Under the pieces are notes generated by a model. That model ran no database searches. It had not been told where the DNA came from and saw nothing but the letters and a program-made list of their open reading frames with translations. The position numbers and the translations under genes were made by a program. A DNA stretch of 40,629 nt from Geminocystis sp. M7585_C2015_104 (GTDB taxonomy: Bacteria > Cyanobacteriota > Cyanobacteriia > Cyanobacteriales > Cyanobacteriaceae): NCBI GenBank assembly GCA_015295805.1, contig DVEF01000028.1, positions 1-40,629 on the forward strand, in the 5' to 3' direction. Positions 1 to 40,629 of the stretch are shown one piece after another. Each line of letters starts with the position of its first letter. Within the stretch, counting starts at the first letter, position 1.

Positions 1-1
1 C

Positions 2-1636
2 ATACCCATCGAACCAGGGCAACTGGTAGCACTAGTGGGAGGCAGTGGTGCAGGCAAATCCACCCTGTTACGCACTCTTCTGGGTATCCAGCCAATTACT
101 AGTGGGGTGGTATATCTTAACGGCGAAGACTTGACCACCAATTTTAACCTATACCGGCACCAGATTGGCTATGTGCCCCAGACGGACATTGTACACCGTG
201 ATTTGCGGGTAGAGGAGGTATTACGTTATGCCGCCAAGCTGAGGCTACCCCCCGATGCAGATGTGGATGCCATTGTCGAAAAAACCCTGGCCGATATTGA
301 AATGTTGGAAAGAAGGGATGTGTTGGTGAAAAACCTCAGTGGTGGCCAGTTAAAACGGGTGTCCATCGGTGTGGAATTACTAGTCAACCCTAAACTCTTC
401 TTTTTGGATGAGCCTACCTCTGGGTTAGATCCTGGTTTGGACAAGAAAATGATGCTACTATTACGCAAACTCGCTGACCAGGGACGCACTATTATAATTG
501 TAACTCATGCTACCACAAATATTAAGCTGTGTGATCGAATTGTATTCTTGGGCAGGGGAGGCAATCTCTGTTTCTACGGCAGTTACGAAGAAGCCAGGGA
601 ATTTTTTGGGCTGGAAGACAACAAGGATTTTGCTGATGTATACCTAGAGTTGGATAGCCCAGAGGCAGTAAAACAAACGGCAGAAAGATACCAACAGTCA
701 CCCCACTATGCCAAAAACATCGCCCAGAAACTCTCTGCACTCCCAGAAACCCGTTGCCAAAAGCCCAAGCCCAGGGCAATCAAAGCCGGTTTTTGGCGTC
801 AACTGGTCCATCTGTGTCAACGCTCCCTACAACTAGTATTACGAGATCGCAGTAATCTAATCATATCCCTCTTAACCGCACCCATCGGCATTTTACTCAT
901 CCGTCTTGCCACCAGAGACATACAGCCTTTCCTCCCAGGAAAAGAAGGAGATGCCACTGTGGCTACCTTGGCTCAGACGGTTGTTTTTGTATTCACCTGT
1001 GCTGCTATTTGGGTGGGGTTAGCCTCTTCCCTTCAGGAAATAGTCAAAGAAAATGATATATACAGCAGGGAGAGGCTAGTGAATCTCAATCTCCTCTCCT
1101 ATCTCGGCTCAAAAATCACTATCCTCTCCGCCTTGGCAGGCTTACAAACCCTGTTGATGGTGGTGGTTACCCTTGTTGCTTTCTCTCCCCCTAAACCCGA
1201 AATGATTTCCTGGTGGTTGGGGTTGACTGTTACTACCTTTTTGAGTATAGTTGCCTCCATCTGCCTCGGCTTAATGGTATCTGCCTTAGTCAAAAACACC
1301 ACCCAGGCTAATAGTGCCCTCCCCTTGTTACTTTTACCACAAATTATCTTCTCTGGGGTATTGTTTGAGGCGAAGGGGATAGTAGAATATGTCTCCTGGC
1401 TTATGGCTAGTCGCTGGTCTGTAGGCGCTTATGGTTCACTTGTAGATATAAACAGTCTTATTCCCCCTCCCGTAAGACTCCCTAGCGGCGAAGAAGTAGC
1501 TACCCCTTTTACAGAAAAATACATGTATACCCCAACCTGGGAGAATCTCACCGCTAACTGGGAGATGTTATTGGTACATTGTGGCATTTATCTGGTAATT
1601 ACCTATCTAGCCCAAAGGAGAAAGGATATTATATAG
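2..1636 (+). CDS. ABC transporter, ATP-binding plus ABC-2 permease (ABCG-like half transporter), 5' end outside window
   Basis: The reading frame is open from base 2, so the gene starts upstream and only its 3' part is seen. The ATPase domain comes first: Walker A GGSGAGKST, Q-loop region YVPQTD, signature LSGGQLKRVS, Walker B LFFLDEPTSGLD and the switch histidine in IVTHAT. A membrane domain follows (about the last 280 residues) with hydrophobic helices around LIISLLTAPIGILLI, VFVFTCAAIWVGLA and LPLLLLPQIIFSGVLF, typical of ABC-2 permeases. Nucleotide-binding domain before membrane domain in one chain is the ABCG arrangement; in cyanobacteria such proteins often carry an N-terminal FHA domain, which cannot be checked here. 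It is probably an exporter in the plasma membrane; the substrate cannot be told from sequence. The GTG at 35 lies inside the ATPase fold (codons before it read IPIEPGQLVAL) and is not the true start. Confidence 0.93.
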   Translation: MPIEPGQLVALVGGSGAGKSTLLRTLLGIQPITSGVVYLNGEDLTTNFNLYRHQIGYVPQTDIVHRDLRVEEVLRYAAKLRLPPDADVDAIVEKTLADIEMLERRDVLVKNLSGGQLKRVSIGVELLVNPKLFFLDEPTSGLDPGLDKKMMLLLRKLADQGRTIIIVTHATTNIKLCDRIVFLGRGGNLCFYGSYEEAREFFGLEDNKDFADVYLELDSPEAVKQTAERYQQSPHYAKNIAQKLSALPETRCQKPKPRAIKAGFWRQLVHLCQRSLQLVLRDRSNLIISLLTAPIGILLIRLATRDIQPFLPGKEGDATVATLAQTVVFVFTCAAIWVGLASSLQEIVKENDIYSRERLVNLNLLSYLGSKITILSALAGLQTLLMVVVTLVAFSPPKPEMISWWLGLTVTTFLSIVASICLGLMVSALVKNTTQANSALPLLLLPQIIFSGVLFEAKGIVEYVSWLMASRWSVGAYGSLVDINSLIPPPVRLPSGEEVATPFTEKYMYTPTWENLTANWEMLLVHCGIYLVITYLAQRRKDII

Positions 1637-1641
1637 TAAGA

Positions 1642-1908
1642 GATGAAAAAAAAGCCCTCTGGCAGGGACTAGAATCTGCAGACAACTGGACGTATACTGA
1701 GCCTGTAGCCCAATTTGAACAACTATAACAACAGTTATTTCACTCGTCAGGGGGAGGGCAAAACTGGATTAGCGGTGGAGACAACTGGGGATTCTGCCCA
1801 TGAACGCCCCGTGTATTTGTTTGAAATACTGGTTTCCATGAACAGGACACCGTACTATGCAATAAGCTCGTGGTATTTACGGTCATGGAACCCCCATCAC
1901 AGTGTTAG
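1642..1908 (+). pseudogene. possible decayed coding remnant, family not recognised
   Basis: Frame 1 reads as protein-like text between stops: DEKKALWQGLESADNWTY, then stop at 1726, QQLFHSSGGGQNWISGGDNW, stops at 1801 and 1822, then NTGFHEQDTVLCNKLVVFTV up to a stop at 1906. All pieces are in the same frame, which is what a gene killed by point mutations looks like. A 67-codon open frame at 1715-1918 overlaps it in another frame and is less protein-like. I do not recognise the family. The stretch may equally be non-coding DNA that reads well by chance. Confidence 0.3.
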
Positions 1909-2939
1909 GACACTATAGGAATATCCCCATACACGGTATCCAGGGTGGGGGTGTGGGAAAGATAGTCCTGCCATTGGGAGGTGTTACCTATTAGAATCAA
2001 CTGAGGGGAATTATGCCCACCATAGGCTTTAATAGATTCTATCTCCAGACAAAATGGGCCAGGGCGGAAAAAGGGATTATATTTGCCGTCGTATTCAAAT
2101 TTACTCAACATCAACTGGAAGGAATAGACTTGGCTAGAAAGGAAATCCCCCGCCGAGGCAACTGTTTTGGCACGAAAAACTGGTATTAGTTTTCTGAAAG
2201 GGATGTCTACGTCTATCCAACTGTTGGCTTGACTATCAAAAGAATAGCAATAACCTATCCCATCCCATTTGCCTTCACAACGGAGGATAAACTTGTATCG
2301 TTGTCCGTCTCCTCGTATTCTTAACCTAATCCCCTCATAACCAGACAAATCCCAGGGGGGATTCAAATTCTTACTTCTAACAGAGGCAAAACCGCCATTA
2401 TTTTCTGTAGACACCTCCCCCGTAAAAACAGCAACACCATCTTTCCATGTTAGCCTACTACTACTAATCCCCCCCATCACTATATCATCCACCGCACCCC
2501 ATTGATTTATAGCACTCTGGTTGTGAAAGTCAAACAAGAGGATTTCTCCCTTCTGCAGGGTTTTTTCCACTAAGCTAATAAATTTGTCTATCCCCCTTTG
2601 TGGTAGGCAAATAATTCTACTAACCCTTTCCAAGATACTAGGATTTAGAGAATCTCCTTCCAAATTAACATTAATTACCTCTATATTCTCCCGAGAAAAA
2701 TCCACATCCGGCAACGAATTAGATGTATTTAAAACCCTCAGGGGTATCCCTTTTTCCCTCAATGAAGATAAGGTTTCCCTCCCCTGTACACTGCCATCAT
2801 AACAAACCAGCGTTAAACCCATAACCGTTTTCCTAAATGTAATACTATCCTGGGAAGGGTTAAATAACTGATTGAGACAATTAGCAAAGGGAATTACCTC
2901 GAAAAAACTAAGAGTATCCCAAAGACGTTTTAATTGCAT
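1905..2939 (-). CDS. CIA30-family protein
   Basis: Residues about 140-320 form a CIA30 (complex I intermediate-associated protein 30) domain, a beta-sandwich related to carbohydrate-binding folds. Visible marks are LLFDFHNQSAINQWGAVDD, VMGGISSSRL, FTGEVSTENNGGFASVRS, GYEGIRLRIRGDGQRYKF and LEIESIKAYGG. The roughly 130 N-terminal residues look like the tail of a Rossmann-type region, which many cyanobacterial CIA30 proteins carry in fuller form. The ATG at 2939 has a strong ribosome site (AGGAGG, 7 nt spacing). CIA30 proteins are linked to assembly of respiratory or photosynthetic complexes; the exact role in cyanobacteria is not settled. It lies 91 nt downstream of sufD on the same strand, so co-transcription is possible, with its own good start signal. 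Confidence 0.8.
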   Translation of the reverse strand: MQLKRLWDTLSFFEVIPFANCLNQLFNPSQDSITFRKTVMGLTLVCYDGSVQGRETLSSLREKGIPLRVLNTSNSLPDVDFSRENIEVINVNLEGDSLNPSILERVSRIICLPQRGIDKFISLVEKTLQKGEILLFDFHNQSAINQWGAVDDIVMGGISSSRLTWKDGVAVFTGEVSTENNGGFASVRSKNLNPPWDLSGYEGIRLRIRGDGQRYKFILRCEGKWDGIGYCYSFDSQANSWIDVDIPFRKLIPVFRAKTVASAGDFLSSQVYSFQLMLSKFEYDGKYNPFFRPGPFCLEIESIKAYGGHNSPQLILIGNTSQWQDYLSHTPTLDTVYGDIPIVS

Positions 2940-2981
2940 TTTTCCACCTCCTATTAGTCTCTTATCTCACTGTTATACTCA

Positions 2982-3007
2982 CCCCTACCCGATTTCCCGA
3001 ATAGGGG
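2982..3007 (-). other. hairpin between sufD and the CIA30 gene
   Basis: CCCCTA at 2982-2987 pairs with TAGGGG at 3002-3007, with a 14-nt loop that itself holds CCCG and CCCGAA. The hairpin sits 24 nt past the sufD stop. No T-run follows on the minus strand, so if it ends transcripts it is not a classical intrinsic terminator; it may instead be an RNA-processing or stability element between the two genes. Confidence 0.35.
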
Positions 3008-3030
3008 CATTATAGATAAAATAATTGGAG

Positions 3031-4413
3031 CTAGGTGCGACAGGTAAAACACTGACGAAGACGTTGTTTGAGAGAATCTAGGGGAATCTTGTCAAGAATT
3101 TCGGCGGCAAAGGCATCAATCAACAAATGACGCGCCATCTCTTCACTCAAGCCACGACTGCGAAGATAGAATACCTCCTCCGCCTCTAGTTGACTAACAG
3201 TAGCCCCATGGGTACACTTTACATTATCTGCAGTTATCTGTAATTCCGGCTTGGTGTTAATTTTCCCCCCAGGTGAGAGTAACAAATTCCGATTCAACTG
3301 GGAGGCATTAGTCAACTGTGCCCTTTTTGGCACTCTTATTTTACCATTGAAAACCCCAGTGGCCTTGTGGTCAATGATGTACTTATGCAACTGATTTACC
3401 AACCCATGAGGGTAGTCTAAATTCACCTCACTGTGGGTATCTCCCAACTGTTTCCCCTGCAATAGGGTTAAACCATAGAGGAAAGTCTCTGTTTTTTCCC
3501 CTCGTTGGTAGACTTTAAGATTGTGGCGATATAGTTTTCCTCCAAGACTGACCTCGTTAAGGGTATAATGGCTATGTTCAAACTGGTATACCACCGTCTT
3601 GGCTATATGAAAACCATCCCCCGACTCCATTTGGATGCGAGTATGATTGATTCTGGCATTACCCTTTAGATAAATTTCCGTTACAGCATTGTTGAAATAA
3701 TAACACTTCCCTGTGGCAGTGTAGGAACAACTAGGATTACTAATATTACTGATGACTCCATAGCATTCTATCAGTTCACAAACAGAATTTTCCTCCACCA
3801 CCACTAAAATTCGCGGTTGACTCCACCGGGGGAGGGTGTCTGTTACAGTAATATGTAGGAGATGAAGGGGAAGTGAAACAGTCTGATTTGCTTTTACCCA
3901 CACCACTAAGGCATCTACTAAACCTGCGGAATTCAAGGCAGCAAATATATCCCCCTCTTCAGACTCCTCTTTTGCTAAATAAGAGGCAATGTTGTTAATT
4001 TCCTCTTCCCTTAAACCACCTAAATTACCAAGATAGGCTACATCTGTTGCAATGGCAGAAACATCAGACAATGGAGGCTGGTAATAGCCATTTTCCAATA
4101 CCAAACGGGAATGGTTAGTGGGGGGTAAAATAAACTCCGCCAACACCTCTGGGTTTAATTGGCTGGGGATGGCATAATGCCAATTGTGTTGGTATAAGTC
4201 ACTCAAATCAGTAAAACGCCACTCCTCGTCTTTTTTGGTGGGTAGATGTAATGCCGCTACTCGTCTCCCACCCCGCCTTCTGGTTTCTGCCACTAGTTGT
4301 CTTAAATTTCCCTGCCACCAAAGGGGTTGATTTTCTGCCTGTTGTAGTAATCTCCCTATATAAGTCTCCCCGTCTATGGTGACGTCGCGGTTTTCCCTGT
4401 TTAAGATTATCAT
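3031..4413 (-). CDS. sufD: Fe-S cluster assembly protein SufD
   Basis: SufD forms the SufBC2D scaffold complex that builds Fe-S clusters in the cytosol. At 460 aa it has the usual length for cyanobacterial SufD. The C-terminal half shows the SufB/SufD core: FLYGLTLLQGKQLGDTHSEV, HPHG-like YPHGLVNQLHKYIIDHKATG, VFNGKIRVPKRAQLTNASQ, and the end motif ELQITADNVKCTHGATVSQL with LRSRGLSEEMARHLLIDAFA. The N-terminal region has KKDEEWRFTDLSDL, typical of SufD. The ATG at 4413 has GGAG about 9 nt upstream. It lies 175 nt downstream of sufC on the same strand and should share its transcript. SufB, the paralogue and partner, is not in the window. Confidence 0.96.
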   Translation of the reverse strand: MIILNRENRDVTIDGETYIGRLLQQAENQPLWWQGNLRQLVAETRRRGGRRVAALHLPTKKDEEWRFTDLSDLYQHNWHYAIPSQLNPEVLAEFILPPTNHSRLVLENGYYQPPLSDVSAIATDVAYLGNLGGLREEEINNIASYLAKEESEEGDIFAALNSAGLVDALVVWVKANQTVSLPLHLLHITVTDTLPRWSQPRILVVVEENSVCELIECYGVISNISNPSCSYTATGKCYYFNNAVTEIYLKGNARINHTRIQMESGDGFHIAKTVVYQFEHSHYTLNEVSLGGKLYRHNLKVYQRGEKTETFLYGLTLLQGKQLGDTHSEVNLDYPHGLVNQLHKYIIDHKATGVFNGKIRVPKRAQLTNASQLNRNLLLSPGGKINTKPELQITADNVKCTHGATVSQLEAEEVFYLRSRGLSEEMARHLLIDAFAAEILDKIPLDSLKQRLRQCFTCRT

Positions 4414-4491
4414 CTCCTGTCACTCCATACTATACAAAAATAGTCTAGAAACCTAAACAAAATAGAAAACAACAAAAAAGAGAGGGTGAAA

Positions 4492-4537
4492 TCTAAGTCT
4501 AGTAACCCTAGTAAGTCTAAGTCTAATAAGTCTAAGA
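4492..4537. repeat. short tandem TCTAAG-type repeat between sufC and sufD
   Basis: The sufC-sufD gap holds about five copies of TCTAAG/TCTAGT-like units (TCTAAGTCTAGTAACC, then TAGTAAGTCTAAGTC, then TAATAAGTCTAAGAC). It looks like slippage-type expansion. No spacer structure is present, so it is not CRISPR-like. It may vary in length between strains. Confidence 0.6.
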
Positions 4538-4588
4538 CGGTTTGAGATATTTTCTCTAACCCTCCCCATCCTGTCAAACTATAGTGGA

Positions 4589-5362
4589 TTAAACCGTAGT
4601 TAATTCTTCTTCTTCATCCAAAAAGTCATAACCCTTGGCTTCCAATTCCAATGCCAGATTCTTATCCCCACTCATCACAATTTTTCCCCTAGACATAACA
4701 TGCACCACATCGGGGACAATATAGTTCAATAGTCTCTGATAGTGGGTAATCAGCAGAAGGGCATTATCAGGTTTACGTAATTGATTTACCCCCCCTGCGA
4801 CTATTCTTAGGGCGTCAATGTCCAAACCGGAGTCTATTTCGTCTAGAATAGCTAAAGTGGGCTCTAATAGTGCCATTTGTAGGATTTCATTGCGTTTCTT
4901 TTCGCCTCCGGAGAAACCTTCATTGACACTCCTTTCCAGGAAGGAAGCATCCATGGAAACCAACTCTAGTTTTTCCCTCACCAAGTCTTCAAAGTCAAAG
5001 GCATCTAACTCCTCTAACCCGAGATGCTTGCGACGGTTGTTATAGGCTACCCGCAGAAAATCTAAATTACTTACCCCCGGGATTTCTATGGGGTATTGGA
5101 AGGCTAAAAATATCCCCGCTAGTGCCCTTTCTTCTGGAGTCTTTTCTAGTAGATTTTCCCCTAGATATATAATCTCCCCCTCTGTCACCTCATAGTCGGG
5201 GTGTCCTGTGATGACCTTAGAAAGGGTACTTTTTCCAGAACCATTGCGCCCCATTATAGCATGCACTTCCCCCGCCTTTATCTTTAGGTTTACCCCCCTG
5301 AGAATCTCCACTCCCTCTACTGCCGCCTTTAGATTCCTTATTTCTAGTATCGTGTTACTCAT
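4589..5362 (-). CDS. sufC: Fe-S cluster assembly ATPase SufC
   Basis: SufC is the ABC-type ATPase that drives the SufBC2D scaffold. At 257 aa it matches the family. Walker A is GRNGSGKST (residues 38-46), the Q-loop glutamine is Q89 in FLAFQYP, the signature [18 protein letters not shown] begins at 151, Walker B is [12 protein letters not shown] with E175 (SufC carries DEIDSGLD where most ABC ATPases have DEPTSGLD), and the switch histidine is H207 in LITHYQR. It is the first suf gene here, directly behind a SufR-type operator at 5421-5434, with sufD downstream. In most cyanobacteria sufB precedes sufC; here a DUF4079 gene sits in that place. Confidence 0.97.
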
Positions 5363-5420
5363 TTCTCTATCCTGTGTTCTCTTTTAGCTTTTGGTTAGAT
5401 ACTATTTTAGGACACTTTAG

Positions 5421-5434
5421 CAACAATTTTGTTG
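5421..5434. promoter_or_regulatory. SufR-type operator upstream of sufC
   Basis: The sequence is CAAC-AATTTT-GTTG, exactly the CAAC-N6-GTTG inverted repeat described for the cyanobacterial repressor SufR at suf promoters. It extends to a 10-bp arm (TTAGCAACAA / TTGTTGTTAA, 5417-5438) with one mismatch and a 2-nt centre. It lies 58 nt upstream of the sufC start, in the 98-nt gap between the DUF4079 stop and sufC. No T-run follows, so an operator is more likely than a terminator. Expected role: repress sufCD when Fe-S supply is adequate. Confidence 0.72.
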
Positions 5435-5460
5435 TTAAACCCTACAGGGGATAAAAATTA

Positions 5461-6132
5461 TCAGAGAATTGTAGCAGGGGGAGGAGTCCACAAGCCGATT
5501 TCAAACAAATCCCTACTGCCGGTAATAACCTGTCCCAAAAACAACAACAGGGCGATACAATTGAGGATGACATGGAGATTACGCCATCGCAGGGATTTAT
5601 CTTGGTAGATTTCCTCTATAATCGCCACAGAGAAAATCATTAATAGGCAGACAGCTACCCCGTAATAGTAATGGGAGATATACCACTGGTTGGTGCGTCT
5701 AAAAACCCCCTCCTGACTGCCTAAAATTATCACTCCCATCCCCGCCAGAGTGGCAAAAACCCCTCGCCATATTCTCCCCCTCGCCTTTAATAGAAATATC
5801 TGGGAGGCGATGGTGAATATAAACATCAAAATCAAAAAAATAAACAGGAATATATTCGTCTGCCACAAACTATTTTTGATAATATTCTTAGTTATAATCG
5901 GCTGCGCTAATCCCGCCAACGTAACAAAAACAACTCCACTAGCCAGATACTTCCCAAGATTTACGTGATTTCGCGCCACGATGCTGGGTATATAACTATC
6001 CCCCCTCTTTCTTATTTGCAGTCTTCTTTGTCTTGTCTCCCAGGCAAAATATGATACTATTCCCAAAAGAGGAAACACTCCCGCTACTGCTAGTATCGGG
6101 TGAATTAAAAGACTAAATTGTTCCAAAGTCAT
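5461..6132 (-). CDS. DUF4079 family membrane protein
   Basis: This is an integral membrane protein with about six hydrophobic helices (LAVAGVFPLLGIVSYFAW, YLASGVVFVTLAGLAQPII, IFLFIFLILMFIFTIASQI, VFATLAGMGVIILG, YYYGVAVCLLMIFSVAII, NCIALLLFLGQVITG). The start MTLEQFSLLIHPILAV, with HP in the first helix, is typical of cyanobacterial and plant DUF4079 proteins. I chose the ATG at 6132 on family likeness; an ATG at 6201 would add 23 non-hydrophobic residues. Family function is unknown; it is thought to sit in thylakoid or plasma membrane. It lies upstream of sufC on the same strand and divergent from chlB. Confidence 0.82.
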   Translation of the reverse strand: MTLEQFSLLIHPILAVAGVFPLLGIVSYFAWETRQRRLQIRKRGDSYIPSIVARNHVNLGKYLASGVVFVTLAGLAQPIITKNIIKNSLWQTNIFLFIFLILMFIFTIASQIFLLKARGRIWRGVFATLAGMGVIILGSQEGVFRRTNQWYISHYYYGVAVCLLMIFSVAIIEEIYQDKSLRWRNLHVILNCIALLLFLGQVITGSRDLFEIGLWTPPPATIL

Positions 6133-6582
6133 AAAGTTTTCTAGTAATTTTTCTCCCCTACTGATGGAGATTATAACTCTACTTTTCCCCCGGAGCCTCA
6201 TTCTCGCGGGAGAAAAAAGCCTGTCAACTAGACAACAATGTCATACAGTCATGGGGGTTTAATTCTATCTCAAAAACGTCAATAAGAGAGAATATCACTC
6301 TAAGTTTACCCCGGTAAACCATGGAAGAGGAAAACACCCCTTTTTAAAAAAGTATGTCTTATTTGAAAGACCCCCGAATTACCAGTTGTCTAGGGAATTA
6401 CTTGAGAGGCAAAACACTTTCCGATAACCAAAAGCCACTGAGTAAAATTACCCCTGATTAGTACCTATTTTTATGAAGTTTTGTTTAGTAAATATTTGTA
6501 AATAAAAAGGAGGAAGGAGTGACAGAAGACGGAAACTGGAAAAAAGAAATGGCCATTGACACGAGCTGGAAAAAGTGATACC
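6133..6582. other. intergenic promoter region between the DUF4079 gene and chlB, with an inverted repeat
   Basis: This 450-nt stretch separates the two divergent genes and must hold both promoters. The clearest element is GTTTACC-CC-GGTAAAC at 6304-6319, 7-bp perfect arms with a 2-nt centre, well placed for a dimeric regulator. GTCTT/AAGAC around 6356-6371 is a weaker one. Just upstream of chlB is an A/T-rich run (TTTGTTTAGTAAATATTTGT) and AGGAGGAAGGAG, which lies too far from the start to be its ribosome site. No open frame looks real. Confidence 0.5.
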
Positions 6583-8109
6583 ATGAAACTAGCCTATTGG
6601 ATGTATGCAGGTCCCGCTCACATCGGCACCCTGAGGATAGCAAGTTCTTTTAAAAGGGTCCATGCTATCATGCATGCGCCCCTGGGGGATGACTACTTTA
6701 ACGTAATGCGTTCAATGTTAGAGCGGGAAAAGAATTTTACCCCTGTTACTGCTAGTATAGTGGACAGGAATGTATTGGCAAGGGGGTCACAGGAAAAAGT
6801 AGTAGACAACATCATAAGGAAAGACAAAGAAGAAAAACCCGACTTGATAATACTTACACCCACCTGCACTTCTAGTATTCTACAAGAGGATTTGGCCAAT
6901 TTTGTGGAAAGGGCAAGACTAAACACTGACAGTGACGTGCTGTTGGCAGACGTCAACCATTATCGCGTCAATGAATTACAGGCAGCAGAGCGCACCCTCA
7001 AGCAAGTGGTACAATTTTACCTAGAAAAGGCGGAAAGGAAGGGAGATATAGTCACAGAAAAAACACCAAACCCCTCTGTCAACATCATCGGCATCTCAAC
7101 CCTAGGTTTTCATAACCAGCACGATGGTAGGGAATTGCAAAAATTAATGACAGACTTGGGCATTACCGTCAACTCGATTGTACCACAGGGGGCATCAGTA
7201 CATGAGCTGAAAAAAATGCCTAGTGCCTGGTTTAATCTTATCCCCTATCGGGAATTAGGACTAGCCACTGCCACTTATTTGCAGGAAAAATGGGGCATGC
7301 CCTATGTGGATATTACCCCCATGGGAGTTTTGGAAACAGCCCGTTGTATTCGCAAAATACAAGAAGTACTAAATCAACAGGGAGCAAATGTAAACTATGA
7401 GGATTATATCACCCATCAGACTCTAAATGTCTCCCAGGCAGTGTGGTTTTCTCGTAGCATCGACTGTCAAAACCTCACTGGGAAAAAGGCTGTAGTCTTC
7501 GGCGACAACACCCATGCTGCCGCCATGACTAAAATCCTGACTCGGGAGATGGGGGTCCATGTAGTTTTAGCTGGCACTTACTGTAAATACGACCGAGACT
7601 GGTTTTGTCAACAGGTGGAAGGCCTTTGTGACCGAGTTTTGGTTACTGAAGACTACACAGAGGTTGCAGACGCCATTGCCGAAATCGAACCAGAGGCGAT
7701 TTTTGGAACACAAATGGAGCGTCATGTAGCTAAACGTTTGAATATACCCTGTGGTGTGATTTCTGCGCCTATTCATATCCAGAATTTCCCCATAGGTTAT
7801 CGCCCCTTCCTGGGGTATGAGGGGAGTAATCAGATTGCTGACCTGGTTTATAATTCCTTTACCCTTGGAATGGAGGACCATCTTTTAGAAATATTTGGCG
7901 GTCATGATACCAAAGAAGTGCTAACCAAGTCAATATCTGCCCAGTCAGATTTAAACTGGAGTGAGGAGGCCCTAAGGGAATTAGAAAAAATTCCCGGCTT
8001 TGTGCGTGGCAGGGTGAAGAGGAATACAGAGAAATTTGCTAGGGAAAGGGGGATTACTCGGATTACCCTGGAGGTTATGTATGCCGCCAAGGAAGCATTG
8101 GGGGCATGA
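6583..8109 (+). CDS. chlB: light-independent protochlorophyllide reductase subunit B (ChlB)
   Basis: ChlB and ChlN form the NB component of DPOR, which reduces protochlorophyllide to chlorophyllide in the dark using electrons from ChlL. The 508-aa length from ATG 6583 equals the usual cyanobacterial ChlB, and [20 protein letters not shown] is the conserved N-terminus. Asp36 (in HAPLGDDYF) matches the aspartate that ligates the NB 4Fe-4S cluster together with three ChlN cysteines. [31 protein letters not shown] and the C-terminal [20 protein letters not shown] are also typical. A TTG at 6556 in the same frame would add nine residues not found in the family. It converges with gun4, with only 19 nt between them. 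chlL and chlN are not in the window. Confidence 0.97.
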
Positions 8110-8128
8110 TTTAATCCCTTTTTTATTC

Positions 8129-8818
8129 TCATTTACTTTTATTTTCCCAAGCCGGGTGTGAGAATAAAGCATCAATAAATCTCACCCCTCTCAACTGATT
8201 AGACAATGGCAAATGTCCTGGGGGGGCGCTCAAATCCCATATAAATTCACCGGGATATTTTGTCCATTTGTTCCCTTTTTTCCACTTCAATTTTACCCAG
8301 AGTTGATTGTAATCCTTACCCAAACTTAACCAGATTTGTCTTTGAATCTTATAGCCGAACTTTCCCTCCGAATAAACATACCAGAGAGTATCGATTGTTT
8401 TTAAATCTGCCACGGGAAACTTCTTAACCTCCGTAAAGTAAACCCATTTTCTTCTTACCGCCCCTTCCCCTGCTAATTCGCACAATTTTTCCCTTGTCAG
8501 ACTGTCAGCTTCTTGGTATTTCCTTTCTACCAATAATTGTTGCAATTCTCTGTATTCTATGTTTTTTTCTGACACCAATTCCACTAAGCCTTCGGGAAAT
8601 TTATCCCTCAAAAACCTATCATTCTCCTCTGTGTTGCTGTTTCTTAAAACCTGGTATATTTTGCCTCTTATTGGAGAAACATCAGCGGTGGATACCAGAA
8701 AATCTCTCAGAAACTGGTAGCCTTTTTCCCCCTTGGTTATTATTTCGTCCACTAGCAATAGTTGGTTTTTCTCCGAGGCTTTTTCAAATTTATCTTTAAT
8801 ATTATCTAGCTCATCCAT
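8129..8818 (-). CDS. gun4: GUN4-domain protein (Mg-chelatase activator)
   Basis: GUN4 binds protoporphyrin IX and Mg-protoporphyrin IX and stimulates Mg-chelatase at the first step of chlorophyll synthesis. The 229-aa length is close to the classic cyanobacterial Gun4. Residues about 1-80 form the N-terminal helical bundle and 85-215 the GUN4 core: YRELQQLLVERKYQEADSLT, VKKFPVADLKTIDTLWYVYS, GKFGYKIQRQIWLSLGKDYN and FIWDLSAPPGHLPLSNQLRG, all close to family consensus. The domain order matches Gun4 itself more than the kinase- or caspase-fused GUN4 proteins. It faces chlB and follows the DUF92/VTE6-like gene on the same strand, behind a likely terminator. Confidence 0.93.
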   Translation of the reverse strand: MDELDNIKDKFEKASEKNQLLLVDEIITKGEKGYQFLRDFLVSTADVSPIRGKIYQVLRNSNTEENDRFLRDKFPEGLVELVSEKNIEYRELQQLLVERKYQEADSLTREKLCELAGEGAVRRKWVYFTEVKKFPVADLKTIDTLWYVYSEGKFGYKIQRQIWLSLGKDYNQLWVKLKWKKGNKWTKYPGEFIWDLSAPPGHLPLSNQLRGVRFIDALFSHPAWENKSK

Positions 8819-8881
8819 TGTTTTTTCCCAAAGAGAGTTTAAAAGATACTATGGGTTTGGAGTGGCAAGAAGAGTTATGAT

Positions 8882-8910
8882 AAAAAAAACACACCTCAGC
8901 CGGGGATGTG
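8882..8910 (-). terminator. intrinsic terminator downstream of the DUF92 gene
   Basis: On the minus strand CACATC pairs with GGTGTG (6 bp, one G-U pair, 9-nt loop) and is followed directly by eight T residues. It starts 46 nt after the stop of the DUF92 gene and about 65 nt before the gun4 start, so gun4 probably has its own promoter in the short gap. Confidence 0.6.
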
Positions 8911-8955
8911 GGTTGTAAGATTGTCTAGCGGCTTTGCTGTCCTGTCAAACACCTA

Positions 8956-9753
8956 CTATTCTACCATCTGAACACTCAAAAGGAAATGGTAAAAAAAAGA
9001 AAAACTTTGGTAGACATAAAGTAAAAGTATTGCGCAAACACTACCAACAAGAGTATTAATGACATTAACAATCTCATTAGTCAACCAGTAAAACTTTTGT
9101 TGAAAAGTAGCGCCAATAATACTTTCTATACTGGTAGCAACAAAAGCAGAGACGACACATATAACCACACCAGTGGCATCGATAAGATTAACAAACCACC
9201 CTAAGAGGGAGATAGCCACACTAGCTACAATGCCTGCTATAGTGCCTTCCAAACTTATAGCACCTTCTGTCCCTTTTGGCACAGGTTGAAAAGTGGTAAT
9301 CAGAAAGGTGCGACTTCCATATACTTTACCAAACTCACTAGCACAAGTGTCCGAAAATTTAGTAGCAAAACTAGCCGTATATGCTAGGAGAAAAAGAGAT
9401 TTTGCCTGGGGAAAAAAGACAGAAGCCAAGGCACAAAGAAAGGCAACAAAGGCGCTTCCCCATACATTTTCTGCCCCTCTTTTCCCCCCCCTTTTTTCTG
9501 CTATCCCGGCGGCAATTTTTTCCTCCAACCCCAATTTAGTTATAGCGGACCCTAGGATAAAATAGAACAACACGATAACATAACCCCGCCATTGTAGACA
9601 ACCCCAAATCACTACCCCCAACGCCCAAGCATTAAGATAACCGAAAACCGTTAGCAATTTTTGGGGAAGGATTAATGCCAGCAATAACAGGAGGGTGTTG
9701 ACTACAACCGCCGTAAGCCAGGAATTAGATAAAATTAAAGCAACAATTTCCAT
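8956..9753 (-). CDS. DUF92 / TIGR00297 membrane protein, VTE6-like phytyl-phosphate kinase candidate
   Basis: This 265-aa protein has 6-7 predicted membrane helices and the DUF92 signatures: ANVWGSAFVAFLCALASVFFP-like region, ASFATKFSDTCASEFGKVYG (DT-SE-G-GK pattern), TGAIS-like EGAISLEGTIAGIVASVAIS and a late ESIIGATFQQKF. DUF92 members include plant VTE6, which phosphorylates phytyl phosphate to phytyl diphosphate for tocopherol, phylloquinone and chlorophyll recycling; cyanobacteria have a homologue. The start at 9753 gives an immediately membrane-inserted N-terminus. Its position beside gun4 and chlB fits chlorophyll-phytol metabolism. The exact substrate is inferred from family membership only. 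Confidence 0.82.
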   Translation of the reverse strand: MEIVALILSNSWLTAVVVNTLLLLLALILPQKLLTVFGYLNAWALGVVIWGCLQWRGYVIVLFYFILGSAITKLGLEEKIAAGIAEKRGGKRGAENVWGSAFVAFLCALASVFFPQAKSLFLLAYTASFATKFSDTCASEFGKVYGSRTFLITTFQPVPKGTEGAISLEGTIAGIVASVAISLLGWFVNLIDATGVVICVVSAFVATSIESIIGATFQQKFYWLTNEIVNVINTLVGSVCAILLLYVYQSFSFFYHFLLSVQMVE

Positions 9754-9823
9754 ACTATACTACTTATGCCTTCCTTTGTTTTTCAGGGAAGACTTGGGGA
9801 TAATGCATCTTTTCGGGGAGAAT

Positions 9824-10369
9824 CTAAGAGGCAACAGGTAAGGAAATATAACCCAATTTTTCCAAACCCCGCAAAACCTTCTCCACACTTTCCTCCAGTG
9901 TTTCTATATCCGTGCGACATTCTATTTCCGGGTTTAGGGGGGGCTCATAGGGGTCATCTATGCCTGTAAACATTTTTATTTCACCTGCTCTAGCCTTTTT
10001 GTATAAACCCTTAACATCCCTTGCCTCACATACTTCCAGAGGAGCGTTAACATATACTTCAACAAAGTTACCGATTTTAGCACGAATTTCCTCCCTGATA
10101 GCGCGATAGGGTGAGATAGCGGAAACGATAACAATCACACCATTGCGAGTGAGAAGATGAGCAACAAAACCAATACGTCTAATGTTCTCATCCCTGTCCT
10201 CTTTAGTATATCCTAATCCCTTGGTGAGATGGGTGCGCACTACGTCTCCGTCTAATACTTCTACCTTATAACCTTGTGCCCTTAATCTAGCCTCTACCTC
10301 TCTACTAATAGTAGTCTTGCCAGCACCACTTAAACCCGTAAACCAGATAGTGACTCCCTTATGTTCCAT
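9824..10369 (-). CDS. cysC: adenylylsulfate (APS) kinase CysC
   Basis: CysC phosphorylates APS to PAPS in sulfate assimilation. The ATG at 10369 gives 181 aa and the usual N-terminus MEHKGVTIWFTGLSGAGKTT, with the P-loop at residues 12-20. Further motifs are VLDGDVVRTHLTKGLGYTKE (APS-binding DGD), DRDENIRRIGFVAHLL, IVSAISPYRAIREEIR, VYVNAPLEVCEARDVKGLYK and FTGIDDPYEPPLNPEI. An in-frame start at 10438 would add 23 residues unlike the family. It is on the same strand as the DUF92 gene, 70 nt upstream of it. The catalytic residues appear intact. Confidence 0.95.
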   Translation of the reverse strand: MEHKGVTIWFTGLSGAGKTTISREVEARLRAQGYKVEVLDGDVVRTHLTKGLGYTKEDRDENIRRIGFVAHLLTRNGVIVIVSAISPYRAIREEIRAKIGNFVEVYVNAPLEVCEARDVKGLYKKARAGEIKMFTGIDDPYEPPLNPEIECRTDIETLEESVEKVLRGLEKLGYISLPVAS

Positions 10370-10782
10370 ATTAACTAGATCTTGTTCTCCTTTGCTACTA
10401 TTGACATGTATTGTACAAAAGGCTGACTTTTTAAACAACCAAAGGCAAACAACAATAAGCCAGTTTGATTACCGCTATTGTGGGATAAAAAGGGCGCCAG
10501 ACAGTAAAACAGTGGGGAGAGGGAGAGGGAAACAAACCACTAGTTGGCTAGTCACCAACCAGTCACCACTCACTGGTGATTATACGGCGGCAAAGAAAGA
10601 AACCAAGAGAGAGAAAAGATGAATGGGTTTTTTGTATGCCTAAGAATTTCAATAGAGAATTGGGAAACTTTTTATCTTCCAAACCTACTCCACTCACTGG
10701 GCAAAAAAACGATAGTATGTTGTTGGGAGGGATTTACAAAAGACTTTTTAGGAAAGTCAAATCCAACTGACAAGCTAGGGAG

Positions 10783-10795
10783 TGATAATCATTCG
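10783..10795. promoter_or_regulatory. Fur-box-like motif
   Basis: TGATAATCATTCG matches the core of the Fur consensus (TGATAATCATT), about 13 of 19 positions over the full box. The same 13-mer occurs at 34650-34662. No clear iron-responsive gene follows; the site sits in the gap between cysC and tRNA-Tyr. Confidence 0.35.
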
Positions 10796-10900
10796 TCTGC
10801 CATTAATTCCCCCTGTTACCCCTCTAGGAGTATCAGAGTTGGTTACTATATAGACACAGACTTTGGTAGTGGAATCAATGGGGGGAGGGATTGATGGTTT

Positions 10901-10924
10901 TAGCCAGACTGGCTAGCATTTTTT
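10901..10924 (+). terminator. possible plus-strand intrinsic terminator
   Basis: TAGCCA at 10901-10906 pairs with TGGCTA at 10910-10915 (6 bp, 3-nt loop), followed within 3 nt by six T residues. No recognised plus-strand gene precedes it; the only candidates are a 91-codon open frame ending at 10894 or an untranslated RNA. Confidence 0.4.
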
Positions 10925-11150
10925 ACTCTGAATTTAAAACAAAGCGGGAAAACAAGGCATAAAGTCGGCAATACTACCCCCAGTTAGGCGGAGCTGTTTA
11001 TTATGCCCCGTTAACCCCGTAATGCCCCAAAATTAACTGCACGCCACAGAAACCACCACGCCGCTGGCTAACTCCCCGCCGACACACTGCCTCCAGGGAG
11101 GCGTCACACGGCTCAAACCCCTGAATTTGAAATAAGCTAGGAAAACAGAA

Positions 11151-11232
11151 TGGGCCGAGGTGGATTCGAACCACCGTAGGCAGAGCCAGCGGATTTACAG
11201 TCCGCCCCCATTAACCACTCGGGCATCGACCC
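11151..11232 (-). tRNA. tRNA-Tyr (GTA)
   Basis: The minus-strand sequence folds as a class II tRNA with a long variable arm. The 7-bp acceptor stem is GGGTCGA / TCGGCCC with one G-U pair, the discriminator is A (11151), the D-arm has GCCCGAGTGG, the anticodon stem-loop is GCGGACTGTAAATCCGC with anticodon GTA, and the T-arm is GGTGGTTCGAATCCACC. CCA is not encoded. A long variable arm is normal for bacterial tRNA-Tyr. It lies about 100 nt upstream of nothing on its own strand except the GC-rich block; ndhB, also on the minus strand, ends 104 nt before it. Confidence 0.97.
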
Positions 11233-11335
11233 TTGAGTTCCCACAACCCCATATTATAACAGAGAGAGGGGGTAAAAGGCAAGGATTTTTTGATGAATTG
11301 GGGGCTAGCTTGGTTAACTAACCCCGCTGTTGTCT

Positions 11336-12895
11336 CTAAAGGGATGTGGTGAGGGAGGGGGAGGTAGACTGGTGAGCGGAGGTGATGGGGGATTTGAGGA
11401 TATTGCTGCTAGCCACCGACTGGTTGGCAAGCTCCACCACAGGGTTGGAGAGGATGCCTAGAAGGGAGGTCGCCACAATAAGGAAAATCAGACTTACCTG
11501 GATTGGACGCATGCCGGTAAGATTCCAACGGATGGGTGGGTAGTTTCTTACCGCCTCCGACATTTCCTGAGGCTCTTTTACTACCATCATCTTCACAACT
11601 CGAATGTAGTAGTATATAGAGATTACACTAGTAATTAGACCGATGAAGACAAGGGAGTAGAGTCCAGCTTGCCATCCAGCCCAGAAGATATAGATTTTGC
11701 CGAAAAAGCCGGCAAGGGGAGGAATTCCGCCCAAAGACAGCAGGCAAAGGCTGAGTCCGAGGGTAAGGAGGGGATCTTTTTGATACAGTCCGGCATAGTC
11801 GCTAATTTTATCGGTGCCGGTGCGCAGGGAGAAGAGGATGACACAGGCGAAGGCCCCCAAATTCATGAACAGGTATAAGAATAGATAGAAGATGACGCTA
11901 GAATAGCCCGCTTCTGTGCCTGCTACTAGGCCAATCATAATAAAACCTGCCTGGCCGATGGAAGAGTAGGCCAACATCCGTTTCATACTGGTTTGGGCCA
12001 GGGCCACCACATTGCCCAGCACCATACTTAGAATGGCTAAGGCGGCGAAGATGAAATGCCACTGTTGTTCCAGAGGGGCAAACACGGTAACTAGCAATCT
12101 AACGGCAATGGCGAAACCGGCCGCCTTTGAGCCCACGGACAAGAACGCCACTACTGGTGTAGGCGAGCCCTCATACACATCCGGCGTCCATTGATGGAAG
12201 GGCACAGCGGAGATTTTAAAGGCGACCCCGGCTACCATGAACACAAGAGCGATGGCTAAGGCTAGGGATTCTATGCCTCCGGCTGCCGGCACAGTGGCCG
12301 CTATCTCATTGATATTTGTCTTCCCGCCAGATAAGCCGTAGAGGAGGGATGAACCATAGAGGAAAATGGCGGAACTTGCAGCCCCTATGAGAAGATATTT
12401 AAGGGCAGCTTCATTAGAGCGAACATCCCTTTTCATGTACCCTGTCATCAGGTAGGAGGAGATACTTAGCATTTCCAGGGAGACGAATATCATAACTAAC
12501 TCCGATGCCCCCGACAACAACATACCCCCCAGGGTGGCAGTCAATAGGATGCCTACAAATTCCGCTAGGGATGTGCCCGTATTTTGGATGTAGGCAATGG
12601 ACATCAGGATGGTAAGGGCTGTGGAAAGGGCGACAATGGCTCTAAATACTATGCTGAGGTTGTCCGCAGTAAAGGCCCCCAAGAAGGAATCTACATTGGC
12701 ACTATTCCACTGGAGGGCAAGGGCTACCACGGAGGCCAATAGGCCCACCACTGAGAAATAGGCTAGCGGTACTGCTACTTTTCTGCCGCTTATTAGGTCT
12801 ATAATTATTACCAATAATAGGGTGATTGTGACTATTATCTCGGGGAGGGTTGCCCCCACGTTGAGTTGGCTAGCTACTTGAGTAGAAAAATCCAT
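11336..12895 (-). CDS. ndhB: NAD(P)H-quinone oxidoreductase subunit 2 (NdhB)
   Basis: NdhB is a proton-pumping membrane subunit of the cyanobacterial NDH-1 complex for respiration, cyclic electron flow and CO2 uptake. The 519-aa frame from ATG 12895 begins [20 protein letters not shown], as in other NdhB proteins; an ATG 12 nt earlier (12907) is also possible, and AAGGGA between them could serve as ribosome site. About 14 membrane helices are present. The antiporter-like core shows [58 protein letters not shown] and [15 protein letters not shown], containing the conserved charged residues of the proton channel. It lies downstream of the GHL10 gene on the same strand. Confidence 0.96.
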
Positions 12896-12991
12896 ATTCC
12901 CTTGCATAGGTTACTAATTCTTGATCAATATTAGCTGAAAAGCTGAAGATAATCTTAAGATTAGGGTTAGGGATTGGGGTTGCAGGGGTTG

Positions 12992-14167
12992 TCACAATGA
13001 TTTGCTTATACGAGAGAGTGGGAAACGGGGCATGGGTTGATAAAACAATGCCCTTATGACTGCCTTGCGCAAGTCTGGTGTTTCTCCTGGCTTCCCCCAC
13101 CATAGGGTTTCATAGTAGAAGAAGGCGACACCTAAACCATTTCTCCTAGCCTCTCTGACTTTGTTTTCTACCAAGGTGATGGGAGTGGGTTTGTTTCTCA
13201 ACCCCGTGAGGATAGCCACACCAGTGGGAATTTTCTGTTTAGCTTTCTGTACTTCAGGCTGATTCAATTCTCTTACAAAACTGGCTAAGTCGTCTCGATA
13301 CACCTGTATTACAAGCTCGTCCACAATGCCTAAGTCTACCCACCTCTGCCAATCCTGTAGGGAAAAATTATAGGCCTGTCGATAGGGATTGGGTGCCAAG
13401 GATACTATAAGACGAGGGTTAATTTGTTTCAGTCTCTGTCGTAGTCTAAGCATGAAGTCGGTGATTTTGTCAGCGCGCCATTTTACCCACTCCTCCTCTT
13501 GGAAATTGGCAGGGGGGTTTTTATTGGTCTCCTCCCTATATAGGCTAACAGTATAGGCGTCATAACCAAAGTCTCTTGGTAATGCTAAATGATCATCAAA
13601 CTGAATACCATCCACCTGATAACGACTACAGATTTCCACCACCAAGTCTATGATTAACTGTTGTACTTCGGGATGAAATGGATTCAACCATACTACCTCC
13701 CCCGCCCCAGTCTCGCTAATAAGGCTACCATCCCTTCTGCTGGTTAACCACTGGGGGTGGTAGATGGCTAACTCCGAGGTGGGGGGAGTCATAAAACCAA
13801 ATTCAAACCAGGGAATGACTAGTAAGCCATTACGGTGCGCCTGATAAACAATTTCTGCTACTATATCCCAGTTGCTTTTCCCCTTGATTATGGGAATGCC
13901 AACTCTTTTTGCCACCTCACTGTCATAAGCCACGTAGCCTGAATTCCACACTACTGGATACACGGTGTTGAAATTCAGGCTAGCTAATTCCCTCATACTC
14001 TCTGAGAGTTTTTTACCATCTAGCCAAACATCACTATCATTTTTGGTAATCCAAACGCCTCTTATTTCTGTTTGTGTTGTGGCTGATTGGCTTGCCCCCT
14101 TGAGGGGATAAAAGATAATTATCGTCAAGGAAAGGGATATGACAAATCCACTTATTAATTTTTTCAT
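12992..14167 (-). CDS. glycoside-hydrolase-like family 10 protein (GHL10/DUF187), secreted
   Basis: A signal peptide is visible at residues 1-30 (MKKLISGFVISLSLTIIIFY), so the protein is exported to the periplasm or cell surface. The rest is a TIM-barrel of the GHL10 (DUF187) family: EIRGVWITKNDSDVW, LASLNFNTVYPVVWNSGYV, LLVIPWFEFGFMTPP, VVWLNPFHPEVQQLIIDLVV, YQVDGIQFDDHLALP (with the acidic FDDH typical of the active site) and WRADKITDFMLRLRQRLKQI. Family members are thought to hydrolyse peptidoglycan-linked or other surface glycans; the substrate here is not known. The 391-aa length is typical of cyanobacterial members. The stop lies 96 nt upstream of the ndhB start. Confidence 0.9.
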   Translation of the reverse strand: MKKLISGFVISLSLTIIIFYPLKGASQSATTQTEIRGVWITKNDSDVWLDGKKLSESMRELASLNFNTVYPVVWNSGYVAYDSEVAKRVGIPIIKGKSNWDIVAEIVYQAHRNGLLVIPWFEFGFMTPPTSELAIYHPQWLTSRRDGSLISETGAGEVVWLNPFHPEVQQLIIDLVVEICSRYQVDGIQFDDHLALPRDFGYDAYTVSLYREETNKNPPANFQEEEWVKWRADKITDFMLRLRQRLKQINPRLIVSLAPNPYRQAYNFSLQDWQRWVDLGIVDELVIQVYRDDLASFVRELNQPEVQKAKQKIPTGVAILTGLRNKPTPITLVENKVREARRNGLGVAFFYYETLWWGKPGETPDLRKAVIRALFYQPMPRFPLSRISKSL

Positions 14168-14268
14168 TCAGGCTTTTAAAAACTAGAGTTACCCCTTTTC
14201 CCCACCAATCATACCATATTATCCCCCTCACTTCTCCCGGCTATAATTTATTTTTCTAATGGTAACTA

Positions 14269-15531
14269 TTAGTTTTTTCTCCTTTCTAGATACTCTTCTA
14301 ACCACTGCAAAGCATTGGTTTTATCTTTCACCTTACCCTCAATATAGGCTATTTGCGCCTCGGTTAACATTTCGCCTATTAGAGGCCCCGGAGATAATTT
14401 CAATTTTTTCATTATTTCATTCCCCGTTAAAATTGGCTTTGGATGAGCTATTATGTCTTCCGGATTCAGATAACGTCCCATCAGCTCAACAATTAGTTGT
14501 TTAAATGCCTCCAAACTGCTTCTATCTTTATTGTAAAAATTCATTCTATTAGCAAGGGCAAATACTGCTAACACTGGGAAGTTATCTTGGACTGCCTGAA
14601 AGAAAAAATACTGTTTTCTTTTACTTTGCGGGAAGTCTTCGGCAAATAAATCTGGGGTGTGCTTTAGAATAGTAAGGACTGTTTTTACCTCCTGACGGGA
14701 AGATTTTAACCGCCAGAGTTCCTCCTCCGCCTCAGTCAATTCTTCACTTACCAAACACGCCAATTTAGCATCTTTGTACCACCTATATTCTTCTCCAAAT
14801 TCCTGTTTAAAATTAGCAGTAATAAAATTAGCAGATTCGTCTATTATTTCCAGCAAATCCACTTTCTCCTCCGTGACGGAAGGAAAACAAATAGAAAGTA
14901 AGCCGTCCTTAAATGTCTCTTTTAGCCAGTAACTTCCCCGTTTTTCCCCCCAGAGATAATCTAATTCCTGATTCACCCTCTCCATGGCCACTCGTGCTAA
15001 CAGAGGCGCCAATTTTTTAATACAATAACGGGTGTCGGATTCTATGGTAAAATCCAGTTGACAAGCTAAACGATAGGCCCTTAAAAGTCTAAGAGGATCG
15101 TCTTGTAGATTTTGAGGATTTATCATCCTGATTATGCCTTTTTGTAAGTCCTCTTGGCCTCCAAAAAAATCAATTAGCATCCCCTGTTGACAGTCAAAGG
15201 CAATGGCATTGATAGTATAATCCCGTCTCCCTAAATCGGCAAAAAGAGAATCTCCCTCCTGTTGTGCGAAATCTACAGTGGCTTGGGGGAATACCACCCT
15301 GGCGATAATGTGTATAGGATCTAATACTACAAATCCAGCACGATATTTACGGGCAATAGTCTTAGCTATCCTTATAGCATCGTGAGGCACAACAAAATCT
15401 ATGTCTAGGGGTTTCCTTTTTCTCCCCAACAAGACATCTCTGACTATCCCACCCACCAAATAACACTGGGAGGGTAACAAACTCTCATCAAAGGGTAATT
15501 CGCATCCTAGAAAATCCGCAACTACTGACAT
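14269..15531 (-). CDS. tRNA nucleotidyltransferase / poly(A) polymerase family protein (CCA- or CC/A-adding enzyme)
   Basis: Class II nucleotidyltransferase motifs are clear: CYLVGGIVRDVLLGR (GG at 27-28), the metal-binding LDIDF (D43, D45), GRRDYTINAIAFD near residue 101, and DDPLRLLRAYRLACQLDF, followed by the ERVNQELDYLW helix. The C-terminal half is a helical RNA-binding body with an end segment GPLIGEMLTEAQIAYIEGKV. I start it at ATG 15531 (420 aa); a TTG at 15570 would add 13 residues. Some cyanobacteria split CCA addition between CC-adding and A-adding enzymes, and I cannot tell which this is from sequence alone. It has no close operon partner. Confidence 0.88.
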   Translation of the reverse strand: MSVVADFLGCELPFDESLLPSQCYLVGGIVRDVLLGRKRKPLDIDFVVPHDAIRIAKTIARKYRAGFVVLDPIHIIARVVFPQATVDFAQQEGDSLFADLGRRDYTINAIAFDCQQGMLIDFFGGQEDLQKGIIRMINPQNLQDDPLRLLRAYRLACQLDFTIESDTRYCIKKLAPLLARVAMERVNQELDYLWGEKRGSYWLKETFKDGLLSICFPSVTEEKVDLLEIIDESANFITANFKQEFGEEYRWYKDAKLACLVSEELTEAEEELWRLKSSRQEVKTVLTILKHTPDLFAEDFPQSKRKQYFFFQAVQDNFPVLAVFALANRMNFYNKDRSSLEAFKQLIVELMGRYLNPEDIIAHPKPILTGNEIMKKLKLSPGPLIGEMLTEAQIAYIEGKVKDKTNALQWLEEYLERRKN

Positions 15532-15970
15532 ATCTCTATTGTATTGAGTCTGGGATTTCTCAGTAACCAAATCTATTTTCTCCCAATCACCGCCACACCA
15601 CCGGTTTGGTTAGACTTAGAATGGCTAGCCTCAGATTACATAATTTTCCCCATATAAGTACCCACTGCACTATTTTTTTGTAAAGAAAGATAATATTGGG
15701 GGACTTTAAAGCAATTGTAATAAACTGCATTTATTGGTTTAATTAAACAACTTTCTAGGCTTTCTATTTTACTAACAGCTTTTAGTAGTGGCTAATAGGA
15801 TATAGGGAGTAGGATGTAGGGAGTAGGAGGGGGCGATTTTGCTTTTTTTTTCTGTATTGCATATTCCTGCATTGCAGGCGGGGGGTAATCTTATTACAGT
15901 CACCCCTCTACCCTCCCCTCACCCTTATCCAAGGCTTCAGTTATTTAGTTAGCTAGATCGACTGATATTT
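15532..15970. other. intergenic region with a 14-bp tandem repeat and a palindrome
   Basis: Two copies of GGATRTAGGGAGTA lie side by side at 15798-15825, followed by a third partial copy GGAGGGGG. A 12-bp perfect palindrome GTTTAATTAAAC sits at 15737-15748. A poly-T run and TATTGCATATTCCTGCATTG follow near 15845-15880. No open frame is convincing on either strand. The region holds the promoter of the tRNA nucleotidyltransferase gene at its left end and the 3' flank of the DUF1822 gene at its right end. Confidence 0.5.
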
Positions 15971-17293
15971 CTAGATAATGAAGGCTTCAGCTAGTTGACT
16001 GGATTGATATTGGATTTGTATCCAGAAAACCTCTCCCTTGTTGCCCCAAAACTTGTATTGTAACAATATATCTCCTTCTCTGGCTATTAATTCTTTGAAT
16101 ACTTCCGTATTTCCATCCAGTATTCTCAGTATTAACCCTGCCGGCAAACGGGATGATTTGTCGGTGGGATATAGTCTAAGAAAGATGCTATTTTGGTTGG
16201 CAGATTTTGACAGTATTCCCATCACTATAGTCAGAGATAATCCCCCTAATTCTACCCCCAAATTGAATCTTTTCCCCTACCATAAACCTGCATGAGGGTG
16301 ATTGGGTTTTAACTGCCAAATACCCTCCGCCGCCAACCACCGCGTTTCCTCGTCTTGTGAGTTGGTTATGATATAATTCAATGCTTTTAAAATTTTTTCT
16401 TTGTTGCTACTATATCTCCTGGAGATTATGCTCAGTTTTTGGGCAGCTATCCTTAGCTTGCCTTCATCTTTTGTACCATAAATATCCTCCAAATTTAACA
16501 CAGAGTTTGAGCGCATACTTACTGGATAAAGGGGGGTAAGATATCTGGGTATAATCCAGTTAATTTCCTCATTCAAATCCTGTAGTTTTTGCCACCCTCT
16601 ACAAGTCTGATGTAATTCTTTTTCCAGCCATTCGCCTAAATTTATTGGCTGATATTTCTGGTATAACAAAAGGCGATAATTGTCATCAGCAAATAATGCC
16701 GTCCATTCCCCAAAATCTAGACGGCAGCGGATGACATCACAGTCTATAGCCTCCAATCTGGCCATCAATTTTTCCTTCTCTTCTGAAGAAAAATCAGGTA
16801 TGTATACTAATTCCTCTTCCGATGATGGCAGGTATTTGCTATACAGCAACGTCGGATTAATTTCTCTTTCTATTAGTCTACTTGGGCAATGATACTGGTA
16901 TAGATTTGAATTGTATTCAGCCTGTCTTTTTAGCCTTTGTCGAGAAACAAAGCCATAAACCCTTAACCTGTTACCTTCTAAGTCGACCAACACGGGAAGG
17001 AAATAGTCTCCCCTAAATCTAGGAATATCCACCCACTCCTGCGGTATTATAAATTCACTGAAATCGCCAGATTCTTCTGGCAAAACTATCAGACGGATAT
17101 TATGACTCTTAACAATAATTGGACTACCATTGACAAATTGCCAAATGCTAAACAGACTATTTTCGTCCAACTCCAGGAAGATTTGATTGGCTAATTCGGG
17201 ATAGATTTTTTTTAGCCAATCCCCTGTTAAGCAGCTTGCCAAAAGATTTAATAAGCAACGAGATTGAACGGTTTTTGGAAAACATTTTTTCAC
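15971..17293 (-). pseudogene. DUF1822 family gene interrupted by a single in-frame TAG
   Basis: Two open segments, 17293-16277 (338 codons) and the remainder to 15971, are in the same frame and together read as one DUF1822 protein of about 439 residues. N-terminal marks are IPQEWVDIPRFRGDYFLPVL, DLEGNRLRVYGFVSR and the LARLEAIDCDV-like middle; the C-terminal part has GVELGGLSLTIVMGILSK, RLPAGLILRILDGN and the closing FWIQIQYQ...LAEAFII. The only break is the TAG at 16277-16279 after HPHAGLW; CAG (Gln) to TAG is the simplest origin. No other stop or shift occurs. It could be a young pseudogene, a readthrough gene or a sequencing error. Start is GTG 17293 with GAGAAAGAG upstream. DUF1822 has no known biochemical role; cyanobacterial copies usually follow a sigma-70-like gene, as here. 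Confidence 0.8.
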
Positions 17294-17317
17294 TCTTTCT
17301 CTAACCGTTTTGATACA

Positions 17318-17407
17318 TTATTCAGGAATAGGCAAAAACGATTTATCCTGTTGAATGGCGGTAGGGCTGTCAAAAATATCCCCGGGAGTGTTTTGTGAGT
17401 TATTCAT
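17318..17407 (-). CDS. possible small protein, 29 aa
   Basis: ATG 17407 is preceded by GGAG with 9-nt spacing, and the frame runs MNNSQNTPGDIFDSPTAI to a stop at 17318, ending SFLPIPE. The protein is short, polar and proline-containing, with no membrane segment or signal. It lies between the sigma-like gene and the DUF1822 gene, ending 24 nt before the GTG start of the latter, so it may be part of the same transcript and could couple translation. I recognise no family. The good ribosome site and operon position favour a real gene; its shortness leaves room for chance. Confidence 0.42.
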   Translation of the reverse strand: MNNSQNTPGDIFDSPTAIQQDKSFLPIPE

Positions 17408-17580
17408 GGTCACATTCTCCAAGATAAGGGTGTAAATTGTTAGTCAGCAGAGGAATTTTATCGGAGTTGGTGGCACTGGAGTATAAGCCAACCCTCAGTA
17501 ATGTTATAAATACTAGTCTTCCCCTGTAATGTTGGTGGCAATTGTGGGTTATACTCCCCATGCAAAGCACCTTTTATCCC

Positions 17581-18729
17581 CTAGAAAAGTGAATTAATTG
17601 GAGGAGGAAGATCCCATCTGTAAACAGAAAATTTGGAGTTTAGGAATTGAAAAAAGAAGTATTTCACGGGGTATAGCCGCTGTAAAAGAATCTGTCGACA
17701 TGGTCTTGTTAGCCACTCGTTTTTAAGGGGTTGTTTTAACGCCCTAATTAGTCTTTCTAAGATAAACTTTCTGGCAGCGGCAATCTCCCATGATACCTGG
17801 TGTTGTTCCCTAATAGAATTGCTATAATTGGTAGACAAAATCCGGGCTATAGTTTTCTGAGGTAGTTGTAAACTTAACCGGAGGGGGGAAATTATTTTCC
17901 GACATGGATTTAAATCCCCATATGCTGACTGGATAACTCCATTAATTGTCTCATAGTCTTGTGGTGCATAGACTTCCTCCCATTGGTTGTCTTTTGAGGT
18001 AATATCCAGGGATTTAAGAGGGAATGTTTTGGGGTTACAATAATTACGGGCACAGTTAATGTAGGTTTTGATTATCCTCTCACATACCCTAGCATCAAGG
18101 GAAGGCAGGGGTAGGTGGTATTTTATTGCCAGGAAAGGGGGAGGGGGTGGTGTTTGATTTTCCTCTGTCACTGATGGGGAATAAATAAGGCAAAAACATT
18201 CCCACACTGGTAGATACTGTTGTAGAGTCTCACCCCCATAACCCCCTATTATCTCCAAACACTTTCTCCGACTGGTGGGTTTAAATTGTTTTAACAATCC
18301 CCCATGGTATGGCTTTTTCCAACTTAAATGCCGGTATGCTTCATCCACCAGTTGAGATTCAATTATTTTATACCTGCCATAATTAGCTAGTTTTGTGCCA
18401 CGTGGTGACGTTGCCAGTGATTTACCCCACTGAAAGTAATCCTCCCAAGTGGGGGAATTAGAATAACCTTCCAGGCGTCGATACACATTCTTTGAGGCGA
18501 AAAAACAACATTCTTGAAGATAGGCAGTTAGATGTTTCTCCCTGAGTTTGTCTTCTTGTTGTCTGAGAAAAAGCAATAGGTTTGTAGCAATCACCTCCTC
18601 ATTTCTCTCTAACCCCCTGTCTAATAGTAACCTTATATTCCTCTCTAGTGATGGCTCAATTTGCCAGCAGGTATCGGGTAACTGTTTTCCCTTGAGTTTT
18701 TTGAGAAACAGAAAGGAGGAAAACCGCAT
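17581..18729 (-). CDS. diverged sigma-70-like protein
   Basis: At 382 aa it has the order of features of the atypical cyanobacterial sigma-70-family proteins that precede DUF1822 genes: EKHLTAYLQECCFFASKNVY near residue 60, SPRGTKLANYGRYKIIESQL (sigma region 2-like), a middle block LPVWECFCLIYSP, INCARNYCNPKTFPLKSLD, and a late helix-turn-helix-like stretch ISPLRLSLQLPQKTIARIL followed by AAARKFILERLIRALKQPL (region 4-like). The match is to remembered family layout rather than to a strict motif, and the sequence is strongly diverged, so loss of sigma function is possible. No good ribosome site precedes ATG 18729. Downstream come the 29-aa ORF and the DUF1822 gene. Confidence 0.55.
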   Translation of the reverse strand: MRFSSFLFLKKLKGKQLPDTCWQIEPSLERNIRLLLDRGLERNEEVIATNLLLFLRQQEDKLREKHLTAYLQECCFFASKNVYRRLEGYSNSPTWEDYFQWGKSLATSPRGTKLANYGRYKIIESQLVDEAYRHLSWKKPYHGGLLKQFKPTSRRKCLEIIGGYGGETLQQYLPVWECFCLIYSPSVTEENQTPPPPPFLAIKYHLPLPSLDARVCERIIKTYINCARNYCNPKTFPLKSLDITSKDNQWEEVYAPQDYETINGVIQSAYGDLNPCRKIISPLRLSLQLPQKTIARILSTNYSNSIREQHQVSWEIAAARKFILERLIRALKQPLKNEWLTRPCRQILLQRLYPVKYFFFQFLNSKFSVYRWDLPPPINSLF

Positions 18730-18887
18730 GACTCAATGGGATGGATTCATGGTGGAAGTAGAATGGGGATTTTTGCTTAACCCTTTCCCCTTCTACCCAC
18801 TTATCCCTAATACTTTTGTCATTTATGCACCACAAAGAAACTTCTTCTTCCACAGATACGCCGCCACAACATCGAATAAAGTCACCA

Positions 18888-18941
18888 GTTAGTCTGGTGT
18901 GGGGTTAGTCTGGTAGGTGGGGGTTAAAGTTAAACTATAAT
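18888..18941 (+). promoter_or_regulatory. candidate dnaE promoter with direct repeats
   Basis: TATAAT at 18936-18941 is a perfect -10 hexamer, 36 nt upstream of the dnaE ATG. No good -35 hexamer is at the right distance. Instead GTTAGTCTGGT occurs twice, at 18888-18898 and 18904-18914 (16-nt period), ending 21 nt before the -10, a spacing that suits an activator site. Confidence 0.45.
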
Positions 18942-18977
18942 TCGTATCCCGGTTAACAATTATATTCCACTACAACC

Positions 18978-21629
18978 ATGTCTTTTGTGCCTCTACATCT
19001 TCATACTGAGTATAGTCTACTAGATGGCGCCTCTCAGATTCCGGCTTTGATAAAACGCGCGGCGGAGTTACAACTGCCTGCCATTGCCATTACTGATCAT
19101 GGTGTGATGTATGGTGCAATACAATTAATTAAACATTGCCTGGAGAAAGGAATCAAACCCATTATCGGCAATGAGATGTATGTCATCAACGGCGATATTA
19201 CCACCCGCCACAAGCGAATCAAAAAATACCACCAGGTGGTTTTAGCAAAAGATAAGCAAGGTTATCGCAATCTAGTCAAACTCACCACCATTTCCCATCT
19301 TCAAGGATACCAAGGCAGTGGCATTTTTGCCCGTCCTTGTATTAATAAAGATTTACTTAAAAAATACAAAGAGGGATTAATTGTCACTAGTGCCTGTTTA
19401 GGGGGAGAAATTCCCCAAAATATTCTAGCAGGAAACTATAAAAAAGCCAGAGAGATTGCTAAGTGGTACAGAGATGTTTTTGCCGATGATTTTTATTTAG
19501 AAATACAGGATCATGGCTATAGGGAGGACAGAATTGTCAATGTGGAGTTGGTAAAAATAGGAAAAGAATTAGACATTAAGATTATTGCCACTAATGATTC
19601 CCACTATGTTTCCTGTTATGATGTAGAAGCTCATGATGCCCTTTTATGTATTCAAACCAATAAGAGAATAGATGAGGAAAATAGACTTAGATACTCTGGC
19701 ACAGAATACCTTAAATCCGCGGAAGAGATGCGGCTTTTATTCAGAGATCATCTGGATAGCGATGTAGTTGAACAGGCTATCAAAAACACCTTGGAAATAG
19801 CAGAAAAAGTCAAACCCTATGACCTTCTAGGAGAATTCCGACTGCCTAAATTTGAAGTTCCACCTGGACACACTCCAGCCACCTATTTACACGAAATTGC
19901 TTGGGAAGGATTGTTAAAAAGACTAAAATGTGTCCAACGCGGTGAAGTGCCAAAAGAGTACCGAGAAAGGCTAGAATATGAGCTAAAAATGATTGAGAAG
20001 ATGGGATTTTCCACCTACTTTTTAGTAGTTTGGGACTATATAAAATTTGCTAGAGATAATAATATTCCAGTGGGACCGGGAAGAGGCTCAGCCGCAGGCT
20101 CACTAGTGGCATATTCTCTAGGAATTACTAACATTGACCCTGTTTATCATGGCCTATTATTTGAACGATTTTTAAATCCCGAGCGGAAATCTATGCCTGA
20201 TATTGACACAGATTTCTGTTTTGAAAAAAGACAACAGGTTGTTAAATATGTCACCGAAAAATATGGGGAAGCTAATGTGGCCCAAATTATAACTTTTAAC
20301 CGTATGACTTCAAGGGCAGTGTTAAAAGATGTAGCCAGGGTGATGGGAATACCCTATGCAGAGGCAGATAATATGAGTAAATTAATCCCAGTATCCAGGG
20401 GAAAACCCACTAGATTAGAAGTGATGATTTCCGATGAAACCCCCTCCCCAGAGTTTAAGGAAAAATACGAAAATGACCCTCTAGTAAAGCGTTGGATTGA
20501 CATGGCAATTAGACTAGAAGGCACTAACAAAACCGTGGGAGTTCATGCTGCCGGAGTGGTTATTTCCAGTCAGCCTTTGGACGAAATTGTGCCTCTACAA
20601 CGCAACGAGGAGGGCGCTATTACTACTCAGTATTCCATGGAAGATTTAGAGTCTTTGGGATTGCTAAAAATGGACTTTCTGGGACTAAAAAATCTGACCA
20701 ACATCCATAAGACTGCTGAGTTAATCAAACAAAATCAAAACCTAGAAATAAATGTAGAGGAATTGCCCCTAGGAGAAAGAAAAGCCTTAGAAATTATCTC
20801 CAGGGGTAATAGCAAAAAATTGCCGGAAGACGTGGCAAAAACCCACAAACTACTAGAGTCAGGAGACTTAGAAGGCATCTTCCAATTGGAATCGGAGGGG
20901 ATGAAACAAATCGTCAAAGACTTAAAACCGTCGGGCATTGAAGATATATCCTCCATTTTAGCCCTATATCGCCCCGGACCACTGGATGCAGGCCTAATAC
21001 CCCTGTTTATAAATCGCAAACATGGTAGGGAGCCTATCACATATGAGCATCCCCTACTAGAACCCATTTTAAAGGAAACCTATGGCGTTTTGGTATATCA
21101 AGAACAAATCATGAAAATGGCACAAGACTTGGCAGGTTATACCCTAGGAGAAGCCGATTTACTCCGTCGCGCCATGGGTAAGAAAAAGCCAGAAGAAATG
21201 AAGAAACACCGGGAAAAATTTATTGATGGTGCGGTCAAAAATGGGGTGCCCGAGGATATTGCTGAAAAACTATTTGAACAAATGCTAAACTTCGCCGAAT
21301 ATTGTCTGAGTTATGACACGGAAATTTTAACTGTAGAATATGGGGCACTTCCCATTGGCAAAATCGTCGAAGAAAATATAAAATGTCATGTATATACTGT
21401 GGACGAAAATGGCTTTGTTTACACCCAACCCATAGCCCAATGGCACCATCGCGGCTTGCAGGAAGTCTTTGAATACGAATTAGAAGACGGCAGAATAGTT
21501 AGGGCTACACCAGACCACAAAATTATGACAAAAGATGGTAGAATGTTGCCCATTGACGAAGTTTTCTCCAAAGGACTAGAACTATTTGAATGCCCCTTCC
21601 AAATTCCCACTGGGAATATGAAAAGTTAA
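18978..21629 (+). CDS. dnaE: DNA polymerase III alpha subunit, N-terminal half fused to split intein N (DnaE-N)
   Basis: In cyanobacteria the replicative polymerase is made from two genes joined by protein trans-splicing. This gene encodes 775 extein residues plus a 108-residue intein-N. The PHP domain opens with [13 protein letters not shown]; the polymerase core has [32 protein letters not shown] (catalytic D408 and D410), [27 protein letters not shown] and [14 protein letters not shown]. The host part ends at AEY just before Cys776. The partner dnaE-C, with the third catalytic Asp-containing region onward and tau-binding end, must lie elsewhere. The gene stands alone on the plus strand with its own promoter. 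Confidence 0.97.
21303..21626 (+). other. DnaE split intein, N-terminal fragment
   Basis: The intein starts at Cys776 with [20 protein letters not shown], close to the N-terminal half of the fast Npu/Ssp DnaE inteins. Block B, with the catalytic Thr and His, is [13 protein letters not shown]. The fragment is 108 residues and ends ...[10 protein letters not shown] at the gene stop, a few residues longer than the 102-residue Npu form, with a different tail. The N-extein junction AEY and Cys+1 match the standard site. Confidence 0.95.
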
Positions 21630-21915
21630 CGGTTATTTTTTATACTGAACCTCAGTTTCCTCTGACACTTTTTCCTGTTCACATCTAATGGTTTTTACTT
21701 AGAGATAGTTACTAATGGTAGCTTTTTTACCACAAAAATATGAAGTAAAATTAATTTTTTTTACAAACAAAAAAAAAAACACAAAGACGTCATCAGCATT
21801 GTAAAATAGGGGTGGGAAGAAAAACTTAAGACTTTGTTAAAAAAGCCTTGGAGGTATCTCTCCGGGGAAAGGATAGGTGTCCAGTAGACGTGGGTAACAC
21901 CCAAAGGAGTAAAAG

Positions 21916-23184
21916 ATGGACGTAAATGCCGAAAAAATACTCCCTACACTGAGGGAGAAACTAGCTCAACTGTATGATGACAAAGCTACGGGGGAATTGA
22001 CAATAAGAGGGGAATATGCCCTAAAAACCTTTTACCTCCTTTCCGGCAGACTGCAGTATGTAACCGACTCAGTCCACCGAGTTAGACGTTGGTTAAGGGC
22101 CCTCAGTCAATTCGTCCCCGACTGGAATTATCCCAAAAAAGTCTTGACTTGTCAACCCTGGGAGTATGATTTGTTATACCAGGGGGTGAGTGGTAAAGCC
22201 ATAACCCTGGAAGATGCCAAGCAGATAATAGCCTCTGTGTTGAGAGAGTGTCTGTTGGAAATTTCACTTGAGGACCAAATTGAGTTACAATGGCACCCCA
22301 CAGAGAGGGTTAAAAGCACCTTCTCCTATTTCCTCAGTCTAGTACCCACGGATACTCACTCAGTATTCGAAGAAGTAGAGGCTATCAGAGACAACTGGAT
22401 AAGGGGTGGTTTAACTCTCATTAGGCCCTCCCTGGCGCCGGTTTTGTTGGAAAAGGGGAAAAGCCTAGTGAAAAACCCCCTGCAACTAAAATACCTCAGT
22501 GGTGAGTATACCATCTGGGATATAGCTTTGAAGTCTAAACAGAGGGTGGACAACACAGTTTCTTCCCTACTCAACTGGCAAGAAAAGGGCCTAATTGTCT
22601 TCAATCCAGTGGCGGATTTGACCATCGAAATTGAAGACTATACCAACAGAAGTGAAGATTCCTCCGCAACGGCAGCAGCGGCAAAGCAAACAGTAAAAGA
22701 GGAGAAAAAACCGGTATTGTTACCAGAAGAAAAGGAAGAATATGTTGAAGTGACAATACAATCCCCAAGTGTTTCCAAGAGGGGAGATGAACCCTTAATA
22801 GCCTGCATTGATGACAGTCCCATTGTGGTTCATAATCTGAAAAAAGTCCTTCAAAGGGCAGGGTTTGATGTGTTAGCTATAAACGAACCGATGGCGGGAT
22901 TTGCTAAGTTAATTGAACATAAGCCCGACTTAATCTTGTTGGACTTAAACATGCCCAATGCCAACGGGTATAGTGTATGCAAATTCTTACGGGAAAGCCC
23001 GGTATTCCACAAAACCCCCATCATTATTCTAACCGCCCAAGACAGTTCCGTCGATAGGGCAAAGGCAAAACTGGTTGGGGCTACTGATTTCCTCAATAAA
23101 TCCGCCAGCGAGGAGGAATTACTTAGTCTAATTGAAAGACATCTCCCCGCTAAAATCCAAAAAAACCAGATGATTACGGGTTAG
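21916..23184 (+). CDS. PatA/PixG-type response regulator (DUF4388-REC), first copy
   Basis: Residues 1-230 are the PatA-family N-terminal domain (TGELTIRGEYALKTFYLLSG, then PWEYDLLYQG and WDIALKSKQRV), and 293-415 a CheY-like receiver. Receiver residues are all present: D299/D300 in CIDDSP, phospho-acceptor D343 in LILLDLNMP, T373 in ILTAQD and K395 in DFLNKSA. A charged linker with an alanine run joins them. PatA-type proteins act as outputs of cyanobacterial Che-like systems (PixG, PilG-related, PatA). ATG 21916 has AGGAG upstream. It heads the che cluster, followed 131 nt later by a close paralogue. Confidence 0.9.
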   Translation: MDVNAEKILPTLREKLAQLYDDKATGELTIRGEYALKTFYLLSGRLQYVTDSVHRVRRWLRALSQFVPDWNYPKKVLTCQPWEYDLLYQGVSGKAITLEDAKQIIASVLRECLLEISLEDQIELQWHPTERVKSTFSYFLSLVPTDTHSVFEEVEAIRDNWIRGGLTLIRPSLAPVLLEKGKSLVKNPLQLKYLSGEYTIWDIALKSKQRVDNTVSSLLNWQEKGLIVFNPVADLTIEIEDYTNRSEDSSATAAAAKQTVKEEKKPVLLPEEKEEYVEVTIQSPSVSKRGDEPLIACIDDSPIVVHNLKKVLQRAGFDVLAINEPMAGFAKLIEHKPDLILLDLNMPNANGYSVCKFLRESPVFHKTPIIILTAQDSSVDRAKAKLVGATDFLNKSASEEELLSLIERHLPAKIQKNQMITG

Positions 23185-23315
23185 GAATTTATACTTCCCC
23201 GGAGGAGCACATTTTTTCTTTTTGCAGCACACTATACTGGAAGTCCTCCCCGTTATGTTTATAATCCTAACAGAGTATTGAGAAATGTAAAACGGAGGAG
23301 GAAATAAGGGCCCGT

Positions 23316-24473
23316 ATGGAAGGTAGTTTTTTGTCTCAATGGCAGGAAAAGATAGAGAACATTTACCGGGAAAAAGCCAGTGGTAAACTGCTTTTACAAG
23401 AGAAAAATGGGGACACCAAAACAGTTTTTTTCCACAGGGGCGTGTTGCAGTATACAGTATGTAAATTTACAAGGAGGAGACGTTGGCAAAGGGCAGTAGC
23501 AACAAAATACCCTCAGTATGCCACGGGGTACTTTGAAGGACAATTGTGGGAGTATGAATTGCTACGCCGGGGAGTTGTGAAAAAGGAAATTACCCTGCCA
23601 CAGGCCAAGTCTGTTATAAGTCAAGTGACGGAAGAATGTCTGCTGGAATTGTGTCTCAGTGGGGGGGTGAAATTGGAATGGCAGGGGAGAGAAAAGACAG
23701 ACTCTTCGTCTTTCGCCTATTTCCTCAGTCTTCCTCCCTCAGAAATCCTCGAAATTAACAACAGGGTAACTAGACTAAGTCAACAGTGGTTGAAGGAAGG
23801 CTGGCAAAAACCTAACCTGGCGCCCCTTTTGTCAGAGGAGGGGAAGACTGTTTTTAAAGACGCCCCCCAAAGGGGTTATCTCAACGGTAACTATACCATG
23901 TGGGACATAGCCGCTTCCCTAAAACAGCCTATAGAGGTGGTGGCCAAATCCCTCAAAGACTGGGGGAATAGGGGCCTGATTACCTTTGTAACCCCGCCGC
24001 CAGAAGAAGGGGAAAAAACCACTGCCGATGCTGTCAAAAAAGCCCAAAGGGGTCAAGAGGGGGAAAAAAACAGGGACAATTATCTAATTGCCTGTATTGA
24101 CGATAGTCCTGTAATACTGCAAACCCTCAAGAAAATTCTACAGGAGGCCGGATTTGCCACCTTACTTATCAGCGAACCAATGGCAGGGTTGGGCAAAATA
24201 CTAGAGCATAAACCGGACCTGATTATACTGGACTTGAACTTACCTAACGCTAGTGGCCACAGTGTCTGTCGGTTTTTACGGGAAAGCCCCGTTTTTCAGA
24301 ATACGCCCATTATTATCCTCTCTGCCAAAGACGGCACTTTAGATAAAACCAAAGCTAAGTTAGCCGGCGCCACTGATTTTCTCCCTAAACCCCCCGTAGC
24401 CGACAAGTTGATTGCCACTGTTAATCTTTATCTGTCTTCTATCCCCATGGCAAAACAGTCGGGAGTCCATTGA
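23316..24473 (+). CDS. PatA/PixG-type response regulator (DUF4388-REC), second copy
   Basis: This 385-aa protein is built like its upstream neighbour: N-terminal DUF4388-type region (ASGKLLLQEKNGDTKTVFFH, QLWEYELLRRG, GNYTMWDIAASLKQPIEV) and a C-terminal receiver with DD at 262-263, D306 in LIILDLNLP, S336 in ILSAKD and K358 in DFLPKPP. The receivers are very alike (both have SEPMAGLGKILEHKPDL-type helices), pointing to tandem duplication, while the N-domains have drifted further. Two such outputs may compete for the CheA phosphoryl group or act on different targets. Confidence 0.9.
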   Translation: MEGSFLSQWQEKIENIYREKASGKLLLQEKNGDTKTVFFHRGVLQYTVCKFTRRRRWQRAVATKYPQYATGYFEGQLWEYELLRRGVVKKEITLPQAKSVISQVTEECLLELCLSGGVKLEWQGREKTDSSSFAYFLSLPPSEILEINNRVTRLSQQWLKEGWQKPNLAPLLSEEGKTVFKDAPQRGYLNGNYTMWDIAASLKQPIEVVAKSLKDWGNRGLITFVTPPPEEGEKTTADAVKKAQRGQEGEKNRDNYLIACIDDSPVILQTLKKILQEAGFATLLISEPMAGLGKILEHKPDLIILDLNLPNASGHSVCRFLRESPVFQNTPIIILSAKDGTLDKTKAKLAGATDFLPKPPVADKLIATVNLYLSSIPMAKQSGVH

Positions 24474-24632
24474 CAGACAGTATGTCAAAAAAGATTAAGT
24501 AATTGTTACGCCACGGGGAAACAATTGTAGGATCTCTGTAGGAGGGGCTCCCCGTGACCTGGGAAGGGGATGCCGGCGGCCACTTGTTGGCAATGAATTG
24601 GCAGTGATTAGCAATAACCCTTGTCAAAGACA

Positions 24633-27218
24633 ATGATTGAAGATGCAGAACTAAGGGAAATATATCAGGTTTCTGGTGGGGAACATGTACAAAATCTGGA
24701 AGCCGGGCTGTTGAGTCTGGAAAAGGAGCCCCAAAACCAGGAGTTGTTGGCAACTCTTCTGCGGGAGGCCCATAGTCTTAAAGGGGACTCCCGGGTAGTA
24801 GGGGTAAAATCTGTAGAAACCCTGGCTCACCAGTTGGAAGAGTTGTTTGGGGGCCTGAAAAATGGCACCCTAGAATGGTCAAAAGACCTGGGGGATGCCA
24901 TGTACACCGTAGTAGGGGCATTGGGAAAATTGGTACACGAGGCGGTGACAGACGAGGCCAGTGGCGTAAACCCTGACCAGTTGAGCCGCCTTCTGGAAGC
25001 CTTCCTGCCCCAATCCCAAACGTCATCCTCTACTGCCGCAACGGCTTACACCCACGAGCCCCCATCCCCCATTCCCCAATCTCCCCTCTTCATTGAGGAT
25101 GAATCTCTGCGGGAGATTTACAGCATCTCCCAAGAAGAGCACCTAAACAAAATAAAGGCTCATTTATCCCTCTTGGAGGAAAATCCGGACTGGGAAATCC
25201 CTGACGAACTCATTAAGGAAATAGAAAGCTTTGAGTTGGACTCCCGTTTTGTGGGCCTGGATATTATTGAGAATATACTCCACAAGTTTCGGGGGGTTTG
25301 CGAAACCTTCAAACAAAAATCCAAAAGTCTACCTCTCCAAGCCAATAAAACCCTTCAACAGACACTCCAGGTCGTCTCCTCCCTTTGCCAATGTGCCCTC
25401 AACGGCGCTGCTATACAAGTAGACTATGAGAAGGCTATAGGGACACTGGAGCACCTACAAGGGCAAGGGGATGAGGAAGAGGAGAAAAAAAGGCAGTATT
25501 ACGGTCGTAGGAGAAGTGACAGACAACTGGACACCATCAGGGTACCCACCCAATATTTAGACGCCCTGATGATTCACACTGGGGAGTTGAGGGTGGCTAA
25601 AACCAGTCTGGCACACATCGAGGAAAGGATAAAAGACTTAAAAACCATCTGGGAAGGCTGGAAAAAAGGGGGAGGACAAAAAGGTGTATGGGCCCGTCTG
25701 GACGAGTTAGTGTCCCTCCTACAAACCAGTATTGCAGAAAATAACAGTCGTCTGGAAACCATCTGCCGGGAGTTAGATGACAAGGTTAGAACTCTAAGGC
25801 TTTTGCCCCTATCTACCATTTTTCTCCTGTTTCCCCGGGTGGTAAGGGATTTGGCGGCTGAACAGGGAAAACAAGTAGAATTTGTGATGGAGGGGGGAGA
25901 ACTGACGGTGGATAAGCAAATCCTAGAAGACATGAAAGATCCCCTCTTGCATCTATTGCGCAACGCAGTAGACCATGGTATTGAAACCCCCGCAGAAAGA
26001 CAGGAAAAGGGTAAAAACCCAGTGGGCAGAGTCTGGCTAAAGGCCACCGCCACGGGGAGTAATGTGGTGATTGAGGTGGGGGATGACGGTAGAGGGTTGG
26101 ACTTGGACAAAATAAGACAAACCGCCCTCAAACGAAAACTCTACACCGCCGAACAGTTGGCGCAAATGACACCCCAACAACTACGCGCCCTTATCTTCCT
26201 CCCCGGTTTCTCCACCCGTAGCTTCGTCACAGAAATTTCCGGTAGAGGTGTAGGACTTGATGTATTACGAAATAATGTAGAAAAATTAAAGGGCAACATT
26301 TCCCTTGAATCCTCCCCGGGTGGAGGTACTGTCTTCCGCATAACTGTTCCCAGTACTGTTTCCAGTCTAAATGTAATGCTTTTTGAGGTACAGGGAATAG
26401 TTCACGCCTTGCCCACAGATGCCATCGTCCAAACCCTACTGATAAAACCGGAAGAAATATACACCCTGGAGGGCAGGCCCACTATTTCTGTGGGAGGACA
26501 ACCGGTAACCTTGGTGAAAATGGCCGATTTGTTGCAATTACCTGCCACTGTTGCCAGCAACCAGAAACAGAAAAGACGAACACAACAACAAGCCACTCTC
26601 AAAAAAGCCATAATCTTGCAGGTAGAGGGGGAAATGATGGCCTTCGAGGTGGATGACTGCAAACAGGTGTTGGATGTGGTAGTCAAACCCCAAAGCAGGC
26701 TGTTAAAGAGGGTGCGTAATGTCACAGGGGCAACTATCTTGGGTAATGGCGACGTGTGTATTATTCTCAATCCCCACGACTTAGTCAAATCTGTCCGCCA
26801 CACCACCACCCCTCTCACCCCAGTTGTCTCAGAAGAGGCGCCAAGGGAACGAAAACCGGTTGTATTACTAGTAGAAGATTCTATAGCCGTGCGCACCCAA
26901 GAAAAACGCATCCTAGAGAAGGCCGGTTACGAGGTGGTTATTGCCGTAGATGGGGTCGACGGCTACAACAAACTGCTGTCTGGACTACAGGTTGATGCCA
27001 TCATCTCCGACATCGAAATGCCCAATATGAATGGGCTCGAATTCACAGCCAAGGTGCGTCAACACCCTGAATTCCGGGAAGTCCCTATAATTATTGTCAC
27101 CTCCCTTGCCAAGGAGGAGGACAAGAGAAAGGGAGCCCAAGTCGGAGCTAATGCCTATATAGTAAAAGGGCAATTCAACCAGGATGTTCTCCTGGAAACC
27201 CTTGATAGACTTATATAA
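24633..27218 (+). CDS. CheA-type hybrid histidine kinase (HPt, degenerate HPt, kinase, CheW-like, REC)
   Basis: Domains in order (numbering from ATG 24633): HPt with phospho-acceptor H47 in REAHSLKGDSRVVG; a second HPt-like repeat at 155-230 with E198 in KEIESFELDSRFVG where His is expected; dimerisation helices around 296-390; ATPase with N-box LLHLLRNAVDHG, VIEVGDDGRGLD, and ISGRGVGLDVLRNNV plus SPGGGTVFRITV; a CheW-like domain; and a C-terminal receiver with VEDSIAVR, D in AIISDIEMPN and K in YIVKGQF. It phosphorylates its own receiver and probably the two PatA-type regulators. ATG 24633 is chosen over TTG 24621 (4 residues longer); no strong ribosome site is seen for either. The layout resembles PixL/TaxAY-type kinases. 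Confidence 0.94.
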   Translation: MIEDAELREIYQVSGGEHVQNLEAGLLSLEKEPQNQELLATLLREAHSLKGDSRVVGVKSVETLAHQLEELFGGLKNGTLEWSKDLGDAMYTVVGALGKLVHEAVTDEASGVNPDQLSRLLEAFLPQSQTSSSTAATAYTHEPPSPIPQSPLFIEDESLREIYSISQEEHLNKIKAHLSLLEENPDWEIPDELIKEIESFELDSRFVGLDIIENILHKFRGVCETFKQKSKSLPLQANKTLQQTLQVVSSLCQCALNGAAIQVDYEKAIGTLEHLQGQGDEEEEKKRQYYGRRRSDRQLDTIRVPTQYLDALMIHTGELRVAKTSLAHIEERIKDLKTIWEGWKKGGGQKGVWARLDELVSLLQTSIAENNSRLETICRELDDKVRTLRLLPLSTIFLLFPRVVRDLAAEQGKQVEFVMEGGELTVDKQILEDMKDPLLHLLRNAVDHGIETPAERQEKGKNPVGRVWLKATATGSNVVIEVGDDGRGLDLDKIRQTALKRKLYTAEQLAQMTPQQLRALIFLPGFSTRSFVTEISGRGVGLDVLRNNVEKLKGNISLESSPGGGTVFRITVPSTVSSLNVMLFEVQGIVHALPTDAIVQTLLIKPEEIYTLEGRPTISVGGQPVTLVKMADLLQLPATVASNQKQKRRTQQQATLKKAIILQVEGEMMAFEVDDCKQVLDVVVKPQSRLLKRVRNVTGATILGNGDVCIILNPHDLVKSVRHTTTPLTPVVSEEAPRERKPVVLLVEDSIAVRTQEKRILEKAGYEVVIAVDGVDGYNKLLSGLQVDAIISDIEMPNMNGLEFTAKVRQHPEFREVPIIIVTSLAKEEDKRKGAQVGANAYIVKGQFNQDVLLETLDRLI

Positions 27219-27263
27219 TTAACTTGTAAAATAAATACTACATAAAAAGGACTGACACAAACT

Positions 27264-28718
27264 ATGGTAGGCCTATTCAAATCCCAAAAACTACAGGACA
27301 GAATACTCCGCGGCTACTCCCTCCCGCTGGGGGTATTAGTGTTGTTCGGCATAGTCATCGGTACTGTTGTCCAATTGAACAATAGCGTAAGAGAAGACCT
27401 AGCTCGTGCCAATAGGGTAATAGAAAATATGAGGGAAACAGTAATAGGCGCCTCTCGCGCTTTACGAGCAGCCAGGGGTGCCGCCCTCTTCCCAGAAGAA
27501 TTGGCTTCTTATCAGGAGACTTATGGGAAAGCAAGAGAGAAAATTGAAAAACATGCCCCCCTTGCCCTGGCGGAAATACGAGAGGAGAAAATAAAAGAAC
27601 TATGGACAGAATTTGAGAAGCAATTAGGGGAGTTAACAGAAGGAACAGATGAGGTGATGAAATTACTGGCCGCCGGCAAAACCCAAGAGGCTGTTCAAAA
27701 AATAAAAGGGATAAGGGCGGCCGGTTTGGATGAAAAGGCGGATGAGATAATAAAGGCAGAAAATGAAATTATCGAGTCCATTGGCAAACGGGCTGAATTG
27801 ATAGGAAATATAGCTATACTGATAACCCTGGTAGGGATTTTTGGGGGTGGTGGTTTTAGTCTGGTACTGGCCAACAACATTGCTAAAGCCATTGCCCAGG
27901 AAATTCAACAGGCGGTGGCTCAAATTTCTGCCTCCGCCGCCCAAATTGCCGCCTCTATGGAGGAACAGGAGAAAACGGCCAGTTTACAGGCGGCATCAGT
28001 GAATGAGACTACCACCACCATGGACCAGTTGAGGGCCTCGGCACACCAGTCAGAAGAACAAGCCGCCGCCGCCGCCACCGCTGCCCAAGAGGTACTACGG
28101 TTGGCCCAACAGGGGAATCATTCTGTAGAAGAGACGGTGGCCGCTATGATAGACCTGAAGAACAAAGTGGGCGCCATCGCCGACCAAATTGTCCGTCTCT
28201 CCGAACAAACTAGTCAAATCGGCAGTATATCCTCTCTGGTAAACGATTTAGCCCAACAAACCAACATGCTAGCCCTAAACGCCTCAGTGGAGGCAGTGAG
28301 GGCCGGGGAATATGGAAAGGGCTTTGCCGTGGTGGCCGAAGAAATACGGAAACTAGCCGAACAAAGTCGTCAATCCGCCTTGCATATTGGTCAACTAGTA
28401 ACAGATATCCAGAATGCCATTAATACCACCGTAATGGTAACCGACGAAGGCACAAAAACTGCCAATGCCGGCATGTCCATCACGGAAAACACGGCCAAGG
28501 CCTTTTCTTCCATTGTGGAAGCCATCAACACTGTGGCCATGAATAACCAACAAATCCTTCTCAATATCCGTCAACAGGGCAAGGCAGTAGAACAAGTTTT
28601 GGAGGCCATGGAGGCCATCAATAAAGGGGCACAGGAGGCCGCCGCTAGCATTACCCAGGTAGGAGCAGGTACTGCCCAGTTAAGTGCCACCGCAAAAAAT
28701 CTGGAGTCCATGATCTAA
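27264..28718 (+). CDS. methyl-accepting chemotaxis protein (MCP), four-helix-bundle sensor
   Basis: The protein has two membrane helices (about 18-37 and 180-202) enclosing a ~140-residue helical extracytoplasmic part ([31 protein letters not shown]), typical of 4HB sensors. After TM2 there is no full HAMP; the chain passes straight to the signalling coiled coil ([20 protein letters not shown]). The conserved hairpin tip is [20 protein letters not shown] (about 330-348), then [18 protein letters not shown]. It lacks the GAF chromophore domains of PixJ and lacks a C-terminal CheR-tethering pentapeptide. It sits 45 nt after cheA and should feed that kinase. Confidence 0.93.
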
Positions 28719-28796
28719 TGATTCCTCCATTGTCTTAAACTAAAAATAGGAGGTAACAAAGGCCGAGTAGCAAGGTTTCAGCGGCTAACCGCCCCT

Positions 28797-29921
28797 ATGA
28801 CCATCAAAGTACTACTAGTGGAAGACTCTCCCGTAGCCCTCACCATAATAAGACGTATTATTGAAAGTGCAGAGGATATGACACTGGTGGGCACGGCGAG
28901 GAGTGGGGTGGAAGCCCTGGAATTGCTGTCCAAAGTGAAACCAGACATTGTCTGCACCGACTTGATGATGCCGAGGATGAACGGGTTGGAGTTAATCCAC
29001 AAGATAATGACCACCAACCCGGTGCCCATCCTGGTCATCAGCGGCTGTATTCAAGAAGACGACGAGAATAATATATTCCAACTTCTAGAAGCCGGCGCCG
29101 TAGACATCTTCCCCAAACCTGCTAGTGGGACTCTACAAGAATACGACTCTATCCGCGAGCGATTACTGGAGAAAATCCGTGTAATTGCAGGGGTCAAGGT
29201 CTTCACAAAAAGGGTTCGTCCTGCTAGAATAAGACTGGTGGATCCCTGGGAAAAACCGGTCAAAGTCCACAAGCCCCCGGCAACGCCGTTACAAGAAGCA
29301 ACACAGTCCAGTACGAGCCCAATAGCAGTGGTGGCCCTGGCAGCTTCTACGGGGGGCCCCCAGGCCTTTCAGGAGGTGTTAGGCAGTCTGCCAGCGGATT
29401 TCCCGGTGCCTCTTCTCTGCGTCCAACACATTAGTACAGGCTTTTTGAAGGGGTTTTTGGAGTGGTTGCAGGGTAATATCCCTCTGCCCGTGGTAATAGC
29501 AAAAACAGGGGAAAAACCACAACCCGGCAAGGTATACTTCCCCCCGGAAAGAATGCATCTTAGAATTGACGGCCAAGGACGATTTTACTGCGGCGATGAC
29601 ACCCCCGTAGACAACCACAACCCCTCCGCTACTGTTCTCTTTGAAACTGTGGCCCACTACTATGGCCCCTCCGCCGTAGGCGTTTTAATGACGGGCATGG
29701 GCAGAGACGGTGCCAGAGGCCTTCTCACCCTCAAACAAAAAGGCGGTTATACCATCGCCCAGGACGAATCTTCCTCTATCGTCTTTGGCATGCCCCAGGA
29801 AGCCATCAAACTCGGTGCCGTCCACAAAGTCCTTCCCCTCCCCCACATCGCCCCTCATCTCCTTAAACTTCTCCAATCCCGTGGCTTTCTCTCCTCTCCC
29901 GATTCCTTAAGTGGTGTTTAG
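28797..29921 (+). CDS. cheB: chemotaxis response regulator methylesterase CheB
   Basis: CheB removes methyl groups from (and deamidates) MCPs for adaptation. The receiver is residues 3-120 with VEDSP, phospho-acceptor D55 in VCTDLMMP and K107 in DIFPKPAS. The esterase domain (about 175-365) has the catalytic Ser-His-Asp: S184 in LAASTGGP, H211 in CVQHIS and D304 in TGMGRDGARG. ALGAVHKV-type helix and the EAIKLGAVHKVLPL end are typical. ATG 28797 is preceded at a distance by AGGAGG. It lies 78 nt after the MCP gene. Confidence 0.95.
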   Translation: MTIKVLLVEDSPVALTIIRRIIESAEDMTLVGTARSGVEALELLSKVKPDIVCTDLMMPRMNGLELIHKIMTTNPVPILVISGCIQEDDENNIFQLLEAGAVDIFPKPASGTLQEYDSIRERLLEKIRVIAGVKVFTKRVRPARIRLVDPWEKPVKVHKPPATPLQEATQSSTSPIAVVALAASTGGPQAFQEVLGSLPADFPVPLLCVQHISTGFLKGFLEWLQGNIPLPVVIAKTGEKPQPGKVYFPPERMHLRIDGQGRFYCGDDTPVDNHNPSATVLFETVAHYYGPSAVGVLMTGMGRDGARGLLTLKQKGGYTIAQDESSSIVFGMPQEAIKLGAVHKVLPLPHIAPHLLKLLQSRGFLSSPDSLSGV

Positions 29922-30362
29922 TCTTTTTTTACTACTCTCCCTCTTCCCCCCTTTTTTTTGTTAATTAATGTTTAGCTTATTGTAACATCCTCCCCCCCAA
30001 AAATCTCTCTATCCCTCTCCCTTCCCCCTCTTTTTTGTAACAAAAACTATTTAAGTAATTTTAAGTAAACAAAAAAGGGCAGGAGCCCCCTCCGAATACC
30101 ATTTTATCTCTTGAAAGAGAAAATGTCAAGGGGAAAAGGAAAAGAGGAGGGCTAAAAGTAAAACAAAAGTTAAAAGAGATTCAAAAATGAGAAAAAGGGG
30201 TAAACTGAAGTAAGAGGTGTGGAAAGGAGGAAGGAGAAGCAAACGGGCGGCGAAAAGGTAAAGAGAAAAAGTAAGGGTGAAGGGGAACTATGTTAGAGTA
30301 AATGTCAGAAATTTCATCCAAAGGGAGATGAAGGTAAAAAAGGGTTAAAAAGAGGCGAGAAA
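29922..30362. other. cheB-cheR intergenic region: pyrimidine-rich then purine-rich tract
   Basis: On the plus strand 29925-30045 is strongly C/T-rich (runs such as CTCTCCCTCTTCCCCCC and CTCCCTTCCCCCTC), while 30110-30362 is strongly A/G-rich with almost no C or T (GGAAAAGGAAAAGAGGAGGG, GGAAAGGAGGAAGGAGAAGC). The two could pair as an imperfect long stem in RNA or form unusual DNA structure. GGGC-AGGA-GCCC at 30075-30086 is a small hairpin inside the switch point. The A/G tract is the cheR leader and contains many ribosome-site-like GGAGG strings. No gene is seen. Confidence 0.55.
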
Positions 30363-31883
30363 ATGAATACAGAAATAATTTCTCCAAGGCTAAGAGAGGA
30401 GTTTGTCAGCCTTATTGCCCAACAGACGGGGATAGAAATAAAAAGTCAAAACTACGGAGCAATGGGGGATTGTATAATAAATAGGATGCGGGAATTAAAC
30501 CTGCCAAACCCGGAAAGCTATTACGAATTATTGGCGTCTGAAACCAGCGAAAGCGAAGAGGAATGGCAAAGATTTGTATGTCTAATAACTAATAAAGAAA
30601 GCTATTTTTTTAGGGATAAAGGACAATTTAAACTGCTACGACAAGTGATTTTACCCGAATTAATCCGCAACAATCAGAGAATAAAAACGTTACGTATTTG
30701 TAGTGCGGGATGTTCTACTGGACAGGAACCATATTCTGTGGCTATCCTTATAAGGGAATTAATACCTGATTGGGAAGACTGGCAAGTTGATATTATAGGA
30801 CTAGACATTAACAGGGAATCCCTAAAACAAGCGCAAAAAGCACTATATAATACGTGGTCATTTCGACAGGTGGAAGAGGAAATAAAACGGCGTTATTTCA
30901 AGAATCTGGGAGGCTACTATCAACTGAATGAAGAAATAAAACGATTGGTGAGATTCAGACAATTCAATCTTGTTAGGGATGAGATGCCAAATGCCGAGAT
31001 GGGATTGAGTGACATGGATTTAATTATCTGTAGGAATGTGTTTATTTACTTCACCGAGACGGCTATTGATAAGGTGGTAATGAAATTTTATAACACCCTC
31101 AGACCCAATGGTTATTTAATCACAGGACATGCAGAATTGAGCAACAATCAGGTGAAAGTCTTTCAAACGAAAATTTTCCCAGAATCGGTAGTATATCAAC
31201 GCCGTGGTGGCAAATTACCCGCAGCCAGTGTCAGCGTCTCCAAGACAAACACCACTACAATTCAGCCTAAACCCCAAACTTTTAGATTTTCTACACCCCA
31301 ATCCCCACCTCCATCCCCGCTAGTAACTATGGCTATCCCCCCCGCCAATTCCCCCAAACCAATTATCAACCCTCCACCTCCCATCACTTTTGTGGAGGAG
31401 GAATTGCTGGCGGAGGCTAGAAGACTAATTCAGCAAAAATCCTATTACCTAGCCGAAAAAAAGTTACAGACCATTTTAAGACAATCCCCTCACCATTATA
31501 CTGCCACCTATTTGATGGCGGAAATCAATGCCAATCTTGGCAGGTATGATGTTGCTAGGAAATGGTGTCACGCCGCTATGTCTTTAGACAATTTGCAAGT
31601 AAAACCCTATTTACTCCTGGCACAAATAGAGGAGGAAGAGGGGAATATAGAAGAAGCCAAGGAAGCCTTAAAGAGAGTTATTTATCTCCAACCAGATCAC
31701 TTTATGGCCTATCTTAGTCTAGCAAATTTATATCAAAATAGTGGGGATATGGACAGAAGTAAGAAATTGAGAAACACAGCCTTAAAAATTTTAGAAAGGA
31801 TGCCAAAGAATCACAAGATAGAAGAATTAGATGACATCTCTGTAGGTGACTTGTTGAGACAGTTACAAGACATTTCGGCTTAA
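30363..31883 (+). CDS. cheR: CheR-type protein methyltransferase with TPR domain
   Basis: CheR methylates MCP glutamates with SAM. The N-terminal helical part is residues 1-75, followed by the methyltransferase: ITNKESYFFRD, LRICSAGCSTGQEPYSVAI (SAM-binding), IIGLDINRESLKQAQKALY, LIICRNVFIYF and GYLITGHAELSNN. After a proline-rich linker (about 290-365) come at least three TPR-like repeats (SYYLAEKKLQTILRQSP, NLGRYDVARKWCHAAMSLD, EEGNIEEAKEALKRVIYLQP). TPRs probably mediate docking to partners since the MCP here has no tether peptide. ATG 30363 follows AGAGGCGAGAAA. It belongs to the che cluster with cheB upstream. Confidence 0.94.
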   Translation: MNTEIISPRLREEFVSLIAQQTGIEIKSQNYGAMGDCIINRMRELNLPNPESYYELLASETSESEEEWQRFVCLITNKESYFFRDKGQFKLLRQVILPELIRNNQRIKTLRICSAGCSTGQEPYSVAILIRELIPDWEDWQVDIIGLDINRESLKQAQKALYNTWSFRQVEEEIKRRYFKNLGGYYQLNEEIKRLVRFRQFNLVRDEMPNAEMGLSDMDLIICRNVFIYFTETAIDKVVMKFYNTLRPNGYLITGHAELSNNQVKVFQTKIFPESVVYQRRGGKLPAASVSVSKTNTTTIQPKPQTFRFSTPQSPPPSPLVTMAIPPANSPKPIINPPPPITFVEEELLAEARRLIQQKSYYLAEKKLQTILRQSPHHYTATYLMAEINANLGRYDVARKWCHAAMSLDNLQVKPYLLLAQIEEEEGNIEEAKEALKRVIYLQPDHFMAYLSLANLYQNSGDMDRSKKLRNTALKILERMPKNHKIEELDDISVGDLLRQLQDISA

Positions 31884-33507
31884 TGGCGAGGGGTTTCGCT
31901 ATAACACAGGCTATATATGAAACCATGGCTGACTAACTGCCACTTTTATTATTCTGACACCATAACAAGCCCAATGGTAGAAATAAATGGCTATAGTTTG
32001 CTTTAGTCAAATACCAGGGGAGACTCTCTTGCTGAGAGAGATTATTTCCTAGCATGGGAGTATAACTAATAAGTAGAAGTGAAACAATGAGACATTCCGG
32101 AAAGTGGCACAATAGGCTAATTAACACAGTGGGTGGGGAGGTGATTGTTTAAGATAGTAAGTCAAAAGGGGTTTTAATCTGACGAGGGAGGCGGTTTAAG
32201 ACAGTTAAAAGGTGTTAAACCCTAAACGGATTCTAACATTATCCATTTCCCGACAGAACTAAATGACACACATGGGGGAGACTATTAAAAAAAAAATCTA
32301 CTTGTTGACAAGATTGAAAGAAGTTTTAGCTAGAGGAGAGTGATGGTGTGAGAGGATTAAACGAGATTGTTGCCGAGATGGTTTCTGCCGCAGAGTGATT
32401 TGCTTGACACTATTGATAGAGGTTTCAGCCTAACTAACGCCAAGGTGAGAAGGTGTCTCAGCTGGGGAGGTGATTATCCGGCTAAGTGGTGAAATAATTA
32501 GACAGGTTAAATGACATTCGGCTGGGTGGTTGACGTGATTTACAACAGACTAGTTTACAAGAGGCTAAAAGGGTTTGTTACCCAGTTACAACAGATTATA
32601 AGGTTAAACAATATTTGGCATAGTAGAAAACAGTAAGACACATCAGCGTGATACCGAGGAAAGCTACTTGTGGAGATGGTTACAGGAGGTTATAGTTTTG
32701 GGGTGGGAGAAGGTGAGGATTTGACAGAATTACAAAAGGTTTTGGCTAGGAGAAAGGCGACTGTGTCTGATGGAATTAAATGATATTATTGCGACATACA
32801 TACTGGGAGACGCTAACTAAAAACTGAAAAGGGTTAGAAGGTGTTTGTAAGGAGGGGGTAATATGGTCGCAAGTTGAAAAAAAGATGTTTTGGCATCAAG
32901 GGGAATGATATTGTTTCCTAATGGCAGAAAGCAGTAAGATATAAGTTAGAGGCAAAAAGTGATTGTTTGACAAGGTTTAATTTGCCTAATGCCATGGGGG
33001 GTGGTGTTAAAAAGTGTTTCCGAAGGAGGTGACTATCTGATGGAGGGGGATAGGTTGAAGAGGAGGCAGGAAACAACGAGATGTTTACACTGGATGCCAT
33101 GATAAGCCGAAATAGAGACGGTTATAAAACGTTTCAGGCTAATACCATCTGGAGTTAGTTAAAAAGTGTTTCGGCTAGAAGAGAGATGATTTTATGATAG
33201 AAGAGGGCTAATTATATGAGGGAATTGAATTAGGAGGTGTTGCGGGGTTAAGTAGATGAAAGGGGGGATAAGGTTATTGACTAGCTATTTGCTTGACACA
33301 GAGGGGAGGTGGTTGATTGACTAGTTGGAATTGTTTCTCCTTGATGGCAAGGATGGCAAAAAAGACTCACTTTCCCACCCAGTCAGACAGTCACAGGGTA
33401 TTTTAAGCAAAAGTGCCAGGGGAAACAAACTGGCTAACACAGTTAAAAAATGTTTTAGGCTGATAAGCAGAAAAATAGTTGCTAGCGGCGGTTGTAGGAG
33501 GAGGGAA
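31884..33507. repeat. degenerate ~142-bp tandem repeat array in the cheR-cheW gap
   Basis: The 1.6-kb gap has no credible gene. From about 32.2 to 33.47 kb it is built of same-orientation, diverged copies of a unit. One marker, GTTAAAAAGTGTTTCGGCTA and variants, recurs near 32312, 32444, 32730, 32873, 33006, 33158 and 33442 (steps of 131-158, or about twice 142). A second marker, GGCAGAAAGCAGTAAGA and variants, recurs near 32621, 32923, 33065 and 33344. TTGACA hexamers occur at 32305, 32404, 32721, 32967 and 33294. The plus strand is C-poor and G/A/T-rich. The array ends just before the cheW ribosome site. Confidence 0.65.
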
Positions 33508-34611
33508 ATGGCTTACTATCTAATTTTCAACCACAGTAGTTTAACTTATGGGTTGCCTGCAGAGGAAATTCAAGAAGTATTTTTTATCCCCGAATTGACA
33601 CCAATTCCCGACGCACCGGAAGACATGGTGGGAGTGATAAACTTAAGAGGGGAAATTCTGCCAATAATGGATTTAAATATTCGTTTTGGCTATGAGACGA
33701 ATGGATACCAAATAAGTGACACCCTTGTAGTGGTAAGGCATGAAGAATTAAAAGTGGGATTAATAACTAACCATGTAGATGATGTAGGCATAATTGAGGA
33801 GGAAAACATCACTCCCGAGTTGCCTTATGACAGGGGAAGTGAGGAATTTAAACAGGAGAAGTTTATTAAGGGTGTAGCAAAAAAGGAAGACAAGATTATC
33901 TTTTTGCTAGACACAGAAAAGCTGCTAAGATATGTAGAATCCCAAACACTATCTCTAGAATTAGACTTATTTCAGTTGCCTGCCGATGGGGTGGAGAAAG
34001 GGGAAAGAAGAGAAGACACAACCACAGAGACAGAGGAAAGTCAACAGCAGAGAAAATACAGAAAAACAGACTTTTTCCCCAACATAACAGAGGATGAGAA
34101 GAGGATACTCAGAGAAAGAGCAAGCCGTTTGAGACAATCAATACAATTCAAAGACTTCACCGGTTTAAAACCCGTTGCCGTATTTAGTCTAAACCAAGAG
34201 TATTTCGGAGTAGAATTATCCCTGGTGAGGGAATTCATAAAATTCAAGAAATACACTCCAATCCCCTGCACCCCTGAGTTTGTGGTGGGTAACATTAACC
34301 TTAGGGGGGAGGTGATTACCCTAATAGACATTAGGAGGGAATTCAATTTAACACCAACTTCTTTGACAGAAGAAACACCGGCAATAGTTGTGAATGTAGA
34401 CGGGATTGTAGCCGGCATAGTCGTAGACGAAATCAAGGAAATTGCCATGATTAATCCTCAACAGTTACAAAAGGGAGAAAGGAGTGAAGAGGTTAAAATC
34501 CAGCAGGAGTATTTACAGGGGGTAATCCCCTATCAAGAGAAAATGCTAGCCATTATCAACCTAGCAGAAATCATGAGTAGTGGCAAGCTGATTGTGGATG
34601 AAGCGGTTTAG
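33508..34611 (+). CDS. tandem CheW-domain coupling protein
   Basis: CheW couples receptors to CheA. This 367-aa protein has two CheW domains in a row: residues about 1-145 (MAYYLIFNHSSLTYGLPAEE, VGVINLRGEILPIMDLNIRF, LVVVRHEELKVGLITNHVDD) and about 215-367 (GLKPVAVFSLNQEYFGVELS, VGNINLRGEVITLIDIRREF, GIVAGIVVDEIKEIAMINP), joined by an acidic linker rich in E, T and Q. ATG 33508 has a very strong ribosome site (GGAGGAGG, 4-6 nt spacing). An open frame reaches back to TTG 33325, but that part is repeat-derived and not CheW-like. It is the last gene of the che cluster, 1.6 kb from cheR, so it may have its own promoter. Confidence 0.92.
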   Translation: MAYYLIFNHSSLTYGLPAEEIQEVFFIPELTPIPDAPEDMVGVINLRGEILPIMDLNIRFGYETNGYQISDTLVVVRHEELKVGLITNHVDDVGIIEEENITPELPYDRGSEEFKQEKFIKGVAKKEDKIIFLLDTEKLLRYVESQTLSLELDLFQLPADGVEKGERREDTTTETEESQQQRKYRKTDFFPNITEDEKRILRERASRLRQSIQFKDFTGLKPVAVFSLNQEYFGVELSLVREFIKFKKYTPIPCTPEFVVGNINLRGEVITLIDIRREFNLTPTSLTEETPAIVVNVDGIVAGIVVDEIKEIAMINPQQLQKGERSEEVKIQQEYLQGVIPYQEKMLAIINLAEIMSSGKLIVDEAV

Positions 34612-34645
34612 GAGGGTGGGGGTTATTGGGGAAGCTGATCGTGTA

Positions 34646-34662
34646 CGAATGATAATCATTCG
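34646..34662. promoter_or_regulatory. Fur-box-like palindrome
   Basis: CGAATGA-TAA-TCATTCG has 7-bp perfect inverted arms around a 3-nt centre and fits the Fur consensus core (ATGATAATCATT, 14 of 19 positions over the full box). It lies 35 nt past the double-CheW stop, between two gene ends, followed by AGGAGG at 34671-34676 but no open frame of note. A 13-nt core is shared with the site at 10783. Confidence 0.42.
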
Positions 34663-34808
34663 CATAATCCTAGGAGGAAGTACTGTGTAACAAATGTTGA
34701 CAAATATGTTGTGAAAGAAGAAGTGAAAAAATGCCAACAAGAGTAAATTAAAGTCAAGACTTCAAGACTTTATTGGCAAAACCGGTAGAGGGACATGGTG
34801 GTATATTT

Positions 34809-35029
34809 TAACCCGGGTTGCCACCTATAACCTACTAACCCGTCATCGGCAAGCATAACCTAGGCATGTTATATGACAATGATGTTTTGGCTTGGGGTTC
34901 GTCATTGATATTGATTTGTTATAACTTAACGGGGTGATTTAAAGTTAAGTCATTGCACACCTTTTACCATGGATTTGCGGGTGGTTGTTTTATTATTTCA
35001 AAATTTCCTGTAGGTGGCAACTTGGGTTA
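34809..35029. mobile_element. MITE-like element with ~20-bp terminal inverted repeats
   Basis: The left end AACCCGGGTTGCCACCTATA (34810-34829) and the reverse complement of the right end (35009-35028, AACCCAAGTTGCCACCTACA) agree at 17 of 20 positions. Both ends are bounded by TA, as in elements that duplicate a TA target (IS630/Tc1-mariner type). The 221-bp interior has no coding capacity and contains a stem ACTTAAC / GTTAAGT at 34924-34950. It sits between the convergent double-CheW and GH38 genes, a harmless place for insertion. Family assignment is inference. Confidence 0.6.
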
Positions 35030-35061
35030 TTATAAAGGAGTAAAATGGGGTGTTGGTAGTC

Positions 35062-38000
35062 TTAACCGGGAGAGTTTGTCTTAAATAGGAAACTGACTAT
35101 TTTATGGGGTTGAATCACCTGGGGCATCTCATTAAAGGTATGGTTTTCCAGCAGGTTTACCCCGTGGGAAAATGCCAAACCTAGATTGTTTTGTATTTTT
35201 AATTGGCATTTTTTGCCTTCACTCTCATACAGTCTTAGAATATACTTGTCTGGACTGTTTTCTGCCTGTTTAAATGCCATTAAGATTAGACTGTTATCCC
35301 CCAGACTTATAAATTCCCCCTGGTAGGCAAGGGGAGAGGGTTGCCTTTTGTTGTTGGTATTGTTGTTGGTGGGGAGGAAACAACAAAAAGGTTGATTGAA
35401 TTCATAGCCTTTTCTTACTGTTTTTGCCTCCTGCCAACTCCCCCTATGAGGGTAGATGGCATACCGGAATTGGTGTGTCATCCTGTCGGCGGTGGCATCT
35501 GGCCATCTTGGACTACGCAAAAGTGTCAGATGTAATTCAGAAGAAGTGGCAGAATAACCATATTTACAGTCATTGAGGAGACTAACCCCATAGTCAGCAA
35601 GATTATCACTTAAATCGGCCCAACGGTGGCCATATACTTCCCATTTGGCTTTGTCGAAGGGGGTAACTGCCTTATCTATCACTCTTCTTTGAATACTGCC
35701 ACAGGCAATTTCATAGGTTACAAAGTCGTTTTTTACAGTAAGGGGAAATTTTGTTTTGACAAGGGTGTAGTCTTCTTGCCAGTCTACTTCATTTCTTATC
35801 TCTAGCAGGGGAGAGTTATACTCTAGTATATAGTCCTGGGTGAAAGAGGAGCGATTATAGGTTTTTTTGACCCTAATTATCTGTCTTAACTTGCCTTTTT
35901 CCAGCCATTCAATCTCTTCTATTCTTGGGGATGGCAATGGGAATTTTCTATATTCTGGATTGATATTCCAGGCATCCCAGTATTGTCCCTTATCCTCAAA
36001 CAATTGTAACTGATTTCCCTCGGCGGCTAACACCTCTTTTTGGTTTACTTTATCAAAAATCTGACTTAAATTACCGGTAGAGGGGTTAATAGTGACTCTC
36101 AGATATTGGTTTTCTAAGATAAATTCCATTGGGTTATGAGGCAGGATATTGGCGGGTAATTTTAGGTTATCGACCAAGTCATCCTCAACAAGCAGATAGA
36201 AGGTTTTATAGCCAATACTAGGGATATTGTCAGCATAAAATAGCAGTTTGCCTTCCGGGGTGACTTCTGTTAATACTGGTTTACCCTCGGCGTCATATAC
36301 CTGACACTGGTGTTTTAGAATTTGTTTTGTCTTGTCTTTTTCTATGTCTTTATTTAAGTCTAATTCTACAACCCCTCCTCTTTGCCAATTGAGACTGTTA
36401 AAAACTACTATTTCCTGCAGGCAATCAAGGGGAGGTGGAGGGAGATAGGCGGAGATGGATTTAAGACTTTGAGTGATAATTGTCTTGGCAGTGGTAATGA
36501 CTTCTTGCCACAACCTATTGGCAGTGGTGAAAACAGGGGCAATAGAAGTACCGGGTAATATATCATGGAATTGGTTGACTAATACCTTTTGCCAAAGAGA
36601 CTCTATAATGTTGGGACTATAATCTCCTTCAGTGGAGTTGGCTGAAAAATGGTGTTGCTTCAAGAAATGTTTCTGTTTCAAGATAGTGGCGATGGTGGCA
36701 AATAATTCCGCTTGGTATAGCAAAGTTTCACTATAACGGTTAAAATACTTCTGGTCACCATGGGTGGTGTAACAGCCACGATGGAATTCTAAATAGAGTT
36801 CGTCTTTCCATATGGGATAGTCAGTAGAGGGGGAGTTGCTGATTTTGTCCAAGAAAGTTTCGGCGGTGACAAATTGGAGGTTTGGGAAAAAGGGAGACTG
36901 CTGATAACGTTGTGCCATTTCTAGCATATCACGGGTGGGGCCACCTCCATGATCTCCTACTCCCGGTAGCCAGAAAATATCTTTTAATCCCGTTTGTTTT
37001 TCCCATTGGATGCCATAATCAGTCATGGTGAGAGGATTAGTATCCATGACTCCTGCCACATTAGGGGGAGAAATCAAGGTGAAAATTCTACTGCCGTCGG
37101 GGGATTCCCACCAGAAACAACCATAGGGGAAGAAGTTGGTGTCATTCCAGTGTAATTTGCCTGTAACAAAGTATTTTATTTCTGCTTGTTGTAAAAATTG
37201 TGGTAGTTGCCAGGGGAAGCCAAAACTATCTATTAGCCAGGCAACTTTGCAGTATTTCCCAAACAATAAGAAAGCATATTTTTGCCCATACAGTAGCTGT
37301 CTAACCAAAGATTCCCCTCCAATCAGATTCACCTCTGCTTCAACCCACATTCCCCCTAACACTTCCCATTTTTTCTCAGTTACGGCTTGTTGAATTTGTC
37401 TAAACAGATGGGGTTGTTTTTGGGATAGCCAGGAATACAAGTAGATTGTTGTGTGGCCGAATACCAGGTATTTATACTCTTTTTGAAGGTTTAATACAGA
37501 ATTAAAAGTCTTCTCTGCCACTTCATATGTTTCTTCAATATCCCAAAGCCATGCTAAGTCTAAGTGGGCATGTCCTAGTAGACAAAAGTTTCTCTCTTTG
37601 ATGTATTTAGATAGGGGTAGTAGCCGTTTTCTCAGGTTTTCTAATTCCTGGTTAAACAACCCCTGATTGTCTACACAACCCCAGTTTATATTACCAATTG
37701 CCTCTTCAAATTCTGCTTCCTTGTCTGGGTAAAAACTTTGAAGGTATTTATATAGTATAGTTAATTCATTAGCCACAAAACTGGGGTCAATCTTGCCTTT
37801 TTTAGCTTCGTAAATGCAACGAGAAAGCATCAAACCACCGTTATCATGACTTGGGCTTACCAAGCGAAGGGCGATAAAAAATTCCTGATTCTCCTGGACA
37901 TTTTCTGCTACTAAAAACCTACAGGATGAGTCAAACAAATCTCCCTCCACCCTCAATTTCCCGTTGACAAAAACCCGTGCCGACTCCGCCCACCACGTCA

Positions 38001-38256
38001 AGGCCAATCGCAAATCTAATCCTATCACCGGGTATCCTTCACTGAGACTATGGGGGATGATAATTTTCTGGGCAAACCATCTAATTTTTCTGCCTTTTTC
38101 CCATATTAGATATCCTTTGTCGTTGACTTTGGCCTTCTGCCATTCCTTGTCTATCTCTGTTGGTATACACTGGTAATCTATATCGGAAAAAAACCAGTTA
38201 TTTTGAAGTTCCACCTCTGTTAACCTTCTCAGTCTATTGGTGATGTATTCTGCCAT
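35062..38256 (-). CDS. alpha-mannosidase, glycoside hydrolase family 38
   Basis: This 1064-aa protein has the full GH38 layout. N-terminal ~220 residues are a beta-sandwich cap (LTWWAESARVFVNGKL). The catalytic barrel starts at LLGHAHLDLAWLWDIEETYE, with H229, H231 and D233 as zinc-site residues, and the nucleophile D343 in WLIDSFGFPWQLPQ. Further marks: GGMWVEAEVNLIGGESLVRQ, VTGKLHWNDTNFFPYGCFWW, LPGVGDHGGGPTRDML and FHRGCYTTHGDQKYFNRYSE; the latter half is the C-terminal beta domain. No signal peptide is seen, so it is cytosolic and likely trims or recycles mannosides. It is convergent with cheW and stands alone. Confidence 0.94.
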   Translation of the reverse strand: MAEYITNRLRRLTEVELQNNWFFSDIDYQCIPTEIDKEWQKAKVNDKGYLIWEKGRKIRWFAQKIIIPHSLSEGYPVIGLDLRLALTWWAESARVFVNGKLRVEGDLFDSSCRFLVAENVQENQEFFIALRLVSPSHDNGGLMLSRCIYEAKKGKIDPSFVANELTILYKYLQSFYPDKEAEFEEAIGNINWGCVDNQGLFNQELENLRKRLLPLSKYIKERNFCLLGHAHLDLAWLWDIEETYEVAEKTFNSVLNLQKEYKYLVFGHTTIYLYSWLSQKQPHLFRQIQQAVTEKKWEVLGGMWVEAEVNLIGGESLVRQLLYGQKYAFLLFGKYCKVAWLIDSFGFPWQLPQFLQQAEIKYFVTGKLHWNDTNFFPYGCFWWESPDGSRIFTLISPPNVAGVMDTNPLTMTDYGIQWEKQTGLKDIFWLPGVGDHGGGPTRDMLEMAQRYQQSPFFPNLQFVTAETFLDKISNSPSTDYPIWKDELYLEFHRGCYTTHGDQKYFNRYSETLLYQAELFATIATILKQKHFLKQHHFSANSTEGDYSPNIIESLWQKVLVNQFHDILPGTSIAPVFTTANRLWQEVITTAKTIITQSLKSISAYLPPPPLDCLQEIVVFNSLNWQRGGVVELDLNKDIEKDKTKQILKHQCQVYDAEGKPVLTEVTPEGKLLFYADNIPSIGYKTFYLLVEDDLVDNLKLPANILPHNPMEFILENQYLRVTINPSTGNLSQIFDKVNQKEVLAAEGNQLQLFEDKGQYWDAWNINPEYRKFPLPSPRIEEIEWLEKGKLRQIIRVKKTYNRSSFTQDYILEYNSPLLEIRNEVDWQEDYTLVKTKFPLTVKNDFVTYEIACGSIQRRVIDKAVTPFDKAKWEVYGHRWADLSDNLADYGVSLLNDCKYGYSATSSELHLTLLRSPRWPDATADRMTHQFRYAIYPHRGSWQEAKTVRKGYEFNQPFCCFLPTNNNTNNKRQPSPLAYQGEFISLGDNSLILMAFKQAENSPDKYILRLYESEGKKCQLKIQNNLGLAFSHGVNLLENHTFNEMPQVIQPHKIVSFLFKTNSPG

Positions 38257-38463
38257 AATATTGTGTTTTCCCTACTTTTTATATCTTGTTATTTTTCTGA
38301 ATTCCATTCTGAGTTTCAAGCCTAGACAGCCATCGACTTTTCTAGTAGCAGTAGAGGAGAGATTTACAGGTTTCTTTGGTTTCTAAAAGTAGCTACAATA
38401 TAAGCTTTTAACAGGGCAAGGTTTGGCAATAATATGAAACACTGACAAGATATACCTTTTGGA

Positions 38464-39558
38464 TTGGGGGTATTGACTGTCATTGGCAGTCATTTAGCTT
38501 TAGCCTTAGAATACTTACCAGCGTTTCGGGTTAACCGGGCGACAATTGCCTTGATTACCACTGGTTTGTTGGTTAGTTTAGAGGGTTTGAAATTATGGGA
38601 GGCTTGGGAGGCAATTGATGAGAATACTATCATTTTTTGGCTGAATGTGATGACAATTAATGGCAATTTAAATTAATTATAGTTTATTTTCAGTGGTGGC
38701 ACACAGTATTTATAAAGAATTGTTTTAACACCTTTTAGACTGATAGTGCCGCCAACTCCCATGACGGGGTTTTTATCTACCTTATTTTCAAATGACACCC
38801 TTTATTCTAGAATTAACTGACAGTTTAGGGGTAAATCCAGTTTTCTATCCTTTATAATGGGCCCATTAGCTACAATACAATTAGTGGTAATCTTCAGAAT
38901 ACTTTAGTAAGCCCATTGTCGGGAATAGGTTATTTATAGTTGGCAAAGGCTCTAATTTTTCCTGCCTTAGCTGATTTGGCAATCCAGCTTAGTTTACTGT
39001 GGTGGTTATGCCCGGAAAGAGGAGAAAGAGGCCAAAGTACGGTGTTTCTTTTCCCAGCGAAAAACCTGCAAATGGCTGCGGCTACCTTGACGGTTTTTGT
39101 AGTGGTATTACCCATAACAGAAGTAGCATTTCTGGGCGCCACAATGCTGCTAATTACTCGTCGGATAAACCCGGAAAAAGTCTTTAAACAAATCCATTGA
39201 CCATTGTAGATTATGTTTTCTGGTTTGTTTATTTTAACTCCCTGGGTATGAAATTTTAATATTCTCGGTTTTATGGTAGATTGGCCGAATAATAATTTGA
39301 ATTTGGTAATAGCAACGGCAGATTTGTGCCAGTGGTGTTATTGACAGGGAATCGTGGAGGAGAAATCACCGGGAAGGTGACTACCATCAAGCGGTAGTAC
39401 CACCCTAGCGAGAAGTTTTATCCTATTTGATTCAGTGGCTAATTTGATTATGGCAGAAGGAGCGAAAGGGGGATTGTAGACTGTATTCTTGGCAACATTT
39501 TCATTTTGGTTTTCCCCTGACAGTAGTAACAACCCTCATCACGTATCTTTGGCTAACG
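38464..39558 (+). pseudogene. decayed anion permease (ArsB/NhaD, SLC13-like superfamily)
   Basis: Pieces in order match one permease. Frame 1, 38464-38676: LALALEYLPAFRVNRATIAL and LWEAWEAIDENTIIFWLNVM. Frame 3 from about 38870: NTISGNLQNTLVSPLSGIGY, stop at 38937, KALIFPALADLAIQLSLLWW, LLITRRINPEKVFKQI, stop at 39198, IMFSGLFILTPWV, and SVANLIMAEGAKGG near 39420. Frame 1 again near 39517: LTVVTTLITYLWL. The expected family text is, for example, SGNPQNILVG...SGIGY, LLxTRRxxPxxVxxxIDW and STLAGNLTLxGSVANLIVAE. At least two frameshifts and several stops make it clearly dead. Start codon and promoter are not obvious. Confidence 0.85.
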
Positions 39559-39694
39559 GAATTATAAGACGATTAGTTATTTGTTTAATTTACAATAAGC
39601 AACACCATACGTTGTTTTGGCAAAATACCGTCACCTATAATGGCACATCACCTCCTAAATATGTTTCTTGTGGCTTCATTGCAAAAAGTGGAAA

Positions 39695-40216
39695 TTATTT
39701 GTTCTTTTTTTCCTCTTCACCTTCTTGCCAATAGTAGTAGAGTAGGTAATAAAATTTGATGATTTCTTCCTGGGAAAGGGCTTGATTTTTCAGGTTAATC
39801 AAAAAGGTTTCGATAAAGGAGACAATCCAAGACAACTCCTGTCTACAGGATTGGGTATCCAGACGGGAAATAACTTCTTTTGCCTCTTGAATGAGATCCT
39901 GTCTTTCTTCTATTATGGGAGTAGAGCGCCGGAGGGGGTCCCTTTCAACAGCGGCAAAGGCTTGGGTGACTACGAAGGAGATTTTTTGTTTCAAATCCCT
40001 CTTCTCTTTAATTTGCCGTCGTTGTCTTTCCACCCCCTCCACGGAGGAGGCATAATAACAGGGGAGGCGGTTTAGGGCAAAGGTAGCCACCTCTACTAGA
40101 TTGAGGTAGGAGGCTTTTTTGGCCAAATTCTTGTCTACAGCTATCTGGTATTTAATCTCCTCCTCTACGAATTCCTCCATCACATTTTTGTAGGTTTGTA
40201 ATGGCTTTTCAGACAT
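39695..40216 (-). CDS. ComFB-family (late competence development) protein
   Basis: The N-terminal part YKNVMEEFVEEEIKYQI... followed by YLNLVEVATFALNRLPCYYA and SSVEGVERQRRQIKEK is the ComFB domain pattern (a conserved MEE-V-EEI start and an ALNRLPP-Y-S end). Residues about 100-173 are helical and charged with no family I recognise. ComFB proteins of cyanobacteria have been linked to cyclic dinucleotide binding and to motility or competence control; this specific protein is untested. It starts 3 nt after the proS stop on the same strand, so it is translated from the proS transcript. It has no membrane segment. Confidence 0.72.
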   Translation of the reverse strand: MSEKPLQTYKNVMEEFVEEEIKYQIAVDKNLAKKASYLNLVEVATFALNRLPCYYASSVEGVERQRRQIKEKRDLKQKISFVVTQAFAAVERDPLRRSTPIIEERQDLIQEAKEVISRLDTQSCRQELSWIVSFIETFLINLKNQALSQEEIIKFYYLLYYYWQEGEEEKKNK

Positions 40217-40219
40217 ATG

Positions 40220-40629
40220 CTAGTTATGGCAGTTGGCTTTGATTTTTTGGAGTAATATCCCAGCTACATCCTCAATAGGGATTAGTTGAGAATACTTAGT
40301 TGCCCTTTCTACCAATTCTACCTTACCCTCTTTTATTGCCCTCCCCGTAACAAGACGATAAGGTATGCCAATCAAGTCGGCATCTTTGAATTTTACCCCT
40401 GCCCTTTCGTCTCTGTCATCCAAAAGAGTTTCGATGCCTGCCTCATTGAGACGATGGTAGATGTCTTCTGCCGCCTTTACCTGCAGGGGGTCTGTGACAT
40501 TTGGGATTACTATTATAACATGATAGGGGGCAATAGCCACAGGCCAGATAATACCGTCTGAATCATGGGATTGTTCAACTGCCGCCTGGGCGAGACGGGA
40601 GACACCAATACCATAACACCCCATTATAA
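40220..40629 (-). CDS. proS: prolyl-tRNA synthetase (ProS), C-terminal part, 5' end outside window
   Basis: The open frame continues past the window edge (codon before ATG 40624 reads Ile), so only the C-terminal part is present. [20 protein letters not shown] is class II motif 3 of prolyl-tRNA synthetase, followed by the anticodon-binding domain: [60 protein letters not shown] and [10 protein letters not shown]. ProS charges tRNA-Pro in the cytosol. It is followed after 3 nt by the ComFB-family gene. Confidence 0.96.

Follow-up and report, generated by a model that had tools for sequence, protein, structure and literature searches.

The gap between cheR and cheW in a chemosensory cluster of Geminocystis sp. 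M7585_C2015_104 raises the question of what fills it and how it came about. A preliminary description, made from the sequence alone, reported a degenerate tandem repeat with a step of about 142 nt and named an old tandem expansion, a family of regulatory RNA modules and a recombination hot spot as possible explanations. The array is real and unusual-looking, and it is explicable: most likely, it is an old, decayed tandem array derived from a gene end.

The chemosensory cluster and its gaps

The window analysed is the whole 40,629-nt contig DVEF01000028.1 of Geminocystis sp. M7585_C2015_104, whose own genome (G000) comprises 2.82 Mb in 108 contigs and is 96.9% complete. G001 is a sister species of the same genus; at the cheR–cheW locus it corresponds to the public MAG Cyanobacteriota bacterium SRBZ.bins.94.201705, with 10,001 bases identical. 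The cluster lies on the + strand from about 24.6 kb and encodes a CheA-like hybrid kinase, an MCP, CheB, CheR with TPR, and a protein with two CheW stretches. The parts of the cluster considered here are the following:

29922–30362, + strand: cheB–cheR gap, 441 nt, with one copy (29950–30132) of a unit that is tripled in G001
30363–31883, + strand: cheR, CheR methyltransferase with TPR, 506 aa (Pfam CheR, 2.9e-52)
31884–33507, + strand: cheR–cheW gap, 1,624 nt, with a degenerate direct-repeat array
33508–34611, + strand: cheW-type gene with two CheW stretches, 367 aa (Pfam CheW, 3.7e-60)

Three orthologues of cheR, 60–81% identical, were found. The start of cheW was placed at 33508 by alignment of homologue starts, and not at the in-frame TTG at 33325. 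From this TTG, the mechanical cheW ORF extends 61 codons into the array (33325–33507); automatic annotation may place the start of the gene too early. Apart from this upstream extension, the cheR–cheW gap contains no ORF of at least 100 aa. The gap is C-poor (12.9% C) with a GC skew of 0.37, which peaks at 0.53 on the C-poor, purine-rich strand.

The length of the gap differs between relatives. It is 2,687 nt in G001 and, corrected for the final codons of cheR, about 325 nt in G004 and 105 nt in G005, the gap of the window being about five times as long as that of G004. Five relatives from other genera have cheR next to cheW, at a distance of about 50–330 nt. A genome-wide nucleotide search with the gap, a check that the preliminary description had proposed for the unit, revealed no gap-wide match elsewhere in the own genome (blastn). 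The same search against plasmids gave none, and against 39 relatives it gave one short match, located at a gene start in G002.

Direct repeats and their core element

The best direct self-alignment of the cheR–cheW gap has a score of 62, the highest of 100 dinucleotide shuffles being 39; it joins the following pair, and another self-alignment pairs 32305–32379 with 32721–32797.

32954–33063, + strand: one member (110 nt) of the best internal pair, about 73% alike to its diverged copy at 33110–33221

Exact 9-mer pairs number 41 (shuffle median 11, 95% level 20), and exact 12-mer pairs number 8 against a 95% level of 1. In the inverted self-comparison, the best score of 30 equals the shuffle median of 30, and the summed score of 393 is slightly above the 95% level of 386 (40 shuffles). 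The self-repeat z of the gap, 9.1, is the highest among 40 gaps of 400–2,500 nt in the own genome.

Direct repeats beyond shuffles in a non-coding gap are thus confirmed, and the step of about 142 nt is not. At lag 142, the base autocorrelation has a z of 2.0, which is under the shuffle maximum; matches at lags 136–150 number 5 vs. 7.0 after block shuffling; the positions of the core sites described below have no significant period; and a tandem-repeat search, also proposed beforehand, revealed no 142-nt array in the gap (Tandem Repeats Finder). Lags of 409–440 are enriched in the gap taken together with the last 45 nt of cheR (71 matches vs. 11.7, with none of 200 block shuffles as high). This range is about three times 142 and is perhaps the source of the multiples of the step that had been noticed. 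In the G001 gap, the lag of about 425 is borderline (28 vs. 12.8, p 0.05), and a lag of about 504 is stronger. As for the two sequence markers on which the earlier period was based, the former does recur, with GTTAAAAAGTGTTTC at 33006 and 33158 and a related word at 33442. The latter is found at 32924; its 11-mer common to the G001 gap is one of four such 11-mers, a number within the shuffle range (maximum 5). The span originally given, 32203–33470, is covered by the array, which extends wider, from 31841 in the last codons of cheR to 33471.

The repeated element is a core of about 30 nt with the consensus GAcaGTTAaAAGatGTTTtagCttgATG, present in the gap in about 23 degenerate same-strand copies at an irregular spacing of 29–171 nt. 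The core profile was iterated on the gap alone, with a threshold set by shuffles, and was re-run from six seeds cut out of the gap; it finds 24 sites, with 1.4 expected by chance. Since one of these sites overlaps its neighbour (32482 overlaps 32501), the number of copies is given as about 23. A free EM motif search ended in ill-defined purine motifs, and the iterated profile was used instead. A joint two-gap profile was very loose (57–63 sites) and served only as a second score for gene ends. By strand, 24 matches are forward and 2 are reverse. The core is very degenerate, with 0.5 bit per position and about 60% agreement per site, and its conservation around 14 sites drops within about 8 nt on either side. 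The copies are listed below with their profile scores:

31841–31890, + strand: copy 0, the 3′ end of cheR with the stop codon and 7 nt (24.1–25.2 bits)
31986–33285, + strand: other core copies at 31986, 32280, 32352, 32873, 32965, 33000, 33069 and 33252 (6.9–15.8 bits)
32157–32233, + strand: core copies at 32157 and 32200 (19.6 and 21.4)
32309–32342, + strand: core copy, in our reading the head of the second higher-order unit (22.5 bits)
32408–32708, + strand: core copies at 32408, 32441, 32482, 32501, 32561, 32626 and 32675, some of them weak (7.4–18.8 bits)
32725–32758, + strand: core copy that heads the third higher-order unit, 416 nt past the second (22.5 bits)
33117–33187, + strand: core copies at 33117 and 33154 (23.1 and 24.5 bits); 33154 heads the fourth unit, 429 nt past the third
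33319–33471, + strand: core copies at 33319, 33386 and 33438, the last one before cheW (16.8, 15.9 and 24.7 bits)

We read the array as higher-order units headed at 31857, 32309, 32725 and 33154. These units of about 425 nt are clearly alike only in their first 100 nt or so. Compared as wholes, one of the six pairs aligns better than its rotations and the other five do not; an alignment of the four blocks was unconvincing over their full length.

In both species, the core clusters at this single locus. The profile trained solely on the window gap, with its threshold lowered to three quarters, was applied to the G001 gap and gave 22 sites (200 shuffles: mean 3.7, maximum 10) plus 2 on the reverse strand, and six profiles seeded with single copies find 12–21 sites there vs. 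means of 0.8–3.3. In the window gap, there are 24, 22 and 18 sites at 6, 9 and 12 bits, respectively. Outside this gap, a 424-kb sample of the own genome is at the level of chance at 9 bits (12 vs. 14 expected in gaps, 60 vs. 49 in coding sequence) and at 12 bits (1 vs. 3.1 in gaps, 13 vs. 13 in coding sequence), with a slight excess at 6 bits (86 vs. 69 in gaps, 239 vs. 213 in coding sequence). A whole-genome sequence-only model, which scored the best 150 of about 900 candidates per genome, placed all four of its reported matches in G001 inside the cheR–cheW gap, and 13 of the 15 in the own genome in the gap or at the end of cheR. Among the best 150 candidates scored in each of six other genomes of the family, 2–17 weak matches are scattered, none of them in the G004 or G005 gap. 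Among these candidates, the best match outside the genus (E 0.024, in G004) equals single copies of the array in strength; it is thus the clustering that counts. A dispersed repeat family (SDR, REP, MITE), for which copies at many loci would be expected, was rejected in view of the blastn searches and of this concentration in the sample and among the scored candidates.

Despite the common core, the cheR–cheW gaps of the window and G001 align weakly, with a score of 66 and a shuffle maximum of 60. Six of nine other syntenic gaps align above all shuffles and are 73–89% identical; the gaps at 14168–14268, 15571–15970 and 27219–27263 do not align. The second of these is a 400-nt gap between syntenic genes (317 nt in G001). 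At fourfold-degenerate sites, 69 of 105 are identical between the two species in cheW and 80 of 133 in cheR; therefore, unconstrained sequence may be near the alignment limit anyway.

The end of cheR as presumed source and the alternatives

The end of cheR itself is a copy of the core. Scored with six profiles trained on the gap only, it ranks first among 290 gene ends with 24.1–25.2 bits, and the second one reaches 9.8–11.3. The 24-mers from the final 50 nt of cheR have 97 overlapping matches in the gap vs. 3.2 expected, the first rank among 30 blocks, and 96 vs. 4.3 in the G001 gap. A smaller excess is found for cheR blocks located 350–500 nt before the end (up to 22 vs. 6.8), and one cheW block is also in excess (22 vs. 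3.9). In G001, the gene end adjacent to the array is a weaker copy: it scores 14.5–15.9 bits, below the cheR of the window, and its last 50 nt give no clear excess (10 vs. 5.1; 11 vs. 4.4), another block of this gene being in excess (44 vs. 6.6). The end of cheR in G004 encodes a similar peptide and scores 3.3–8.4. The L..LQ peptide near the C-terminus of CheR is common to all four aligned sequences, which makes an ancestral coding end and a derived array probable. We infer that cheR is the source of the repeats and not a bystander.

Tandem duplication of the cheR 3′ end and its spacer, followed by decay and turnover, probably built the array. The 3′ end of cheR would have been duplicated in tandem together with the following spacer, giving units of about 420–440 nt, with shorter duplications nested inside them. 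The copies carry stop codons and would never have been needed as protein; they would have decayed to the present agreement per site, the core being the recognisable remainder of each copy. Further duplication and loss would reshape the array in each species, so that the two gaps would share the core yet hardly align. In this respect, the old tandem expansion considered earlier is supported, with the cheR 3′ end and its spacer as the likely source. Nearly all copies lie on the strand of the presumed source gene in both gaps, as expected from duplication.

There is a tension in the age of the array. If it were older than the split of the two species, its pieces should align like most neighbouring gaps, and they hardly do; if it were younger, the copies should be more alike than the best pair is. 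This would be reconciled by turnover through duplication and loss or by faster change in repeats. The differences in gap length and content between them suggest turnover.

The abrupt fall of conservation outside the core exceeds what a long unit would show after simple decay and counts against duplication with decay. Together with the dominance of one orientation and the presence of the core at the same place in two species whose gaps otherwise hardly align, it would fit a functional cis element kept in about 20 copies, of which the end of cheR is the first: a protein-binding site or an RNA signal in an intercistronic leader tuning the CheR:CheW stoichiometry. We regard such an element as unlikely. 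Among the best 150 candidates scored, no second locus was found in the genome, unlike the sites of most regulators; the core is very degenerate; and promoter-like sites are not in excess in the gap, with none on the + strand. A weak terminator-like stem is located at 32024–32040; the region 31500–33700 contains four terminator-like stems vs. 1.3 in shuffles, but two of these entries are one and the same stem, another falls within cheR and another is on the opposite strand. It is more doubtful still that selection keeps some 20 loose 30-nt elements as a long cheR–cheW control region, a binding-site or RNA-decay array setting the ratio of CheR to CheW, with a motif recruited from the 3′ end of cheR.

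The folding data also bear on the RNA signal and on the regulatory RNA modules of the preliminary description, which they do not bear out. In sliding windows of 160 nt, covering each strand of the two gaps, the local folding of the window gap is near the shuffle level (mean z −0.16, minimum −2.3); in the G001 gap, the mean z is −0.36, the minimum is −4.0 and 9% of the windows are below −2. A fold of 808 nt at 32700–33507 has a z of −5.7 (20 shuffles), which the local windows do not reproduce and which is possibly caused by uneven composition. The one core hairpin tested has no covariation (pairing 0.584 vs. 0.606 permuted; 0.613 vs. 0.619 in G001). A search of Rfam with 30300–34700 gave nothing above the threshold and two sub-threshold matches, both within cheR. 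A structured RNA or riboswitch was rejected, given that there is neither an Rfam match nor a consistent folding excess over shuffles. This gap thus gives no sign of a regulatory function of the array, and the duplicated copies may well have none; the absence of signs is not a proof of absence.

Several copies, by eye, read L-Q/K-E/K-V-L-A in one frame, and the end of cheR reads LLRQLQDISA, as would be expected of a decayed protein-coding repeat, for example, a C-terminal extension of CheR with LQEVLA-like repeats. This is very improbable: the conservation of the core has no codon-position pattern (0.60/0.61/0.59 and 0.57/0.64/0.60), stop codons are not depleted in either gap (129, with a 5–95% shuffle range of 108–128, and 163 in G001, with a range of 158–183), and in the five relatives of other genera, cheR and cheW are separated by about 50–330 nt. 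Integrases often target the 3′ ends of genes, and the match to cheR extends through the end of the gene to a few bases beyond the stop codon. Scars of a mobile element or of a site-specific recombinase with the cheR 3′ end as the attachment site are nevertheless, like a diversity-generating retroelement, to be given very little credence, the copies being so many, so closely spaced and with no ORF of 100 aa between them. As for the retroelement, no reverse transcriptase (PF00078, E 0.001) was found in the own genome at its completeness of 96.9%, and 3 of 14 control genomes match; this candidate was rejected. Finally, the skewed composition of the gap could yield look-alike words on a C-poor, purine-rich strand. 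That composition alone explains the array is scarcely credible: the repeat and core tests exceed dinucleotide shuffles, and a strongly skewed gap (L071 480–1681) is not self-repetitive (z −1.5).

The array resembles several known systems. Like bacterial minisatellites or VNTRs, it consists of local head-to-tail copies in a gene gap, at one locus, and is variable between relatives. One source counts as minisatellites those motifs that are 20 bp or longer, occur two or more times and are at least 90% identical (PMC2884548). The best pair of the array is far less alike and the spacing is irregular, and therefore Tandem Repeats Finder misses the array. The likeness to CRISPR arrays lies in the same-strand copies of about 30 nt with unlike sequence between them. 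However, CRISPR repeats are near-identical and evenly spaced, and the cheR–cheW copies are neither, and they match a gene end. Short non-coding intergenic repeats also include REP/BIME, HIP1 and the small dispersed repeats (SDR) of cyanobacteria, the last reportedly treated by Elhai et al. in 2008. SDR, REP/BIME and HIP1 are scattered over the genome, whereas the cheR core clusters at a single locus. Partial tandem gene duplication with decay is a general mechanism, and here too, a gene end and its spacer appear to be copied downstream in the same orientation, with a younger form in the cheB–cheR gap of G001; the array differs in its many rounds and its tiny coding part, the last 14 codons or so. 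No description of such arrays was found in the available excerpts of the literature.

Tandem copies in the neighbouring gap and at other loci of the genus

The neighbouring gap of G001 contains tandem copies of a gene end with its spacer. The cheB–cheR gap is 441 nt in the window vs. 915 nt in G001, where it contains three tandem units with steps of about 255–284 nt (L034 8657–9571). The first of them begins 27 nt before the stop codon of cheB, and the copies are identical at 139 of 181 and 126 of 169 positions. The best alignment of each of the three to the window falls on the same place, about 29950–30132 (132/170, 121/160 and 123/150), with much lower next-best scores; therefore, the window has one copy. 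In the window, this unit starts 29 nt after the stop codon of cheB, and the inclusion of the gene end is found in G001 only.

Self-repetitive long gaps (z > 4) are also more frequent in the genus. They make up 5 of 40 in the own genome, 13 of 35 in G001, none of 40 in G004 and 1 of 32 in G014, that is, 18 of 75 in the genus vs. 1 of 72 in two sister genera (Fisher 2.8e-5). Without the window and the cheR–cheW region of G001, the pooled counts are 14 of 65 vs. 1 of 72 (1.5e-4). When gene 3′ ends are compared with the sequence downstream, z exceeds 4 for 5 of 115 in G000, 4 of 100 in G001, 2 of 181 in G004 and none of 136 in G014 (reversed control: 1/115, 0/100, 1/181 and 1/136). The pooled difference, 9 of 215 vs. 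2 of 317, is a modest excess (Fisher 0.009). For gene starts compared with the sequence upstream, the numbers in G000, G001 and G004 are 1/171, 2/144 and 2/208 (reversed: 5/171, 1/144 and 1/208). The controls of the gene-end comparison are imperfect, and fewer shuffles gave 6/115 in G000. Five of the higher-scoring genes of the own genome and G001 carry a repeat of a portion of their 3′ region 82–652 nt further on; in one of them, the repeat covers −95 to +37 around the stop codon, with 84 of 110 positions identical.

The genus thus holds both young and old examples, with which the birth and decay of non-coding DNA inside operons could be followed. In a small bacterial genome, the distance between genes may increase in this plain way, by copying of a gene end with its spacer and subsequent rot, and the rotted copies can look to the eye like a new regulatory family. 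Degenerate repeats inside operons should therefore not be read as regulatory RNA without a sister species for comparison.

Young tandem arrays are found in further gaps of G001: a 36-nt unit repeated 21 times, the 18-nt unit GGTTTATCCCTATCCCTA repeated 24 times and an 83-nt unit repeated 3.3 times (L079 13517–14838, L079 16552–16990 and L093 12122–12754). According to Tandem Repeats Finder, tandem repeats make up 9.8% of non-coding bases in G014 (sample L114–L133), 0.8% and 3.0% in the genus members and 0.75% in G004. Since the share in G014 is above that of both genus members, many tandem repeats as such are not special to the genus.

Two other gaps may be mentioned. Downstream of cheW in G001, there is a non-coding region of 2 kb, G-rich on the cheW strand (L034 1164–3233, skew 0.48), which is mildly self-repetitive (z 3.6–5.4) and in which the cheR core is near chance. 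In contig C65 of the own genome, a purine-rich gap of 1.6 kb between convergent genes (L069 10045–11645, self-repeat z 4.9–7.7) contains several imperfect ATAATGATTATCATT-like words, which we take to resemble Fur boxes.
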